Shown here piece by piece: positions 1 to 64,000 of a stretch of 64,000 bases of DNA. The first letter of the stretch is position 1, and the number at the start of each line of letters is the position of its first letter. Origin of the DNA: Pseudidiomarina tainanensis. GTDB lineage: Bacteria > Pseudomonadota > Gammaproteobacteria > Enterobacterales > Alteromonadaceae. The position numbers and the translations under genes are program-made. The notes beneath the pieces were generated by a model. That model was given only the letters and a program-made list of their open reading frames with translations. It made no database searches and was not told the origin of the DNA. Location: positions 186,001-250,000 of the forward strand of contig NZ_PIQJ01000002.1 of assembly GCF_004214835.1 (NCBI RefSeq), written 5' to 3'.

Positions 1-759
1 GACTGTCCACTCAAGACCACCCATTAGCGCAGCACCTGACAAGTTTGCACTTCCCACGTAAGCAGAACCGAAGCCCGTATAACGTTCGAAAATCCAAGCT
101 TTTGCATGAAGCCGATTGCGGCGTCCATCCAGCGACACCTTTACTTCACAGTTCGGCAATTCAGCGAGCATTTTAACGGCTTTTAAGTCGGTGGCACCGG
201 TATAAGTTGTGGTAATAATCCGCAGGCTGGTCCGCGACTGCTTAAGGGCATCCACGGCAGTAATATCACGCAGTAAATTTATAATTTTTCGTACGCCCGA
301 CATGGTAATGAAGCTCATTAATATGTCGACGTGCTGACAACTGGATAGCTCTGCTTTTAACTCATGGAATAGCGCTGGCGAATCTTTGCCCGACGTAAAA
401 AGCCAAGGCTGTGCCATACCGACCTGAGGTAAATTTACTGATTCGTTTGGCGCATGCAATGCACGAAGAACTTCTGGCGGACTTTGATAACTTGAAACTG
501 GCTCTAGGTTTGCAAGCTGCCGTGTATAAACTATTAGGTTGTTTAAAATTTCGATTTGCCGCAACAAACGCTGATCTTGATGGCCGCCATTATTTTGTAG
601 TTCTGCGAGAGCATTAGAGACTTCTTCGGTGATGACTTCGGCCAGGTGGCGACTACTTGCGACTAAATCAAGTTTTTCGGTTATTTCAACAAGACCTGAT
701 TCCTTGATAGCTTGCTCAAGCTCATCGTTCTTTAAAAGCTCGTAAAATCCCTTCTTCAT
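1..759 (-). CDS. PLD-domain (DUF3427-type) helicase, N-terminal part, cut by window edge
   Basis: An open frame reads without a stop from an ATG at 759 (reverse strand) to base 1, about 253 residues, so the gene continues beyond the window. After about 100 residues of mostly helical sequence comes a phospholipase-D-like domain. Its diagnostic stretch is LRIITTTYTGATDLK (about residues 180-195), then LHAKAWIFER and GSANLSGAAL near the edge, the H-x-K plus G-S-x-N form of the PLD active site. This combination is typical of large proteins with an N-terminal PLD domain, a DEAD/DEAH helicase core and a C-terminal DUF3427 domain, often found in defence or mobile regions. The helicase core is not visible, so the full architecture is inferred. 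The gene sits in accessory DNA with a toxin-antitoxin pair and IS remnants, consistent with an island. Confidence 0.72.
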   Translation of the reverse strand, partial: MKKGFYELLKNDELEQAIKESGLVEITEKLDLVASSRHLAEVITEEVSNALAELQNNGGHQDQRLLRQIEILNNLIVYTRQLANLEPVSSYQSPPEVLRALHAPNESVNLPQVGMAQPWLFTSGKDSPALFHELKAELSSCQHVDILMSFITMSGVRKIINLLRDITAVDALKQSRTSLRIITTTYTGATDLKAVKMLAELPNCEVKVSLDGRRNRLHAKAWIFERYTGFGSAYVGSANLSGAALMGGLEWTV

Positions 760-1123
760 TGCCGAACGTCCCTAGCAGAAAACTTATTGGGTTAAGTTGC
801 CAGGTTTTGGGGGGGTTAACAAGACGTAGATGCATCCCTTGTGACAACTTTGTGGAGGGAGGGACTCGAACCTCATAGCCGAACAACCACTACCTAGAGT
901 TTGCTTACTATCTTTCTCTCTTATCTCGAGTATCTAAATCTGAGGCATCACAATACTCAGTAAATTCTATAAAGTTTAACCTGAGCTCAACTTACTTTAC
1001 CTTTTCCACATCAATCTATTAGCGCCACCACTGGCTTGTAGGGAAATACAGAAAAGGGGTATTTTATTGATTAATTGTCAGCAATCAGACAAGGTAGATC
1101 ATCTCATTACCTAAAGGACAGTT
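760..1123. other. Intergenic spacer, 364 bp, accessory region
   Basis: No convincing gene is seen. The spacer separates the leftward helicase gene from the rightward nuclease-like gene, so it should contain two divergent promoters. The only notable element is the tRNA-3'-end-like stretch at 851-877. The start of the downstream gene at 1124 is preceded by a TAAAGGACA ribosome-binding site. Confidence 0.6.
851..877 (-). other. tRNA 3'-end-like sequence (possible attachment-site remnant)
   Basis: Read on the minus strand, this contains GGTTCGAGTCCCTCCC followed by TCCACA. This resembles the T-loop (TTCGAGT) and 3' acceptor strand of a bacterial tRNA or tmRNA. No D-arm, anticodon arm or correctly paired 5-bp T-stem lies upstream, so it is not a functional tRNA gene. 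Integrative elements commonly leave such partial tRNA ends as att sites, and the surrounding DNA is accessory in character. That it is an att site is an inference. Confidence 0.35.
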
Positions 1124-1678
1124 ATGAGCAGCGGAGTGCACAATAAATTAATCGGGCAAATCGGTGAGAACCTGGTTGCAGCCAAACTTGGCACATTAGG
1201 GTATTACGCATCCCCTTATGCTGGCAACGTTCCGGGCTTCGATCTCACAGCTGTTGACAGCAAAACCCTATCTTCATTTCCGGTACAAGTTAAATGCAGT
1301 ACCGGCAACACTTTGGTTCACTCTCAAATAGACCGTTGGATTGAGACTCATATTGACTCAACCGGTAAATACTCGTTCGGCAACCCCGTTTCTATCGACC
1401 ATCCTGATATGTTGTGGATTATGGTGAACCTTCCGAAGGGCCAGATTGAAAATGCAAGATACTTCATCTGCCGTGAGTCTGACATTCAGAAACTGGTGAT
1501 TGAGCGTTTTCGAGCCTTCATTCAAAAGCATAACCATCGACGTCCCAACGGTGGAGCCTCAAAGCAAGCAATCCTCACACTTAAAGAACTCGGTATCTAT
1601 GAAAATAATTGGTCAGCGATTGCGCCTGAGAATAATGAAGCATTAAATAATGATAGAAGGGAAGCAAATGCCACATAG
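1124..1678 (+). CDS. Orphan PD-(D/E)XK nuclease-like protein
   Basis: A 184-residue soluble protein that I do not recognise by name. Its N-terminal half has the layout of the restriction-endonuclease-like fold: a helix with GQIGENLVAAKL (Glu15), then VPGFDL (Asp40), then a strand ending FPVQVKC (Gln55, Lys57). Together these match the E...D...(Q/E)xK active-site pattern of PD-(D/E)XK nucleases and DUF4365-like proteins. The C-terminal third is basic and may be helical. The start is supported by an AAAGGA ribosome-binding site 7-8 bases upstream. No methylase or specificity gene is adjacent. It is flanked by a PLD-helicase and an IS fragment, so a defence or mobile-element role is plausible but unproven. 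Confidence 0.6.
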   Translation: MSSGVHNKLIGQIGENLVAAKLGTLGYYASPYAGNVPGFDLTAVDSKTLSSFPVQVKCSTGNTLVHSQIDRWIETHIDSTGKYSFGNPVSIDHPDMLWIMVNLPKGQIENARYFICRESDIQKLVIERFRAFIQKHNHRRPNGGASKQAILTLKELGIYENNWSAIAPENNEALNNDRREANAT

Positions 1679-1708
1679 CGCGCAAGGTTTTAAAGCCTTT
1701 CCTCGCAA

Positions 1709-1825
1709 TCAATGAAAGCCAAATGGAGAAGTCGGTACTTTTTTATGTAGGAATTTGGACGACCTAACGGCTTTCGCTTCTTTCAAAATCACTACGATTT
1801 GGCTTTCAGTCATGCGTTTACTCAT
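1709..1825 (-). pseudogene. IS3-family transposase OrfA remnant
   Basis: On the minus strand an AAAGGAGTTTTACG leader is followed by an ATG (1825) and residues MSKRMTESQIVVILKEAKA. This is the N-terminal helix of the HTH protein OrfA of IS3-family elements. Similarity stops after about 20 residues, the frame runs into unrelated sequence and ends at 1709. The rest of orfA and its orfB are absent, so this is a broken insertion-sequence end rather than a gene. Confidence 0.6.
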
Positions 1826-1891
1826 CGTAAAACTCCTTTGTTTTAGTTTAAAAGAAATTCTACGAGTGAGCTGTATTATTTTACGGGGTAG

Positions 1892-2365
1892 TTACAGAAG
1901 TTCATCAGTAGGTTGTGGGCTGTCGATAGGAAAGGCCTTAACACTTATTACTTTCGGTGGTTGCTTGCGGAGTGGAGTAACTTTCTCCTGAGTATCAGTA
2001 TATTCCTGATACTTCGCGTTAAACGCACCGAGGGCAAACGAAAGGCAGTTCACCAACAGTTGATTAAGGCTTACGTCTTCAATATCAGCCATACGAGAGT
2101 ATGCTCGGTGCATCGTTTTAGGCATTCTTAGCGTCACACGACCACTGAAGTCGTCTGCTGGCTCAAAAGGAGCAGGCATCACTTTACCTTTTTCGGCAAA
2201 AATCTCAGCGGTTGTCTCGACCGTATCAATCGCCAACGCATAAGCCTCTTCGAATGAATCGCCGTATTCAGCAACGTCAGGCAGTTCAAGCACGCGCGCT
2301 TCGTAGCATTCCTCACCTGAAAATACACCTTTGCGTACTGTTATGTTGTACTTTGTTGCGTCCAT
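1892..2365 (-). CDS. hicB: HicB-family antitoxin
   Basis: A 157-residue antitoxin of a HicAB type II toxin-antitoxin module. Residues 1-65 form the partial RNase-H-like HicB fold (ARVLELPDVAEYGDSFEEAYALAIDTVE). Residues 75-115 form a ribbon-helix-helix DNA-binding segment (SGRVTLRMPKTMHRAYSRMA, then SLNQLLVNCLSFAL), typical of the longer HicB type that also represses its operon. The C-terminus is a basic, Pro-rich tail. It lies 12 bases downstream of hicA in the same operon. By family knowledge, HicB neutralises the HicA RNase by blocking its active site. Confidence 0.85.
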   Translation of the reverse strand: MDATKYNITVRKGVFSGEECYEARVLELPDVAEYGDSFEEAYALAIDTVETTAEIFAEKGKVMPAPFEPADDFSGRVTLRMPKTMHRAYSRMADIEDVSLNQLLVNCLSFALGAFNAKYQEYTDTQEKVTPLRKQPPKVISVKAFPIDSPQPTDELL

Positions 2366-2377
2366 ACAAGTCTCCCG

Positions 2378-2665
2378 TTATTTCTCACCAAGTAGCTCTA
2401 AGAGCTCTTGTTCATACTGCTTCAATACTTTCATTATTTTCTTAATGTAGCCTGGCTTTATTTGCGGATTCTTACCGTGATCGCAGTTAAATGAGCTTGA
2501 GTAAAAATCATCCAGGCCATCATGAACATATACTTTATGCCCACCGCGTTTGCCATCTCGCACCTCGAAACCAAGCGCTTCGAGCGCTGTGATGACATCT
2601 TTGCATCGCAACGCTTTACCACTCTCAAACAAGCTTAGTGTGTCTTTAAATAAGTTTCCAGACAT
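2378..2665 (-). CDS. hicA: HicA-family mRNA interferase toxin
   Basis: A 95-residue, basic HicA-type toxin. The dsRBD-like fold is seen in the segment KDVITALEALGFEVRDGKRG followed by GGHKVYVHDG, whose histidine (about residue 44) is the expected catalytic residue of HicA RNases. The protein is longer than the usual 60-80 residues, mainly through an N-terminal extension of about 18 residues. The ATG at 2665 starts only two bases after a 20-bp palindrome that overlaps the promoter. The transcript may therefore be leaderless, or translation may really begin at a downstream TTG. It is first in the operon, the common hicA-hicB order. Confidence 0.82.
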   Translation of the reverse strand: MSGNLFKDTLSLFESGKALRCKDVITALEALGFEVRDGKRGGHKVYVHDGLDDFYSSSFNCDHGKNPQIKPGYIKKIMKVLKQYEQELLELLGEK

Positions 2666-2667
2666 TA

Positions 2668-2687
2668 TGACACCATATATAGTGTCA
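2668..2687 (-). promoter_or_regulatory. hicAB operator/promoter palindrome
   Basis: The sequence TGACACCATATATAGTGTCA has perfect TGACAC/GTGTCA arms around an AT-rich core and ends two bases before the hicA ATG. On the minus strand TTGACA (2683-2688) can act as a -35 element. HicB carries a ribbon-helix-helix domain and such antitoxins bind short palindromes over their own promoters, so autoregulation is the likely role. Confidence 0.6.
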
Positions 2688-2880
2688 AAGTCTCCGGGGT
2701 GAGAATTTTACTCTGGTTTCTGTTAAATGCAAGCATGCTTCCCTTCCTCCGCTATGACGACATAGCATTCAACTGATAGGTCTTCATAAGCTAACATGCT
2801 TATCCATGTCCGAGATGGTATTTTTAGGCTTGAATCTTAAAATACGAGATTGACTACACTCGAAGTATGCGCGGGTTAGG

Positions 2881-3144
2881 TTGTGTAACTACCCTGAGAA
2901 AATTCGGGTTGATAACGGCAGCAAATTCACCTCCGAAGTATTCGTCAACTGGGCAAAAGCGCATGACATTATGATTGATTACATCAAGCCCGGCTGCCCA
3001 TACCAAAACGCATATATTGAGCGGTTCAACCGAACTTATCGTGATGATGTACTCGATTGTTACATCTTCAACAATCTAAACGAAGTGAAGCAAATAACCG
3101 AAGATATATTGGCTAGCAGCCAAAGATTGACTAGGATGAATTGA
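2881..3144 (+). pseudogene. IS3-family transposase OrfB fragment
   Basis: This frame encodes the C-terminal part of an rve-type integrase core: PEKIRVDNGSKFTSEVF with the second catalytic Asp, then PYQNAYIERFNRTYRDDVLD with the catalytic Glu. The first Asp and the whole N-terminus are missing. Similarity also stops at the segment VKQITEDILAS, before the usual NxxRPHxSL ending. With both ends lost it cannot be active. It is on the opposite strand to the OrfA remnant at 1709-1825, so the two are not simply one interrupted element. It marks the right border of the accessory region. Confidence 0.8.
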
Positions 3145-3162
3145 TATTTTTCGGAGGCGGCT

Positions 3163-3858
3163 ATGCTTTTTATTCACGAAACACTATTGAATTTACACGT
3201 GGTACTTGGCGCATTGGCGTTGGTGCTTTTCTGGGTGCCTATACTTGCGCGAAAAGGCGGCCCCACACACGTTCGCTACGGCAAAATGTACGTATGGCTG
3301 ATGTATATTGTCGCCGTTTCAGGTATTGTCATGTCGGTAATGGTGCTGGTTAGCCCCGGCTACTTTAAGCCAAACGCCTCGCTTGTCGTGATTAATCAGT
3401 TTTATACTTTGCTGCTGTTTTTGTCAGCGCTAACCTTTATTAGCGTGCGCCACGCCATGCTAGTGCTTAAACACAAAACCGATACTTCGGTATTTCGCCG
3501 CGTTGGCTTTTTATGGATGCCAGCCATATTAGTTGGTGGTGGCACTACGCTGCTTGTTATAGCCGTTAATTCTAGCTCAACGCTTATTTTGCATTACGTA
3601 TTCGGCGGTTTGGGTGTGTTTATTGGCACTAGCATGGGCCATTTTGCATTTCGGAAAAACCCACCACGTAAGATCTGGTTAACCGAACACATTGGCGCGA
3701 TTATTGGCTCTGGTATAGCTGCTTACACCGCATTTCTGGCCTTCGGCGCGCGCCATTGGCTGAGTTTTTTAGGCGAATGGCAGCTGGCCGCCTGGATACT
3801 TCCGAGCGTTATTGGTACCGCGGGCATTGCTTGGGCTTCGCGGCGCTGGGGCCGTTGA
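3163..3858 (+). CDS. Conserved multi-pass membrane protein of unknown function
   Basis: A 231-residue very hydrophobic protein with about seven predicted membrane segments: near residues 8-27, 41-63, 76-93, 115-134, 139-158, 174-193 and 205-225. Conserved-looking polar spots include HETLLNLHVVLG at the N-terminus and loop motifs RYGKMYVW and TEHIGAIIGSG, reminiscent of DUF2306-like membrane proteins. I assign no function. A GGAGG ribosome-binding site lies at 3153-3157. It follows the IS fragment directly and is followed by a REP-like element just after its stop codon. Confidence 0.6.
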   Translation: MLFIHETLLNLHVVLGALALVLFWVPILARKGGPTHVRYGKMYVWLMYIVAVSGIVMSVMVLVSPGYFKPNASLVVINQFYTLLLFLSALTFISVRHAMLVLKHKTDTSVFRRVGFLWMPAILVGGGTTLLVIAVNSSSTLILHYVFGGLGVFIGTSMGHFAFRKNPPRKIWLTEHIGAIIGSGIAAYTAFLAFGARHWLSFLGEWQLAAWILPSVIGTAGIAWASRRWGR

Positions 3859-3863
3859 TTTAA

Positions 3864-3919
3864 TTAACGGCGCGTTGCGCCACCCGGCGTACCTTACGGA
3901 AAGAACGCCGGGCTACGGT
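3864..3919. repeat. REP-like palindromic element, copy 1
   Basis: Two adjoining palindromes: GGCGCGTTGCGCC, then an imperfect CCCGGCGT/ACGCCGGG stem with the tail GGGCTAC. The same module recurs at 5657, 6353 and 6446, each just 3' of a gene, the typical position of REP/BIME elements. Confidence 0.75.
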
Positions 3920-3924
3920 ATGGG

Positions 3925-4788
3925 CTACTCGATGTTTTGGATCTGCTCACGCATCTGCTCAATCAACACCTTCAACTCTACCGCAGCAGCAGTAATATCC
4001 GCATTAATCGATTTCGAGCCTAAGGTATTCGCTTCGCGGTTAAATTCTTGCATCATGAAGTCTAAGCGGCGGCCACAAGCGCCACCTTTGCGTAGAATTT
4101 TGCGGGTTTCAACCACGTGTGCGTTGAGGCGGTCGAGCTCTTCGGCTACATCCACTTTTTGCGCCAACATCACCATTTCCGCTTCTAAGCGGGTTGGGTC
4201 GAGCTCTACCTTCGCTTCTTCAAAGCGCCCCAGCAACTTCTCGCGTTGCCATTGCAGCACTTCAGGCATGCGGCCGCGCACAAACGTGACTTGCTCTGAA
4301 ATGCCTTCGAGGCGCTCTTCAATCATGCGCTCGAGTGCTTTGCCTTCACTGCCACGGTTCTCAATGAACTCGGCAATACAGGCTTCAAAGGCACCCAGTA
4401 CGTCAGCTTGAATGGTGTCCATGTCGTCTTCTTGTTGTGCGACAACGCCCGGCCAACGCAATACATCCAACGGATTCAACTGTGCGCTTGAGCTTTGGTT
4501 CGCCACCCAATTCGCTGATGAAATAACGCTACGCGCTAAATCTTCGTTCAAGCTCAAACCGCCCTCGGCTTTTTGCTCAATGTGCAAACGCAGGTTGCAC
4601 TCTACTTTGCCGCGTTGCAATTGCTTGCGTAGGCGGTCGCGTAGCCCGTTTTCTAACGAGCGAATTTGTTCCGGCAAGCGAAAGTAGGTTTCTAAAAAGC
4701 GTTGGTTTACCGAGCGCATTTCCCATGTAGCTGTGCCCCACTCGGCTTTCAGTTCATGGCGCGCGTAGCCGGTCATTGATTGAATCAT
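3925..4788 (-). CDS. yicC: YicC-family endoribonuclease
   Basis: A 287-residue YicC homologue, the normal length. It opens with the signature MIQSMTGYARHE and ends with the DUF1732 region (ITAAAVELKVLIEQMREQ). The YicC_N domain covers about residues 2-155 and the DUF1732 domain about 205-287. Members are metal-dependent endoribonucleases linked to RNA turnover and stationary-phase survival. It is divergent from rph, the same neighbourhood as in E. coli. About 150 bases separate the two starts and should hold both promoters. Confidence 0.95.
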   Translation of the reverse strand: MIQSMTGYARHELKAEWGTATWEMRSVNQRFLETYFRLPEQIRSLENGLRDRLRKQLQRGKVECNLRLHIEQKAEGGLSLNEDLARSVISSANWVANQSSSAQLNPLDVLRWPGVVAQQEDDMDTIQADVLGAFEACIAEFIENRGSEGKALERMIEERLEGISEQVTFVRGRMPEVLQWQREKLLGRFEEAKVELDPTRLEAEMVMLAQKVDVAEELDRLNAHVVETRKILRKGGACGRRLDFMMQEFNREANTLGSKSINADITAAAVELKVLIEQMREQIQNIE

Positions 4789-4941
4789 TGCTATTCCTTG
4801 TAAGCTTTATCTGCCGTTAGTTTATCACCGATCGCAATCTCGTACAGCACGGCAGTAAAACCTGTGTTGGTAGTAACGGAATTTCACATCCATCTCTGAT
4901 ATAATCGCCAACCATTATTTTGCACAAAATAGGAGCCACCC

Positions 4942-5655
4942 ATGCGTCCAAGTGGTCGTACTGCCCAACAGATTCGTCCGGTGACGATTACCCGGAATTT
5001 TACGCGTCATGCCGAAGGTTCGGTGCTGATTGAGTTTGGCGATACCAAGGTGTTGTGCACCGCGAGTGTCGACAAGAGCGTGCCGCGCTTTTTGAAGGGC
5101 AAGGGCCAAGGTTGGGTCACGGCGGAATATGGCATGTTGCCACGTTCAACCCATTCGCGCATGGACCGTGAAGCGGCGCGTGGCAAGCAAGGTGGCCGTA
5201 CCGTTGAAATTCAGCGCTTAATTGGTCGTTCGTTGCGTGCGTGTGTTGATATGGCGGCACTGGGCGAGAACACCATCACGATCGATTGTGACGTATTGCA
5301 GGCTGATGGTGGTACGCGTACAGCTTCGATTACCGGTGCTTGTGTGGCGTTGGTGGACGCACTGAACTGGATGCGCAAAGAAGGTATTGTGAAAACCAAT
5401 CCGTTGAAAGGTTTGGTGGCGGCGATTTCAGTGGGCATGTATGAAGGCAATCCGGTGGCTGATTTGGATTACCCAGAAGACTCGAAAGCGGAAACCGACA
5501 TGAATGTGGTAATGACCGAAGCAGGTAAGTTCATTGAAATTCAGGGCACGGCTGAGGGTGAACCGTTCTCAAGCGAAGACATGAATGCGATGCTGGATTT
5601 AGCCAAGCACGCGATTCGTGAATTGATGGATTTACAGAAACAGGCGTTGGCGTAA
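4942..5655 (+). CDS. rph: Ribonuclease PH
   Basis: A 237-residue RNase PH, a phosphorolytic 3'-to-5' exoribonuclease that trims tRNA 3' ends. Family signatures are present: [16 protein letters not shown] at the N-terminus, [15 protein letters not shown] near residue 60, [18 protein letters not shown] near 115 and [14 protein letters not shown] near 190. The length is complete, unlike the truncated rph of some E. coli K-12 strains. A TAGGAGCC ribosome-binding site precedes the ATG. pyrE lies about 57 bases downstream with a REP-like element between them, so the two may be cotranscribed. Confidence 0.97.
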
Positions 5656-5656
5656 A

Positions 5657-5701
5657 CATTAACGGCGCTTCGCGCCACCCGGCGTAGAACGCCGGGCTAC
5701 A
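5657..5701. repeat. REP-like palindromic element, copy 2
   Basis: It contains GGCGCTTCGCGCC and then CCCGGCGTAGAACGCCGGG with tail CTAC. It lies between the rph stop and the pyrE start, where it may act as an mRNA-stabilising or attenuating structure. Confidence 0.8.
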
Positions 5702-5712
5702 GGTTAATCGAC

Positions 5713-6354
5713 ATGAAACAATATCAAAAAGAATTTATTGAATTTGCCATTGAACGTGGCGTGTTGAAGTTTGGTGAGTTTACTTTGAAATCAGGCCGCA
5801 CCAGCCCGTATTTCTTTAATGCTGGGTTGTTTAATCAGGGTTCTGATTTGGCGCGTCTCGGCCGGTTTTATGCGGCGGCGTTGCAAGACAGTGGTGTGGC
5901 ATTTGATGTGCTGTTTGGACCGGCGTACAAGGGTATTCCGATTGCCACGGCGGCGGCGATTGCGTTGTTTGATTCGTATCAGAAAGACGTGCCGTATTGC
6001 TTTAACCGCAAAGAAAAGAAAGACCACGGCGAAGGCGGCAACTTGGTGGGCTCGCCATTACAAGGTCGCGTCATGTTAGTTGACGATGTGATTACCGCAG
6101 GCACTGCCATTCGTGAATCAATGGAAATTGTGCAAGCCAATGGCGCTGAATTAGCGGGCGTTCTAATTGCATTAGACCGCCAAGAGAAAGGCAAAGGCGA
6201 GCTGAGTGCGATTCAGGAAGTTGAGCGTGATTACAACGCCACGGTGATCAGCATTGTGCAACTGAATGACGTGATTGAGTATTTGAAAGACTCGCCCGAT
6301 TTAGCGCAGTACCTTGATAAGGTGACTGCGTATCGGGCGCAGTATGGGGTGTAG
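5713..6354 (+). CDS. pyrE: Orotate phosphoribosyltransferase
   Basis: A 213-residue type I PRTase that converts orotate and PRPP to OMP in pyrimidine biosynthesis. The PRPP-binding motif [13 protein letters not shown] is at residues 120-132. The flexible catalytic loop ([13 protein letters not shown]) is near 97-109, and the substrate region [13 protein letters not shown] is near 24-36. The stop codon TAG at 6352 merges into a REP-like element. Confidence 0.97.
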
Positions 6355-6391
6355 CCCGGCGTTTCACGCCGGGTGGCGCGAAGCGCCGTGA
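6353..6391. repeat. REP-like palindromic element, copy 3 (inverted)
   Basis: This is the reverse orientation of copies 1 and 2: GTAGCCCGGCG, then CGCCGGGTGG, then GGCGCGAAGCGCC. It begins inside the pyrE stop codon. Confidence 0.8.
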
Positions 6392-6445
6392 ATGTTTGAA
6401 ACTATTATGAATTTCTGAATCCCCGAACAATAACCATGACTTCGT

Positions 6446-6501
6446 CATGTCCCGGCGTAGAACGCCGGGCTACCATGTCCCGGCGTAGAACGCCGGGCTA
6501 C
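6446..6501. repeat. REP-like element, tandem duplicate (copies 4 and 5)
   Basis: Two head-to-tail copies of a 28-bp unit with core CCCGGCGTAGAACGCCGGG, starting CATGT and ending CTAC. The right edge supplies the stop codon of the leftward gene that ends at 6498, so that gene's C-terminus ends inside the repeat. Confidence 0.8.
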
Positions 6502-8189
6502 CAGGTGTCGGGTTGCCAGGAGAGGCCGATGCGGGCATCGGTGACTTGGCATTCGCCGCCGGCTTTGACGCGTTTGGTGGCATCATCACCGGCCACCATC
6601 AAGCGGAATTCCTTCTCAATTAAGTTGAAGCTATTGCGCTCTTGGCACAGCAAGCGCAATGAATCTACCATGCCGCGGTCGCTCAAGAAGCGGGTGGTGG
6701 GTGGTTCTTGCACCACTTCTTCTGACTGCGCAAAACGTACATCGACAATGCCATCATCGGCAAAGCGGCCACGTGCACCAGCCACTAAGTAATGGAAGGT
6801 TGCGGCCACGGCATTGTCGGTTTGCTGAGCGCCCACACCGAAGAACACCCCTCGCTCACCCAGCACTTCAAACGCACCGGTTAATACGTTTACAGCTAAT
6901 GCGGTACGAGTATCAATACCCACCGCCAATGGCGTGTTGGTGGTCGCGGCAACGCGCAGTAAACGGCCATGACGGCCCATGTCAGAGAACTGGCCATCCA
7001 ATGTCGCAGAATTAAACAATCCAACACCGCCCAACGGATGGTAGGTTGCGCTTTCCGAGTTCATGTTACGTGGGCACGAGTCGTCTTTGCCACAGGCAAA
7101 TGGTGGTGCTTCGCCGGCAATCGCGCCAGCACGTAAAGCTTCAGCACTGGTACCGCTCGCGACCATTGAGCGTGCGGTCATCGCATTCATCGCGTCGCTG
7201 GTTGCGCCAACCACTAATTTGTTGGCGCGCATTTTTAAATAAATGCTGGTCATCAAATCAGTTGGCTGACTTAACGGATCTAAAAACGCTTTACGCACCA
7301 AACCCGGATCGTTACCGACAATCAGTACCGCATCAGCCCAATCCACAATTTTTGGCCCTTGCAATGCGTCTTTGCAGAACGCAACTTGCTGCTTGTGCTG
7401 CTCTGGGAATACCCGTGCGCGCTTCCAAGTACCGAGCTCTTGTTCACGTACCGCATCAAGATCATCACATTTACCGGTGCGCTGTGCGGCGTTCACCGCG
7501 GCATCAATGGGTAGCCAACGCACTTCCGCGCCGAGGCTATCAAATGCACTAATAAATGGCTCTACCGCCGTAATTGGGTCACGTGCGCCAGCGGCAGCAA
7601 TGGCAATACGCGGCGCAGCATCACCGCCACGAACTTTCTGCGCTTGCTCCAGCATTGCCGTTAAAATTTGGCGCTTCGCTAAAATCTTCGTCAAATCAAT
7701 CCGCGCCGTATCATGCTTGCCTTTCGGCGCCGGCATTTCGAGGTAATCAATAATCAGGTTCCACTCGCGCTCCGACAAACTGTCGTACAAATGACGTGTC
7801 GCGCGGCGGGTAAATTCTTCTTGGAAGCTTCGCTCAGGCACCACCTCAGAGCGCATGCGCTCGTACAAAATTTCCAGCGCCATTTTCACATCATCACGCG
7901 TTTTGCGACGATGCACTGGCCACAACTCATCGCGCAGCAATGGCGTGGTGTAGGCTTCGCTTAGGTTAATGTAGCGATCAGTACGCATGGTCTCGCCATC
8001 GAGCCAGTCGGTATCGTTACAGTGGGTCCAGGCCATGCTGGAACACAGCGCCATTTCATCGCCCATCAAAAATAGTTGATAATTTGGGCCCGTGGCGCGT
8101 TCAGCGTCTTGTGCTGACGCTTGTTGAGGAAAAATTAGACTACTTAATACCCCAAACACGAACCAAGCAGCAAAATTGAAGGTTTTCAT
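6498..8189 (-). CDS. Exported cyanophycinase-like (peptidase S51-like) protein
   Basis: A 563-residue protein with a signal peptide (about residues 1-26, ending QASA). The C-terminal half resembles cyanophycinases of the S51 family, with DAVLIVGNDPGLVRKAF, VVGATSDAMNAM at the usual Gly-Thr-Ser-Ala-Gly nucleophile elbow, LDGQFSDMGRHGRLLR and LAVGIDTRTALAVN. The serine of the elbow is present. The segment that normally reads IDQHF has Gln instead of His, so catalysis may be altered or lost. The N-terminal half (about 30-190) is not recognised. S51 enzymes hydrolyse cyanophycin or aspartyl dipeptides; the substrate here is unknown. The final residues end in a REP-like repeat that supplies the stop. 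It is divergent from a periplasmic binding protein gene. Confidence 0.62.
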   Translation of the reverse strand: MKTFNFAAWFVFGVLSSLIFPQQASAQDAERATGPNYQLFLMGDEMALCSSMAWTHCNDTDWLDGETMRTDRYINLSEAYTTPLLRDELWPVHRRKTRDDVKMALEILYERMRSEVVPERSFQEEFTRRATRHLYDSLSEREWNLIIDYLEMPAPKGKHDTARIDLTKILAKRQILTAMLEQAQKVRGGDAAPRIAIAAAGARDPITAVEPFISAFDSLGAEVRWLPIDAAVNAAQRTGKCDDLDAVREQELGTWKRARVFPEQHKQQVAFCKDALQGPKIVDWADAVLIVGNDPGLVRKAFLDPLSQPTDLMTSIYLKMRANKLVVGATSDAMNAMTARSMVASGTSAEALRAGAIAGEAPPFACGKDDSCPRNMNSESATYHPLGGVGLFNSATLDGQFSDMGRHGRLLRVAATTNTPLAVGIDTRTALAVNVLTGAFEVLGERGVFFGVGAQQTDNAVAATFHYLVAGARGRFADDGIVDVRFAQSEEVVQEPPTTRFLSDRGMVDSLRLLCQERNSFNLIEKEFRLMVAGDDATKRVKAGGECQVTDARIGLSWQPDTW

Positions 8190-8329
8190 GATGTACTCCT
8201 ACAACGTCAGGCGCTCAACCTAACGGCAATCAACGCAAAGGTCAATTTTAGTCTAGTTTCATAAAAGCTTCGACCTGATATACTGTCGAAGGTTTAATCG
8301 TTTCGTTAGAAACCGTAAGGAAGGTTTGT

Positions 8330-9760
8330 TTGACAGAGTCTTTGGCTAGGTTTGTAAAGCCCATCGCGCTACTTGTGATTGCCTTGCTGGCAAGCACCGT
8401 TGCGCGTGCTGAACAAACTACTCTGACCTTCCGCGCCCCCGATGACGGCCCCGTGCCTGCCGCCGTGCAAACTATTCTAGAAGAAGCTTATGCCGAACTG
8501 GGTATTCACTTGCGTTATGTCGATATGCCGCGCAACCGTAGCTTGGTGGAATCGAATGCCGGTCGTATTGCCGGCGAATTAGGGCGTCTCTCGGAACTTG
8601 ATACGCAGTTTGAAAATCTCGAACAAGTGCCGTTCCCGTTATTCAGTTTTGAAATTGTTTTAGTCGCTGACCGCCGCGACTGCGGTTTATGTACATTGGA
8701 TGATGTTGAGAATCTCGCTTTTATTAGTGGCATGCAAACGGTCATGGGCATACTCGAAGAATTTCAATTCAAGCGCCCATCGGTACAAGCATTAGATATT
8801 CAGCAGCTCAATTTAATGTTTACCAACAAGCGCGTGAAATCCGTGATGCTCAATGATTTCGAAGCGCGCCAACTCGGTTATTACGATAACCCTCATTTTA
8901 TTATCACGCCCATGCGCGCGTTGATTGGCTATCACTTTTTACATGAGAAACATGCGCACTTGATTCCGGCCTTGAACACCGTGCTAGAAGAAATGCACGC
9001 TGCTGGGCGTATCACTACAATTTATCGTGAGCACGGCGTCACGTTCGAACGGCGCAATGAATTCCCAGAACCACCGACTTTCCCGGCATTATCAGTGACT
9101 GCCGGTTTGATGGAGGAACGTGCCCAAGTAGATGGTACGGGCAGGTATTGGCGACTGATACAGGCGATTTTTGAGCCCATTACGCCGTCGCTTGAGCTGC
9201 ACACCAATAGCTATCAGCGCGCGGTGTTGGGCTTTAATGAGAATCGCTTTGATATTTTAGTTGGTGGTACGCAAACGCAGGTATCCATTGAAGGTGTACC
9301 GTCGTACACGCATTTTGATTACGGTAGTCCTGTTGCGGCATTTGCGCTGCAGCAAGCCGATTTAGAGGCGATGCAGGCTGGTAGCTTAAAGCGGCCCATC
9401 TGTTTTGTCGCCGGCTACGATTATCATAGCTTTTTCAAAGAGGGGTTAACGTACTACCTGGCTAATAGCATTCTTGATTGTTTCGCGATGCTGGATATGC
9501 AACGGGTTGGCGCCGTCGTGGCTTTTGACGATAATGCCCCCGATTGGGCGGCGGCCGATTATGTGAAGCTGCCACTACGTGAGGCTTTGCCCATTCACGT
9601 GATGTTCCACGATACGCCACGCGGTCGTGAGCTACGTGATTGGTTTGATAAACGCTTGCGTGAGTTGGTAAAAAGCGGCGAAATCGCGGACATCATGACG
9701 CCTGCCCAACTGCAACATGCTCGTTTAGCGGCGAGTTTACCTAAAACTTCAACGCCATAG
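8330..9760 (+). CDS. Periplasmic substrate-binding protein with two SBP_bac_3-like lobes
   Basis: A 476-residue protein starting at a TTG with a good AAGGAAGG ribosome-binding site. The signal peptide covers about residues 1-27 (LLASTVARA). Two tandem regions (about 30-240 and 248-465) resemble family 3 solute-binding domains, with LTFRAPDDGPVPAAVQTILEEAYAELGIHLRYVDMPRNRSL in the first read in several parts. Both lack adjacent ABC permease genes. Such proteins in this group are often orphan sensors or binding proteins with poorly known ligands. It is followed three bases later by trmL, suggesting cotranscription. Confidence 0.65.
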   Translation: MTESLARFVKPIALLVIALLASTVARAEQTTLTFRAPDDGPVPAAVQTILEEAYAELGIHLRYVDMPRNRSLVESNAGRIAGELGRLSELDTQFENLEQVPFPLFSFEIVLVADRRDCGLCTLDDVENLAFISGMQTVMGILEEFQFKRPSVQALDIQQLNLMFTNKRVKSVMLNDFEARQLGYYDNPHFIITPMRALIGYHFLHEKHAHLIPALNTVLEEMHAAGRITTIYREHGVTFERRNEFPEPPTFPALSVTAGLMEERAQVDGTGRYWRLIQAIFEPITPSLELHTNSYQRAVLGFNENRFDILVGGTQTQVSIEGVPSYTHFDYGSPVAAFALQQADLEAMQAGSLKRPICFVAGYDYHSFFKEGLTYYLANSILDCFAMLDMQRVGAVVAFDDNAPDWAAADYVKLPLREALPIHVMFHDTPRGRELRDWFDKRLRELVKSGEIADIMTPAQLQHARLAASLPKTSTP

Positions 9761-9787
9761 TGAATGGCTAAAGTGTCGAGTCTCGGA

Positions 9788-10252
9788 ATGTTTCATATTG
9801 CTTTATTTAATCCCGTTATGCCTGCAAACACCGGCAATGTTATCCGCCTTGCGGCCAACAACGGCTGTACGTTGCACTTAATTGAGCCGCTAGGTTTTGA
9901 TTTTGAAGAGAAGAAACTACGCCGCGCTGGGCTTGATTATCATGACTTAAGCCGCGTTGAGCGCTATCCTGATTTCAATGCATTTAAACAAGCCATGGGT
10001 GAGCGCACCATTTATGCGATTACCACCAAGGGCTCCCGCGGCTACGCTGAGGTGCAGTATCAGCCGGGCGATGTGTTGCTGTTTGGTTCTGAAACCAGCG
10101 GCTTAGCACCTGATGTGATGGCGCAGATTGCTCCAGAGCAGCGGATACGGATTCCCATGATGCCCAATAACCGCTCGCTGAATTTATCGAACTCGGTTGC
10201 GATTGTGAGTTATGAAGCGTGGCGACAACAAGGATTTACAGATGGCTGCTAA
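9788..10252 (+). CDS. trmL: tRNA (cytidine(34)-2'-O)-methyltransferase TrmL
   Basis: A SPOUT-class methyltransferase that modifies the wobble base of tRNA-Leu isoacceptors with AdoMet. Family motifs are [14 protein letters not shown] near residue 15, [11 protein letters not shown] near 45, [12 protein letters not shown] near 100 and [19 protein letters not shown], the trefoil-knot AdoMet site near 122-140. The frame is open from an ATG at 9764. The internal ATG at 9788 begins [10 protein letters not shown], matching family N-termini, so I prefer it (154 residues). Its 3' end overlaps the next gene by 11 bases. Confidence 0.9.
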
Positions 10253-11216
10253 TCAAGCACACGACAACTATGCATATTGGGTAAAAATTGCGACCCGCGC
10301 GTCAGTATCTGTCGCTTTTATTTTAATTGCGGTCAAAGTGGCAGCTTGGTTAATGACCGACTCCAGCAGTATGTTGGCGTCGTTAACCGACTCATTATTG
10401 GATAGTCTGGCTAGTTTATTCACCTTCTTTGCGGTGCGTTATGCAGTTCAGCCAGCTGATAACGAACATCGCTTTGGCCACGGCAAAGCCGAGTCACTCG
10501 CAGCGTTGGTGCAATCCGCACTCATCACCGGTTCGGCTATGTTGCTACTGATACACAGCGCGCAGCAGTGGATTCAAGGTACGCCGGTACACCAAGCTGA
10601 AATTGGCGTATATGTGTCAGTGTTTGCGATCGCGTTGACGCTTGGATTAGTGATTTTACAACGTATTGCGATTAAGAAAACCGGCTCGCAAGCGATTGCT
10701 GCGGATGCCCTGCATTTTTCCTCAGATTTATTGCTCAATAGTGCGGTTATCGTCGCTTTGATTTTAAGTGCTTATGGCTGGCTATGGGCCGATAGCGTTT
10801 TCGCTATCATTATTGCGATATTCTTGGCACAAGGTGCGGTTCGTATTGGTTGGGATGCCTTCCAATCGCTCATGGATCGTGAGTTACCAGAAGTCGAGAA
10901 GCAGCTCATTATCGATACCATTAAAGGCATTCAAGGTGTGCGTGGTTTGCATGGTTTAAAGACCCGTTCAGCGGGGCCGACCCGGTTTGTGCAATGCCAT
11001 ATTGAGCTGGACGACAACTTAAATCTGCGGCAAGCGCATGACATCGCCGACAAAGCCGAACTCGCTGTTGCCAACTTGTTCGACTATACCGACGTGATTA
11101 TCCATATGGACCCGTTATCGGTAGTTCCGGTTGAACTGGATACCGAGGTTAGTTTGGCTGAAACCAGCCCAATACCGCATCAAGCGCCTGCTGACGGAAA
11201 CGATCCGACTCCATAA
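10242..11216 (+). CDS. fieF: Cation diffusion facilitator (FieF-like) exporter
   Basis: A CDF-family divalent cation/proton antiporter of the inner membrane, 324 residues from the ATG at 10242 (AGGA ribosome-binding site about 11 bases upstream). Six membrane helices are expected. The metal site is visible as DSLLDS in TM2 and HFSSD in TM5, matching the Asp/His arrangement of E. coli FieF (Zn/Fe). The cytosolic domain follows from about residue 200. The frame also opens at 10212, but that start lies further inside trmL and has no better ribosome-binding site. The last 68 bases overlap the oppositely oriented hydrolase gene. Confidence 0.9.
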
Positions 11217-12123
11217 ATAATTCATGCTTGGCACCATCAATGCATTTCATTTGGCTTTGTTTGTTGCCAAGCTTTTCGAAGAATTCAAGTTGCTGGCGAT
11301 TATCGACCACGCTGTCGGCGCCGGATTGCAGCATTAATACCGGCACTTCAATACGCTCGGCTTGCTGATGCGCAGCCCGAATGGCGCCAAAAGCTTGCGC
11401 TAACCAATTAAACGTTGGCCCACCGAGTTTCACTTCAGGGTTTTCCTCGTAGGCATCGCGAAACATTTGATAGCGTGTTTCGCTGTGAGTGAGCTCATTT
11501 TCATCAAATGGTACATGCACATAATCGGTCATACCAATGAAGTACCAAGGCTTGCGGGGGCTTATCCAACGATTCAACAATGCACCGCCAACGGCAATGG
11601 TTTTCGCCAACCACTGCGGTGTGTCACCCGTCAGTATGCCGAGCATCGGCGAAGAGAATACGGCTTTGCGGATGCTATGCTTATGCTGTGCTAAGTACAA
11701 TGCGCTGATGGCACCCCCCATCGAGTGGGCTAATAAATAGTGGGGTACACGCGGAAAGTAGCGCGTCGCCTCTTGCACCACAGCATCTAAGTCATCCACA
11801 AAATCTTGAAATTGATCGATATGCCCGTGATGCGGATTGTTACTGAGACGATCCGAGAAACCTTGCCCACGATGATCGACCACAGCAACCGCATAGTTCG
11901 ATTGCGCCAGTTGCCACACCAGCTCTTGATATTTTAATGCCGCTTCAATGCGCCCAGGGCAGATAATGACAAGCCCTTGCGGATGCACTGGGCGATGCAA
12001 GAACCAATGCAACACCACGCCATCAGGGCGAGCTAAATGGTGAACTTCAACGTGGTCGCGCCAAAACGGCTGAATTTGTTGGGAATAAAAGCGTATCCAT
12101 TGCGGGTCTTCATCCGTGTACAT
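11149..12123 (-). CDS. Lysophospholipase-like alpha/beta hydrolase (PldB type)
   Basis: A 324-residue soluble hydrolase resembling lysophospholipase L2. The lid-containing Hydrolase_4 fold has the nucleophile elbow LAHSMGGAIS (Ser near 137), oxyanion segment IICPGRIEAALKY, acid residue in QSGADSVVD (near 270) and His in [10 protein letters not shown] (near 298). It begins directly after the stop of the histidine kinase gene without a gap, so it is probably the third gene of a response regulator-kinase-hydrolase operon, perhaps an envelope-lipid output of that system. Its 3' end overlaps fieF convergently. Confidence 0.85.
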   Translation of the reverse strand: MYTDEDPQWIRFYSQQIQPFWRDHVEVHHLARPDGVVLHWFLHRPVHPQGLVIICPGRIEAALKYQELVWQLAQSNYAVAVVDHRGQGFSDRLSNNPHHGHIDQFQDFVDDLDAVVQEATRYFPRVPHYLLAHSMGGAISALYLAQHKHSIRKAVFSSPMLGILTGDTPQWLAKTIAVGGALLNRWISPRKPWYFIGMTDYVHVPFDENELTHSETRYQMFRDAYEENPEVKLGGPTFNWLAQAFGAIRAAHQQAERIEVPVLMLQSGADSVVDNRQQLEFFEKLGNKQSQMKCIDGAKHELFMESDRFRQQALDAVLGWFQPN

Positions 12124-13545
12124 TTAATTCGACTCCTGCGGCTCCTGTTCTGGCGCATCAGCTTGTTCTTGCTCGGCTTCGGTTGCGGTGTCAAACGGCA
12201 CAATTGGCAAGTTTACCGAGACTTCGAGGCCACCTTCTGGATGGTTGCGAGCAGTTACCGAACCGCCCAACACATTCGCAGCTCGTAAGCTTAGTGCCAT
12301 TCCAAGGCCAACGCCAGCTTTATGATGGCGCGATGGATCACCGCGGAAAAATGGTTCGAATAGTTGCGCTAGCTGAGCTTCTGGCACGCCGTCGCCATGG
12401 TCGCGCACCAAAATCGTAAACGCTGCATCGTTGTGGCGCACGCAATCAAGCTCGATGATGCCAGCGGTATATTGCAATGCGTTTCGAACGAGGTTCTCAA
12501 TCACCAAGCGCAATAATTCATCATCGGTTGCCGTAACGGGCCAGTCGGCATCAAGAACAATCACGCGTTCGCCGTATTTCGTGTCGACATAGGCGAGATC
12601 GGCCGCGAGAGTTTTTGCCAGCGCATGGGTATCGACAGGTTGCGGATCAAGCTTCACCAAGCCGTTCTCCAGCCGTGATAATGACAGTATTCGTTCAATG
12701 ATGGTTCCGAGCCGATCCACATCGCGACTCATTTGGGTGAGATGTGGATTCGCATCCGGGTTGTCGTCGTCTTGGCTCAGCATGAGTGCGACTTGCATAC
12801 GTGCCAGCGGTGAACGTAGTTCGTGCGATACGTCACTCAAAAGACGACGCTGGGCATCGCGCGACACTTTTAAATCGTGGGCCGCAGTTTCTAGCGCACG
12901 AGCTAATTCGCCGAGTTCATCGGTACGGCGCGGCAAACGCTTGAGGTGCAGTTTGTCGGCACCGGCGGCTATTTCGCGGGTTGCACTGATTAGTCGCTTT
13001 AACGGTAATACCAACCAAAAACCAAGCAACACGGCAATCAAGAGTGAGCCAAATACCAGTACCATGGTTTGTGCTTGTTCAGCACGCTCTGAGTTCACCT
13101 GTTGATCCACACGTTCGTCTTCGGTGAGCGGCCGAACTAACAAAATGCGCTGATTTTCTAATACAAATGGCCCAACCAACATACCGTTTGGCAAACGCAA
13201 TTGCTCGGCCCGGTTCGCATCGAGTTGACGCAGTAATTCACGGCGATAGGTATTCGCCAAGTTGGGCTCGAGCTGCAAGCGATTGGGCCCTTCCTCAGGG
13301 GTTACTGCGGCGGCCACGCGGTAGTTTCCGGCCAATAATCGGCCTGGTGTTAGCGAAGCAAACGTCGTTTGATCGCTCAGGAGTGGCGAGAGTGTCTCTT
13401 GAACTTCTTGCGGTAATGGTTTCGCTGTTTCTGGTTGAGCATACCAAATCGCTAATAAGAAACCGCTACTGGCCACTGCAAATAGCAGCGCCCAGAATAG
13501 CAGTAACAGCCGAAGCGTTAGCGAGTGGTACCAGCGAATTTGCAT
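12124..13545 (-). CDS. CpxA-like sensor histidine kinase
   Basis: A 473-residue membrane kinase with TM1 at about 12-33, a periplasmic loop of about 125 residues and TM2 at about 160-182. HAMP follows at about 185-240, then HisKA with DVSHELRSPLARMQ (phosphoacceptor His near 248). The HATPase_c domain has VIENLVRNALQY, RDHGDGVPE and KAGVGLGMAL. The domain order and the LVLPLKRLISATREIA HAMP start fit the CpxA/envelope-stress group. The C-terminal tail is acidic and Gln-rich. It lies 7 bases after the response regulator gene and directly before a lysophospholipase-like gene. Confidence 0.85.
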   Translation of the reverse strand: MQIRWYHSLTLRLLLLFWALLFAVASSGFLLAIWYAQPETAKPLPQEVQETLSPLLSDQTTFASLTPGRLLAGNYRVAAAVTPEEGPNRLQLEPNLANTYRRELLRQLDANRAEQLRLPNGMLVGPFVLENQRILLVRPLTEDERVDQQVNSERAEQAQTMVLVFGSLLIAVLLGFWLVLPLKRLISATREIAAGADKLHLKRLPRRTDELGELARALETAAHDLKVSRDAQRRLLSDVSHELRSPLARMQVALMLSQDDDNPDANPHLTQMSRDVDRLGTIIERILSLSRLENGLVKLDPQPVDTHALAKTLAADLAYVDTKYGERVIVLDADWPVTATDDELLRLVIENLVRNALQYTAGIIELDCVRHNDAAFTILVRDHGDGVPEAQLAQLFEPFFRGDPSRHHKAGVGLGMALSLRAANVLGGSVTARNHPEGGLEVSVNLPIVPFDTATEAEQEQADAPEQEPQESN

Positions 13546-13552
13546 GCGCGCC

Positions 13553-14230
13553 TCACGCTAATTGAAGTAGGCGGTAGCCTCGGCCACGAACGGTTTGAAT
13601 GCGCTCTGGATTATGGTCGATTTTCTTACGGATATTACTGATATGCACGTCGAGGCTGCGGTCAAACGGTGCCAACTGACGACCTAACGCTGCAACGGAT
13701 AATTGATCCTTGCTGACCACTTGGCCTTTGCCTTGTACCAAGGCACGAAGGATATCGAACTCGGTTGGCGTCAACTCCAGCAATTGTTCATCGCAACGCA
13801 CTTCGTTTTGCAGTGGATTCACATGGAAACCTGCGTACTCGAGTGGCTCTGGGCGCACTGAGGTATTTGGTGTGCGACGCAACAATGCTTTCACGCGTGC
13901 GACGAGCTCGCGCGGGTTAAATGGCTTCGGCAAATAATCGTCAGCGCCAAGTTCGAGACCTTGTACGCGATCGTCATCATCGCCGCGCGCAGTTAACATG
14001 AGTACCGGCGTGCTGCGTAACTGCTGACGCAAGCGTTGTAATAACTGAAAGCCATCGATACCCGGCAACATCACATCCAGTAGAATCAAGTCATAAGAGC
14101 CGCTCAATGCGCGTTGCAGGCCAATTTCACCATCTGGCGCGAGCGTCAATTGATACCCCTCCTTGGTGAGAATTTGTTCCAACATACTGCTTAATTCTGC
14201 ATCATCATCTACAAGTAATAACTTAGTCAT
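13553..14230 (-). CDS. CpxR-like OmpR-family response regulator
   Basis: A 225-residue regulator with REC at about 3-118 (acidic pair VDDD, phospho-Asp in DLILLDVMLPG near 51, Lys in DDYLPKPFNP near 101) and a winged helix at about 128-222 (LELTPTEFDILRALV, RSLDVHISNIRKKI). The winged-helix sequence and pairing with a CpxA-like kinase suggest an envelope-stress system. I leave the symbol empty because orthology with cpxR is not proven. First gene of the operon. The 106-base gap to the ntrC stop should carry its promoter. Confidence 0.88.
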   Translation of the reverse strand: MTKLLLVDDDAELSSMLEQILTKEGYQLTLAPDGEIGLQRALSGSYDLILLDVMLPGIDGFQLLQRLRQQLRSTPVLMLTARGDDDDRVQGLELGADDYLPKPFNPRELVARVKALLRRTPNTSVRPEPLEYAGFHVNPLQNEVRCDEQLLELTPTEFDILRALVQGKGQVVSKDQLSVAALGRQLAPFDRSLDVHISNIRKKIDHNPERIQTVRGRGYRLLQLA

Positions 14231-14336
14231 GGGATGTCGTCCTGCGTATTTGTCTACAGCTTATAATCGGTGTTCTTAATTATGTAAAGATTCGGCGTCG
14301 CTTGATACCGTGTTTACAGAACTTTTACCGGTGCTG

Positions 14337-15731
14337 TTATTTGATTTCGTTGAGTTTGCGCGCAACTGTATTGCGGCCCCAACCCAACAATTCGGCGGCT
14401 CGTTGCTTGTGCCCTTCCGTGTGTTCTAAGGCAACATCAAGCGCTAACCGTTCAATACTAGGTAGCAGGTCATCTAAGATATGGGTTTCACCTGCTGCAC
14501 ACCGAGTTTCTAACTCGCTACGCAACAGTGTATACCATTGGGCGGAATTTTCCTGCGGCATTTTGCCGCTTTCAGGAAATAAATCTTCAGGTAAATCAGG
14601 CACATCGATAGTGTGCCCCGGTGCCATCACCGTCAGCCAGCGGCAGGTATTTTCTAGTTGTCGGACGTTTCCCGGCCACGGCGCTTGTTGCAACACCTGC
14701 TCTGCCTCCGCAGTTAAGCGCTTCGGGGCGCCGCCGAGTTCTTTAGCGGCATTTTGCAAAAAGTGTTGGGCTAATTGTGGAATATCTTCGCGGCGCTCAG
14801 CCAAGCTTGGTAGTTGCAGGCGAATCACATTTAAGCGATGAAACAGATCTTCACGAAATGCGCCTTCAGTCACCCGTTGTTCTAAGTGTTGATGCGTTGC
14901 GGCAATAATGCGCACATCAACTTTAACCGGTTGATAGCTACCCACCGGATAAAACTGCCCTTCGGCCAATACCCGCAGTAAGCGCGTTTGCACGGCCAGC
15001 GGCATATCGCCAATTTCATCGAGAAACAGGGTGCCGCCGTGCGCTTGTTCAAAGCGCCCTTGGCGTTTTTGCGTGGCACCGGTGAAGGCACCTTTTTCGT
15101 GGCCGAATAACTCCGACTCAATCAGATCAGCGGGAATCGCCGCCATATTCAAGGCAATAAACGGCTTGTTGGCGCGTGGGCTATGCTGATGCAAAGCGCG
15201 GGCAACCAACTCTTTTCCGCTACCGGAAGCACCGGTAATCAGCACCGTGACGCTGGAATGGGACAAACGACCAATTGCCCGGAATACGTCTTGCATGGCT
15301 GGCGCGTTGCCAATCATTTCGCGTACTTCTGTGCTGTTGTTCGCGTCATCTGCTGGCGTTTGTGCGGACGATTCCCGAGTTAACGCGCGGCTAACCGTAT
15401 GCACCACTTCGTCTAAATCAAATGGCTTGGCCAAATACTCAAAGGCACCGCCTTGAAAGGCACTAACCGCTGAATCAAGGTCTGAGTGGGCCGTCATCAC
15501 AATCACCGCCACTTGCGGAAACTCGGTGGATACTTTGCGCAATACTTGCAAGCCGTCAGCACCGGGCATGCGGATATCGGTGAGTAATACTTTTGGCACG
15601 TCTTGCCGCAGCGCGTCGTACAGGCTTTGAGCATCGGCGAAACTTTCCGTCGCTAAACCAGCGCGCGCCAAAGCACGTTCTAGTACCCAGCGAATCGAGC
15701 TGTCGTCATCTAATATCCATATCTCACTCAC
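14337..15731 (-). CDS. glnG: Nitrogen regulator NtrC (NR-I), sigma-54 activator
   Basis: A 464-residue NtrC. REC covers about 3-115 ([14 protein letters not shown], phospho-Asp in [17 protein letters not shown]). The AAA+ domain at about 140-375 carries Walker A GASGSGKE, the sigma-54-contacting GAFTGA loop and Walker [13 protein letters not shown] Fis-type HTH ends the protein ([19 protein letters not shown]). Its start overlaps the ntrB stop by 8 bases, so it is translationally coupled to its kinase. Two perfect NtrC boxes lie upstream of glnA nearby, consistent with its role. Confidence 0.95.
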
Positions 15732-16893
15732 GGCCGCTACCTTTTTGGCTGGTTGGGTTGTGTTTATCGGCTACCGGCGTCTCAACGCGGGTTTCGATAT
15801 AGGGTAAATACACGCTAAATTCGGTGTGCCCGGGTTCAGAGCTGACTTCGATTTTACCGACGTGTTGGTGCACGAGGTTTTGCGCAATCGACAGGCCAAG
15901 GCCAGTGCCGCCAGCGCGCCCACTCACCATCGGGTAAAACAGGGTATCGCGCAGCGCGGGTGAAATGCCGGGGCCATTGTCTTGCACCACCACCACTGCG
16001 CATTGCCGATAACGGGTACCGTGAATGGTTTGTTGATGCACAATGCGGGTGCGTAAACTAATTGTCGGCGCTGGAGTCTGGCTTTCCTGCAACGCATCAC
16101 AAGCATTCATAACCAGATTAAGGAACACTTGCTCGAGTTGTTCCGCCGCCATGGTTAAGTCGGGCAAGCTAGGGTCATAGTCTTTCACCCATCGAATGCG
16201 CTGGCCGACGTCAAGCCGCGAAATTTGAACCACGTGCTCTAACAGTTCATGAATATTGGCCGGCTCGTGCGACTGAATTTGATTTGAGCCCAGCATGCGG
16301 TCCACCAACGTGCTTAAACGATCGGCCTGACGAATAATTAAATCGGTGTACTCACGCAATTCAGGGTCATCAAGCTCGCCGGCAAGCAGTTGCGCTGCAC
16401 CACGCAAGCCGCCCAGTGGGTTTTTAATTTCATGCGCAAGCCCGCGCACCATACTTTGCGCAGCTTGCAGCTGTTGTTGCTGACGCGTTTCTTGATTGAT
16501 GCGGCGTATTTGATCAATTTGCCGCAACTCAAGCAAAATCGTCAGGCGACCGTCGGGTTGCCGTAACGGCTGGGCGATAAACTCAATGGTGATGCGCTGA
16601 CCGTCATGGAGCACTAGCGACACGTCGCTGTCGGAAACAGACTGTTCATCTTGTAACGCGTGTTGCACCACAGCAGGCTCAAGACTGCTGAAATGAAATA
16701 AGCTGAAAAAGGGTTGTTGCTGAAAACGCCGCAAACTGCCATCCAAAATCGCTTCGGCGGCAGCATTCATGTATTCAATATGGAGGTGCTCATCCAGCAA
16801 GATAACCGCTGTGAGCAATTGATTTAACTGCGGTTGCACCACCGTGGTGCAATCGCTAACAGGCGTGCTGTCACGCTCAAGCTCCGCCGCCAC
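15724..16893 (-). CDS. glnL: Nitrogen regulation sensor kinase NtrB (NR-II)
   Basis: A cytosolic PAS-HisKA-HATPase kinase that phosphorylates or dephosphorylates NtrC under PII control. The PAS region (LLTAVILLDEHLHIEYMNAA) is followed by the H-box GLAHEIKNPLGGLRGAAQLL and ATP-binding motifs VFLNLVMNACDA, VQDNGPGI and GGTGLGLSIAQ. The frame is open up to 17046, but that part lies inside the upstream DUF4124 gene and encodes nothing NtrB-like. I choose the GTG at 16893, which has an AGGT ribosome-binding site and gives 389 residues. It overlaps the end of the DUF4124 gene by 17 bases. Confidence 0.9.
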   Translation of the reverse strand: MAAELERDSTPVSDCTTVVQPQLNQLLTAVILLDEHLHIEYMNAAAEAILDGSLRRFQQQPFFSLFHFSSLEPAVVQHALQDEQSVSDSDVSLVLHDGQRITIEFIAQPLRQPDGRLTILLELRQIDQIRRINQETRQQQQLQAAQSMVRGLAHEIKNPLGGLRGAAQLLAGELDDPELREYTDLIIRQADRLSTLVDRMLGSNQIQSHEPANIHELLEHVVQISRLDVGQRIRWVKDYDPSLPDLTMAAEQLEQVFLNLVMNACDALQESQTPAPTISLRTRIVHQQTIHGTRYRQCAVVVVQDNGPGISPALRDTLFYPMVSGRAGGTGLGLSIAQNLVHQHVGKIEVSSEPGHTEFSVYLPYIETRVETPVADKHNPTSQKGSGRE

Positions 16894-17467
16894 TTTGACC
16901 TGCACCGGATATCGCCACGCGCAACACATACACCACCAAGGTGTCTGAGCGAGCGACAGCCTGACCATTTGCGTCAACAATTTGCAGATGAATACGACGT
17001 TCACCGCGCGCCACATCCATGAGCGTTGCCTGATTACTATCGGCACCTGTCCACGACTTCACGCCATCAACGAATAGTTCATACTGATAGCCTTCTGGCA
17101 GACGTTCTGGCTCCGATTGCCAAAGCACATCGAACTGCCCGTTGTTCGCACGAATCGGCGCCTGATATTCAGGCGAGGTGATAGTCACCGAGAATTCAGT
17201 TGGCACGGCATCGGCTGATGCCGGCCCTGATTGCGCTTGTAAAGCTTGTGGCTGCTCGGTTGGAGTAGCCACAGTTAGTTTCGCGAACTCTGTCACTGGC
17301 GCCGCTTCCACCTCAACTTTCTCAGCACCTTGAACGGGCTGATCGGTATAGGTCACGGTACCATCTGCATTACGTTTTTTGTAAACCTGCGCCGTTGTTG
17401 GATCAACGTGCAGCGCCAAGCCAATTAAAAAAGTTAACAGAATGGCTGCAAGTGCCAGTGGTTTCAT
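16877..17467 (-). CDS. Exported DUF4124-domain protein
   Basis: A 196-residue secreted or periplasmic protein. The signal peptide (about 1-26, ending TTAQ) is followed by the DUF4124 motif VYKKRNADGTVTYTDQP. A low-complexity linker (about 60-90) and an Ig-like beta domain follow (TITSPEYQAP to IHLQIVDANGQ, about 95-170), ending in a Gly-rich tail. Proteins of this kind are commonly encoded between glnA and glnLG in gammaproteobacteria, but the function is not established. It is 29 bases downstream of the glnA stop and overlaps ntrB, so it is probably part of the glnA-ntrBC transcription unit. Confidence 0.85.
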   Translation of the reverse strand: MKPLALAAILLTFLIGLALHVDPTTAQVYKKRNADGTVTYTDQPVQGAEKVEVEAAPVTEFAKLTVATPTEQPQALQAQSGPASADAVPTEFSVTITSPEYQAPIRANNGQFDVLWQSEPERLPEGYQYELFVDGVKSWTGADSNQATLMDVARGERRIHLQIVDANGQAVARSDTLVVYVLRVAISGAGQSGGGA

Positions 17468-17496
17468 TGTTCACGCGCTCCTTAAACGCTATTTCG

Positions 17497-18909
17497 TTAG
17501 ACGCTGTAGTACAGGTCAAACTCAATTGGGTGCGTGGTCATTTTCAGTTTCATCACTTCGTGGTGACGTAACTTAATGTACGCATCAATCATGTCGTCAG
17601 TGAATACGCCGCCGGCAGTTAAGAATTCGCGATCTTTATCCAACGCTTCCAACGCCATTTCTAATGAATGACATACGGTTGGAATTTCTTTCGCTTCTTC
17701 TGCTGGCAAGTCGTATAAGTCTTTATCCATCGCATCGCCAGGGTGGATCTTGTTTTTGATACCGTCAAGACCAGCCATCAACAATGCTGCAAAGCACAAG
17801 TACGGGTTAGCCGCTGGGTCAGGGAAACGTACTTCGATACGACGTGCTTTTGCGCTCGCTACAACCGGAATACGAATTGACGCAGAACGGTTACGTGCTG
17901 AGTAAGCCAACATTACTGGTGCTTCGAAACCTGGGACCAAACGCTTGTACGAGTTGGTGGTTGGGTTACAGAAAGCGTTCAAGGCACGTGCGTGCTTGAT
18001 AATACCGCCAATGTAATACAACGCCATTTCGCTCAAACCGCCGTACTGGTCGCCCGCGAACAAGTTCTTGCCATCTTTGCTGATTGACATGTGAACGTGC
18101 ATACCAGAACCGTTATCGCCAACTAATGGCTTCGGCATAAAGGTTGCTGTCATACCGTATGAGTGTGCCACGTTGTGCACCACATACTTGTAGATTTGAA
18201 TTTCGTCAGCTTTTTTCACCAAGGTGTTGAAGCGAGTTGCCACTTCGTTCTGACCAGCAGTTGCCACTTCATGGTGGTGCGCTTCAACCACTAAGCCCAT
18301 GTCTTCCATCACGGTGCTCATAGTGCTACGAATGTCGTGCGCTGAATCAACTGGTGGTACTGGGAAGTAACCGCCTTTCACACCCGGACGGTGCGCCAAG
18401 TTACCGTCTTTGTATTCTTTACCTGAGTTCCACTTCGCTTCTTCTGCTTCAATTTTGTAGAAGCTACCGCTCATATCGGTGTGGAAACGCACGTCGTTGA
18501 ACAAGAAGAATTCTGGCTCTGGACCAAACAATGCGGTGTCACCAATTCCCATGCTTTGCAAATATTCTTCTGCACGACGCGCAATTGAACGCGGGTCACG
18601 GTCATAACCTTGCATGGTGTCTGGTTCTAAGATGTCACACACGACGTTCATGGTTACTTCGTCAGTGAACGGGTCCAGTACAATTGAGCTGCAGTCAGGC
18701 ATTAACACCATGTCCGACTCATTGATGCCTTTCCAGCCACCAATTGACGAACCGTCAAACATTTTGCCTTCTTCAAAGAACTCTTCGTTAATTTGCGAAA
18801 CCGGGATGGTCACATGCTGTTCTTTACCTTTGGTATCGGTAAAGCGTAAATCCACGAATTTGACATCGTGTTCTTCAATGTAAGCCATAACGTCTTGTGG
18901 TGTTGTCAT
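17497..18909 (-). CDS. glnA: Glutamine synthetase type I
   Basis: A 470-residue GS-I-beta that makes glutamine from glutamate, ammonia and ATP. Landmarks are [18 protein letters not shown] near 50, the metal/glutamate region [21 protein letters not shown] near 210-220 and NRSASIRIP near 340. The adenylylation tyrosine lies in [11 protein letters not shown] near 398, so activity is probably controlled by GlnE. A strong GGAGGATCAC ribosome-binding site precedes the ATG. The leader of about 80 bases follows a sigma-54 promoter with upstream NtrC boxes. Confidence 0.98.
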
Positions 18910-18998
18910 GTGATCCTCCGCGATCGTGCATGTACTTGTTTCAAAAATGAGTATAGCAAGCTTTGATGTTCTTGCTTGCGCCTTTGCACCAAATTAAA

Positions 18999-19013
18999 GC
19001 AAAAACGATGCCA
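18999..19013 (-). promoter_or_regulatory. Sigma-54 promoter of glnA
   Basis: On the minus strand this reads TGGCATCGTTTTTGC, with the invariant GG and GC elements at the required -24/-12 spacing. Initiation would fall near 18988, about 80 bases upstream of the glnA ATG. Confidence 0.85.
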
Positions 19014-19088
19014 AGATTGGATTTGGCTCATTTTTCAATAGGTTACAGTTGTTTATATACGGTTGTGGTGCTGGCTAATGGCTAATTA

Positions 19089-19128
19089 TGCACCATTGTA
19101 GTGCAAATCGATGCACCACGGAAGTGCA
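19089..19128. promoter_or_regulatory. Two NtrC-binding sites upstream of glnA
   Basis: Two 17-bp sites match TGCACY-N5-RGTGCA exactly: TGCACCATTGTAGTGCA (19089-19105) and TGCACCACGGAAGTGCA (19112-19128). Their centres are 23 bp apart and lie about 110-130 bp upstream of the predicted sigma-54 start, the classic enhancer layout for NtrC-P. Confidence 0.9.
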
Positions 19129-19139
19129 AAAGATTAAAA

Positions 19140-19639
19140 GCATTGTTCGTTATTGGTTATTCGTTATTGGTTATTCGTTATTCGGAAAGACCAAAGACCA
19201 AAGAGAAAGAGATAGTGTCTATAATCGACATATTATCAGATACTTTTGAGTCGACACGGTTACAAAGCGGACCTCGTATTCAAAGTACTCTTGATATAGA
19301 GGTGTATCCCTTTTTATTTTTTGTGTTCAGTTGCAGCTTTTCTGCTTCAAAAACACCCCTCTTATTTGTAACAGTAAAGCTGCAACTGAACGCTATTTTT
19401 TATAAGAGACTACATCGATGACCTACCCAAATTAAATGGCCTCTCGACAACGTATTGTTTGGAATTGAGATCTGGAGAATTGAAGTTCTGCTTCTGATTC
19501 TGGTTTGGGCTTTTGGCTTTGGGCTTTGGGGTTTGGGGTTAGCGAACAGGGCGTAGCCCGGACGAACAGCGTAGCGCACGAAGCACGAACTACGCTGTTT
19601 AGGGTTTCGTTTTTCCGAATAACCAATAACGACTAACGA
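19140..19639. repeat. Repeat-rich 0.5 kb spacer with terminal heptad inverted repeats and an internal 16-bp inverted repeat
   Basis: The left side (about 19147-19186) is a run of heptads of the form GTTATTG/GTTATTC ending TTCGG. The right side (about 19613-19643) is the inverse, CCGAATAACCAATAACG followed by GACTAACGATTAACG. Inside, GTTCAGTTGCAGCTTT (19325-19340) and AAAGCTGCAACTGAAC (19376-19391) form a perfect 16-bp inverted repeat around a 35-base loop, followed by TATTTTTT. A low-complexity TTTGGG-rich run and a CGTAGCCCGGACGAAC segment follow near 19500-19570. I see no gene. The short frame at 19101-19421 overlaps an NtrC box and has no protein-like features. Confidence 0.6.
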
Positions 19640-22600
19640 TTAACGTTCTTTAAGCTGTCGGCGCCGGAGGAGCGACGCATACAACAGCGGGATAACGACG
19701 AGTGTTAACGCCGTTGACACCGCGATGCCGAAAATCAAACTCACGGCGAGGCCGTTGAAAATCGGGTCATCGAGGATGAAGAACGCACCCATCATGGCGG
19801 CAATGGCGGTCAAGGTGATTGGTTTGGCGCGCACGACGGCGGCTTCAATCACGGCGGTGTTGAGATCTTTGCCGGCGGCAACTTCCTCGCGGATAAAATC
19901 AACCAGCAAGATCGAGTTCCGCACAATGATACCGGCCAAGGCAATCATGCCAATCATGGAGGTGGCGGTAAATTGCGCACCCAAAAGAGCATGGCCTGGC
20001 ATGATGCCAATCAGCGTCAGCGGGATTGGCGCCATGATCACCAACGGCGTCATGTAGCTACCAAAGTGGCCGACAACGAGCACGTAAATCAGCAACAAGC
20101 CAACGGCGTAGGCTAAGCCCATGTCGCGGAATGTTTCGTAGGTGATTTGCCATTCGCCGTCCCATTTCAGGGCAGTTTCGTTCCAAATGTCCGGCTGCGC
20201 AATAAAGGTTTGCGGCAACGCAATATCGCCTGCGGCGTCGAATAGGCCATAAAGCGGACTATCTAAGTCGCCTGCCATATCTGCTGTCACGTAAACCACA
20301 GGGCGCAAATCTTTGTGGTACACCGGCTGTGCATAAGGGCGTTGCTCACGCTCGATTAACTCCGCAATGGGAATGGCTTGGCCGCTGGTTTGACTGGTTA
20401 CGGTTAAGCTTTCGAGTTGAGCGAGCTGACCTTGCCAATCAGCTGGCAAACGCAACTTCACCGGTACTGGTTGGGTTTGCCCTTCGAGTGCTAAGTAGGT
20501 GACATTCATGCCGCCAAGAGCAGTTTGTAACACCTGCACCACCTGTCCAGCGCTCACGCCAAGTTGGGCTGCGCGTTCACGGTTCACTTCCCAGACTTCT
20601 TCAGTTGCTTCAGCTACTAAGGTACTGTCGATATCGACCACACCTTCAGTGGTGCGCATTTGCGCCAATACGTCGCGGGCACCGAGTTCACGTGCCGCTG
20701 CCGATGGCCCGTAAATTTCTGCCACAATAGGTGCCAACACCGGTGGGCCAGGCGGCACTTCAACAATTTTTAGCGATGCGCCAACGGCTTCCGCAATCGG
20801 AGTCAGCATTGGGCGAATAGCTAAGGCGATTTCATGACTGGCGCGAGCGCGCTCACCCAATTCTGCCAGCGTCACTTGAATATCACCCATGTTGGCCGCT
20901 TGACGCAGATAATATTGGCGCACGAGACCATTGAAGCCGATCGGCGATGCGGTTCCGGCATAGATCTGCGTGCCCACAACTTCTTCCACGTCATCGAGCT
21001 TTTGTGCAAGTTGCATCAGTACCGCGTTGGTGTCTTCTAAGCTACTGCCCTCTGGCATATCGAGCACCAGTTTGATTTCGCTCTTGTTATCAAACGGCAA
21101 CATTTTCATCACCACCGCTTGCACCACCGTAAGGCCCATCATCAGCACAATCAGTGCAATTAAGCCAAAGCCCATGAAGTAGCGACGCTTCCGATGCGTC
21201 AGTAGCGGCTGCATGATGCGATTAAAGAAGTTATGAAGCTTACTGTTTTGCGCTTCCCCTTCATGGTGTTCGTCTTTGAGCAAATGACGTGCTAACCAGG
21301 GCGTTACTGTTAAAGCAATGATTAACGACAGCAACATACCCAATGAAGCATTAATCGGGATAGGGCTCATGTACGGGCCCATCAGGCCGCTGACAAAAGC
21401 CATAGGTAACAACGCCGCGATAACGGTGAAGGTAGCTAAAATGGTTGGGCCGCCAACTTCATCAACAGCCGAAGGAATTGCTGTTTTGAGGGATTTACCC
21501 AGGCCTAAATGACGGTGGATGTTTTCCACCACCACAATGGCATCGTCCACCAAAATACCGATGGAGAAAATCAGCGCGAACAGCGACACGCGGTTTAGGG
21601 TAAAGCCCCACGCCCAGGAGGCGAACAAGGTCATCGCAAGGGTTAATACCACCGCACTGCCGACGACCACAGCTTCGCGTTTACCCAGCGTCAGCAATAC
21701 CAATGCGACGACTGAAATCGTTGCGAAAATCAGTTTTTGAATCAGCTTTGAGGCTTTGTCATCTGCGGTTTGGCCATAGTTACGCGTCACATCAATTGTC
21801 AACTCTGGCGGCAACCATTGCTGCTTTAAGGTGTCGAGGCGCGCGAGAACTTCTTGCGCCACCACCACGGCATTCTCGCCAGCCTTTTTGGTGACTGTCA
21901 GCGTTACCGCTGGCTGCGCTTCACCGCCAGTTGGGCGCGACCAAACATAGCGTGATGGCACCACTGCAGCGCTACTAATTTCGGCGACTTGCTCAAGGCG
22001 CACCGGCTTACCGTCAACGTTGGCAACAATCAGATGCCGCAACGTATGCACGCTATCAATGAAGCTACTCGCTTGCACTGGAATCTGCTGACCTTGTGCC
22101 AAACGGTAACCGGCTTGAGCACTTTGGTTTTGACCAGCCAGCGCTTGACTCACTGCATTGAAATCCAGACCAATGCGGCTCAATGCGGTGTTATCGAGGG
22201 TCACGTTGATTTGCTCAGGCTCCGCGCCAATAACACTCACTTCGCGCACGCCATTCACGTTCTGCAAAGGTTCAACTAACGTGTCGGCGACCGATTTTAA
22301 ATCCAATCCATCAGCGGTGATCGTCAAACCCAAAATCGGTACGTCATCGATACCACGCGCTTTGACTAACGGTTGTGAGAAATTTGGATGACGCACTTGC
22401 CAGCTAGCCAAGCTATCAAACAACTCAACTAACGCTTTGTCTCGCGCCACGCCCACTTCAAATTGCACAGTAACCAAGGCTTGGCCGGGTTGTGACACTG
22501 AATAGATGTGCTCAATACCCTGCATGCGTGCGAAATGTTGTTCCAGTGGCGTTGCTAGTTGGTCTTCGACCTGACTAACTGCGGCACCCGGAAAAGCGAC

Positions 22601-22768
22601 CATGACATCAGCCATGGTCACGTCAATTTGTGGTTCTTCTTCACGCGGCGTGATCAGTGCCGCCATGATGCCTAATACGAGGCCAAAAATTGCTAACAGT
22701 GGTGTGAGCTGCGAGCGTTCACCCCATGCCGCAAATTTACCTGCGATACCAAGGGGTTTATTACTCAT
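19640..22768 (-). CDS. RND-family efflux permease
   Basis: A 1042-residue inner-membrane RND transporter, normal length for the AcrB/HAE class, with 12 expected membrane helices and two large periplasmic loops. Visible landmarks are the N-terminal TPREEEPQIDVTMADVMVAFPGA, the TM4 proton-relay segment SIGILVDDAIVVVENIHRH with two Asp, the following PMAFVSGLMGPYMSPIP stretch and the C-terminal mirror GIIVRNSILLVDFIREE. It overlaps the adaptor gene by 8 bases and so forms a two-gene pump operon. No outer-membrane channel gene is adjacent, so a TolC-like protein encoded elsewhere is implied. The substrate is unknown. Confidence 0.93.
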   Translation of the reverse strand: MSNKPLGIAGKFAAWGERSQLTPLLAIFGLVLGIMAALITPREEEPQIDVTMADVMVAFPGAAVSQVEDQLATPLEQHFARMQGIEHIYSVSQPGQALVTVQFEVGVARDKALVELFDSLASWQVRHPNFSQPLVKARGIDDVPILGLTITADGLDLKSVADTLVEPLQNVNGVREVSVIGAEPEQINVTLDNTALSRIGLDFNAVSQALAGQNQSAQAGYRLAQGQQIPVQASSFIDSVHTLRHLIVANVDGKPVRLEQVAEISSAAVVPSRYVWSRPTGGEAQPAVTLTVTKKAGENAVVVAQEVLARLDTLKQQWLPPELTIDVTRNYGQTADDKASKLIQKLIFATISVVALVLLTLGKREAVVVGSAVVLTLAMTLFASWAWGFTLNRVSLFALIFSIGILVDDAIVVVENIHRHLGLGKSLKTAIPSAVDEVGGPTILATFTVIAALLPMAFVSGLMGPYMSPIPINASLGMLLSLIIALTVTPWLARHLLKDEHHEGEAQNSKLHNFFNRIMQPLLTHRKRRYFMGFGLIALIVLMMGLTVVQAVVMKMLPFDNKSEIKLVLDMPEGSSLEDTNAVLMQLAQKLDDVEEVVGTQIYAGTASPIGFNGLVRQYYLRQAANMGDIQVTLAELGERARASHEIALAIRPMLTPIAEAVGASLKIVEVPPGPPVLAPIVAEIYGPSAAARELGARDVLAQMRTTEGVVDIDSTLVAEATEEVWEVNRERAAQLGVSAGQVVQVLQTALGGMNVTYLALEGQTQPVPVKLRLPADWQGQLAQLESLTVTSQTSGQAIPIAELIEREQRPYAQPVYHKDLRPVVYVTADMAGDLDSPLYGLFDAAGDIALPQTFIAQPDIWNETALKWDGEWQITYETFRDMGLAYAVGLLLIYVLVVGHFGSYMTPLVIMAPIPLTLIGIMPGHALLGAQFTATSMIGMIALAGIIVRNSILLVDFIREEVAAGKDLNTAVIEAAVVRAKPITLTAIAAMMGAFFILDDPIFNGLAVSLIFGIAVSTALTLVVIPLLYASLLRRRQLKER

Positions 22769-23723
22769 AGCTAATCACCTCGCCAGCTTTTAAGCCGCTG
22801 ACCACCTCAACTTGGCCGTTTTGACTTAAACCTAAACGCACAGCGCGCCAGCTTTTGTCTTGCATGCGCACCATGGTGAGTTCGCCTTGGTGATAAATCG
22901 CTGCAGTTGGCACTTGCACCCCTTGGTGCTCGCCAACCTTTACGATTACCGGCTGCCATTGACCCGGCATCAAGCCGCTGTCTTGTGGTAATACAAGGCG
23001 CATGCGCACAGTACTTGATTGACTATGCACCGTTGGGAATACTTGTTGCGAGGTTGGCTCTAAGCCATTCACACGAGCCCACTGATAGGTGGTTGCCGCT
23101 TGGGCATAACGGGCTGGCAGATCCACGTGCAAGCGCAATTCGCTCGGGTCAAAACCAGAGAGTAACGGGGTGCCCGGTTGCACGAGTTCACCCGGCTCGA
23201 CCAAACGTTCGCTGACAATACCGCCGTATGGCGCTTTCACTTCGGTATAACTTAACTGCTCTTGCGCGCGCTCAACTGCGGCACGGGCTGAGCGAAGCTG
23301 TGCTTTGGCATTATCTAAACGCGCCTTGGCACGGTCGCGCTCGGCAACTGGCACCAATTCACGTTCAACTAAGCTGGTAATGCGGTCAAACTCTTGCTGT
23401 TCCGCAACCAATGTCGCTTGTGCCGCAGCCACCTGAGCTTGAGCTTGGGTGAGCATTTGATATTGTTCAACTGAGGTGATGGTCAGAATCGTTGCGCCAG
23501 CCGGCACGTTGTCGCCCACATCAACCAAAACTTTTTCAACTCGGCCAGACACTTGGGCCGATACAGTTGCACTGTTGGTTGACTCTACAAGCCCTTGCAA
23601 ACGCAGGTACTCAGCAATAGTGGTTGGCTGAATTTGGTACTCAGCCGCACTAGCTGAGGTCGCCACACTGGCGGTACTGACAACAAACAGGGCGGCTGCC
23701 CACGCACGCAATGACATATTCAT
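22761..23723 (-). CDS. RND efflux periplasmic adaptor (membrane fusion protein)
   Basis: A 320-residue adaptor with an N-terminal signal peptide (about 1-27, ending SASA). The first lipoyl half-motif ATVSAQVSGRVEKVLVDVGDNVPAG is seen in parts near 50-75, followed by an alpha-hairpin coiled coil (about 90-160, Ala/Gln/Glu rich) and the second half KAPYGGIVSERLVEPGELVQPG. A beta-barrel and membrane-proximal domain follow. The frame has two ATGs (23723 and 23717); the second sits better behind the AGGAG site. It is first in the operon with the RND permease. The 230-base spacer upstream presumably carries its promoter. Confidence 0.92.
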   Translation of the reverse strand: MNMSLRAWAAALFVVSTASVATSASAAEYQIQPTTIAEYLRLQGLVESTNSATVSAQVSGRVEKVLVDVGDNVPAGATILTITSVEQYQMLTQAQAQVAAAQATLVAEQQEFDRITSLVERELVPVAERDRAKARLDNAKAQLRSARAAVERAQEQLSYTEVKAPYGGIVSERLVEPGELVQPGTPLLSGFDPSELRLHVDLPARYAQAATTYQWARVNGLEPTSQQVFPTVHSQSSTVRMRLVLPQDSGLMPGQWQPVIVKVGEHQGVQVPTAAIYHQGELTMVRMQDKSWRAVRLGLSQNGQVEVVSGLKAGEVISYE

Positions 23724-23953
23724 CTCCTTGCCGAATTTTGCTCAGTCAAATTTCGTAAATAGCTAAAATTAACCTAAGTATAGAGCAAAAAACGGCAAGT
23801 GTGGATGATTTATTTCGTGTTTATCTAAAATAACCTGAAAGCTATATTATATAAGGCTTAAAGCCAATTACATGAGGCTGATCCAACAAGATCTATTGTG
23901 TGAGAACCAAGGCTCTGCCAGAATATCGCTTTCTTTGTTAACGAAGCGAGCAC

Positions 23954-25000
23954 ATGTTTCTTTTAATTGTTTTTGCCTTTATTGCCGTTGGTATTTCATT
24001 TTTATGCTCTATTTTAGAGGCGGCACTTCTCTCGATTACCCCTAGTTATGTGGCGCAATTAAAAGAGCAACGGCCCAAGCTGCACGCGAAGTTACAAGAC
24101 TTAAAAACCAATATTGACCGCCCGTTAGCAGCCATTTTAACGCTCAATACAGTGGCGCATACCGCCGGTGCGGCAGGTGTTGGTGCTCAAGTTGGCGTGG
24201 TCTTCGGTGATGGTTATTTAGCGATTGCCTCAGCCGTCATGACGGTGTTGATTTTGGTGCTTTCCGAAATCTTACCGAAAACTATCGGCGCGAAATTCTG
24301 GCGTCAACTCGCGCCGATGCTGCCTGGTATCCTAAATTTCTTGATTATGATTCTACGCCCGTTTATTTGGATGTCGGATCAAATCACCAAACGCATTGGC
24401 GGCGAAGAACATGTGGATGTGCGTTCAGAAATAAAGGCGTTAGCGACTTTAGGTCATGAACAAAAATTGATTGATGCTGATGAGCGTCGAGTCATTGGGA
24501 ACATGCTTGATTTACATACCATTCGCGTCCGCGATGTGATGACGCCGCGCACCGTATGTGAGTCGGTGCGTCCTGACGAAACTATCAGCGAATTTTTATA
24601 TCGCGCCAAATCGATGCCGTATTCACGCTTCCCAGTGATTGATGCTGATGAAGTACCACACGGCATTATCTTGCGTAACGAAGCATTAGAGTCTGACAGT
24701 GACAAGACCATTAATGAACTAGCGCGTGATGTCGAAGTTGTGGCCGAAACCGTCAATGTCGAGCAAGTGATGCGCATGCTACTGGACCAACGCCAGCATA
24801 TGGCCTTGGTATTTGACGAACATGGTACGTGGATGGGTGTCGTCACTTTAGAGGATATTATTGAGACGATTCTCGGCCAACCGATCATGGATGAAACCGA
24901 TACCATCCCGAGCCTACGCCGCTATGCGCAGCAACGTTGGGACAAACGTTTGAAGCAATCAGCGGCGGATGAGAATCACGCCACCAACGAAAAAAACTAG
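23954..25000 (+). CDS. CNNM/CBS-domain membrane protein (HlyC/CorC-like family)
   Basis: A 348-residue protein with an N-terminal DUF21/CNNM membrane domain (about 1-180; SILEAALLSITPSYV, ILTLNTVAHTAGAAG, LSEILPKTIGAKFW) and a pair of CBS domains (about 195-320; VRDVMTPRTVCESV, SRFPVIDADEV, MALVFDEHGTWMGVVTLEDIIE). The C-terminal CorC_HlyC transporter-associated domain found in longer relatives is missing, leaving a polar tail. Members are linked to Mg2+/Co2+ transport or homeostasis. It precedes typA by about 90 bases. Confidence 0.9.
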   Translation: MFLLIVFAFIAVGISFLCSILEAALLSITPSYVAQLKEQRPKLHAKLQDLKTNIDRPLAAILTLNTVAHTAGAAGVGAQVGVVFGDGYLAIASAVMTVLILVLSEILPKTIGAKFWRQLAPMLPGILNFLIMILRPFIWMSDQITKRIGGEEHVDVRSEIKALATLGHEQKLIDADERRVIGNMLDLHTIRVRDVMTPRTVCESVRPDETISEFLYRAKSMPYSRFPVIDADEVPHGIILRNEALESDSDKTINELARDVEVVAETVNVEQVMRMLLDQRQHMALVFDEHGTWMGVVTLEDIIETILGQPIMDETDTIPSLRRYAQQRWDKRLKQSAADENHATNEKN

Positions 25001-25020
25001 CTTGTATAACTGCGCGCGCG

Positions 25021-25026
25021 TATAAT
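25021..25026 (+). promoter_or_regulatory. Probable typA -10 element
   Basis: A perfect TATAAT lies about 63 bases before the typA start. No good -35 is seen at 17 bases, but the GC-rich alternating spacer (TGCGCGCGCG) immediately upstream is distinctive. Direct reading only. Confidence 0.45.
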
Positions 25027-25088
25027 ACGCCGCTATTTTAACCAATGGCGGCTCATCCCGTCTCCTCGTGTTTTTACAGGCTTTATCA

Positions 25089-26927
25089 ATGACAATTCAA
25101 GCGACTGAACTTTCCAAGCTGCGTAATATTGCAATTATTGCGCACGTTGACCATGGCAAAACAACCTTGGTTGATAAACTTCTTCAGCAATCGGGCACTT
25201 TAGAGAGCCGCGGTGGCGTAGAAGAACGCATCATGGACTCCAACGATCTTGAGAAAGAACGTGGCATCACCATTTTGGCGAAGAACACCGCGGTAAATTA
25301 CAAAGACTACCGCATCAACATTCTCGACACGCCAGGACACGCCGATTTCGGTGGTGAAGTAGAGCGCGTATTGTCAATGGCAGACTCAGTATTGTTGGTT
25401 GTTGACGCCGTTGACGGCCCAATGCCACAAACCCGTTTCGTGACCCAAAAAGCGTTCGCGCACGGCTTGAAGCCCATTGTCGTTATCAACAAGATTGACC
25501 GCCCAGGCGCACGTCCTGATTGGGTTATGGACCAAGTATTCGACTTGTTCGATAACTTAGGCGCAACCGACGAACAATTAGATTTCCCAGTGGTTTATGC
25601 TTCTGCATTAAACGGTTGGGCAACTTTGGATTACAACGAACAAACCGACAACATGACGGCGTTGTTCGAAACCATTCTCGAGAAAGTATCACCACCTGAT
25701 GCAGACCGCGACGGTGCGTTGCAAATGCAAATTTCACAGCTTGATTACTCAAGCTACGTGGGCATTATCGGTATCGGCCGAATCAAGCGTGGTACCTTGA
25801 AACTGAACCAGCAGGTTACCATTGTTGGTGCTGACGGCACCAAGCGTAACGGCAAAGTGGGTCAAATTTTTGGTTACTTGGGCCTTGACCGTATCGAAAC
25901 GGACCAAGCAAGCGCTGGCGATATCGTCGCGGTAACCGGTTTGGGCGAATTGAAGATTTCTGACACCGTGTGCGCGGCAGGTACCGTTGAAGCGTTGCCA
26001 GCACTGACTGTTGATGAGCCAACGGTAACGATGACCTTCCAGGTCAACACCTCACCGTTCGCGGGTAAAGAAGGTAAGTTCGTAACTTCTCGTCAGATTC
26101 TTGAGCGTTTGCAGCAAGAATTGAAACACAACGTTGCATTGCGCGTTGAAGAAACCGACAACCCTGACCGTTTCCGTGTGTCTGGTCGTGGTGAATTGCA
26201 CTTAGGCGTATTGATTGAAAACATGCGTCGTGAAGGTTTCGAATTAGCGGTATCACGCCCTGAAGTTATCATGCGTGAAGTGAACGGCGTGAAAGAAGAG
26301 CCGTTTGAAAACTTAACCGTGGACATCGAAGAGCAGCATCAAGGTTCAGTCATGGAAAAACTTGGCTTGCGTAAAGCTGAGATGACCAACATGACTCCAG
26401 ATGGTAAAGGCCGTATCCGTATCGACTTTATCGTACCAAGCCGTGGTTTGATTGGCTTCCAAACTGAATTCATGACGTTGTCGTCAGGTACCGGTTTGAT
26501 GTACCACAGCTTTGACCACTACGGCCCATTTAAAGGCGGTAACATTGGTCAGCGTATCAACGGCGTATTGATTTCAAATGCCCAAGGTAAAGCTTTGGCC
26601 TACGCATTGTTTAACTTGCAAGAGCGCGGTCGCCTGATGATTGGCCACGCTGAAGAAGTATACGAAGGTATGGTGATTGGTATTCACAGCCGTTCAAACG
26701 ACCTGACTGTAAACTGTTTGAAAGGTAAGCAGCTCACCAACATCCGTGCCGCTGGTACCGATGACGCATTATTGTTGACCCCGCCAATTCGTATGTCGCT
26801 TGAGCAAGCGCTTGAGTTTATCGATGACGACGAATTGGTCGAAATCACACCAAAATCAATTCGTATTCGTAAGCGTATGCTCACTGAAAACGAACGTAAA
26901 CGCGCTAGCCGTAGCAAAGACGACTAA
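25089..26927 (+). CDS. typA: Ribosome-associated GTPase TypA/BipA
   Basis: A 612-residue translational GTPase related to EF-G. G1 [10 protein letters not shown] lies near 13-22, the switch I region has EKERGITI, G3 is [13 protein letters not shown]4 NKIDRP and G5 SALNGW. Domains III and V and the unique C-terminal domain follow, ending in a basic tail [11 protein letters not shown]-like. The frame opens upstream at a GTG (25068), but the ATG at 25089 gives the conserved N-terminus [12 protein letters not shown] and has an AGG-type ribosome-binding site. BipA acts in 50S biogenesis and low-temperature or stress growth. It is followed by a strong terminator. Confidence 0.97.
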
Positions 26928-26943
26928 GCACTGTTTGCAAGCA

Positions 26944-26972
26944 AAAAGGGCGCCTCAGGAGGCGCCCTTTTC
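26944..26972. terminator. Bidirectional rho-independent terminator
   Basis: The stem GGGCGCCTC/GAGGCGCCC has a 2-base loop, flanked by AAAAA on the left and TTTT on the right. It serves typA from the left and the small lysine-rich gene (stop at 26973) from the right. Confidence 0.92.
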
Positions 26973-27056
26973 TTAGTCGTCGCTTTTATTCTTCTTCTCA
27001 CGACGTTTTTCTTTCAGTGTTTTCTGTGGCTTCTTTTTCGCCTTTTCTTTACTCAT
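26973..27056 (-). CDS. Lysine-rich 27-residue small protein
   Basis: A 27-residue frame, ATG at 27056 and TAA at 26973, rich in Lys and Arg, starting MSKEKAKKKPQKTLKEKRRE and ending in an acidic SDD. A GGAG ribosome-binding site sits upstream. The ATG lies inside the last codons of the Rnk/GreA-like gene (8-base overlap), so translation is probably coupled, and a strong terminator follows the stop. Composition suggests an RNA- or ribosome-binding peptide. Similar tiny basic proteins are found in related gammaproteobacteria, but I do not know a function. Confidence 0.65.
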   Translation of the reverse strand: MSKEKAKKKPQKTLKEKRREKKNKSDD

Positions 27057-27459
27057 TGCTCGCTCCTTTGCGATTGAGTGCCATTAATCGCCAGCGACTC
27101 TCGCTAGCCCCTGAAACAACCGGAAACTCTGCGCCTAACGGCAATGCAAGTAGTGCCAACCCAATCGGAGACAGGTATGAAACAAGGCCCTGATTCGGGT
27201 TGGCACGACTTGGCTCGACAAGTTGAAAAGTGACTACCTCGCCAGCACACCCATGCTGGAAAAGCTGCCGAATCGTCACTTCTGATCCGATTTCGACACA
27301 CGGGTGAATACGCGATTGTGGTTGTTGCAACAGCTCAAGGCGATGCAACAAATCATTGAGCAATAACGGGTGCTGGAGCACACGATGCTGCTGGCACTGA
27401 AACAGGTGGTGATTAATACACGAGGTTGAGTTGCAATAACTCATAACACGCGCAAGCAC
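27049..27459 (-). CDS. Rnk/GreA-GreB C-terminal-domain protein
   Basis: The C-terminal half matches the FKBP-like GreA/GreB C domain as in Rnk (VEIGSEVTIRQLF, VVTFQLVEPSRANPNQGLVSYLSPIGLALLALPLGAEFPV). The N-terminal half is Leu/Gln/His-rich and could form a short coiled coil. The frame opens at 27489 (TTG), but a GTG at 27459 follows an AGGAG site by 8 bases and gives 136 residues, the length of E. coli Rnk, so I choose it. Rnk-like proteins bind RNA polymerase near the secondary channel. The downstream 27-residue gene overlaps its stop. Confidence 0.72.
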   Translation of the reverse strand: MLARVMSYCNSTSCINHHLFQCQQHRVLQHPLLLNDLLHRLELLQQPQSRIHPCVEIGSEVTIRQLFQHGCAGEVVTFQLVEPSRANPNQGLVSYLSPIGLALLALPLGAEFPVVSGASESRWRLMALNRKGASNE

Positions 27460-27542
27460 GGCATTTTCTCCTACCGAACTGAAACACAAAAAATTAGGTT
27501 TTGGGAATAACTACGGACGCCGACTGCGGTTGCGCAATCGGC

Positions 27543-27596
27543 TTAAATTGGAAAGGTAAGTGCGGTACTTTGAATTGAAAAATCGGCTTTAAACAT
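27543..27596 (-). CDS. Possible 17-residue leader peptide
   Basis: An ATG (27596) behind a strong GAGAGGA ribosome-binding site opens a 17-codon frame (MFKADFSIQSTALTFPI) that ends about 85 bases before the Rnk-like gene on the same strand. It has no recognisable attenuator or regulatory-codon run. Support is the ribosome-binding site alone, so this is tentative. Confidence 0.25.
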   Translation of the reverse strand: MFKADFSIQSTALTFPI

Positions 27597-27689
27597 GGTG
27601 TCCTCTCTAAGCGGAACAGACCATAGCCCTTCCCGCTGAGAAAGGCAAGCTTAAAGCCAAATACATACGAATCTACTCACAGAGGAGTA

Positions 27690-27744
27690 TTGCATATTGC
27701 AATGTATGTCGCATTATGCAATATATTAATGTCGCAAAGCGCAA
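27690..27744. promoter_or_regulatory. LuxO-type activator-binding sites upstream of a sigma-54 promoter
   Basis: TTGCATATTGCAA (27690-27702) matches the Vibrio LuxO box TTGCA-WWW-TGCAA exactly. TCGCATTATGCAA (27709-27721) differs at one position. TCGCAAAGCGCAA (27732-27744) is a weaker dyad. Centres are 19 and 23 bp apart, and the group lies about 90-145 bp upstream of the predicted start, normal for an enhancer-binding protein. The consensus is recalled from Vibrio qrr promoters; binding here is inferred. Confidence 0.72.
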
Positions 27745-27806
27745 CTACACTCAAAGCTAGACAATAGCGTAACCTGCTTTTACTCGAATTCAGGTTAATA
27801 AAATTT

Positions 27807-27821
27807 TGGCACGAGTTTTGC
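27807..27821 (+). promoter_or_regulatory. Sigma-54 promoter
   Basis: TGGCACGAGTTTTGC is an exact match to the -24/-12 consensus TGGCACG-N4-TTGC. Initiation is expected near 27833, only 77 bases before the LuxO-like start codon and upstream of a complete terminator hairpin. Confidence 0.9.
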
Positions 27822-27832
27822 TTGATAATAAA

Positions 27833-27909
27833 TTGCGTGAAAGATCTCCCATCTAAACGCTTTGCCGAGCAGCTCGTTTTCCCTTTTTTACGAGCTGGTC
27901 GGTTTTTTT
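27833..27909 (+). ncRNA. Candidate sigma-54-dependent small RNA (or attenuated leader) of the LuxO-like gene
   Basis: From the predicted sigma-54 start (about 27833) to the end of a T-run (27909) is about 77 nt. The 5' part, about 32 nt, is predicted unstructured and contains AGATCTCCCATCTAAACG, whose CUCCC could pair with Shine-Dalgarno-like sequences. The 3' part is a 13-bp hairpin with one G-G mismatch, a U/C-rich loop and seven U, like an Hfq-type sRNA tail. Position and regulation mimic qrr1 next to luxO in Vibrio, but I do not see the conserved Qrr core (GCCAACTGACGTTGTTAG). The alternative is a transcription attenuator for the downstream gene. Confidence 0.6.
27865..27909 (+). terminator. 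Intrinsic terminator ending at the LuxO-like start codon
   Basis: CCGAGCAGCTCGT (27865-27877) pairs with ACGAGCTGGTCGG (27890-27902), 12 of 13 positions, with a 12-base loop. TTTTTTT (27903-27909) follows and the ATG is the next base. Expression of the downstream gene from the sigma-54 promoter would require read-through. Confidence 0.88.
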
Positions 27910-29316
27910 ATGAAAAGGCTAATTAAAGAGATGTCTGAAAATATAACAAGAAGAAAAATTCTTATCATTGAAGATAACCAAACGACGTCTTTAATTTACA
28001 GAAATTATTTAGGCAAAGAATTTGAAGTTACCGTTGTCGATAATGGGGCGGAAGCTTTGGAAAGTTTTCAGCAACATATGGCAGATTTAGTCCTACTCGA
28101 TTTAAATCTACCAGATATCGACGGCATTCAACTCCTACAAAGTTTTCGCGAAATCGATAAGCATATTCCAATAATTATCGTAACGGGTGATAGCTCTTAT
28201 GAGCAGGTCAGTAAAGCTCTTCACTTAAAAGCCACAGACTATCTCACTAAGCCGATTGACCGAGGTCGTCTCAATGTAACGATCGCCAATGCCTTTCGCG
28301 ATGTTCGATTGACCAAGCGGATTAGTCACCTAAACAGCTCCTCGAAACCATATATTTTTCATGGCATGGTTGGTCGGTCGCCTGCGATAACAACGATATT
28401 TGAAATTATTAAAAGTGCAGCGAAAAGTAGCGCATCTATATTTATCACCGGCGAGAGTGGGACAGGTAAAGAGCTATGCGCAGAAGCCATTCATTTAGAA
28501 AGTGACCGGCGCAATCGTCCGTTTATTGCCCTGAACTGCGCCGCTATTCCTCGCGAGTTACTCGAGTCGGAGCTCTTTGGTCACGTTCGCGGTGCATTTA
28601 CCGGAGCGAATACCGAGAGGGTGGGAGCTGCCAAACGCGCTGACGGCGGTACATTGTTTCTCGATGAAATTGGGGAGCTTCCAGTCGATCTTCAAAGCAA
28701 GCTACTTCGCTTCATTCAAACTAGAAAATTTCAGCCGCTAGGAAGTAATGAGCTTGTAGCGGTCGATGTAAGATTCGTTTGTGCAACGAATCGGGATCCT
28801 CATGAAGCAATTGCAGCAGGTATATTGCGAGAAGATCTCTACTATCGCCTTAACGTATTGCCAATCCATCTGCCACCTCTACGGGAGCGGGGTGATGATG
28901 TCGTTCTTATTGCGCGAGAGCTTCTCAAGGCAATTTCATTGGAAGAGAACAAAAGCTTCCAACGGTATTCCAACGCCGTAGAGTCTGTTTTTCGAGTTTA
29001 TAAATGGCCGGGTAATATACGCGAGTTATCCAACACTATCCGCAAAATTATTGTATTAAATGATGGCGATGTTATTACTCCTGGAATGATTCCTTCAAAT
29101 CTCATTGAGCCGAGACAACAAATAACTCAGAGCCCTGCCGAAGATTCAGATCAGGCGACGGTAAATCCACTACAACCAATGTGGAAAGTCGAACAAGAGG
29201 TTATTTTGATGGCTCTAAAGCACTGTGATGGACGTGTCAGGAAGGCAGCAAAGCTTTTAGAAATTGATCCATCAACGTTATATCGAAAAATCGAGCGTTG
29301 GAACTTAAAGGTATAA
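27910..29316 (+). CDS. luxO: LuxO-like sigma-54-dependent response regulator
   Basis: A 468-residue NtrC-family regulator closest in motif detail to Vibrio LuxO. REC covers about 15-135 (IIEDN, phospho-Asp in ADLVLLDLNLPD near 64, YLTKPID). AAA+ covers about 155-385, with Walker A GESGTGKE near 180, GAFTGA near 228 and [11 protein letters not shown]. LuxO-like strings include ASIFITGESGTGKELCAEAI, LLRFIQT and VRFVCATNRDP. The Fis-type HTH ends the protein (KAAKLLEIDPSTLYRKIERW). The start is uncertain: ATG 27910 abuts the terminator T-run and has no ribosome-binding site; ATG 27931 (MSENITRR) follows AAAGAG. A TTG further upstream lies inside the hairpin. The next gene starts six bases after the stop. 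The symbol denotes family, not proven orthology. Confidence 0.82.
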   Translation: MKRLIKEMSENITRRKILIIEDNQTTSLIYRNYLGKEFEVTVVDNGAEALESFQQHMADLVLLDLNLPDIDGIQLLQSFREIDKHIPIIIVTGDSSYEQVSKALHLKATDYLTKPIDRGRLNVTIANAFRDVRLTKRISHLNSSSKPYIFHGMVGRSPAITTIFEIIKSAAKSSASIFITGESGTGKELCAEAIHLESDRRNRPFIALNCAAIPRELLESELFGHVRGAFTGANTERVGAAKRADGGTLFLDEIGELPVDLQSKLLRFIQTRKFQPLGSNELVAVDVRFVCATNRDPHEAIAAGILREDLYYRLNVLPIHLPPLRERGDDVVLIARELLKAISLEENKSFQRYSNAVESVFRVYKWPGNIRELSNTIRKIIVLNDGDVITPGMIPSNLIEPRQQITQSPAEDSDQATVNPLQPMWKVEQEVILMALKHCDGRVRKAAKLLEIDPSTLYRKIERWNLKV

Positions 29317-29322
29317 ATTAAG

Positions 29323-30576
29323 ATGTTTGGGCATTTCTACAACCAACTAAACGCGAAAATTACTTCTGGAGTGACAGCAGAGAAATTATTTGCCGTGTGC
29401 TACATCGATCTTGATCACTTTTTCGAGATTCAGCAGGACTTTGGTTGCGAAGTGAGTGAAATAGCTTTGCGCTCAATACACGAACGGGTAGCCAGTATCT
29501 TAAGTCCAGATGACTTTTTGTCGCAAAGTGCGAGTGATCAGTTTTTTGTTTTCATTGCGTTAGAGAATCTTGACTCAAACCTAGCGCAGCTTTGCGAATT
29601 TATTAGCGCTCCTATCAAAATATCGGATTATCTTATAAGCATAACTGCATCAATTGGCGTGCACATCCTTAAAGAGCAGGATAAATCGCCGGACCATGTA
29701 TTACGAAATGCTATAGAAGCCTGCATTCACGTTAAGCACGAAGGCGGTAATAATTTACACATATACGATGACGAAGCAGTCTTACTTCGCCGAAAAAAGA
29801 GAGAAATAGTCGATCAAGTAATCTTTGGGCTCGAAAACCATCAGTTCGAGCTTTATTTACAGCCTAAATACGACCTTAAGAACTTGGTTGTCATTGGTTT
29901 TGAAGCTCTCATTCGATGGATTGACCCTGAACGCGGAATAATTAGCCCTGCTATTTTGCTCGACGCAATTGCTGGAACCGAAGCCGAGCGACTTATCGAT
30001 GAATTTGTACTTGAAGAGGCGCTGACAATACTGAAGGGTTTGCATAAACTAAACCGCACCCTTAGCTTGAGCATCAATGTCAGCCCAGCTCAGCTAATGA
30101 GCCCTTGGTTTGCAGCGCAAGTAGAGCTTTATTACACCAAGTATCCCATTCTGATGGAACATTTGCGACTGGAGATTCTTGAAAGTGATACTTTTAAAAA
30201 TTTAGATGTTTTTAAATCCCATCTCGAAAACCTAAAACAGTTTGGTGTTACTCTATCACTTGATGACTTTGGTACAGGCTTCGCTTCGTTAACGCACTTA
30301 TTGATGCTACCAATCAACGAGGTAAAGATCGATCGCTCTTTTGTCACTTCAATTGACACCAATGAGATCAATCAAATGATTGTGAAACACGTCGTGGAGC
30401 TGGCAGAAAAGCTTAATATTTCCACGGTCGTTGAAGGTATCGAAAATCAAAAAGAATTAGCCACCGTACAAAATCTGGGTGTGCATGCTGCGCAAGGCTA
30501 TTTTCTGACGCGACCGTTTCCAAGTAGTAAATTAAAGGATTGGTGGGCAGAACAGTTACTCAACAGCGTTCTATAG
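29323..30576 (+). CDS. Degenerate GGDEF plus EAL protein (probable c-di-GMP phosphodiesterase)
   Basis: A 417-residue cytosolic protein. Residues about 18-150 form a GGDEF-like fold whose signature is replaced by ASDQF near 69, so cyclase activity is unlikely. Residues about 165-410 form an EAL domain that keeps the key motifs: FEALIRW near 192, SINVSP, LEILES, DDFGTGFASL, VKIDRSF, VVEGIEN and AAQGYFLTRPFP. This set is compatible with active cyclic-di-GMP hydrolysis. There is no membrane segment or sensor domain, so control probably comes from partners in the cluster. It lies 6 bases after the LuxO-like gene, presumably in the same transcript. Confidence 0.88.
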   Translation: MFGHFYNQLNAKITSGVTAEKLFAVCYIDLDHFFEIQQDFGCEVSEIALRSIHERVASILSPDDFLSQSASDQFFVFIALENLDSNLAQLCEFISAPIKISDYLISITASIGVHILKEQDKSPDHVLRNAIEACIHVKHEGGNNLHIYDDEAVLLRRKKREIVDQVIFGLENHQFELYLQPKYDLKNLVVIGFEALIRWIDPERGIISPAILLDAIAGTEAERLIDEFVLEEALTILKGLHKLNRTLSLSINVSPAQLMSPWFAAQVELYYTKYPILMEHLRLEILESDTFKNLDVFKSHLENLKQFGVTLSLDDFGTGFASLTHLLMLPINEVKIDRSFVTSIDTNEINQMIVKHVVELAEKLNISTVVEGIENQKELATVQNLGVHAAQGYFLTRPFPSSKLKDWWAEQLLNSVL

Positions 30577-30633
30577 CTTGACTGCGTCTATTGAGTTAAT
30601 TAATTGGCTTTAATACTTGGCTGGATTCAGTGA

Positions 30634-33015
30634 ATGAAAAGAATAATCAACGGTTTACCAAGGTTAAAAACTTCTCTGTTTATTCTGGGAGCTATTTTAG
30701 CTCTTCTCATCAACTGCTTTCCGATACCATTTATTTATAGCGACCAAATATTTTTAGGTAATTCGATTGCTATTGCTCTAACAATTTTGTACGGATTGCG
30801 AGTTGGCCTGCCTATTTCTATAGCTTCGGGTCTATTAACGAGCTACTTTTGGGGACACTACCTTGGTATTCTCCCTTTTACCATAGAAATTATTTTGGTC
30901 TTTCTTGCAGTTCGATATGGGAAAAGCGTTCTATTAACCGGTCTCCTCTTTTGGCTAACGCTAGGCCCAGTTGTTATCTTTGCGAATTACTTTTACTTCA
31001 GTGATTTTTCCACAATCGAAACCTATAGCATCTCACTGAAATATAGCCTTAATGGACTATTTAATATCCTTCTAGGGTATTTAATTTTCCATGCACTGAG
31101 ATATTTAAAATTTGAACCAAATATACAATTTCGAACTTCAACCGCTCAGGTGATTTTGAACACCGGATTTTTCATTGCATTCTCTATTTCTTCAGTCACA
31201 GTTTACTTTTGGTTACAAGCAATGAACAAAGAACTGACTGATGAAATAAAAAGAGACACCGTCATTTTAAATGAAGTCGTGGATGACTCGGTTAATAATC
31301 ATCTTTCTACGCACCTTTCAGCCATTCAATTTATTAGTGAGATAGTAACGCAACAAAATAGCAACAAAAATATAAGCGACCTTCTTGATATTACAGGAGA
31401 TTTATATCCGTCTTACTTAACGATGCTCGCGACTGATACAGAAGGCAACATTATAGCTACGTGGCCTGCCGAAATGCTCAAGATAGCAAAAATTAACAAT
31501 TCAACCAATGTCTCAGCACGAGATTATTTTATCGTATCCAAGGAAACATCAAGAGCCTATATTTCTGATAGCTTTCAAGGCCAAGGCTTTGGTACTGACC
31601 CTATTCTTGCATTAGCTGTGCCATATTACCTAAATAATAGTTTCTCTGGGATAATAGAAGGCTCACTAAATCTCAAAAGCCTCTATAGTCACTGGATTCC
31701 AAAAATTGACCGAAATGATGTTTATATCATTTCAGACAAACAGAACAGCGTTGTATTTGCTTCGCCTGAACTTAAAATTGCACCACTGACCAAAGCCCCA
31801 GACTTTCTATCGAGCGACTCTGATATCTCATCACCTACGCGAGTTACCGTAACATCAAATGGAGAGGAGTACATTGGCTATAGAACATTAAATAGAAGTT
31901 CTGGCTGGTCAACAATTAGCTTTATACCAATCGGTACGTATGAATCTGTACTCAGCGGATATATGCTTCGTTCGTTTTTATTATTACTGACGATGTCTTT
32001 TCTATTTGGCATCCCGCTATATTTTATCGCCGGCGCTTTAACCAAGCCAATCAGTAAATTAGTTGAAAATATTGAGTTGGCAAACACTTCTAAAGGTGTT
32101 GTACCTCTTGAATCGAGTAGCCATTATTATGTAGCCGAACTAGAAAGCTTGCGTACTGGCTATCATCGATTCACAAAGGATTTAGCGAAAACACTTGCGA
32201 ACTTAACTCAAAGCACTGAAGAAAATAAAACTCTAAATCAACATCTAATTGAAATTAACGAAAACCTAGAGCGGCATGTTTATGAGCGAACCGAACAGCT
32301 CGAACTTGCATTGAGTTCAGTCTCTGCCGCAAATGATATGAAATCCATCTTCATGGCAAATATGAGCCATGAGATACGTACTCCACTCCATGGTGTTATC
32401 GGAATCACTGAAATATTGTTGCATCAAGAACACAGTGAAGAAGTTCATCAGCAGCTGCTACTCATTCAAGAAAATGGGAAACATTTACTTGATTTGCTCA
32501 ACGATATTTTAGATTTCTCAAAAATCGAATCAGGTACACTTAGCATTCATAATACTCGCGTTGATGTAAGAGAATGTTTAAGTGGCATAGCAAACACATT
32601 TAAACCTATTGCTGAAAAGAAAAACCTTCGCTTCAAACTTGAGATACACAAGTCTGTACCAGACTATCTAAATTTAGATGCGATACGCGTCAAGCAGATA
32701 CTGAGCAACTTAATCAGCAACGCCATAAAGTTCACGAACACCGGGTCTGTGAACGTTGATGTTTTTTATGAGCAAGCCTGCTTGCACATAAAAGTCATCG
32801 ATACGGGGATTGGAATTAGCCCAAATGATATCGAACAGATTTACTTACCATTCCAGCAGTTAGAATCAAGCGCATCCAAACGCTTTGAAGGAACTGGTTT
32901 AGGCCTTGCAATATGTATGCAGTTGGCCAAACTGATGGGAGCGAAATTAGACTGCCAGAGTGAAGTTGGAGTCGGTACAACCTTTGAGTTCACCGTTTGT
33001 TCTGACGACTTATAA
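30634..33015 (+). CDS. Membrane sensor histidine kinase with Cache-like periplasmic domain
   Basis: A 793-residue kinase. An N-terminal block of about six membrane segments (about 12-165) resembles MASE-type integral sensors. TM near 178-197 leads to a periplasmic dCache-like region (about 205-440, with VSARDYFIVSKETSRAYISD and VFASPELK), and TM near 446-466 is followed by HAMP. A coiled coil leads to HisKA with NMSHEIRTPLHGVIG (His near 577) and HATPase_c (NLISNAIKFT, DTGIGISPND, GTGLGLAI). There is no C-terminal receiver, unusual for this HisKA type. A stand-alone receiver is encoded convergently, overlapping by six bases. AT-rich codon usage matches its neighbours in the cluster. Confidence 0.88.
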   Translation: MKRIINGLPRLKTSLFILGAILALLINCFPIPFIYSDQIFLGNSIAIALTILYGLRVGLPISIASGLLTSYFWGHYLGILPFTIEIILVFLAVRYGKSVLLTGLLFWLTLGPVVIFANYFYFSDFSTIETYSISLKYSLNGLFNILLGYLIFHALRYLKFEPNIQFRTSTAQVILNTGFFIAFSISSVTVYFWLQAMNKELTDEIKRDTVILNEVVDDSVNNHLSTHLSAIQFISEIVTQQNSNKNISDLLDITGDLYPSYLTMLATDTEGNIIATWPAEMLKIAKINNSTNVSARDYFIVSKETSRAYISDSFQGQGFGTDPILALAVPYYLNNSFSGIIEGSLNLKSLYSHWIPKIDRNDVYIISDKQNSVVFASPELKIAPLTKAPDFLSSDSDISSPTRVTVTSNGEEYIGYRTLNRSSGWSTISFIPIGTYESVLSGYMLRSFLLLLTMSFLFGIPLYFIAGALTKPISKLVENIELANTSKGVVPLESSSHYYVAELESLRTGYHRFTKDLAKTLANLTQSTEENKTLNQHLIEINENLERHVYERTEQLELALSSVSAANDMKSIFMANMSHEIRTPLHGVIGITEILLHQEHSEEVHQQLLLIQENGKHLLDLLNDILDFSKIESGTLSIHNTRVDVRECLSGIANTFKPIAEKKNLRFKLEIHKSVPDYLNLDAIRVKQILSNLISNAIKFTNTGSVNVDVFYEQACLHIKVIDTGIGISPNDIEQIYLPFQQLESSASKRFEGTGLGLAICMQLAKLMGAKLDCQSEVGVGTTFEFTVCSDDL

Positions 33016-33456
33016 TACGACACTTGAGATTGTTTCAAACAACTCATTTTTTGTGTATGGCTTCGTCAGCACAGCTTGAATCGGCAATTTGCGATATTTG
33101 CCACGCGCAACGCCCACTGCATCGGCAGTCAATAAAATGATTGGTTTGTTATCGTGAAGTTTTTTCTTACGAATTATCTCTATAGCATTAACCCCATCAA
33201 GTATAAGCATCATTGCGTCAACGATAACCACATCAAAACTGTCTGCTTCTAATGCAGCAAGCAATGCATCGCCGTCAAATACAATTTTAGTTGATGCGCC
33301 AAATTCCTTTAGATAAAAATCAACGATCAGTTGACTGGTTTTGTTGTCTTCTGCAACGAGAACGGAGCAGCACTCGTTGAATGTTCTGATATTTGCTGAT
33401 TTAGGCATGAATTGCTCACAAAGCATTGGTGATTCGTTCAAGTTAATATACACCAC
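33010..33456 (-). CDS. Stand-alone receiver (REC) protein
   Basis: A 148-residue single-domain response regulator. REC covers about 30-147: VLVAEDNKTS, phospho-Asp in VVIVDAMMLILDG (Asp80), Thr in ILLTADAV, and the Lys segment AVLTKPYTKNEL. It has the hybrid-kinase type of receiver sequence (EDN...LTKPY). The likely start could also be the internal ATG at residue 17 (MPKSANIRTF). It overlaps the preceding kinase by six bases on the opposite strand. It could be the receiver that kinase lacks, relaying phosphate to the HPt protein encoded downstream; this is inference. Confidence 0.85.
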   Translation of the reverse strand: MVYINLNESPMLCEQFMPKSANIRTFNECCSVLVAEDNKTSQLIVDFYLKEFGASTKIVFDGDALLAALEADSFDVVIVDAMMLILDGVNAIEIIRKKKLHDNKPIILLTADAVGVARGKYRKLPIQAVLTKPYTKNELFETISSVVL

Positions 33457-33533
33457 AAAAATGATAAATTCGATATTTTTAACAATCAGTATTTCGCTAG
33501 GATATTAACGAAAATTTGCGCTGATAATAACGG

Positions 33534-33561
33534 TTTACACTATTGCTAGTTTCTGTATAAA
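33534..33561 (+). promoter_or_regulatory. Sigma-70-type promoter for the HTH-REC gene
   Basis: TTTACA (33534-33539) and TATAAA (33556-33561) are separated by 16 bases, about 65 bases before the start of the rightward gene. The 170-base spacer should also hold the leftward REC promoter. Confidence 0.55.
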
Positions 33562-33626
33562 CTTCTGAAAATTGCAAAATACAACTAATTCAACATCAAG
33601 CACTTCTATTCACAGGCGATATTCTA

Positions 33627-34244
33627 ATGCAAAGCAAGAGCTCCAAAACCACTTACTTGAGTACATCAGAAGTAGCAAGGTTGCTCGGTGTGTCGGTAGG
33701 GACAGTGCAGCAAATGGTGGAGAGCGGCGAACTCAAAGCATGGAAAACCGCTGGGGGTCATCGCCGAATTCTTAAAGAGTCTGTGGTTGAAATGCAGGGC
33801 ATGCAGCAAAATAATTCAGTTGTAACAGAAGTTAATAAAACACCACAAGTCAAATCCTATCGAACAAATGAATTAGCTATTCTTATTGTTGAAGACGATC
33901 CTGTCGCAGTAAAACTTTATGAACATTTGCTAGAGGCAAATTCAGAAAATGTTCGCGTCGAGTATGCCAGTGATGGTATTGAAGCGCTTTTGAAGCTGGG
34001 GCAACAGCGGTTTAACTTATTAATTTTGGACATCGACATTCCATATGTGGATGGCTATGAAATGCTGAGAAGAATTTCGGCAGATGCTCACCAAAGTTCT
34101 TTGAACATCCTTATTGTCACTGGAACATCAATCAAACCTTCAAATATTGATAATGAAGGTCTAACAATAATTGAAAAGCCGATAAACAAAGCCTTTTTCC
34201 GAGGCTATTTACAGGGGGCTATTGATACCCACCGAGCGAAATAA
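33627..34244 (+). CDS. Excisionase/MerR-type HTH fused to a receiver domain
   Basis: A 205-residue protein. Residues about 9-58 are a winged HTH of the excisionase/BldC type (YLSTSEVARLLGVSVGTVQQM, GGHRRILKESV). After a linker, residues about 84-200 form a REC domain (LIVEDDPVAVKLYEHLL, phospho-Asp in LLILDIDIPYVDG near 134, IVTGTS, IEKPINKA). HTH at the N-terminus followed by REC is the reverse of most response regulators. It is suited to phosphorylation-controlled DNA binding, perhaps at the dyad just upstream of the next gene. Confidence 0.82.
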   Translation: MQSKSSKTTYLSTSEVARLLGVSVGTVQQMVESGELKAWKTAGGHRRILKESVVEMQGMQQNNSVVTEVNKTPQVKSYRTNELAILIVEDDPVAVKLYEHLLEANSENVRVEYASDGIEALLKLGQQRFNLLILDIDIPYVDGYEMLRRISADAHQSSLNILIVTGTSIKPSNIDNEGLTIIEKPINKAFFRGYLQGAIDTHRAK

Positions 34245-34293
34245 AATATTTTTGACATTTTTATCATTTTTGTTGATTTATTTCGTTTTGGCT

Positions 34294-34325
34294 TATAATC
34301 TATCCTCGCTAGATTATCGAGGATA
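34294..34325 (+). promoter_or_regulatory. Promoter -10 with a dyad over the start site/RBS
   Basis: TATAAT (34294-34299) has TTGTTG 18 bases upstream. Immediately downstream, TATCCTCG (34301-34308) and CGAGGATA (34318-34325) form an 8-bp dyad with a 9-base centre. Its right arm includes the GAGGA ribosome-binding site of the gene starting at 34330. Because initiation should occur inside the left arm, the dyad is more likely a DNA operator than a complete RNA hairpin. Confidence 0.55.
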
Positions 34326-34329
34326 AAGA

Positions 34330-36021
34330 ATGCACTCTACATCAGCACATATCAGCCATTCAGGTGATTCAGTTAAATCACGAACAGCACTTGTCATAGA
34401 TGACGATCCGACATCGCGCTTAGTTGCCCAATGGTTGTTGCACCGTCAAGGCTACCAGGTATCTAGCTTCAAAGGCGTTAGTCAAGATATTGAATCAATC
34501 TCATCAATGGCGCCGCGCAAGCCCGATGTGATCATTATTGATTATTTGCTTCAAGATTGCTCAGCGATTGACTTCATAGAGAAACTTAATGCTATTCAGG
34601 GGTTTAATGAAATTCCTAAGATAGTCATAACAGCAAAGCGCTCGAACGAAAGTGAACGAACAGCACTTGCACATGGTGTCGCCGATTTTATTACAAAACC
34701 GCTTACAACTTCGAAGTTCGTAGAACGAGTTGCTCTTACTTCGGCTGAAAAGCAATTACAAAGCTATAAGCACCATGGCTGGTTGCCAACGATAAATCCA
34801 TTGGAAATTAATCCATCTGATTTACCGAATTCCTACAGCGTCATCATTGTGGAACAAAAAAATTTCGATGAAATTGCCCATCATCAAGGAATGAATGTAG
34901 CACACCAATCGATGAATGAACTCGCTCATACCCTTAATCTGCTGTTGGCACCAAATCACGTTTTCATGAGCCGAATTAGCTTATCTCAAATAGCAGTTAT
35001 AAGCGCTGTCGTTAATGCTAACGACCTAGCTCCGCTGCTCTCTCGACTTAACGCGCCATATAAAAAAAACATAAGCGGGAAGATTTCGAAAGCGGTTGCG
35101 ATGTTAGCATGCGGTGTAGCAACTAACCTTGGGAAATGGACAATCAATGAGAGCATCGCAAATGCCATGTTTGCCCTGCTGCTCGCACGAAAAAAAGATA
35201 AGTTTGAGGTTGAATACTTTAGCCATCTGATTGGCCACAAACTCAAAAGACTAGAAAGTATTCAACACAAACATAGTTATGACGATCTGAAAAGCATGCT
35301 TCGTTTGGTATATCAACCACAAGTGCGCGCTTCAGATAGCCAGACTATGGTTCTTTCGGCATCGATCCGATTGCGAACGCCTATTATCGGCCAGATACCA
35401 TTCGATGAGTTGACCCAAGTTTATGCATCAAAAAGTTATACCGATGATATTGGTCTACACCTATTCGAACGTTTGTTCGGCGACCTAAGAGACATACCAA
35501 AACGAATTAACGTTGCAATGCAATTGCCGGAGCAATTATTGGGCTCTGATCAATTTATTTCTAATCTAAATCAATTAGCTCGAACATATAACATTGAGAA
35601 AAGCCGAGTAGAGATAGAGTTGCTACAATCTAGTGTAATGAATATTGATAATCGTAAGTTAGTAAATATTTTCAGATTGAAAAACTTCGGTTTCTCAATC
35701 GTTTTGGATGACTTTGGCTTTGGATGCAACAACTTCAATCTACTATTGTCACTTCCGATAACGAAAATTAAGCTGGCTAACGTATTTCTTAATCCAGAGT
35801 ACTTTGAACATAGAGGTATACGTCTCATCAACTCTATTGCATCAGCCGCTAACTCCGAAGGATTTAAACTTGTCATTAAAGATATTGAAACCAATAAGCA
35901 ACTTGGCGGCTTAAAAAGCTTACCCAACATACTCTTTCAAGGCTCGGCTATCGGGCGCTCTCTACCATTAAAAGATTTAATCATGCGTCTGAAGCAACAA
36001 GCTCGACTCAGTGAAGTTTAA
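34330..36021 (+). CDS. REC plus degenerate EAL-domain regulator
   Basis: A 563-residue protein. The N-terminal REC (about 17-140) has VIDDDPTSRL, phospho-Asp in PDVIIIDYLLQD near 71 and ITKPLTT. The middle region (about 160-310) is GGDEF-like in length but lacks the signature. The C-terminal EAL fold (about 320-555) has lost active-site motifs: SASIRL replaces EALxR, NVAMQLP replaces NxS, and IKDIET replaces EGVE. It retains IVLDDFGFG and a FQGSAIGRSLP remnant of QGY. Catalysis is unlikely; a phosphorylation-controlled interaction or c-di-GMP-sensing role is inferred. It has its own promoter and dyad, and the HPt gene follows by 11 bases. Confidence 0.84.
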   Translation: MHSTSAHISHSGDSVKSRTALVIDDDPTSRLVAQWLLHRQGYQVSSFKGVSQDIESISSMAPRKPDVIIIDYLLQDCSAIDFIEKLNAIQGFNEIPKIVITAKRSNESERTALAHGVADFITKPLTTSKFVERVALTSAEKQLQSYKHHGWLPTINPLEINPSDLPNSYSVIIVEQKNFDEIAHHQGMNVAHQSMNELAHTLNLLLAPNHVFMSRISLSQIAVISAVVNANDLAPLLSRLNAPYKKNISGKISKAVAMLACGVATNLGKWTINESIANAMFALLLARKKDKFEVEYFSHLIGHKLKRLESIQHKHSYDDLKSMLRLVYQPQVRASDSQTMVLSASIRLRTPIIGQIPFDELTQVYASKSYTDDIGLHLFERLFGDLRDIPKRINVAMQLPEQLLGSDQFISNLNQLARTYNIEKSRVEIELLQSSVMNIDNRKLVNIFRLKNFGFSIVLDDFGFGCNNFNLLLSLPITKIKLANVFLNPEYFEHRGIRLINSIASAANSEGFKLVIKDIETNKQLGGLKSLPNILFQGSAIGRSLPLKDLIMRLKQQARLSEV

Positions 36022-36032
36022 AAAGGTTAGGT

Positions 36033-36386
36033 ATGTCATTGCTATTTTTAGAACAAGAGTTTGATGGTGATTTCGATTTCATTTCTGAACTACTATTTAC
36101 AGTTCGAAATGAATCCAAACAATATTTGGAACGAATTAATCATCTCAGATCATATGGCGATAAAATTTCGGCAAATGAATTACGTCGCATCGCTCACCTT
36201 ATGAAATCAACCGCCAACACTATAGGTCTATTTGAAGTTGGTAATCAGCTTGAAAAAATTGAATCTCAATTTGAGTCTGAACTTATGAGTGTGTCGCACA
36301 TTAATAGCAATGTTGATGACCTGTCGACATTGGTTCAAGAAATTCACACAGTAGCTAATAAACTATTAATGGAAATTGATGCATGA
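36033..36386 (+). CDS. HPt phosphotransfer protein (LuxU-like role)
   Basis: A 117-residue all-helical protein with an HPt signature: RIAHLMKSTANTIGLFEVG, with the phosphoacceptor His55 and the Lys and Gly expected at +3 and +9. The size and single-domain form match LuxU-type phosphotransferases linking hybrid kinases to LuxO. It has an AGG-containing ribosome-binding site. The ATG of the next gene overlaps its stop (ATGA), so the two are coupled. That it feeds the LuxO-like regulator at 27910 is inferred from co-location. Confidence 0.85.
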   Translation: MSLLFLEQEFDGDFDFISELLFTVRNESKQYLERINHLRSYGDKISANELRRIAHLMKSTANTIGLFEVGNQLEKIESQFESELMSVSHINSNVDDLSTLVQEIHTVANKLLMEIDA

Positions 36387-37186
36387 CAACACCTGTCGAT
36401 TATCTCTATCAACTACTAGCCGCCTTTGAAGCAGATGAAGTTTCATTAAAATTCGACCCGGTTTTTCAGCTTGAAGCAGATCAGTTGAAACTTCACGGAC
36501 TACGTAGTGTTGTTGATTGGCCTTTGGAATCTCGCAATCAAGTCACTTCAATTTTTAAAGAAGCTGAGCGATTTGGCATGTCGCTAGCGGTAGACGAGCC
36601 ATCAATTCGACTTTTGTTTAGATATCTTAAGAACTTTAAATCAGTATTTGAGCACCCGATTCAGCTGTACGTCTCTGTATGTATCACTTCATTCACAACT
36701 GACACACTTGTGCGGTTAATTACCGATTTAGCCGATGATATTGAATTCGATCTTTCGAATTTAACTTTGTGTTTGAAAGAAAATTATCCTAACAAAGATT
36801 ACCTCGCACAATTGTATCATTTGAATGAACTGAAAGGGTTGAATGTCAAAATATCAGTAACGCATAGTGAAAATAATCCACCTCGTGTTGATTTAATGAC
36901 TAAAGCTCAAGTTAACTTTATTGAACTATCACGAGAATTAGTTCTAAATTACAAATCCAATAAACAGATTTCGCAATATTTAAAAGGAATGATTGCAACC
37001 ATCCGTAATTTGAATAAAAGCGTATATGTTGATGGGGTTAGTGACTTAGAGATGATTAACTTTTTCCGAGCCTGCGGTGCTGAATATTTTTCGGGTAGTG
37101 TGGTGTCAGACACGGTTAATGTGTGCGACTTATCAAAGATTAACCGATCTCTTGATACAGCTATGCAATCTGTAGCCCGTAACTAA
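36383..37186 (+). CDS. Degenerate stand-alone EAL-like protein
   Basis: A 267-residue protein that I read as an EAL fold stripped of its catalytic residues. LKFDPVFQLEADQLKLHGL aligns with the opening strand and EAL motif, LYVSVCITSF with the NxS motif and LTLCLKENY with the ExE motif. VKISVTHSENN replaces the DDFGTG loop, VNFIELSREL replaces KIDRSF, and VDGVSDLEMINFF with AEYFSGSVVSD replaces the EGVE/QGY end. None of the metal-binding acidic residues remain. The fold assignment rests on pattern order, so a structure prediction would be needed. Coupling by ATGA overlap to the HPt gene suggests the two proteins act together. Confidence 0.62.
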   Translation: MTTPVDYLYQLLAAFEADEVSLKFDPVFQLEADQLKLHGLRSVVDWPLESRNQVTSIFKEAERFGMSLAVDEPSIRLLFRYLKNFKSVFEHPIQLYVSVCITSFTTDTLVRLITDLADDIEFDLSNLTLCLKENYPNKDYLAQLYHLNELKGLNVKISVTHSENNPPRVDLMTKAQVNFIELSRELVLNYKSNKQISQYLKGMIATIRNLNKSVYVDGVSDLEMINFFRACGAEYFSGSVVSDTVNVCDLSKINRSLDTAMQSVARN

Positions 37187-37239
37187 CCTTATAATAAAGC
37201 GCAATAAATTCTAAATATTATCATCGAAGAATACTATTA

Positions 37240-38931
37240 ATGACAAACTCAACCACTCCCACAGAAGCTCTATTAATTAAAATAGCTCGTGAGTATTTAA
37301 ATCTACCACTCGAAAGATCTGACGAAGCAATCCAGTCCTCGCTAGAGGAGATGGCGAAGTTTGTAAACGCAGACCGCGCATATATATTTTCTTATAACGA
37401 ACAAGCGACGCACTGTTCAAACACTTATGAATGGTGCGCGCCAGGAATCACAGCCGAAATTGACAACTTGCAAGATGTCGATTTAAGCGAGCTTAGAGAG
37501 TGGGTAAGTGCTCATCGAAGTGGCGAAGAAATGCATGTAGCCGATACCTATGCGCTCTCACCAGAAGATGGCGTGCGAAAAATTCTCGAACCGCAAGGTA
37601 TCAAGAGCCTGATGACCATTCCTATGTTGAGCCCAAAAAAATTACTTGGTTTCATTGGTTTTGATAGCGTCAAGAAGCACCACGTGTATTCAGAAAAAGA
37701 ACGTAAGCTATTGTGGTTATATGCCGAGATGCTCGTCAATATGTACGAACGCGAAGAGACTTTTAAAAACCTCATAAAAGAGCGCGAAAGAGCCGAGGTT
37801 GCTAACCGAGCAAAATCCGATTTTCTTGCCAATATGAGCCATGAAATTCGAACGCCATTAAATGCGATAGTTGGCTATTGTGAAATACTTGGCGATACAA
37901 AGCTTTCTAAGTCTCAACTCGATTTCGTGAATACGATCAAATATTCCTCAGAATTACTTCACGGTATCGTTAATGATATTTTAGATTTCTCGAAAATTGA
38001 GGCTGGTAAGCTCAGTTTGAGTGCAGAGCCTCTTTCCTTGAATGAAGTTTGCAATAGCCTATCGAAATTATTCGTCCCTCAAGCGAAAAAGCGTAATGTT
38101 AACTTTCTGATTAATCGTGAATTCAGTTCTGAAACGATTTTGCTCACAGACTCATTACGATTCTCTCAAGTGCTCATGAATTTAATAAGCAACGCGATTA
38201 AATTTACGTACCACGGTAATGTCACCGTTACAATCAAGGAAATTCAACAGCATAGTCGCTTTACTGATCTTTACATCTCAGTTGAGGATACAGGCATAGG
38301 AATGGAGAGCGAGCTTGTCGAGCGTTTATTCAAGCCGTTTGAACAAGGAGGACAAACGCCTCAACATAAGCAGACAGGTACAGGTTTGGGGTTGGCCATC
38401 AGTCAACGACTTGTTAATGCCTTCGGCAGTAAAATTTGTGTTGAATCCGCCCCTGGAAACGGCTCCAAATTCTTTTTCTCGTTGACCTTGAAAAAGGCCT
38501 CTCATAGAGATAAGAAAAAAAATGATACAAGAAAGACAAGCTTCATCGCGAATTATGACTTTTCAAATCGCACAATTCTTGTGGCCGAAGATGTTCAACT
38601 AAATCGTGACCTGATGAAGCATCTACTTCGAGCGACACATTGCAAAGTCGATTTTGCAGAAAATGGTCAAGAAGCGGTCGACCTCGCTAATCAAAATCAC
38701 TATGACTTGATAATCATGGATCTTCAGATGCCTATTCTTGATGGTTTTGAGGCGAGTAAACGGATTAAGTCAACTAAGCCCCAACTACCCATTATCGCTT
38801 TATCAGCTGCAGCCTCAATGCTTGAAATTAATTACTCGAAGGAATGTGGTATTCACCGTCATTTGTCTAAACCTATTCGCCGTAACCAACTTTTTGAGGC
38901 GATAGAAGAAACATTTAACGAGAAATCATAA
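37240..38931 (+). CDS. GAF-domain hybrid histidine kinase
   Basis: A 563-residue cytosolic hybrid kinase. The GAF-like domain (about 20-170; MAKFVNADRAYIFSYNEQ, SLMTIPMLSPKKLLGFIGFDSV) is followed by a short coiled coil and HisKA with NMSHEIRTPLNAIVGYCEIL (His near 200). HATPase_c spans about 305-425 (NLISNAIKFT, DTGIGM, GTGLGLAISQRLV). The C-terminal REC (about 445-560) has VAEDVQLNRDLM, phospho-Asp in LIIMDLQMPILDG near 493 and HLSKPIRRNQL. It has no membrane segments and so senses an internal signal. Last gene of the signalling cluster on this strand. Confidence 0.9.
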   Translation: MTNSTTPTEALLIKIAREYLNLPLERSDEAIQSSLEEMAKFVNADRAYIFSYNEQATHCSNTYEWCAPGITAEIDNLQDVDLSELREWVSAHRSGEEMHVADTYALSPEDGVRKILEPQGIKSLMTIPMLSPKKLLGFIGFDSVKKHHVYSEKERKLLWLYAEMLVNMYEREETFKNLIKERERAEVANRAKSDFLANMSHEIRTPLNAIVGYCEILGDTKLSKSQLDFVNTIKYSSELLHGIVNDILDFSKIEAGKLSLSAEPLSLNEVCNSLSKLFVPQAKKRNVNFLINREFSSETILLTDSLRFSQVLMNLISNAIKFTYHGNVTVTIKEIQQHSRFTDLYISVEDTGIGMESELVERLFKPFEQGGQTPQHKQTGTGLGLAISQRLVNAFGSKICVESAPGNGSKFFFSLTLKKASHRDKKKNDTRKTSFIANYDFSNRTILVAEDVQLNRDLMKHLLRATHCKVDFAENGQEAVDLANQNHYDLIIMDLQMPILDGFEASKRIKSTKPQLPIIALSAAASMLEINYSKECGIHRHLSKPIRRNQLFEAIEETFNEKS

Positions 38932-38965
38932 ATCCCAATAATGAAGACTAATTTTGCTCATCTCG

Positions 38966-39622
38966 TTAAATTATTTCAGGGTGCGGCAGTACGAAATAAA
39001 ACACTGAGAAGAAGTGCAGAACACTGCCGGCGAGCACAAATACATGCCAAATGGCGTGGTGAAAACGCAACGATTTCCACACGTAGAAGATCACCCCGAA
39101 CGTATAGGCAAGGCCGCCGGCTAGCAATAACCACAAGCCGCCAGCTTCAACGGTTTCCAACATGGGTTTGATCACCACTAAGGCCATCCAACCTAGGCCT
39201 AGGTATAGGCTTAAAGACAGCCATTTCTTGCGCTCTTTCATGGCCACTTCCATGATGACGCCAATCAGAGCAATGCTCCATACCACGGCTAACAATGTCC
39301 AGCCCCACGCACCGCGCAAGTTAACCAATGCGAATGGCGTGTAGGTGCCGGCAATTAATACGTAAATAGCCGCGTGGTCCATCTGCTGAAAGAAAGCTTT
39401 TACGCGCGGCCAAGGAAACGCATGATAAAGCGTCGAGGCAAGATAAAGTAGAATTAAGCTAGCGCCATAAATACCGGCGCTGACGACGTGGAAGGTGTCA
39501 CCGTATGACACCGCCCAAACGAGCATGAACACCAGCCCAACGATGGCTGCAATTGCGCCCACGCCATGCGTTAGGGCATGCGCTATTTCTTCCGCCACAC
39601 TATAGGCTTTATGTTTACTCAC
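38966..39622 (-). CDS. trhA: Hemolysin III / YqfA (TrhA)-family membrane protein
   Basis: A 218-residue seven-helix membrane protein of the PAQR-like hemolysin III family. Conserved metal-site motifs are visible: HALTHGVGAIAA near 12, STLYHAFPW near 62, MDHAAIYVLIAGTYTPF near 80 and HAIWHVFVLAGSVLHFF near 188. Bacterial members affect membrane energetics; haemolysis is not a general property. The gene is on the opposite strand to the signalling cluster and ends about 35 bases after it, with a return to GC-richer sequence. Confidence 0.93.
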   Translation of the reverse strand: MSKHKAYSVAEEIAHALTHGVGAIAAIVGLVFMLVWAVSYGDTFHVVSAGIYGASLILLYLASTLYHAFPWPRVKAFFQQMDHAAIYVLIAGTYTPFALVNLRGAWGWTLLAVVWSIALIGVIMEVAMKERKKWLSLSLYLGLGWMALVVIKPMLETVEAGGLWLLLAGGLAYTFGVIFYVWKSLRFHHAIWHVFVLAGSVLHFFSVFYFVLPHPEII

Positions 39623-39639
39623 TGTCAGCGCCTCTAAAT

Positions 39640-39921
39640 TTATTCACCACGTTCTGGGGTATAGTGGCCTTTACTGATGTTTTCAATGGCCTTCATAAAA
39701 TTTTCAAATTGGCGCTCGTGTTCATAATCCAAGTGATATTTATTATGAAACTCTAAACGCATATTCACGCCTTGGCCTTCAAGGAACACGGTATAGCCAT
39801 CAAAATCGGTATACGCGGTAATGCCTTCGAGGGTTTTACGGCCTTCATCATCCGGTTTGCCATATTCAATAATGGTCTCAAACGCGTCGAGTACGAGGCG
39901 TTGGTCAATATCATTTTTCAT
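39640..39921 (-). CDS. DUF3081-family small protein
   Basis: A 93-residue acidic, soluble protein matching DUF3081 in length and in the strings FETIIEYGKP, GITAYTDFDGYTVFLEG and HNKYHLDY. A GGAGG ribosome-binding site seven bases upstream supports the ATG at 39921 rather than the TTG at 39927. The function is unknown. It precedes trhA by 17 bases and is probably cotranscribed with it. Confidence 0.82.
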   Translation of the reverse strand: MKNDIDQRLVLDAFETIIEYGKPDDEGRKTLEGITAYTDFDGYTVFLEGQGVNMRLEFHNKYHLDYEHERQFENFMKAIENISKGHYTPERGE

Positions 39922-39992
39922 GGTCAACCTCCAACAAATTTAAGTGTCATGAACAGCATAGCACCGTTTGACACGGAGTTGATTACACTTTT

Positions 39993-40016
39993 TACATACA
40001 TACATGCATGTTTGTT
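39993..40016. promoter_or_regulatory. AcrR-type operator upstream of the TetR-family gene
   Basis: The 24-bp near-palindrome has arms TACATACAT and ATGTTTGTT around ACATGC, resembling the TACATACATnnnnnnATGTATGTA operators of AcrR/TtgR-class repressors. It lies 46 bases before the TetR start and next to a TTGATTACACT stretch, so autorepression is likely. Confidence 0.6.
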
Positions 40017-40061
40017 TGATATCGATTATAATGTCACCGAGATTGAGTAAAGAGGTGTAAT

Positions 40062-40685
40062 GTGGTTCGACGTACGAAAGAAGATGCTTTAACGACACGG
40101 TCAGCGCTATTAGACGCTGCAGAGCGTTTATTCAGCGAGCGCGGCGTCTCAAATACCTCCATGAATCAGGTGGCAGAGGCGGCTGGGGTAACCCGTGGTG
40201 CTATCTACCATCACTTTCAAAATAAGCTCGACTTGATTGATGCTCTGATGGAGCGCGTGCGTCTTCCAGTTGACGAAATGCGTGATGAACTGGCGCAAAC
40301 CTACCAAGGCGACCCAGTCTCGCATCTGCGCGCACGCTGTTTGCATATTGTCGGACAAGTCCATGACGATCCGCACACGCAGGCGCTGGTTAATATTCTT
40401 TTGCATAAGTGCGAATACGTCGACGATGCACTGCCCATTCACTTGCGCCATTTAGGTGGTCGCAATGCCTGCATCACCGAGTGCGTATTACTCGCAGATA
40501 AAGGCAAAGAGCAAGGTTTGATTGACGAGAAGTATGATTCCAAAGCCACTGTTATTGGCTTGTTTAGTCTGGTCGATGGGATTATGTATAACTGGCTACT
40601 TGATCAAACCTATTTCGATTTGATGCAAGCAGCCAATCAAGCCATTGATACGTATCTGGCTGGTTTAAAACCGCGCGGTGCTTAA
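40062..40685 (+). CDS. TetR/AcrR-family repressor
   Basis: A 207-residue regulator from a GTG start behind an AGAGG ribosome-binding site. The N-terminal HTH (about 10-58) reads LLDAAERLFSERGVSNTSMNQVAEAAGVTRGAIYHHFQNKLDL in parts, with C-terminal TetR_C_2/AcrR-like helices. This subtype normally represses RND efflux operons in response to hydrophobic drugs. No pump is adjacent; the only RND operon in the window is at 19640-23723, too far away to link without evidence. Confidence 0.88.
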   Translation: MVRRTKEDALTTRSALLDAAERLFSERGVSNTSMNQVAEAAGVTRGAIYHHFQNKLDLIDALMERVRLPVDEMRDELAQTYQGDPVSHLRARCLHIVGQVHDDPHTQALVNILLHKCEYVDDALPIHLRHLGGRNACITECVLLADKGKEQGLIDEKYDSKATVIGLFSLVDGIMYNWLLDQTYFDLMQAANQAIDTYLAGLKPRGA

Positions 40686-40707
40686 TACGCCGGCAGTGCG
40701 CCGACCG

Positions 40708-41220
40708 TTAATCGCCCTGCTTCAAAAATCCTTTAATTTGCTCTGCATCGAAGTTCGCAATGGTGTCGTCACTAGCTTGCGCGCAACTTAAGAACATGGG
40801 CGCGACATAGCTTTTAATTGCCGCCATAACCACCATTAAATGCGTCATCGCACGCATCGCACCGATACGGCCCGGTGAGGCGCCAGCCAATAACACGCTT
40901 TTACCAACCCACGGGTTTTGCTCCAATCGGGTTGTCCAATCAATCGCATTTTTTAATAACGGTGGAACGGAGCTATTGTACTCTGGAGTCACGATAACAA
41001 TTTTGGTCGCTTCAGAAATCGCTGTGGCTAACTTTTGAATATTCGACGGCACGCCGTTTTCATCTTCGTAGTCGCCATTATAAATTGGCGCATCGAGCTC
41101 TGCCGCCGGATACACGTAGCAGGCACGTCCATCACTTTCGGCAACTTCGGCAATCCGCTTTTGTAATTTGCCGTTCAGTGACGCCTGACGACTGCTACCC
41201 GCTAAAATCAATAAGCTCAT
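40708..41220 (-). CDS. NAD(P)H-dependent FMN reductase
   Basis: A 170-residue flavodoxin-like reductase of the YieF/ChrR class. FMN-binding loops are visible: ILAGSSRQASLNGKL at the N-terminus, TPEYNSSVPPLLKNAIDW near 80-97 and LLAGASPGRIGAMRAM near 110. It can reduce quinones, azo compounds or chromate in family members; the true substrate is unknown. It starts at the base where the preceding gene's stop ends, so it is second in an operon with the DUF2959 lipoprotein. Confidence 0.9.
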   Translation of the reverse strand: MSLLILAGSSRQASLNGKLQKRIAEVAESDGRACYVYPAAELDAPIYNGDYEDENGVPSNIQKLATAISEATKIVIVTPEYNSSVPPLLKNAIDWTTRLEQNPWVGKSVLLAGASPGRIGAMRAMTHLMVVMAAIKSYVAPMFLSCAQASDDTIANFDAEQIKGFLKQGD

Positions 41221-41873
41221 TACGATCCCTCCTTCATGGCTTCAATAAATGCGTTCGATTCTTGTATCGCGGTTTCCATTTCCCGAATTAGCACGTCAAC
41301 ATCGGTGCGTAAGCTTCGATATTCCCCACGAATCGCATCCACCGCTTTGGCGTTGAGGTTATGCTTCAAGTACAGCACGTTATCTTGCAGTTTCTCGAGC
41401 ACCGGCTCCATGGTATCGGCCGCACGCTCCATGCTTTGCAGTAAACTGGTGTAACGTCGCTCGGTTTCACGAAGTGACCGCTCACTCTCACGACGCATTG
41501 CGTCGTTACTGTACATACCGAGCTCTTCTTGCCACTCATCAAAGAGTGCTTGCGCGACATCATCAATCGCTTCAATACGATCATAAACCCGCTCTGCGGC
41601 AGCTTTACTGCTTTCGTAATCATCATTGAGGGCGTTATAGCGCGCTTCGAGTTCACCACCATCAAACTTTAATAATTCATCGAGGCGTTGTAGCGCAGAT
41701 TTGAATTCTTCTTGGGCATCGGTTTGCGCATCACGTGCGTCATCCACTCGGTCGACTAAAATGTCACGTTTGTGAATCCCGACTTTTTCCATAGCCCCGT
41801 AGTAAGCACTTTGGCAACCGGCCAAAACCACAACGGCGAAGACAATTCCTATCCAATTCATCAAGTAACGCAT
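41220..41873 (-). CDS. DUF2959 lipoprotein with coiled coils
   Basis: From the ATG at 41873 (AAGGAG ribosome-binding site) the protein has 217 residues. A lipobox (VVVLAGC) gives a lipidated Cys near 20. The rest is highly charged and helical (about 40-210), with long predicted coiled coils (DDARDAQTDAQEEFKSALQR, RRESERSLRETERRY), matching the DUF2959 family. It should be anchored in the outer or inner membrane facing the periplasm. Function unknown. Confidence 0.85.
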   Translation of the reverse strand: MRYLMNWIGIVFAVVVLAGCQSAYYGAMEKVGIHKRDILVDRVDDARDAQTDAQEEFKSALQRLDELLKFDGGELEARYNALNDDYESSKAAAERVYDRIEAIDDVAQALFDEWQEELGMYSNDAMRRESERSLRETERRYTSLLQSMERAADTMEPVLEKLQDNVLYLKHNLNAKAVDAIRGEYRSLRTDVDVLIREMETAIQESNAFIEAMKEGS

Positions 41874-41911
41874 AACCACTCCTTAGCTGGCTGTTGTGCG
41901 GTCAGTATAGC

Positions 41912-42604
41912 TTAATACGGTAACGGCGAACCATCCCAATGCCAAAAACCGCCTGAATCTTCAGCAGTTAATTGGTTTATAACCGCCGCAATACGCTCTG
42001 CTGATTGTGCTGGGGTATACAACTTATCGGCCGGCAACCGTTGTTGAAACGGCGCCGACAGTGCTGTGTCAGTAGTGCCTGGGTGAATCGCTGCAAGGCA
42101 CAATTGTTTGTGTGTTCGCTTCAATTCAACCGACGCGGTTTTCAGTAACATATTTAACGCCGCTTTACTGCTTCGGTAGCTATACCAACCGCCTAAATAG
42201 TTATCGGTAATACTACCGACTTTGGCACTGAGTTGTGCCCACACGCAAGCCTGTTTTTTCGGCAAAATCGGCAACAGTTGTTGTAACAATAAGATCGGTA
42301 GCGCGGCATTGACATAAAACGTTTGTTGCAGTTGTTGCCAGTTCACGTCCGCCAGGCGTTTTTCCGGCATAAAATCATCGGTATGCAAAATGCCTAACGT
42401 GCTAATCACAATATCGGGCTGCTTCAGTTGTGGCAAAATGCGTTGCAAGCTGGTTTCGGTGTAGTCGGTCACTTGTAGCCAATGCCCCGGTAATTGCGGC
42501 GGTTGCTGGCGGCTCAACGCTTGCACGGTTGCGCCTTGATCATGGTAATACTGCACCAGTGCGCGACCCACACCACCACCTGCACCGATAATTAATACCT
42601 GCAT
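41912..42604 (-). CDS. Short-chain dehydrogenase/reductase (C-factor-like)
   Basis: A 230-residue SDR from the ATG at 42604 (GAGGAG ribosome-binding site seven bases away). The upstream frame to 42631 is not needed. The Rossmann motif IGAGGGVGRAL is near 6-16, the Ser region WAQLSAKVGS near 127 and the catalytic YRSSK near 148-152. The sequence resembles the csgA/C-factor and YbbO-like small SDR group. Substrate unknown. Confidence 0.85.
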   Translation of the reverse strand: MQVLIIGAGGGVGRALVQYYHDQGATVQALSRQQPPQLPGHWLQVTDYTETSLQRILPQLKQPDIVISTLGILHTDDFMPEKRLADVNWQQLQQTFYVNAALPILLLQQLLPILPKKQACVWAQLSAKVGSITDNYLGGWYSYRSSKAALNMLLKTASVELKRTHKQLCLAAIHPGTTDTALSAPFQQRLPADKLYTPAQSAERIAAVINQLTAEDSGGFWHWDGSPLPY

Positions 42605-42736
42605 AAACATACTCCTCATCGAACCATGCAATCACCTGCCTGATTGGCGATTGGCCAAGAACAAGGTATGTTATTTACGTGATCCGCACGGTTTGGGATT
42701 ATAGTGATGCCAAAAGTTGCAGAAAAAGAGAGTCGA

Positions 42737-43633
42737 ATGAGCGAGACAACACCTGAGCAAACCGCATTAGAACAGTGGCAAGAACGCGGCCGCAAGGCAT
42801 GGCGGTTCTTGAAATATTTTAGTAAGCGCTGTCTGGATGATCGCGTGACTATTGTTGCGGGACATTTAACCTTTGTCAGCATGCTGGCACTGGTGCCGTT
42901 ATTAGTGGTGATGTTCTCGGTGTTCTCTGCATTCCCAATGTTCGAACAACTTAAAGAAGAATTGGAAAAATTATTATTTGCCAATTTATTGCCGACATCC
43001 GGCGAAGTGATTAGCGAATATTTAAATCAGTTTGTCAGCAACGTGTCGAAAATGACCACGGTTGGCGTCATCTTTGTGATTGTGGTGGCGGTGAACTTGA
43101 TCAGCACCATTGACGCCACGATGAACCGTATTTGGCGCAATCATAAACGTCGACGCATGGTCGTGGCACTCGCCGTGTACTGGATGATATTAACCCTCGG
43201 CCCCATTTTAATGGGCTCGGGTATGGCCGTCACATCGTATGTGATTTCGTTGACCGCCGCCGCGGAAGTTTACGTGTCTGGTGTGCGCACCACCTTGCTA
43301 AGCTTGGTGCCCATTGTCACGTCGTTAGTCGCCTTCATGCTGTTGTACATTATGATGCCAAACCGTATAGTGCGCGCCCGTCATGCGTTTTGGGGGGCTT
43401 TGTTGGCCGCTATTCTATTCGAACTCAGTAAAAGCGGATTCGCTGCCTATATCACGGCATTTCCGAGTTATCAGGCGATTTATGGCGCGCTTGCCGCGAT
43501 ACCTATCTTACTACTTTGGATATTTGTCTCGTGGAATATCGTGCTGGTGGGGGCTGAACTCACTGCCAGTATTGAAGAGTTCTTTCAACCACCCGAAACA
43601 GATTCTGAAGATAAACCCGAAGGAAGTGAATGA
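42737..43633 (+). CDS. yihY: YihY/UPF0761 family inner-membrane protein
   Basis: A multi-pass membrane protein of the BrkB/YihY family with about six helices. Matching strings are [56 protein letters not shown] and [19 protein letters not shown], each read in parts. The frame opens at 42704, but the ATG at 42737 follows a GAGAG site and gives 298 residues, closer to the E. coli protein. It overlaps dtd by ATGA, the same yihY-dtd-yiiD order as in E. coli. It is not the RNase BN it was once named for. Confidence 0.93.
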
Positions 43634-44079
43634 AAGCATTAATTCAACGTGTCAGTGAGGCTTCGGTCACCGTTGCTGGTGAGTGTATTGGCGCAATTGG
43701 ACAAGGCCTGTTAGTGTTGCTTGGCATTGATAAAGACGACACCCATGATGATGTTGCCAAACTCGCGAGCAAAGTTGCCGGCTATCGCATATTTGCCGAT
43801 GCCGACGACAAGATGAATTTGAGTGTGCACGATATTAACGGCGGCGTGTTAGTCGTTTCTCAATTTACTTTAGCCGCTGATACCCAATCGGGACGGCGTC
43901 CAAGCTTTTCGTCGGCAGCGCCGCCGAGTCACGCAGAGCCACTCTATTTGGCATTTGTCGATGCGCTCCAAAAAATTGGACTCGAAACAGCCACTGGAGA
44001 GTTTGGCGCCGATATGAAAGTTGCGTTGGTGAACGATGGACCGGTAACCTTCATGCTGCATTCCAACAACAAGGGTTAA
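43630..44079 (+). CDS. dtd: D-aminoacyl-tRNA deacylase
   Basis: A 149-residue Dtd that hydrolyses D-aminoacyl-tRNAs as translational quality control. Signatures are [15 protein letters not shown] at the N-terminus, the catalytic-site [17 protein letters not shown] near 77 and the cross-subunit NDGPVTFML near 136. Overlap with the yihY stop (ATGA) indicates coupling, and the next gene starts two bases after its stop. Confidence 0.97.
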
Positions 44080-44081
44080 CT

Positions 44082-44987
44082 ATGTACCGTGTTATCGCGC
44101 CGGAAACGCCGGAACAGCTCGCTTCGTATTACGACTTGCGATGGCGAGTATTACGCGAACCGTTTCAACGACCACGTGGTTCTGAACAGGATGAATACGA
44201 TCAAGTCGGCTATCACCGCATGGTGGTTAATAGCGCTGGACAAGCAGTTGCGGTCGGGCGTCTTCATTTTAATAGCCCAGATGAAGGTCAGATTCGCTTT
44301 ATGGCGTCAGCGCCTGAGCATCGTGGCGAGGGCCATGGCGTTGCGATTGTTTATGAGCTCGAGAAAGTAGCCCGTGCAGAGGGTGCCAAACACATTGTGA
44401 TTAATTCGCGTGATAACACACTGGGGTTCTATATTAAGTGTGGTTATGAGGTGGTTGAAGAAGGCGATACGGTAAAAAATCCGCAGGCGGAACATCAGCT
44501 GAGAAAGACGTTGACCGAGTTTAACCGTATTATTTATCGCCCGGATTGGTGCCAAGAACTTGAAACCACTTGGCATAGTGAAATTCCGATTTCCGAAACA
44601 ATGGGGATTAGGATTACCCAATATACCGGACGTGAATTTGAAACAACGGCGACCTTGTCGCGCAATATTAACGTGCATGGCACTATGTTTGCCGGCAGTA
44701 TTTATTCATTGGCGACCTTGACGTGCTGGGGGTTATTGCATTTACAATTGCGCGAACGGCAGTTGCACGGCGCAGTCGTATTGGCCGATGGTCAAATTCA
44801 CTACCACAAACCGGTCAGCCGAGAACCGCGCGCCATTGCTCGATTGTCAGCGATGACAGGGGATTTATCGGCACTTACATTGGGTAAAAATGCGCGCGCT
44901 ACGCTAAAGTCACAAGTATTTGATGGTGATAAACCCGTTGCTGAATTTACTGGCCAGTTTGTCGTGCTCGCGAAAAAAGAAAAATAA
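44082..44987 (+). CDS. Bifunctional GNAT acetyltransferase / YiiD-type hotdog thioesterase
   Basis: A 301-residue two-domain protein. Residues about 1-145 are a GNAT fold (RWRVLREPFQRPRGSEQDEYD, MASAPEHRGEGHGVAIVYELEK with the acetyl-CoA loop, NTLGFYIKCGYEV). Residues about 155-300 are a YiiD_C putative thioesterase of hotdog type (HGTMFAGSIYSLATLTCWGLL). The arrangement and position after yihY-dtd match E. coli yiiD (fabY-like proposals exist for such proteins). The substrate is not established. Confidence 0.88.
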   Translation: MYRVIAPETPEQLASYYDLRWRVLREPFQRPRGSEQDEYDQVGYHRMVVNSAGQAVAVGRLHFNSPDEGQIRFMASAPEHRGEGHGVAIVYELEKVARAEGAKHIVINSRDNTLGFYIKCGYEVVEEGDTVKNPQAEHQLRKTLTEFNRIIYRPDWCQELETTWHSEIPISETMGIRITQYTGREFETTATLSRNINVHGTMFAGSIYSLATLTCWGLLHLQLRERQLHGAVVLADGQIHYHKPVSREPRAIARLSAMTGDLSALTLGKNARATLKSQVFDGDKPVAEFTGQFVVLAKKEK

Positions 44988-45000
44988 GAAGGACGTTAAC

Positions 45001-45249
45001 ATGAGTGATAATTTATCCGCCCAGCAGTTGTTACGTATTCGAAGTAAGCTTGAAGCGGTTGTCAATGAACAACCTGGGACTCGTCAGGCGCAAAGTGCTG
45101 ACGCTGCTTTACAGCGCATGCGTAGCGGCGAATATGGCTACTGTATTGAGTGTGGTGAGGAGATTTCAGCGGCACGTTTGGCCGCGAAGCCTGACGTCGC
45201 ATTATGTGTCGACTGCCAGGCTTTAAAAGACGAAGAAGAGGACGCTTAA
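45001..45249 (+). CDS. DksA/TraR-type C4 zinc-finger protein
   Basis: An 82-residue protein from the ATG at 45001 (AGAAGGA ribosome-binding site). The frame extends upstream into the previous gene but that part is not protein-like. A helical N-terminus is followed by a C4 zinc finger [10 protein letters not shown]...ALCVDCQ with four Cys (about 47-71). It is shorter than DksA (about 151) and lacks the long coiled coil, resembling YbiI/TraR-like proteins that contact RNA polymerase. Its last four codons and stop lie in a perfect palindrome shared with the end of hutH. Confidence 0.85.
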
Positions 45250-45258
45250 GCGTCCTCA
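45239..45258. repeat. Perfect 20-bp palindrome spanning two convergent stop codons
   Basis: GAGGACGCTTAAGCGTCCTC is fully self-complementary. On each strand it encodes Glu-Asp-Ala-stop, so the DksA-like protein and HutH both end in EDA. Either strand can fold into a hairpin, but there is no T-run, so it is not a standard terminator. Confidence 0.9.
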
Positions 45259-46787
45259 AGTACTGCCCCTTCTTGCACTAAGTTGTGCAACTTACCTTGT
45301 TCAATCAAAGTCCCAATAGCGGCAATATCCGGCGCAAAGTAACGGTCTTGGTCGTAAAAGCCAACTTGCGCGCGAACCCGTGCATGCGCTTCTTCAATTG
45401 CCGGTGCAGCTTTTAGCGGACGTCGGAAATCTAAACCTTGCGCCGCTTCCAATAGCTCAATCGCCACAATGTCACGAATATTACGTGCGATATCGGTTAA
45501 CCGACGCGCCGCAAAGGTTGCCATGGATACGTGATCTTCTTGGTTTGCCGAGGTCGGTAAACTATCTACTGACGCTGGATGCGCGAGCGTCTTGTTTTCT
45601 GACGCTAATGCCGCAGCAGTTACCTGCGCCAGCATAAATCCAGAATTCACGCCGCCGTCGTTGACCAAAAATGGCGGTAAGTTACTCAAGTGATGGTCAA
45701 TTAACAAAGCGCTACGGCGCTCAGACAACGCACCAATTTCACTTGCAGCAATCGCCAGAATATCCGCAGCCATCGCTACCGGCTCAGCATGGAAGTTGCC
45801 GCCAGAAATAATGTCACCGTTATCGCTAAATACCAGCGGGTTATCAGTCACACCATTGGCTTCACGCACAAGAATTTGGCTAGCGTGTTGTAGTTGATCG
45901 AACACGGCACCCATCACTTGTGGCTGACAGCGCAATGAATACGGATCTTGTACCTTTTCACAGTCCACATGCGCCGCAGCAATTTCAGAGCTATCACCCA
46001 ATAATTGACGGAAACTTTGCGCCACCGCAATTTGCCCCGGTTGACCGCGTACTGCGTGAATACGCGCATCAAATGGTGAACGAGAGCCCATTGCCGCCTC
46101 TACCGCCATCGCACCGGTGACCAATGCTGCATTGAACACCCGTTCAATTTGGAATAAGCCATGCAGCGCCAGCGCGGTTGATGCCTGGGTGCCGTTGAGT
46201 AACGCCAAACCTTCTTTTGGTGCGAGGGCGCTCAGTGGCTTCAAACCAAGTTTCGCCATCCCTTCAACAGCCGGATAAATTTTGCCTTCCACGCGCACTT
46301 GGCCTTCACCAAGCAAGGGTAATACAAGGTGAGCCAACGGCGCTAAGTCGCCCGATGCGCCCACTGAGCCTTTACTCGGCACACATGGGTACACTTCGTT
46401 GTTGAGTAACTCAATCAGCGCATCAATGACCTCTTGGCGAACACCCGAGAAGCCGCGGCTGAGTGAATTAATTTTCAGTAACAACATCAAACGCACCACG
46501 GTATCGTCCATGAGTTCCTGCGTACCGGCAGCGTGCGATAACACGATGCGACGCTGCAAGTCTTCCAGTTTTTCTGGCGGAATCCGAGTATTGGCCAGCA
46601 AGCCAAAACCGGTATTGATGCCGTAAACGACTTTGCCTTTAGCGAGTACGTCGGCAACGGTTTGGTGCGAGCGCGCAATGACGGCAGCGGCATCGGCGTG
46701 CAACGTCACATGCTTTGGCTCCTGCCACCATTGACGTAACTGCGAAAGACTTAACGTGCCAGGTTGCAACTCAAATACATCACTCAT
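45246..46787 (-). CDS. hutH: Histidine ammonia-lyase
   Basis: A 513-residue enzyme converting histidine to urocanate and ammonia, the first step of the hut pathway. The MIO cofactor triad Ala-Ser-Gly is in [14 protein letters not shown] (residues 144-146). Other motifs are YGINTGFG near 55 and [18 protein letters not shown] read in parts. It ends in a palindrome shared with the convergent zinc-finger gene. It starts at the base after the hutU stop, so it is the third gene of hutC-hutU-hutH. Confidence 0.97.
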
Positions 46788-48464
46788 TTATTTGCCCTCC
46801 AGCATTGGTAAATCTAAGCCTTGTTCGCGTGCACAGTCTTTGGCAATGTCATAGCCAGCATCGGCATGGCGCATCACGCCCGTACCCGGATCATTCCACA
46901 GCACGCGACTTAAACGTTGATCCGCCGCGTCAGTACCGTCGGCAACAATCACGACGCCAGAATGCTGTGAGTAACCCATGCCAACACCACCACCGTGATG
47001 CAGGCTGACCCAGGTGGCACCGCCAGCGGTATTTAATAGGGCGTTTAGTAATGGCCAATCAGAGACCGCATCAGAACCGTCGAGCATACTTTCGGTTTCA
47101 CGGTTCGGGCTCGCCACTGAACCTGAATCAAGGTGATCACGACCAATCACAATCGGCGCTTTTAGTTCACCGCTTTTCACCATCTCGTTAAAGGCTCGCG
47201 CAATACGCGCACGGTCTTTCAAACCAATCCAGCAAATACGTGCCGGCAAGCCTTGGAAGCTAATACGCTCGCGCGCCATGTCTAGCCAGTTGTGCAGATG
47301 GGGATCATCTGGAATCAGTTCTTTCACCTTGGCATCGGTTTTGTAGATATCTTCTGGGTCACCTGAGAGTGCCACCCAGCGGAATGGACCGATGCCTTGA
47401 CAGAATAACGGCCGAATATACGCAGGGACGAAACCTGGGAAATCAAATGCGTGATCAACACCGACGTCTTTCGCCATTTGGCGAATGTTGTTGCCGTAAT
47501 CTAACGTGGCAGCACCGCGTTCTTGGAGCGTTAACATGGCGCGCACTTGTACTGCCATGGATTGCTTAGCCGCTGCGACTGTGCCCGTTGGGTCACTTTC
47601 TTGGCGTTCTAAATACTGCTCGAGCGTCCAGCCTTGCGGCAAATAGCCATGCAACGGATCATGCGCTGAGGTTTGGTCAGTCACCACATCTGGAGTGATA
47701 TTACGCTCAACTAACTCCGCGTAAACATCGGCCGCATTCCCCAGCAAGCCAACCGAAATCGCACGGCCTTCTGCGCGTGCTGTATCAATCAGTTTCAGTG
47801 CTTCGTCTAATGAGGTCGCTTTATGGTCGACATAACGCGTGCGTAAGCGAAAATCGATGCGCGTTTCATCCACATCAACAGCCAACATGCTATAGCCCGC
47901 CATGGTGGCTGCCAACGGCTGCGCACCACCCATGCCACCAAGGCCACCCGTCAGTATCCAACGGCCTTTGGTATTACCATCAAAATGTTGACGCGCTACT
48001 GAAACGAATGTTTCGTAGGTACCTTGCACAATGCCTTGCGAGCCGATGTAAATCCACGAACCGGCCGTCATTTGGCCGTACATCATTAAGCCCTTTTTAT
48101 CGAGCTCGTTGAAGTGTTCCCAGTTAGCCCACTCAGGTACTAAGTTTGAGTTGGCAATCAACACCCGTGGCGCATCTTCATGCGTTGGGAATACGCCCAC
48201 AGGTTTGCCGGATTGTACCAATAAGGTTTCGGTTGGTTTTAAGCGCTCGAGAACTTCCACAATTTTGTCGAATGCTTCCCAGCTACGTGCAGCACGGCCA
48301 ATACCGCCATACACCACTAATGCTTGCGGGTGTTCAGCAACCTCATCGTCGAGGTTATTCATGAGCATCCGTTTGGCAGCTTCAATCTGCCAGTTTGCCG
48401 TGGTGAGCTCAGCACCACGATCAGCGCGAATCTTGCGGCTTTTATCTAAGCGGGTAAAACTCAT
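46788..48464 (-). CDS. hutU: Urocanate hydratase
   Basis: A 558-residue urocanase, the second hut step (urocanate to imidazolonepropionate), which uses tightly bound NAD+. Diagnostic strings are [18 protein letters not shown] near 48, the Gly-rich [21 protein letters not shown] near 170, [17 protein letters not shown] near 260 and [15 protein letters not shown] near 455. It lies between hutC and hutH with a gap of only 26 bases to hutC. Confidence 0.97.
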
Positions 48465-48490
48465 CTGTTGATCCTTTCTTTTAACTGCGT

Positions 48491-49189
48491 TTAAGCTTTA
48501 AACGTTAAATGGCCACCCAGCACAAAGCGAGAGCCTGGGTGCGTCAATACTGCATAAGTCACCACACCGGCATCGCTCCATGTGCGACGAACAATACGTA
48601 AACATGGCTCTGGTTTGGCTAACTCAAGCCATTCGCAAACATGTGTGCTCGGGGTCACCGCTTCAATTTGGTGACTTGCTTCGGTCAGTGGTGCCACGGC
48701 ACTTAAATATTCATGCGGTGTAATTTGGCGAAAATCTTGCTTTAAATAATCGGTCGCAACGGCAGGGTTCACATAGCGTTCTTCAACTTGCACTGGCAAA
48801 CCGTTTTCTAAATGGGTAATCACCGAATAGAACACCGGTGTTTCCGGTTCAACCTGAAGTTGCTCAGCTACCTGCAAACTCGCTGGTACTTGCCTGAGAA
48901 CGTGCACATGTGCCTCATAATCATGCTGGCGAGCACGAATTTCATCGGCAATGTTGCGAATGGCCATAAACGAGGTTTGCGATTTTAGCGGCGCAACATA
49001 GGTGCCCGAGCCTTTCGAGCGAATCACCAATCCTTCGTCCGCCAATTCCTGCAAAGCGCGGCGTGCGGTCATCCGACTGACTTTAAATTGAATCGCCAGC
49101 GCATTTTCAGAACTCACTGGGTGGTTTTCCGGCCACTCGCCCGACGCTATTTTGCTGTAAATATGCTGTTTGATTTTGGAAAATTTCAC
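48491..49189 (-). CDS. hutC: Histidine utilisation repressor HutC (GntR family)
   Basis: A GntR/HutC regulator, 232 residues if it begins at the GTG at 49189 ([14 protein letters not shown]), which matches family N-termini. An in-frame ATG at 49261 would add 24 residues that do not look conserved. The winged HTH covers about 1-70 ([28 protein letters not shown] in parts). The C-terminal UTRA ligand domain (about 90-230) binds urocanate in relatives. The palindrome TTGTATATACAA upstream fits a HutC operator, so it should control both itself with hutUH and the divergent hutI. Confidence 0.9.
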
Positions 49190-49293
49190 GAGCGTTCTAC
49201 CTATGTGATTATCGCATTGGCTACCATGGGCAGCGGCTGTGATGAAATCATTCAGACTCATGCTAGAGTGTGATAGAGTGTAGTCATCTTTAA

Positions 49294-49305
49294 TTGTATA
49301 TACAA
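49294..49305. promoter_or_regulatory. HutC operator between hutC and hutI
   Basis: TTGTATATACAA is a perfect 12-bp palindrome fitting the TGTATATACA core bound by HutC-type GntR repressors. It lies 21 bases before the hutI ATG and about 105 bases upstream of hutC. Confidence 0.75.
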
Positions 49306-49326
49306 GTTGTCAGCGGGAGAATTTTT

Positions 49327-50529
49327 ATGACAGCAACCATGCAGCGCCTCGAAAATGTCCGCCTTGCCACCATGACTGGTGAGGGCTACGGACTTATAGA
49401 TGACGGCGTGATTGTGTTCGATCACGAGCAGATTCATTTCGCTGGCAAGCGCAACGAAGCGCCTGACGTGACCGCTGAAATTATTGATGGCCAGGGTGGC
49501 TTAGTCACGCCCGGGTTGATTGACTGTCATACCCATTTAGTCTGGGCCGGTTCGCGCGCTGATGAGTTTGCCAAGCGCCTGCACGGTGTCAGCTATGCCG
49601 AGATTGCCGCCCAAGGTGGAGGCATCGCAGCGACGGTTCGAGCAACACGCGCGGCTTCAGAACACGATCTGGTTAAGGTGACGATACCTCGCTTACAAGC
49701 GCTAGTGCGCGAAGGCGTGACGACGGTTGAGATCAAGTCAGGCTATGGCTTGAGCCTTGAAGATGAGCGCAAGCAGCTACGGGCAGCGCGTCAACTTGCT
49801 GAATTAATGCCGGTATCCGTACAAACCACGTTGCTGGCGGCCCATGCGGTGCCGCCGGAATACAAAGACCAAGCTGATGCGTACATTGATACGGTAGTTG
49901 AATCTATTATCCCAACTTTGGCAGCCGAAGGCTTAGCCGATGCAGTCGACGCATTTTGTGAATCCGTTGGTTTTACTTCGGCGCAAACCGAACGCGTCTT
50001 TCAAGCGGCGCAAGCGGCTGGCATTCCGGTGAAGCTACATGCTGAACAGCTGAGTAATCAACACGGCAGTGCGCTGGCAGCGCGCTATCAAGCACTCTCC
50101 TGTGACCATCTGGAATATTTAGATGAAGCTGGTGTACAAGCAATGGCTCAAGCTGGCACCGTTGCCGTATTGCTTCCAGGTGCATTTTATTTTCTACGAG
50201 AAACCAAACAACCGCCATTACAGTTGCTACGCGACTACAACGTACCGATTGCCGTATCGACCGACGCCAATCCAGGCACCTCGCCTATTCTGAGTCTTCA
50301 GCTGATGCTACAAATGGCGGCGACATTATTCCGCATGACACCAGAAGAATGTTTGCGTGGGGTGACCGTGAATGCAGCGCAAGCGCTCGGCTTACGTGAT
50401 CGCGGGCAATTATTTGCTGGTATGCGGGCTGATTTGTGTTTGTGGAACGTCGAGGATCCGGCGGCGCTCACGTATCAGTTTGGTACCAATCCGTTAAGCG
50501 CCTGTTGGTATCAAGGTTCGCGGCGTTGA
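49327..50529 (+). CDS. hutI: Imidazolonepropionase
   Basis: An amidohydrolase of about 400 residues, the third hut step (imidazolonepropionate to formiminoglutamate). Metal and catalytic motifs are [16 protein letters not shown] near 70, [14 protein letters not shown] near 135, [12 protein letters not shown] near 235 and [12 protein letters not shown] near 310. The ATG at 49327 follows a GGGAGA site. An upstream TTG at 49294 lies inside the operator palindrome and is not used. Divergent from hutC; its 3' end overlaps hutG by 19 bases. Confidence 0.95.
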
Positions 50530-51557
50530 AACCCGTGCAGGTAAGCCAGTACTAACTCACTCAAGAGTTGCGCACAGGCCATGTCGCCGGCTTCGCGTCC
50601 AGCGGGGTGCAAGCTCGGCGCCGCTTCGGCTAAATGCAGATAGCGCGTACGCGGTAAGCTGGCTAAGGTTTCCACCAAACTATATCCATGTGCGACACTC
50701 AAGCCGTTGAAGTTAATCGCGCTAGCGGGCACACCCTGTAGGGCGTCCACATCAATCTCGATGCCTAATGGCACATGCCAGGCTTCCGCTTGCGCGGCAA
50801 TGGCGCTTAGCTCGTTCGACCAATCGTGCGTGTAGAGCTCATGCACACTGCGATAGGTAAATTCTGCATCGGCGAGTTGTTTCAAGCTCTCCGCGTTGTT
50901 CTTACCTTCATGCAGGCCAACCACATGATAATGTTTCAGTGCGCCTTCCATATAGGCATAGCTAAAACCATTGCCGCTGTGGCGCCCTTCACGCGCTCGG
51001 AAATCGGCATGCGGGTCAAGGTTGACGGCACCCACGCTCTCTCCTGAAGCCTGCTGCAACGAGGTCAGCAATGGGTAGGCATTATTGTGACCGCCACCAA
51101 CAAGTATGACATCAAAACCCGCTTCAAATAGTGGCACTAGCACTTGTTGAACGCGCTGATCGAGGCGCTCACAGAGTTCACGTAACTGCGCTAATTCGCC
51201 GGCATCCGTGTTGCGTAACGCATCCGCTTGTTGCTGTAAGTCGTCACATTGCACTTGCCCAACAAGCAACAACTCGTGGTCGGCGATCATCGGGTTGGAT
51301 TGTAACGCTAACAGGCCTTTTAGCGCCGCTGCATAGGCGTGTTCTGCGCCACCGCGGCCGAGATTCGCACGCGGACCTATTGATTCAGGCACGCCAACAA
51401 TGGCAATACGTTGCCCGCGCTCCCACGCTTGCTGCAAGGCATCATGATAAGCATCAATCGTATCGATTTCGGGTAAACAATGTAGGGTTTGACCGAGACG
51501 AATCTCGCCGCTACGTGGGGTAAACCACGCAGCGGGGTCAATAGAAGTTAAGAACAT
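50511..51557 (-). CDS. hutG: Formimidoylglutamase
   Basis: A 348-residue ureohydrolase (arginase fold) hydrolysing formiminoglutamate to glutamate and formamide, the last step. Mn-binding motifs are [11 protein letters not shown] near 153, [19 protein letters not shown] near 180 and [11 protein letters not shown] near 270. It is convergent with hutI and overlaps its 3' end. It has its own orientation, so a promoter upstream of 51557 is expected. The pathway is complete here: HutH, U, I and G. Confidence 0.93.
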
Positions 51558-51563
51558 AATAAC

Positions 51564-52049
51564 TTATTCAATGTCGAGTGGTTCTGGTGCAATAATGATG
51601 CCGGTGCTATCGGCGTATAAATGGTCTTCTGGTAAGAAAGTCACGCCACCGAAATTCACTGCAACGTCAACTTCGCCGATGCCATCGTTCGCAGCACCAA
51701 CCGGAATAGAAGCCACCGCCATAATGCCCATATCAAGCTCATCTAGGGCATCCACGTCGCGAACAGCACCATAACAAATGATGCCTTCCCAATCGTTCTC
51801 AAACGCTAAGTCTGCCACAGCGATGTCGACTAGCGCACGACGCGTTGAGCCACCACCGTCTATCAGCAATACTTTGCCGGTTCCTGGCTGTTGCACCACT
51901 TCTTCGATAATGCCTTTGTCTTCGAAGCACTTCACGGTGACCAACTGGCCGCCAAACGAAACCCGACCGCCGTAATGAATGAACATGGGTTCAACCACAT
52001 CGACAAGATCTGGGTATAAATCGCAAAGTTCTGACGTGTTGTATTCCAT
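51564..52049 (-). CDS. rraA: Ribonuclease E activity regulator RraA
   Basis: A 161-residue RraA, which binds RNase E and lowers its activity. The conserved start [21 protein letters not shown] is at 52049. The frame runs upstream to 52244, but that extension overlaps the end of hslU and is not conserved in character. Further motifs are [35 protein letters not shown] and [10 protein letters not shown]. It starts 94 bases from the hslU stop on the same strand and ends 6 bases before the hutG start, so the two may be cotranscribed. Confidence 0.95.
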
Positions 52050-52143
52050 TGCCGTACCCCGTTCACTGTGACTTAACGTCTTGAATGTTAAAGCACAGTA
52101 TAGCCGCTTCTGCCCAAGTGCAAAAGCGGCGCGGGTCAAGCAA

Positions 52144-53481
52144 TTATAAAATAAACCGGCTGAGGTCTTCGTCTTGTGCCAGTTCACCAAGGTGACGGTC
52201 AACATAGGCCGCATCAATTTCAATGCGTTGGCCATGTAAGTCACTGGCTTTGAAAGAGATTTCTTCCATTAAACGCTCTAAAACGGTGTGTAAACGGCGC
52301 GCACCAATGTTTTCAGTGGTTTCGTTTACTTGGAATGCCGTTTCGGCAATGCGCTGAATACCGTCTTTGGTAAACTCAACTTCAACACCTTCGGTGGCCA
52401 TCAATGCTTTGTACTGGGTGGTTAACGAAGCATTTGGCTCAGTCAAAATACGCACGAAGTCAGAGCTGGTTAATGCTTGTAACTCAACGCGAATCGGCAA
52501 ACGCCCCTGCAATTCTGGAATCAAATCCGATGGCTTCGACATTTGAAACGCACCCGAGGCAATAAACAGAATATGGTCGGTTTTCACCATGCCATGCTTG
52601 GTCGACACCGTGGTACCCTCGACTAATGGTAGCAAGTCACGTTGCACACCTTCGCGAGAAACGTCTGGGCCAGAAACGTCACCGCGCTTACAAATCTTGT
52701 CGATTTCATCTAAGAACACAATGCCGTTTTGCTCAACGGAGTGTAATGCTTGCTCTTTAATATCTTCCGGATTAAGCATTTTTGCGGCTTCTTCTTCAAT
52801 CAGCTGCTTAAACGCATCCTTAATTTTCATTTTCTTCGGTTTTGCTTTGCCACTGCCAATGTTCTGGAACATGCTTTGCAACTGCGAAGTCATTTCTTCC
52901 ATGCCTGGCGGCGCCATAATTTCAACGCCCATTTGAGGGGCACTGATCTCAATTTCAATTTCTTTGTCGTCCAACTGGCCTTCACGTAATTTTTTACGGA
53001 AAGTTTGACGCGTACTCGACTGCTCGCGCGGTTCCTCTTCTTCATCAGCCCAGCCGGTTTTCTTAGCCGGAGGCAACAAGGCATCGAGAATCCGCTCTTC
53101 GGCGGCGTCTTCAGCACGATGACGCACTTTTTGCATCATTTGCTCACGTGTTTGCTTCACTGCGGTATCGGTCAAATCGCGAATGATCGACTCAATTTCC
53201 TTACCAACATAGCCCACTTCGGTGAACTTCGTTGCTTCCACCTTGATAAATGGAGCATTCGCCAGCTTTGCTAAGCGGCGCGCAATTTCAGTTTTACCCA
53301 CACCCGTTGGGCCAATCATCAAAATGTTTTTCGGCGTGACTTCTTGACGTAATTCGTCGTCCAATTGCATCCGGCGCCAGCGGTTACGCAAGGCGACTGC
53401 GACTGCTTTTTTCGCATCGTCTTGGCCGACAATGTGACGGTTCAATTCATCAACAATTTCGCGTGGGGTCATCTCAGACAT
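52144..53481 (-). CDS. hslU: ATP-dependent protease ATPase subunit HslU
   Basis: A 445-residue AAA+ unfoldase partner of HslV. Walker [10 protein letters not shown] is near 57-65, followed by the [14 protein letters not shown] pore loop region and an inserted charged I-domain (about 110-240, with acidic DEEEEPREQ). Walker B is [12 protein letters not shown] near 250, sensor regions follow, and the C-terminal tail ends SRFIL, which docks into HslV. It overlaps hslV by 8 bases. Confidence 0.97.
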
Positions 53482-54010
53482 TGCTTACCGACTCCTGTTC
53501 TTCAATCGTTTGGAAACTGTTGGTGTAGACACAAATGTCGCCTGCAATAGTCAGAGCTTTCTCAACAATCTCACGTGCGCTTAATTCGGTATTTTCCAGT
53601 AATGCAGTTGCCGCAGCCTGTGCGTATGGGCCACCTGAGCCGATCGCAATGAGATCATTTTCTGGCTGCACCACGTCGCCGTTACCAGTAATAATTAAAG
53701 AGGTGTGCTTATCCGCTACCGCCAATAAGGCTTCAAGGCGACGTAAGGCGCGGTCCGTACGCCAATCTTTGGCGAGCTCCACGGCCGCACGCATCAAGTT
53801 GCCTTGATGGGCTTCAAGTTTCTTTTCGAAGCGTTCAAATAAGGTGAAGGCATCGGCAGTACCGCCGGCAAAGCCTGCCAGCACTTGGTTATTGTACAAA
53901 CGGCGCACTTTGCGTGCGTTGCCTTTCATTACGGTGTTGCCAAGGGATACTTGGCCATCGCCACCAATGACAACTTTGTCACCGCGACGGACAGATACGA
54001 TAGTAGTCAC
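53474..54010 (-). CDS. hslV: ATP-dependent protease peptidase subunit HslV
   Basis: A 178-residue proteasome-like peptidase. After removal of Met the catalytic Thr is N-terminal ([23 protein letters not shown]). Other family strings are [29 protein letters not shown] and [16 protein letters not shown]. First gene of the heat-shock operon hslVU, downstream of a sigma-32-like promoter. Confidence 0.97.
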
Positions 54011-54040
54011 AAATACGTCCTCTTAGTTGCTATGAACCTG

Positions 54041-54067
54041 TTATGAGGTCGTATTTGTGATTTTCAA
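54041..54067 (-). promoter_or_regulatory. Sigma-32-like heat-shock promoter of hslVU
   Basis: On the minus strand TTGAAA (54067-54062), a 13-base spacer and CCTCATAA (54048-54041) resemble the sigma-32 consensus TTGAAA-N13-CCCCATnT. It ends about 30 bases before the hslV ATG, as expected for a heat-shock protease operon. Confidence 0.65.
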
Positions 54068-54077
54068 TAGGCGGGGA

Positions 54078-54632
54078 TTAATTCCAGTTCCAAATTTGGC
54101 AACCGCGGATATTTGCGCGTTGCAATTTATGGCGATCGGTCTCGGCAGCACGACGGCCTTCGTAAGGGCCAAGAATCACGCGGTGCCATACACCATTGCT
54201 ACCGTCGGTGGTGCGAATTTGTGCTTCTAAGCCAATCATTGCGATCATCGCACGCATTTCTTCAGCGTCGCTGATATTACGGAACGAGCCACATTGCATG
54301 AGTTTCGGTGGCCCCACTTCACGCTCAGGCACATCGACAATCACTTCTTGGTTTTCCAATTCTTCGATATATTGCCAGCGCTCTTCCGGCTTTTCTGGCA
54401 AAGGTTCGGCAACCGGTTGTGGTTGTGCTTGCGGCACTTCTACCGGGGTTGTTTGCGCAGGCGACTGCTCTGATTTACCGGCAATGCTTACCAATAACCA
54501 CACAAAAGCAGCCACCAAGGCGACCGCGAGCAATACCACCCACCATGAGACCGCGGGCTTTTTCGCGGCCTTTTTATTAGGCTTTCTTGGCGGGGTGCGT
54601 TTGGCCGGACGCTTTCGGTTTGCGTAATCCAT
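54078..54632 (-). CDS. FtsN-like SPOR-domain membrane protein
   Basis: A 184-residue bitopic inner-membrane protein: a basic cytosolic N-terminus (KRPAKRTPPRKPNKKAAKKP), one TM at about 29-50 and a Pro/Gln/Glu-rich periplasmic linker. A C-terminal SPOR domain (about 108-184; PPKLMQCGSFRNISDAEEMRAM, GVWHRVILGPYEGRRAAE) binds denuded septal peptidoglycan. Position between argS and hslV matches ftsN in E. coli-like genomes, but the protein is shorter than E. coli FtsN (319). It follows argS by two bases. Confidence 0.88.
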   Translation of the reverse strand: MDYANRKRPAKRTPPRKPNKKAAKKPAVSWWVVLLAVALVAAFVWLLVSIAGKSEQSPAQTTPVEVPQAQPQPVAEPLPEKPEERWQYIEELENQEVIVDVPEREVGPPKLMQCGSFRNISDAEEMRAMIAMIGLEAQIRTTDGSNGVWHRVILGPYEGRRAAETDRHKLQRANIRGCQIWNWN

Positions 54633-54634
54633 AA

Positions 54635-56377
54635 TTACATCTTCTCAAGCGTCGGAATGCCGAGCAATTCTAAGCCTTGACGTAGCGTTTTCGCGGTCAA
54701 TGCAGCCAGCTTTAAGCGGCTTTGACGTACGCTATCATCTTCGGTTTGCAGAATTGGACAGGCTTCATAGAAACTTGAGAATGCGCCAGCCACATCGTAG
54801 AGGTAACCACATAAAAAGTGCGGCATCGCTTTATCGGCAACGCTATGAACTACTTCATTAAAGCGAACGAGTGTATTCGCAAGATTAATTTCACGTTCGT
54901 CTTTAAGAACAAACGGCGCATCAATCTGGTCAGGGTTCACACCGGCTTTACTAAACACACTATTCACCCGCGTGTAGGCATACAATAAGTATGGTGCGGT
55001 GTTGCCCTCAAAGCTCAACATGGTGTCCCAATCGAAGATGTAGTCGCTGGTACGGTTTTTCGATAAATCAGCGTATTTGACTGAGCTGATACCCACGACT
55101 TTTGCGACATGCGCCTGCTCTTCTTCGGTGAGTGCGCCATTTTTCTGTTGCACTAACTCAAGTGCACGCTTTTCAGCTTCATCGAGTAAATCAGCCAGCT
55201 TGGTAACACCGCCATCGCGACTCTTGTACGGGCGTCCGTCTTTGCCCATTACCGTACCAAAGCCGTAGTGGTCCATTTGCAAATCTTCACGAGCAAAACC
55301 AGCTTTACGAGCTAAGGTGAAAATTTGTTGGAAGTGCAAGCTTTGGCGTTGGTCAACGAAGTACATCAAATGATCGCCTTTGAGCACATTTTGACGATAG
55401 CGCACGGCAGCTAAATCGGTGGTGGCATATAAATATCCGCCGCCAGATTTCTGCACGATCACTGGCAATGGCTCGCCATCTTTGTTTTTGAATTCATCAA
55501 GGAATACGCACTGTGCGCCTTGGTCTTCAACCAATAAACCTTGCTCGCGAAGGTCTGCAACCACTTGCGCTAAATCATCATTATAAGCACTTTCTGCCAT
55601 CACATCGGCGCGCGTGAGTTTCACACCCAAACGGTCGTAAACTTCCTGACAGTGGCTCAGTGACACATCAATAAACTGTTGCCATAACTGACGACACTTT
55701 GGTTCACCCGACTGCAACGCAACGACTAATTCACGCGCACGCTTGGCGAATTCCTCACTCTCGTCAAAGCGCTTTTTCGCCGCTTTGTAGAAAGTTTCTA
55801 GGTTGCTTAGCTCCATGTCCAGCTCGTCATTATTGAGCTCTTCCATGTGCGCCAGCAACATACCAAATTGCGTGCCCCAGTCACCCACATGGTTTTGGCG
55901 AATCACGTTATGACCAAGCAACTCTTCAACGCGAGCAACAGCGTCACCAATAATGGCAGAGCGTAAATGGCCCACATGCATTTCTTTCGCGAGGTTTGGT
56001 GACGAATAGTCAATCACCACCGTTTGTGTTTTTGCCGCTGGCTCAATACCCACTTGGCTATCGCGATAAGCACGCTCAAGCTGATCCAATAACTGTTGCT
56101 GGCTAATCGTAAAGTTAATAAAACCTGGGCCTGCAATGTCGCACTTCGCGAGCAGTTGGTTGTCTGGAATAGCGGCAATAATCGCTTCTGCCAACGCACG
56201 CGGGTTCATCTGAGCTGGCTTCGCCAACATCATCGCTAAGTTCGTTGCGAAATCCCCATGACTTTTGTCGCGCGGACGGTCCAACTGAATACGTGGCTGT
56301 ACGTCGGCCGGCAAAGTACCTTGTTGTTGCAGGGTCGCCACGGCGGCGCCAAGGAGGGATTCCAACTGTTCTTTCAT
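54635..56377 (-). CDS. argS: Arginyl-tRNA synthetase
   Basis: A 580-residue class I synthetase charging tRNA-Arg. The HIGH-type motif is in [18 protein letters not shown] (near 120-135), with tRNA-binding N-terminal domain about 1-110. The class signature region [12 protein letters not shown] follows (near 385), and the anticodon-binding DALR domain covers about 460-580. It is probably cotranscribed with the downstream SPOR gene. The upstream spacer to priA contains a dispersed heptad repeat. Confidence 0.97.
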
Positions 56378-56384
56378 GAATAAA

Positions 56385-56485
56385 AAACCTTAAAGCGATA
56401 TTAGCTATTGGATATTAGATATTAGTAAGAGCGCTGCAGTCGTTTTTAGCTAATATCTGATAGCTAACGGCTAATAGCGCATTTG
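56385..56485. repeat. Dispersed heptad repeat, hairpin form, copy A
   Basis: GATATTAGCTATTGGATATT followed by AGATATTAG (from about 56397) is answered by the inverse AGCTAATATCTGATAGCTAA and CGGCTAATAG (about 56437-56478), separated by AAGAGCGCTGCAGTCGTTTT-like sequence. The two arms can form a long imperfect stem in the argS-priA spacer. Confidence 0.75.
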
Positions 56486-56511
56486 TTCTTTATTTTATCT
56501 GCTTTTGGCGG

Positions 56512-58686
56512 CTAACTGAAGTCTTGTGGATCGATGTCGAGCGACCAACGCACTTTTCGTAACTGCGGCAATTTTTCTAATTGCGGTAAAACATAGCGTA
56601 ATAGCTGCGCGCGCATCGCGCGTTGTTGCGTTTGAATCAATAATTGATAGCGATAGCGCCCGGCCCGACGCTCCATAACGGCTGGGATTGGGCCCAATAC
56701 AATCACGTCATCGCGCTGCGGAAATAATGCAGCGATAGCTTCAAGCGCCGCAATAACTGCTTCGGCATTGTTGGCTTCAGCTCGGAACAATGCGTGCTGA
56801 CTAAACGGCGGTAAATGCGTCAGTTGGCGTTCACGTAACGCTGTTTGTGCAAAATGCCCATAACCGTTATTAATTAAATCTTGAATTAACTCGTGTTCAG
56901 GGTGATGCGTTTGCAGAACTACCGTGCCGGGTTTGCTCGCGCGCCCGGCACGCCCTGCTACCTGAGTAAACATCTGGCCAAGACGTTCAGCGGCGCGAAA
57001 GTCGGCACTGTATAGAGCGCCATCCACATCCAACAATGCCGCCAAGGTGACATCGGGAAAATGATGACCTTTGGCAAGCATTTGCGTGCCAACTAAAATC
57101 GGATACTTGTTGTCATGCGCATCTTGCAAATGCTGTTGCAAGCTACCTTTTTTACGCGTGCTGTCGCGATCGATCCGTAACACCGGATAATCCGGAAATT
57201 GCTCTTGTAGCAACTGTTCAAGTTGCTCTGTCCCCACGCCTCGGCCAATCAGCTGCGTTGAGCCACAGTCGTGACACTGTTTAGGTATGGGTTGCTGCGC
57301 GCCACAATGGTGACACTGCAACTGTCGACTACCTTGATGCACCGTGTAATAAGCATCACAGCGACGGCATTGCGCCAGCCAGCCACACTCGTGACAAAGT
57401 AGCGCGGGCGCAAACCCGCGACGGTTCAAAAATAATAAGACTTGCTGGCCAGCTTCGAGATGTTCCCGCATTAAACTCAGTAGTGGCTGCGACAAGCCGG
57501 CCTTCAATGGCAAGTTTTTGATATCCATCACCACATGCCGTGCCGATTTGGCTTGGCCAGCTCGCCTACTTAACTGCAAGTGCGCATAACGCTTATTCAA
57601 AGCATTATTGAGCGTTTCAAACGATGGTGTCGCCGAACCAAGAATCACCGGCACCTGCTCTTCATGGCCGCGCATGACGGCGATATCGCGCGCATGATAA
57701 CGAAAACCATCTTGCTGCTTTAACGAGCCATCGTGCTCCTCGTCAACGATGATCATGCCGAGCGCTTTGCAGGGCGTAAAAATCGCTGAGCGCGTACCAA
57801 TAATAATTGCGGCACTGCCGGCGCGAGCGTCGAGCCAAGCGTCGAGGCGCTCTCTGTCGGTCAACGCTGAATGCAGCATGACAATCGGCACATCGAAGCG
57901 CTGTTGGAAACGCTTGAGGGTTTGTGGCGTCAAGCCGATTTCGGGTACCAACATCAGTACTTGCTGACCACGACGTAAAACATCTGCCATTGCCTGCAAA
58001 TACACTTCCGTTTTACCGCTGCCAGTGACCCCTTCGAGCAAATAAGTCTGTTGTTTTTTTGCCGCACCGATTGCTGCTACCGCAAGCGCTTGTTCGGGGT
58101 TCAATTGTAGCGGCTCTGCGGCTATTTTCAGTGACCACGACTGTACTGGCGCTGGTATATGCTCAACAGCTTCAACCCAACCTTTTTCTTGCAACGCTTT
58201 AAGCGCTGAAGGCGAAAACTCTTGCATGCGAATATCACGGCTGAGTAATGGCTTTTGCTGTAATGCCGCTAGCAAACGTTGCTGCTGTAATGCACGTTTC
58301 AAGTCATTCGGTGATTGTTGCGCACCTTGCTCGGTCACTTGATAGCGCGTCGTTGCCTGATAGCTCGCCCGTTCCCCCTGGCGTAACAACACTGGCATCG
58401 CATTTTGCATGACATCACCAAGCGGGTGATGATAATAATCCGCCGCCCACTCTAGTATTCGCCACAACGGCTGCGGCCAGAGTGGCTCGTCATCAATAAT
58501 CTCAAGCACCGCTTTGCGCTGAAAGCTATCATCAGGCGCTAATGCCTGCCCCAGACACACACCAACCAACTCGCGATTACCAAACGGCACGCGCACACGC
58601 ACGCCTACTGCGGGCAGTTGCTCGCAGTCGTAGTCAAATAGGCGTGGTAGGGGTACCGGTAGTGCGGTCTGGATTATTGTCGTCAT
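56512..58686 (-). CDS. priA: Primosomal replication protein N' (PriA helicase)
   Basis: A 724-residue PriA that restarts stalled replication forks. The N-terminal DNA-binding domain (about 1-105) is followed by helicase motifs GVTGSGKTEVYL (Walker A near 219) and IIVDEEHDGSLKQQ (DEAH-type near 312). Zinc-finger insertion CHECGWLAQCRRCDAYYT and CHHCGAQQPIPKQCHDCG follow with eight Cys (about 425-475). LVGTQMLAKGHHFPDV and QVAGRAGRA complete the helicase core. It is flanked on both sides by the heptad repeats. Confidence 0.97.
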   Translation of the reverse strand: MTTIIQTALPVPLPRLFDYDCEQLPAVGVRVRVPFGNRELVGVCLGQALAPDDSFQRKAVLEIIDDEPLWPQPLWRILEWAADYYHHPLGDVMQNAMPVLLRQGERASYQATTRYQVTEQGAQQSPNDLKRALQQQRLLAALQQKPLLSRDIRMQEFSPSALKALQEKGWVEAVEHIPAPVQSWSLKIAAEPLQLNPEQALAVAAIGAAKKQQTYLLEGVTGSGKTEVYLQAMADVLRRGQQVLMLVPEIGLTPQTLKRFQQRFDVPIVMLHSALTDRERLDAWLDARAGSAAIIIGTRSAIFTPCKALGMIIVDEEHDGSLKQQDGFRYHARDIAVMRGHEEQVPVILGSATPSFETLNNALNKRYAHLQLSRRAGQAKSARHVVMDIKNLPLKAGLSQPLLSLMREHLEAGQQVLLFLNRRGFAPALLCHECGWLAQCRRCDAYYTVHQGSRQLQCHHCGAQQPIPKQCHDCGSTQLIGRGVGTEQLEQLLQEQFPDYPVLRIDRDSTRKKGSLQQHLQDAHDNKYPILVGTQMLAKGHHFPDVTLAALLDVDGALYSADFRAAERLGQMFTQVAGRAGRASKPGTVVLQTHHPEHELIQDLINNGYGHFAQTALRERQLTHLPPFSQHALFRAEANNAEAVIAALEAIAALFPQRDDVIVLGPIPAVMERRAGRYRYQLLIQTQQRAMRAQLLRYVLPQLEKLPQLRKVRWSLDIDPQDFS

Positions 58687-58712
58687 ACCGCAAAGTGTAA
58701 CTTGAAAGTGAA

Positions 58713-59003
58713 GATATTAGCTATTGGATATTAGATATTAGAAAAGCAAGAACGATATTAGCTGTTAGATATTAGATATTAGAAAAGCAAGAACGATATT
58801 AGCTGTTGGATATTAGATATTAGAAAAGCAAGAACGATATTAGCTGTTAGATATTAGATATTAGAAAAGCAAGAACGATATTAGCTGTTAGATATTAGAT
58901 ATTAGAAAAGCAAGAACGATATTAGCTGTTAGATATTAGATATTAGATAAAACACAAATACCCGATACATCAGCTCTAATATCTAATATCTAACAGCTAA
59001 TAT
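58713..59003. repeat. 41-bp tandem repeat array with one inverted end, copy B
   Basis: A 41-bp unit, GATATTAGCTGTTAGATATT then AGATATTAGAAAAGCAAGAA and a C, is repeated five times with period 41 from 58713, plus a partial sixth to about 58946. The first copy reads CTATTGG instead of CTGTTAG. At 58974-59003 one inverted copy lies (CTAATATCTAATATCTAACA and GCTAATATCG), so the array can fold against it. Within the unit the period is seven (GATATTA, GCTGTTA, GATATTA, GATATTA). It fills the 328-bp priA-maeB spacer; no gene is seen there. Confidence 0.9.
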
Positions 59004-59014
59004 CGCCTTTGCTT

Positions 59015-60259
59015 TTATTCAGTCATGTAATTCTTTGGGAGTTCGATGCGGGCGGCGCCTGACGCGACCGCAGCTTCAGCAACCGCTTTCGATACTCGGG
59101 TGCGCAAACGCGGATCTAATGGTTTTGGAATAATGTAATCGACGCCGAATTCGAGCTTATCGATGCCTGCTGCTTTGAGTACCGACTCGGGTACCGGCTC
59201 CTTGGCAAGCTGGCGGATGGCTTCAACAGCGGCGAGTTTCATCTCATCGTTGATGGCCTTGGCGCGTACATCAAGAGCACCCCGGAAAATAAACGGGAAG
59301 CACAGCACGTTATTGACTTGGTTCGGATAATCAGAGCGTCCCGTCGCCATAATGAGGTCATCGCGCACAGCCAAAGCAAGCTCCGGCTTAATTTCAGGGT
59401 CTGGGTTAGAACACGCAAACACAATTGGCTTTTCAGCCATCAATTTTAGTGCATCTGGTGACAATAGATTCGGCCCTGATACGCCAACGAACACATCCGC
59501 TTCGGTAATAACTTCTTCAAGCGTGCGTTTGTCCGTGTTATTCGCAAACAGTGCCTTGTATTCATTCAAGTCTTCACGGCGCGTATGAATCACGCCTTTG
59601 GAATCGAGCATATAGATGTGCTCACGTTGAGCACCGCACTTAATGAGCAATTCCATGCAGGCGATTGCTGCTGCGCCAGCACCTAAACAAACGATTTGCG
59701 CTTTGCGTAAGTCTTTTCCTTGAATTTCTAAAGCATTGAGTAAGCCGGCTGCTGTTACGATAGCTGTGCCGTGCTGATCATCATGGAAAATAGGCACTTC
59801 GCAGCGTTCAATCAACGCTTGCTCTATTTCGAAACATTCTGGTGCTTTGATATCTTCTAAGTTTACGCCACCAAAACTGTCGGCGATATTGGCTACCGTG
59901 TTGATAAAATCTTGCGTGGTACGATGCGTCACTTCGATATCAATAGAATCGAGGCCGGCAAAACGTTTGAACAACAATGCCTTGCCTTCCATCACTGGCT
60001 TCGATGCCATGGGGCCTAAATTTCCGAGGCCTAAGATAGCGGTACCGTTAGAAATCACTGCGACCATGTTGCCTTTAGCCGTGTACTTGTAAACATCATC
60101 TGGATTTTCCGCAATTGCGCGCACCGGTTCAGCGACCCCCGGACTATACGCCAACGCTAAATCCTTGCTGGTTTCGGCTGGCTTGGTCAGCTCAATGCTG
60201 ATTTTCCCTGGCGTTGGGTAGGCATGATAATCCAAAGCTTGTTTGCGGAAATCGCTCAT
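59015..60259 (-). CDS. maeB: NAD(P)-dependent malic enzyme, single-domain form
   Basis: A 414-residue oxaloacetate-decarboxylating malic enzyme. The ATG at 60259 (MSDFRKQALDYHAYPTPGKI) is the conserved start; the frame extends to 60328 without conserved sequence. Motifs are LAYSPGVAEP near 38, NGTAILGLGNLGP near 72, IFHDDQHGTAIVTAAGLLNAL near 160, the NAD-binding VCLGAGAAAIACMELL near 192 and FACSNPDPEI near 285. It lacks the C-terminal phosphotransacetylase-like domain of the 759-residue E. coli MaeB. Reaction: malate to pyruvate and CO2. Confidence 0.93.
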   Translation of the reverse strand: MSDFRKQALDYHAYPTPGKISIELTKPAETSKDLALAYSPGVAEPVRAIAENPDDVYKYTAKGNMVAVISNGTAILGLGNLGPMASKPVMEGKALLFKRFAGLDSIDIEVTHRTTQDFINTVANIADSFGGVNLEDIKAPECFEIEQALIERCEVPIFHDDQHGTAIVTAAGLLNALEIQGKDLRKAQIVCLGAGAAAIACMELLIKCGAQREHIYMLDSKGVIHTRREDLNEYKALFANNTDKRTLEEVITEADVFVGVSGPNLLSPDALKLMAEKPIVFACSNPDPEIKPELALAVRDDLIMATGRSDYPNQVNNVLCFPFIFRGALDVRAKAINDEMKLAAVEAIRQLAKEPVPESVLKAAGIDKLEFGVDYIIPKPLDPRLRTRVSKAVAEAAVASGAARIELPKNYMTE

Positions 60260-60472
60260 AAGTACGTGTACCTGATTCGAAATAAAGAAAATAACGACTG
60301 TGAATAGTGCCATTGTAGAGTGAATCAATGCAACAACACATCTTACCTGATGCTCAATTTACTATAAGCAAATGGTAACCTTCACAGACGAAGAAGAATT
60401 TAGAGTTGTTTAAATTGACACCATCGTTTTTTTCAATGGTAGCGCGGCATTGCGCCGAAGCGGAAAATAAAA

Positions 60473-60494
60473 AAGGCGCCTTCTGGCGCCTTTT
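60473..60494 (-). terminator. Rho-independent terminator after rpmE
   Basis: On the minus strand GGCGCC-AGAA-GGCGCC is followed by TTTTTTATTTT, 33 bases after the rpmE stop. AAAA on the other side makes it usable in both directions. Confidence 0.85.
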
Positions 60495-60527
60495 CTAAAA
60501 TATCGTGCAGAAATGTCCAAAACTGGA

Positions 60528-60743
60528 TTACTTCTTGCCACCCAACATGTTGAAACGCTTGTTGAATTTCTCGATACGACCGCCAGTGTCCATAATACGC
60601 TGCTTACCAGTGTAGAACGGGTGACACTCTGAACATACGTCCAAGTGTAGCTCGCCGCCTTTCGTTGAGTGAGTCACAAAAGAGTGACCGCAAGAGCATG
60701 ATACTTTCAGCTCTGAATATTCTGGGTGAATACCTTGTTTCAT
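60528..60743 (-). CDS. rpmE: 50S ribosomal protein L31, zinc-binding type
   Basis: A 71-residue L31 of the C+ type. Four Cys are present in the motifs [15 protein letters not shown] and [15 protein letters not shown], a zinc ribbon. This type is replaced by a Cys-free paralogue (rpmE2) under zinc limitation in many bacteria, but no such copy is in the window. A GAGGTAACC leader provides the ribosome-binding site. It is followed by a terminator. Confidence 0.97.
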
Positions 60744-60884
60744 GGGGTTACCTCGTTAGGCTGCATCGCCACCCGACCCGAAGTCGAGCACCACGCAAAT
60801 TACTGTTTCAAAAAAGCGCTGATTTATTAATCAACGCGACAAATTAGGGCGCGAATTATAAGCGCCAAGCCCCTCAAGATCAAG

Positions 60885-61017
60885 AGCGCTATTAGCTATT
60901 GGATATTAGATATTAGCGAAAACTTTTAGAGCAGGGATATTAGCCTTTAGATATTGGATATTAGTGAGAACCCGAAAGCGTGGCTCCAATATCTAATAAC
61001 CAATAGCTAATATCTAA
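60885..61017. repeat. Dispersed heptad repeat, hairpin form, copy C
   Basis: Two direct modules, GCTATTAGCTATTGGATATT with AGATATTAG and GATATTAGCCTTTAGATATT with GGATATTAG, are answered by the inverse CCAATATCTAATAACCAATA and GCTAATATCTAAC. The layout matches copies A and B. It occupies much of the 364-bp rpmE-argC spacer, whose remainder holds the ArgR boxes. Confidence 0.8.
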
Positions 61018-61044
61018 CTTGTTTTTACATTTTTATTCTTGTTT

Positions 61045-61080
61045 TGTGCATTTTTATGCATTATTATTTATTCATCTTTT
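61045..61080. promoter_or_regulatory. Tandem ArgR boxes upstream of argCBFG
   Basis: TGTGCATTTTTATGCATT (61045-61062) and ATTATTTATTCATCTT (about 61065-61080) resemble the 18-bp ArgR box (WNTGAATWWWWATTCANW) and are about three bases apart, the usual hexamer-binding arrangement. The operon is therefore probably repressed by arginine. Confidence 0.7.
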
Positions 61081-61107
61081 GGGTCTTATTAGAGCAAGTG
61101 AGTTTGT

Positions 61108-62130
61108 TTGGTGGAGCACGTTAAATCAATCCCATGCGCGGTTTTTGGAGCGAGCGGCTATAGTGGCGTTGAGCTCGTGTTGCTGTTGCATAACCATCCA
61201 CATTTCTCGCTTGAATATGCTTTTTCTTCCAGCGCACGTGAAGATGCAGAGCCAATTGCTAGTTTGTATCCCCAATTAGCGGGACAGCTCGATGTTATTC
61301 TGCAACCTTGGCACTCGGATTTGCTGAGTCAGCTGGCGCAGCAAGTTCGAGTGGTTTTTTTAGCGCTACCGCATGAGGCCAGTGCGGCAATTGCACCAGC
61401 GTTGATCAACGCTGGGTTAGTGGTATTTGATTTGTCAGGTGCATTTCGGCTTCGTGACTCATCAGCACACTTTCAGGCTTATGGTTTCGCACGGCCCGAT
61501 GACTTACCCACTGAGATCCCTTATGGCTTGGCCGAGTGGACGACGCTGATTGGCACCGAGCAACTCATTGCAGTGCCAGGCTGTTATCCAACTGTTTCCA
61601 GCTTGGCGTTAAAACCAGTGATGTCACTTATAGATGGTGTGCCAATGGTTAACGCTGTGAGTGGTGTTTCTGGAGCTGGCCGCAAAGCCGCGAGTCATAC
61701 CAGCTTTTGTGAAGTGAGCTTAGCCGCGTATGGCGTTGCAACACATCGCCACCAGCCAGAAATTGCCCAAGCGATCGGTCGGGACGTTATTTTTGTGCCG
61801 CATTTGGGCAATTTCAAACGCGGGATATTAGCGACAATTTATGCCCCCCTTAGGTCAGGTGTTTCGCAAGCAGCTGTCGATAAGGCCTATCAGCAGGCCT
61901 ATGCCGCAGAACCGCTCGTTCGGCTATGCCAGCAACCACCGGCAATTAAAAATGTTGTCGGCACAGCTTTTTGCGACATTCACGCCGTCGTGCATCAGAA
62001 TCATCTGATTATCTGTGCCGCTATCGATAATTTGTTGAAAGGCGCAGCTGCCCAAGCGGTGCAGTTGGCCAATCAGTATTTTGATTTTGCGCCAGCACTC
62101 GGACTACAACAACGCGGAGGCGTCGTATGA
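61108..62130 (+). CDS. argC: N-acetyl-gamma-glutamyl-phosphate reductase
   Basis: A 340-residue enzyme, third step of arginine synthesis. The Rossmann motif VFGASGYSGVEL lies near 12-23 and the catalytic Cys in AVPGCYPTVSSLAL near 152-160, with GVSGAGRKA near 187. The start is either TTG 61108 or GTG 61111 (VEHVKSIP); no ATG is available and the ribosome-binding site is weak. First gene of argC-argB-argF-argG; its stop overlaps argB (ATGA). Confidence 0.95.
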   Translation: MVEHVKSIPCAVFGASGYSGVELVLLLHNHPHFSLEYAFSSSAREDAEPIASLYPQLAGQLDVILQPWHSDLLSQLAQQVRVVFLALPHEASAAIAPALINAGLVVFDLSGAFRLRDSSAHFQAYGFARPDDLPTEIPYGLAEWTTLIGTEQLIAVPGCYPTVSSLALKPVMSLIDGVPMVNAVSGVSGAGRKAASHTSFCEVSLAAYGVATHRHQPEIAQAIGRDVIFVPHLGNFKRGILATIYAPLRSGVSQAAVDKAYQQAYAAEPLVRLCQQPPAIKNVVGTAFCDIHAVVHQNHLIICAAIDNLLKGAAAQAVQLANQYFDFAPALGLQQRGGVV

Positions 62131-62894
62131 CATCGCCTCTCGTTATAAAGCTCGGCGGGCGGGTATTACAAAGCGCCAGCAATTTAGAACGGTTACTGAA
62201 GACGGTTCAGCAACTAGCGTTGTTGCGCCCTTTAATTTTAGTGCATGGCGGTGGCGATCAAGTTGAAGCGTTGCTGTTGCAACTTGGCCACACCAGTTTA
62301 AAAGTGGATGGCCAGCGGATTACTCCAGCAGTACAGATGCCCATTGTGGCTGGTGTTTTGGCCGGTGACGTGAACACCCAACTGGTCGCGCTTGCCCAAC
62401 AACATCAATTGAATGCGGTTGGTTTAACTCTGGCTGCAGGTCACAGTATTGCTTGTGACATTGACGCCAATCGCGGCGCTGTTGGCATTCCAAAACCAAA
62501 CAATGCCAAGCTTTTGCAAGTGTTACTCGATCAAAACTTTTTACCGATTTTGAGCTCAATTGGCGCCAGTGACAGCGGTGAGCGTTTAAATGTGAATGCT
62601 GACTTAGCCGCTGCTGCCGTTGCTCAATTGATGCATGCAGATTTAATTCTACTCACCGACGTGCCCGGCATTTTGGACAAGAACGGTAATCTCATCGAAA
62701 CCATCCTCGCTGACGAAGCGGATGCCCTCATTGCTGACGGCACCGTGCGCGACGGCATGTTGGTCAAACTCAACGCAGCCGTGCAAGCGGCACGTGCCTC
62801 GCGACGAAGTATCGCGGTGGCCGGCTGGCAAGACGCCAAAGCGCTTACCCGATTGGCAAGGGGTGAAGCAGCCGGAACCCGCATCCGTCTTTAA
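62127..62894 (+). CDS. argB: Acetylglutamate kinase
   Basis: A 255-residue amino-acid-kinase-fold enzyme phosphorylating N-acetylglutamate. Motifs are VIKLGGRVLQ at the N-terminus, LVHGGGDQVEALL near 38, NVNADLAAAAVAQLM near 152 and LLTDVPGILDKNGN near 175. Length matches E. coli ArgB (258). Overlaps argC by four bases. Confidence 0.96.
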   Translation: MTSPLVIKLGGRVLQSASNLERLLKTVQQLALLRPLILVHGGGDQVEALLLQLGHTSLKVDGQRITPAVQMPIVAGVLAGDVNTQLVALAQQHQLNAVGLTLAAGHSIACDIDANRGAVGIPKPNNAKLLQVLLDQNFLPILSSIGASDSGERLNVNADLAAAAVAQLMHADLILLTDVPGILDKNGNLIETILADEADALIADGTVRDGMLVKLNAAVQAARASRRSIAVAGWQDAKALTRLARGEAAGTRIRL

Positions 62895-62937
62895 TTGCCA
62901 CGCAATTTTTGATTTTTAGTTGTAGGTAACAACATCC

Positions 62938-63852
62938 ATGAATGATTTATTAGAAATGCCGGCATTAAGCCCGCAACAAACCACTGATTTATTGCAGTTG
63001 GCGCAAACCATCAAACAGCGCCCAACGGCTTGGTCAACTTATTTGCAGGGCAAAAGTATTGCACTGTTGTTCGAGAAGCCATCGTTGCGTACGCGCGCTA
63101 GTTTCGCCGCAGGTATTCACCGTTTAGGTGGTCATAGTATTTATCTCGATGCGCAGAATTTAATTGGTGAGCGTGAGCCAGCCACGGATGTCGGTGCCAA
63201 CTTGGCGCTTTGGCATGATGCTATTGTGGCGCGGGTTTACTCGCAAAATACGTTGAATGATCTGGCAATAGCTTCCGATAAGCCGGTTGTGAATGCTCTG
63301 AGTGATACCTGTCACCCATGCCAAGCGCTCGCCGACTTGTTGACCTTGCAAGAACAATTGGGCGACTTAAGCCACGTACACCTTACCTACATTGGTGATG
63401 GCAACAATGTTTGCCAAGCGCTGATGGCCGGTGCTGCGCGCACGGGTATGCATATGCAGGTGGTGACGCCAGAAGGCTATGCGCCCGATGCTGAGTTAAC
63501 TGCGGTAGCCCAGCAACAAGCAGCACAAACCGGTGGTTCCATTACCGTGCTGCACGATTTAACACAACTGCAACCAACCGATGCTATTTATACCGACACT
63601 TGGTTCTCGATGGGGCAAAACCGCGATAACAATGCGGTGATGCATGACTTCGCACCATACCAAGTGAACAGCGATTTGATGAAGCGCCTTGGCGCGAAGT
63701 ATTTTATGCATTGCCTACCAGCGTATCGCGGCCGCGAAGTCACTGCGGAAGTGATTGATAGCCCGCAAAGCTTGGTACTCAAGCAAGCTGAAAACCGTTT
63801 ACACGCGCAAAACGCCATTTTAGTTAAATTATTTGAAGGAGCTCACGCATGA
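62938..63852 (+). CDS. argF: Ornithine carbamoyltransferase
   Basis: A 304-residue carbamoyltransferase making citrulline. The carbamoyl-phosphate motif reads [10 protein letters not shown] (near 46-55), a SLRTR variant of the usual STRTR. Other motifs are [17 protein letters not shown] near 124, DTWFSMGQ near 221 and [12 protein letters not shown] near 260. Position between argB and argG supports ornithine rather than aspartate as substrate; SLRTR should be checked against acetylornithine-specific relatives. Its stop overlaps argG. Confidence 0.92.
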
Positions 63853-64000
63853 GTAAGTCAGTCAATAAAGTCGTTCTCGCTTACTCGGGTGGCTTGGACA
63901 CATCCGCCATTGTGCCGTGGTTGAAGGAAAATTATGACTGTGAAGTAGTCGCCTTTGTGGCAGACGTCGGTCAGGGTGACGAAGAACTCGAAGGCGTTGA
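63849..64000 (+). CDS. argG: Argininosuccinate synthase, N-terminal part, cut by window edge
   Basis: The frame starts at an ATG overlapping the argF stop (ATGA) and continues past base 64000, about 50 residues visible. [18 protein letters not shown] is the ATP pyrophosphatase P-loop of ArgG, and [12 protein letters not shown] is the next conserved segment. It joins citrulline and aspartate in the arginine pathway. Confidence 0.95.

Follow-up and report, generated by a model that had tools for sequence, protein, structure and literature searches.

Results

Elements between typA and a LuxO-family gene

The window, that is, the whole stretch of 64,000 nucleotides that we analyzed (G000:C5:186001-250000), comes from the genome of Pseudidiomarina tainanensis (G000), which comprises 2.37 Mb in 5 contigs. 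Between typA (25068-26927) and a gene for a LuxO-family regulator, it contains, in this order, two boxes, a sigma-54 promoter, and a hairpin followed by a T-run. The boxes, the promoter, the predicted RNA with its hairpins, the regulator gene, and the gene that follows it all lie on the plus strand. A LuxO-type box that matches TTGCAWWWTGCAA exactly (TTGCATATTGCAA) is located at 27690-27702, about -143 to -131 from the predicted start, and a second box with one mismatch, TCGCATTATGCAA, is located at 27709-27721. A perfect sigma-54 promoter, TGGCACGAGTTTTGC, occupies 27807-27821. These three elements had been pointed out in a first-pass annotation of the letters, and we found each of them in place. 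According to the portions of the two articles available to us, TTGCAWWWTGCAA is the LuxO site and SypG uses overlapping sites (PMC10162802), and the LuxO sites at four qrr genes of Vibrio cholerae have the same form (PMC10328515).

We evaluated how often such an arrangement would arise by chance with 150 first-order Markov simulations. Counting both strands, exact TTGCAN3TGCAA boxes had a mean of 0.28 per 64 kb and exact sigma-54 sites a mean of 0.33, and in none of the 150 runs was an exact sigma-54 site preceded by an exact box at a distance of up to 250 nt, the analytic expectation being 0.0004 per window. Counted with up to one mismatch, neither the boxes in the window (5 observed versus 6.9 expected) nor the sigma-54 sites (11 versus 8.0) exceeded chance numbers. 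The P. tainanensis genome contains 6 exact boxes, of which that of the window alone lies within 300 nt of an exact sigma-54 site; sigma-54 sites near three of the others carry one mismatch (L208) or two (L210 and L211).

Several further matches were recorded. A one-mismatch box, TTGCAAAATACAA, at 33572-33584 of the window lies 42 nt before a gene at 33627 that encodes an HTH and a receiver domain, such boxes not exceeding chance numbers. The second exact sigma-54 match of the window, at 44678-44692, falls within an open frame (44082-44984), and a ribosomal protein L31 leader (RF03157, 40 bits) is found on the minus strand at 60750-60797. An exact box, TTGCACCATGCAA, at position 1501 of both L204 (G000) and L206 (G013), precedes the same transporter-like gene (MSQ..PKGLYVLFT.EMWERFSYYG) by ∼75 nt and has no sigma-54 site.

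Downstream of the promoter, a small RNA of 77 nt is predicted at 27833-27909, its start being inferred from the -12 element and its end from the T-run. The RNA is predicted to fold into two hairpins (-29.2 kcal/mol, z = -5.1). The first one (27835-27860) presents CUCCC in its loop (27846-27850), which is where we place this motif, rather than in the unstructured 5' arm of the first-pass annotation; the arm GUGAAAGAUCUCCC of this hairpin, at 27837-27850, is conserved. The second one is an intrinsic terminator (27864-27909), composed of a 13-bp hairpin with one mismatch and a U-run. It was missed by a simple terminator scan, which considers loops of 3 to 8, its predicted loop being 12 nt. The observation that a predicted, terminated 77-nt RNA precedes a LuxO-like gene is upheld.

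A LuxO-family regulator followed by a GGDEF-EAL protein

The T-run is directly followed by an ATG at 27910, as had been noticed earlier; this codon is an alternative start and probably not the one used, since homologous proteins begin at the second ATG, at 27931 (MSENITRRK). The regulator gene accordingly spans 27931-29316, and it is directly followed by a gene for a GGDEF-EAL protein (29323-30576). Like LuxO and SypG, the regulator has a receiver domain, an AAA+ domain, and a Fis-type HTH, and Pfam recognizes its receiver, sigma-54 interaction, and Fis-type HTH domains. LuxO (NF041946) is the best NCBIfam family by 157 bits, with a score of 547.5 bits that does not reach the cut-off of 800, and LuxO is also the best match in the PDB (5ep0). 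The regulator is 49% identical to a Vibrio LuxO, so that the two proteins are about as distant as LuxO is from SypG, which are about 48% alike according to the available portion of PMC10162802. Of the six recognition-helix residues of LuxO given in the accessible part of PMC11407668, the window protein shares four (S, Y, R, and K), and the other two change from I to L and from L to I. In a tree of 28 proteins, the regulator and its three close homologs described below formed their own clade (100/100), which fell outside a group of 17 LuxO relatives that includes Vibrio LuxO and its paralog, with a support for this placement of 88/89 that is below the strict threshold and with several long branches in the tree. 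Given the score under 800, the 49% identity, and the separate clade, the protein is, as judged from its sequence, a LuxO-family regulator and not LuxO proper. The earlier description of a LuxO-like regulator holds for the family, with a score under the LuxO cut-off.

Conservation within the genus

We searched 26 genomes of the genus, including that of the window, with the regulator protein. Three further genomes contained close homologs, G001 (65% identity), G013 (64%), and G025 (53%), with E values of at most 1.6e-160; in the other 22 of the 26 genomes, the best E value was 8.8e-93 or weaker, corresponding to distant proteins only. In all four genomes with the regulator, an exact TGGCACN5TTGC lies upstream of its gene. 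In G001, G013, and G025, GATCTCCC stands 19 to 21 nt past the sigma-54 site and is followed by a strong hairpin with a T-run and then by the regulator gene. The pattern of the promoter plus ATCTCCC was found in 4 of the 26 genus genomes, exactly those with a close regulator homolog.

The sequence of the arm of the first hairpin is GUGGAAGAUCUCCCGUCUUA in G025 and GUGAAAGAUCUCCCAUCUAA in the other three genomes, giving the consensus GUGRAAGAUCUCCC, with CUCCC within the loop in 4/4 genomes. The RNAs of G001, G013, and G025 adopt the same predicted two-hairpin fold, with z scores of -6.3, -5.2, and -9.4, respectively. Across the four sequences, the inner stem contains one change from U-A to U-G, making covariation thin, and in G025 the pairing of the outer stem is shifted in register; as the model-fitted alignment of the RNA carries over a register error from its seed, we drew no pair counts from it. 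The terminator of the window does not share the sequence of the other three and occupies the same position, which points to selection for termination itself. The order RNA, regulator, GGDEF-EAL gene is shared by all four genomes, the GGDEF-EAL proteins being 38 to 46% identical. On the far side, typA is present in G000, G013, and G025, and the contig of G001 begins at the RNA. Past the GGDEF-EAL gene, the window has extra genes ahead of the next block that the genomes have in common; they are absent from G001, G013, and G025.

In G013, two boxes, TTGCATATTGCAT and TTGCACTATGCAA, stand 21 nt apart in a position like that of the window's boxes. Boxes were thus found in two of the three promoters that could be read (G000 and G013), the contig of G001 ending before the box region, and the box region of G025 showed no box at up to one mismatch. 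In G013 (L202 1501-1700), the boxes lie between two divergent exact sigma-54 promoters, one directed toward the RNA and the regulator and the other toward a histidine kinase with PDC-type sensor and PAS domains, which may be the partner of the regulator. G025 has, where the other genomes have LuxO boxes, a 30-nt direct repeat (L005 3090-3159) with two copies that are 70% alike and 40 nt apart; this repeat may be a diverged activator site and provides a lead.

The element is real and conserved. At the level of sequence, its parts, their conservation, and their shared place are established by the four genomes, in agreement with the expectation that relatives with the same gene would share them: promoter, first hairpin, and terminator are present in 4/4 and boxes in 2/3 readable promoters.

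The RNA is not a Qrr by Rfam and looks confined to a clade

In Vibrio, one qrr gene adjoins luxO. We compared the element with Rfam. No family matched at gathering, and a search of 501 bases around the element with E values up to 10 returned no Qrr, only chance matches to other families. In a single run over 13 loci, Qrr (RF00378) was detected at 71.6 bits in the Vibrio control (L006) and at none of the loci of the four genomes. By Rfam, then, the RNA is not a Qrr, in line with the first-pass annotation, which had noted that it lacks the Qrr core. The same run showed a molybdenum cofactor riboswitch (84.7 bits) at 3581-3724 of L008 (G058), downstream of a LuxO-family gene.

A covariance search of related genomes, suggested by the first-pass annotation, was carried out with a model of the promoter plus the first hairpin on 394 genomes of the order. 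G000 scored 80 bits and G013 77 bits, and all others scored at most 27.8 bits; the sample included these two members and listed neither G001 nor G025. At E values of up to 0.1, 72 of the 394 genomes gave a match. We read 28 of the weak loci, most of which matched chiefly the sigma-54 part of the model; in L221 and L223 (27.8 and 27.5 bits), a stretch resembling the arm is present and the sigma-54 consensus is incomplete. Within the family, LuxO relatives at E values of up to 1e-105 occur in 38 of 395 genomes, namely, the four genomes and 34 others. Among 26 of these 34, none had a box, a sigma-54 site, and a terminator in the same direction within the 900 nt upstream of the gene. From the order-wide covariance search and from these LuxO-relative loci without a like element, the RNA seems to be restricted to one clade of the genus.

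Two further searches were set aside. A class-wide pattern matched 19 places in 18 of 369 genomes; the 18 places outside the window lacked AAGATCTCCC and were taken as chance, the backward control pattern occurring in 7 genomes. A 19-mer with up to 3 mismatches occurred in 32 of 97 genomes and was uninformative save for three exact matches (G000, G001, and G013). A scan of named genomes returned 11 loci, mostly of distant activators. At L095 (G664), outside the vibrios, an exact box stands between a more distant LuxO-family gene and a divergent exact sigma-54 site (∼1270-1430), and the divergent frame, read by eye, resembles that of a receiver-domain protein.

In the open-access literature on LuxO or Qrr in Idiomarina, Alteromonadales, Shewanella, and Pseudoalteromonas, no report of the window RNA was found among the matches listed. 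One article discusses luxO in Pseudoalteromonas, the word Qrr being absent from its available portion (PMC6275029). As far as these searches reach, the predicted RNA is new in sequence.

Candidate targets of the conserved arm

We calculated duplex energies between the arm and 269 start regions (70 from G000, 33 from G013, and 166 from G008), which had a mean of -11.0 kcal/mol (standard deviation, 3.3). The start region of pilA reached -24.3 kcal/mol in G013 and -20.5 kcal/mol in G000, ranks 1 and 3 of 269 that are selected, since the gene had been picked out by its GGGAGAT ahead of the ATG. The search for this motif yielded 39 places, all of which were examined; it returned pilA in three genomes and three further pairs common only to the close relatives G001 and G013. 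The pilA region of G001 is identical in its letters to that of G013, and the pairing predicted in both has 15 contiguous pairs, extending from the Shine-Dalgarno sequence to the AUG, with G000 one pair short. GGGAG precedes pilA in four of the five genomes read (G000, G001, G008, G013, and G025), the exception being G025, which has the RNA and where pilA attains only -14.1 kcal/mol. Conversely, pilA reaches -19.0 kcal/mol in G008, which lacks the RNA, and an MBL-fold gene of G000 (-20.4 kcal/mol) equals pilA there. With evidence both ways, pilA is a candidate target that we regard as doubtful.

A search for TGGGAGA before ATG gave 53 places in the four genomes, of which 50 were examined, and pilM was the sole protein gene common between genomes. 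We rejected pilM as a target, GGGAG preceding it in each of the 22 genus genomes listed, of which 18 lack the RNA. One site common to all four genomes, TGGGAGAGCGCTTGCATG, was taken for a tRNA gene.

Discussion

The locus resembles the Qrr/LuxO system of Vibrionaceae (RF00378) in that, at the sequence level, LuxO-type boxes lie upstream of a sigma-54 promoter and a short terminated RNA adjoins a LuxO-family gene. It differs in that the RNA has no sequence or covariance match to Qrr, is 77 nt long versus 108 positions in the Qrr model, is found once, and stands beside a regulator other than LuxO proper. Moreover, qrr1 and luxO are divergent, whereas the RNA and the regulator are codirectional in the four genomes. 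In Vibrionaceae, Qrr RNAs depend on Hfq, are made at low cell density, and repress a TetR regulator of the HapR/LuxR type, and LuxO has LuxU beside it; here, the neighbor of the regulator is the GGDEF-EAL gene. LuxO and SypG are NtrC-type activators that share upstream activating sequences at qrr1 in Vibrio fischeri, as reported in the part of PMC10162802 at hand.

Other sRNAs are also driven by sigma-54 and an NtrC-type activator, namely, CrcZ/CrcY with CbrB and GlmY with GlrR. They share this plan with the element of the window and differ in their activators, boxes, and RNA sequences, the comparison made here being by Rfam scan, which detected no CrcZ/CrcY or GlmY family at the element.

Considering its parts and their neighbors, the element is very likely an sRNA under the control of sigma-54 and a LuxO-family activator. 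We infer that it is transcribed and that a phosphorylated activator of the LuxO/SypG family, most likely encoded by the next gene, would open the sigma-54 promoter from the two upstream boxes. The RNA would end at the intrinsic terminator just ahead of the regulator gene, and its 5' hairpin would present the CUCCC of the arm for pairing with GGGAG-type Shine-Dalgarno sequences, blocking translation in trans, probably with the help of Hfq. Read-through of the terminator would yield the activator and its GGDEF-EAL partner, thereby creating positive feedback. We consider it rather probable that the element produces, in this manner, an sRNA of ∼77 nt that blocks ribosome-binding sites in trans.

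The same layout might instead be the 5' leader of the regulator/GGDEF-EAL operon and nothing else, with an autoregulated sigma-54 promoter and an attenuator that sets read-through and with no RNA acting in trans. The RNA and the genes are codirectional in 4/4 genomes, and no more than ∼35 nt separate the end of the terminator from the start of the gene, which leaves no space for a separate promoter, so that the mRNA of the regulator must pass the terminator if the layout is read correctly. The RNA could act solely in cis. Yet the conservation of the arm goes far beyond what a terminator or a promoter spacer would need, and the two hairpins are separate, with no antiterminator in the predicted structures (minimum free energy structure frequency of 0.69 for the window and 0.33 to 0.44 for the others), so we judge a leader without trans action unlikely. 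The C-rich loop that is presented in 4/4 genomes would also suit an RNA that binds a protein and not mRNAs; however, there is a single loop rather than a tandem of sites, the sequence suggests no protein, and we hold this to be quite improbable.

Boxes, promoter, and neighbor gene of the same kind would be expected from a true Qrr that diverged past recognition. Against such descent, the element remained silent at gathering and at E values up to 10, versus 71.6 bits for the Vibrio control, and it is codirectional with the regulator, versus an opposite orientation of Qrr and luxO in 20 of 21 Vibrionaceae taxa (PMC10162802, available portion), which makes a diverged Qrr very improbable. Slimmer still is the chance that conservation concerns a short coding sequence starting with the GTG at 27837 (VKDLPS...). 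This frame stays open over 29 codons in the window and, by eye, over 17 in G001, 17 in G013, and 18 in G025, and one of the two changes in the arm of G025 would be synonymous; but the predicted RNA starts ∼4 nt before the GTG and leaves no room for a Shine-Dalgarno sequence, the second half is unconserved, and the frame of the window continues through the terminator.

Returning to an sRNA that acts in trans, the first-pass annotation had proposed a nonhomologous sRNA in a place equivalent to that of Qrr. That place is borne out by a conserved terminated RNA that lies, together with its predicted sigma-54 promoter and LuxO-type boxes, next to a LuxO-family gene. A quorum-sensing circuit did not find such backing; none of the 6 TetR genes found is named as HapR/LuxR (PsrA, FabR, and SlmA scored above the cut-off and three scored below it). 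A more far-reaching possibility, which we advance tentatively and consider unlikely, is that of a LuxO-family switch outside the Vibrionales with its own nonhomologous sRNA in the place of Qrr. This sRNA, the terminated head of the regulator operon, would shut off type IV pilin through the ribosome-binding site and start codon of pilA, and read-through would make the regulator and a c-di-GMP enzyme. If this were true, one phosphorylation signal would set pili, c-di-GMP, and the switch itself.

The locus suggests that the plan of a LuxO-type activator, boxes, sigma-54, and an sRNA can be kept, or made again, with a different RNA. The circuit plan may therefore predate its RNA or evolve more easily than the RNA does. 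As the RNA would be one short gene beside its putative activator, it is simple to test, and it would offer a first handle on the role of LuxO-family regulators outside the vibrios.
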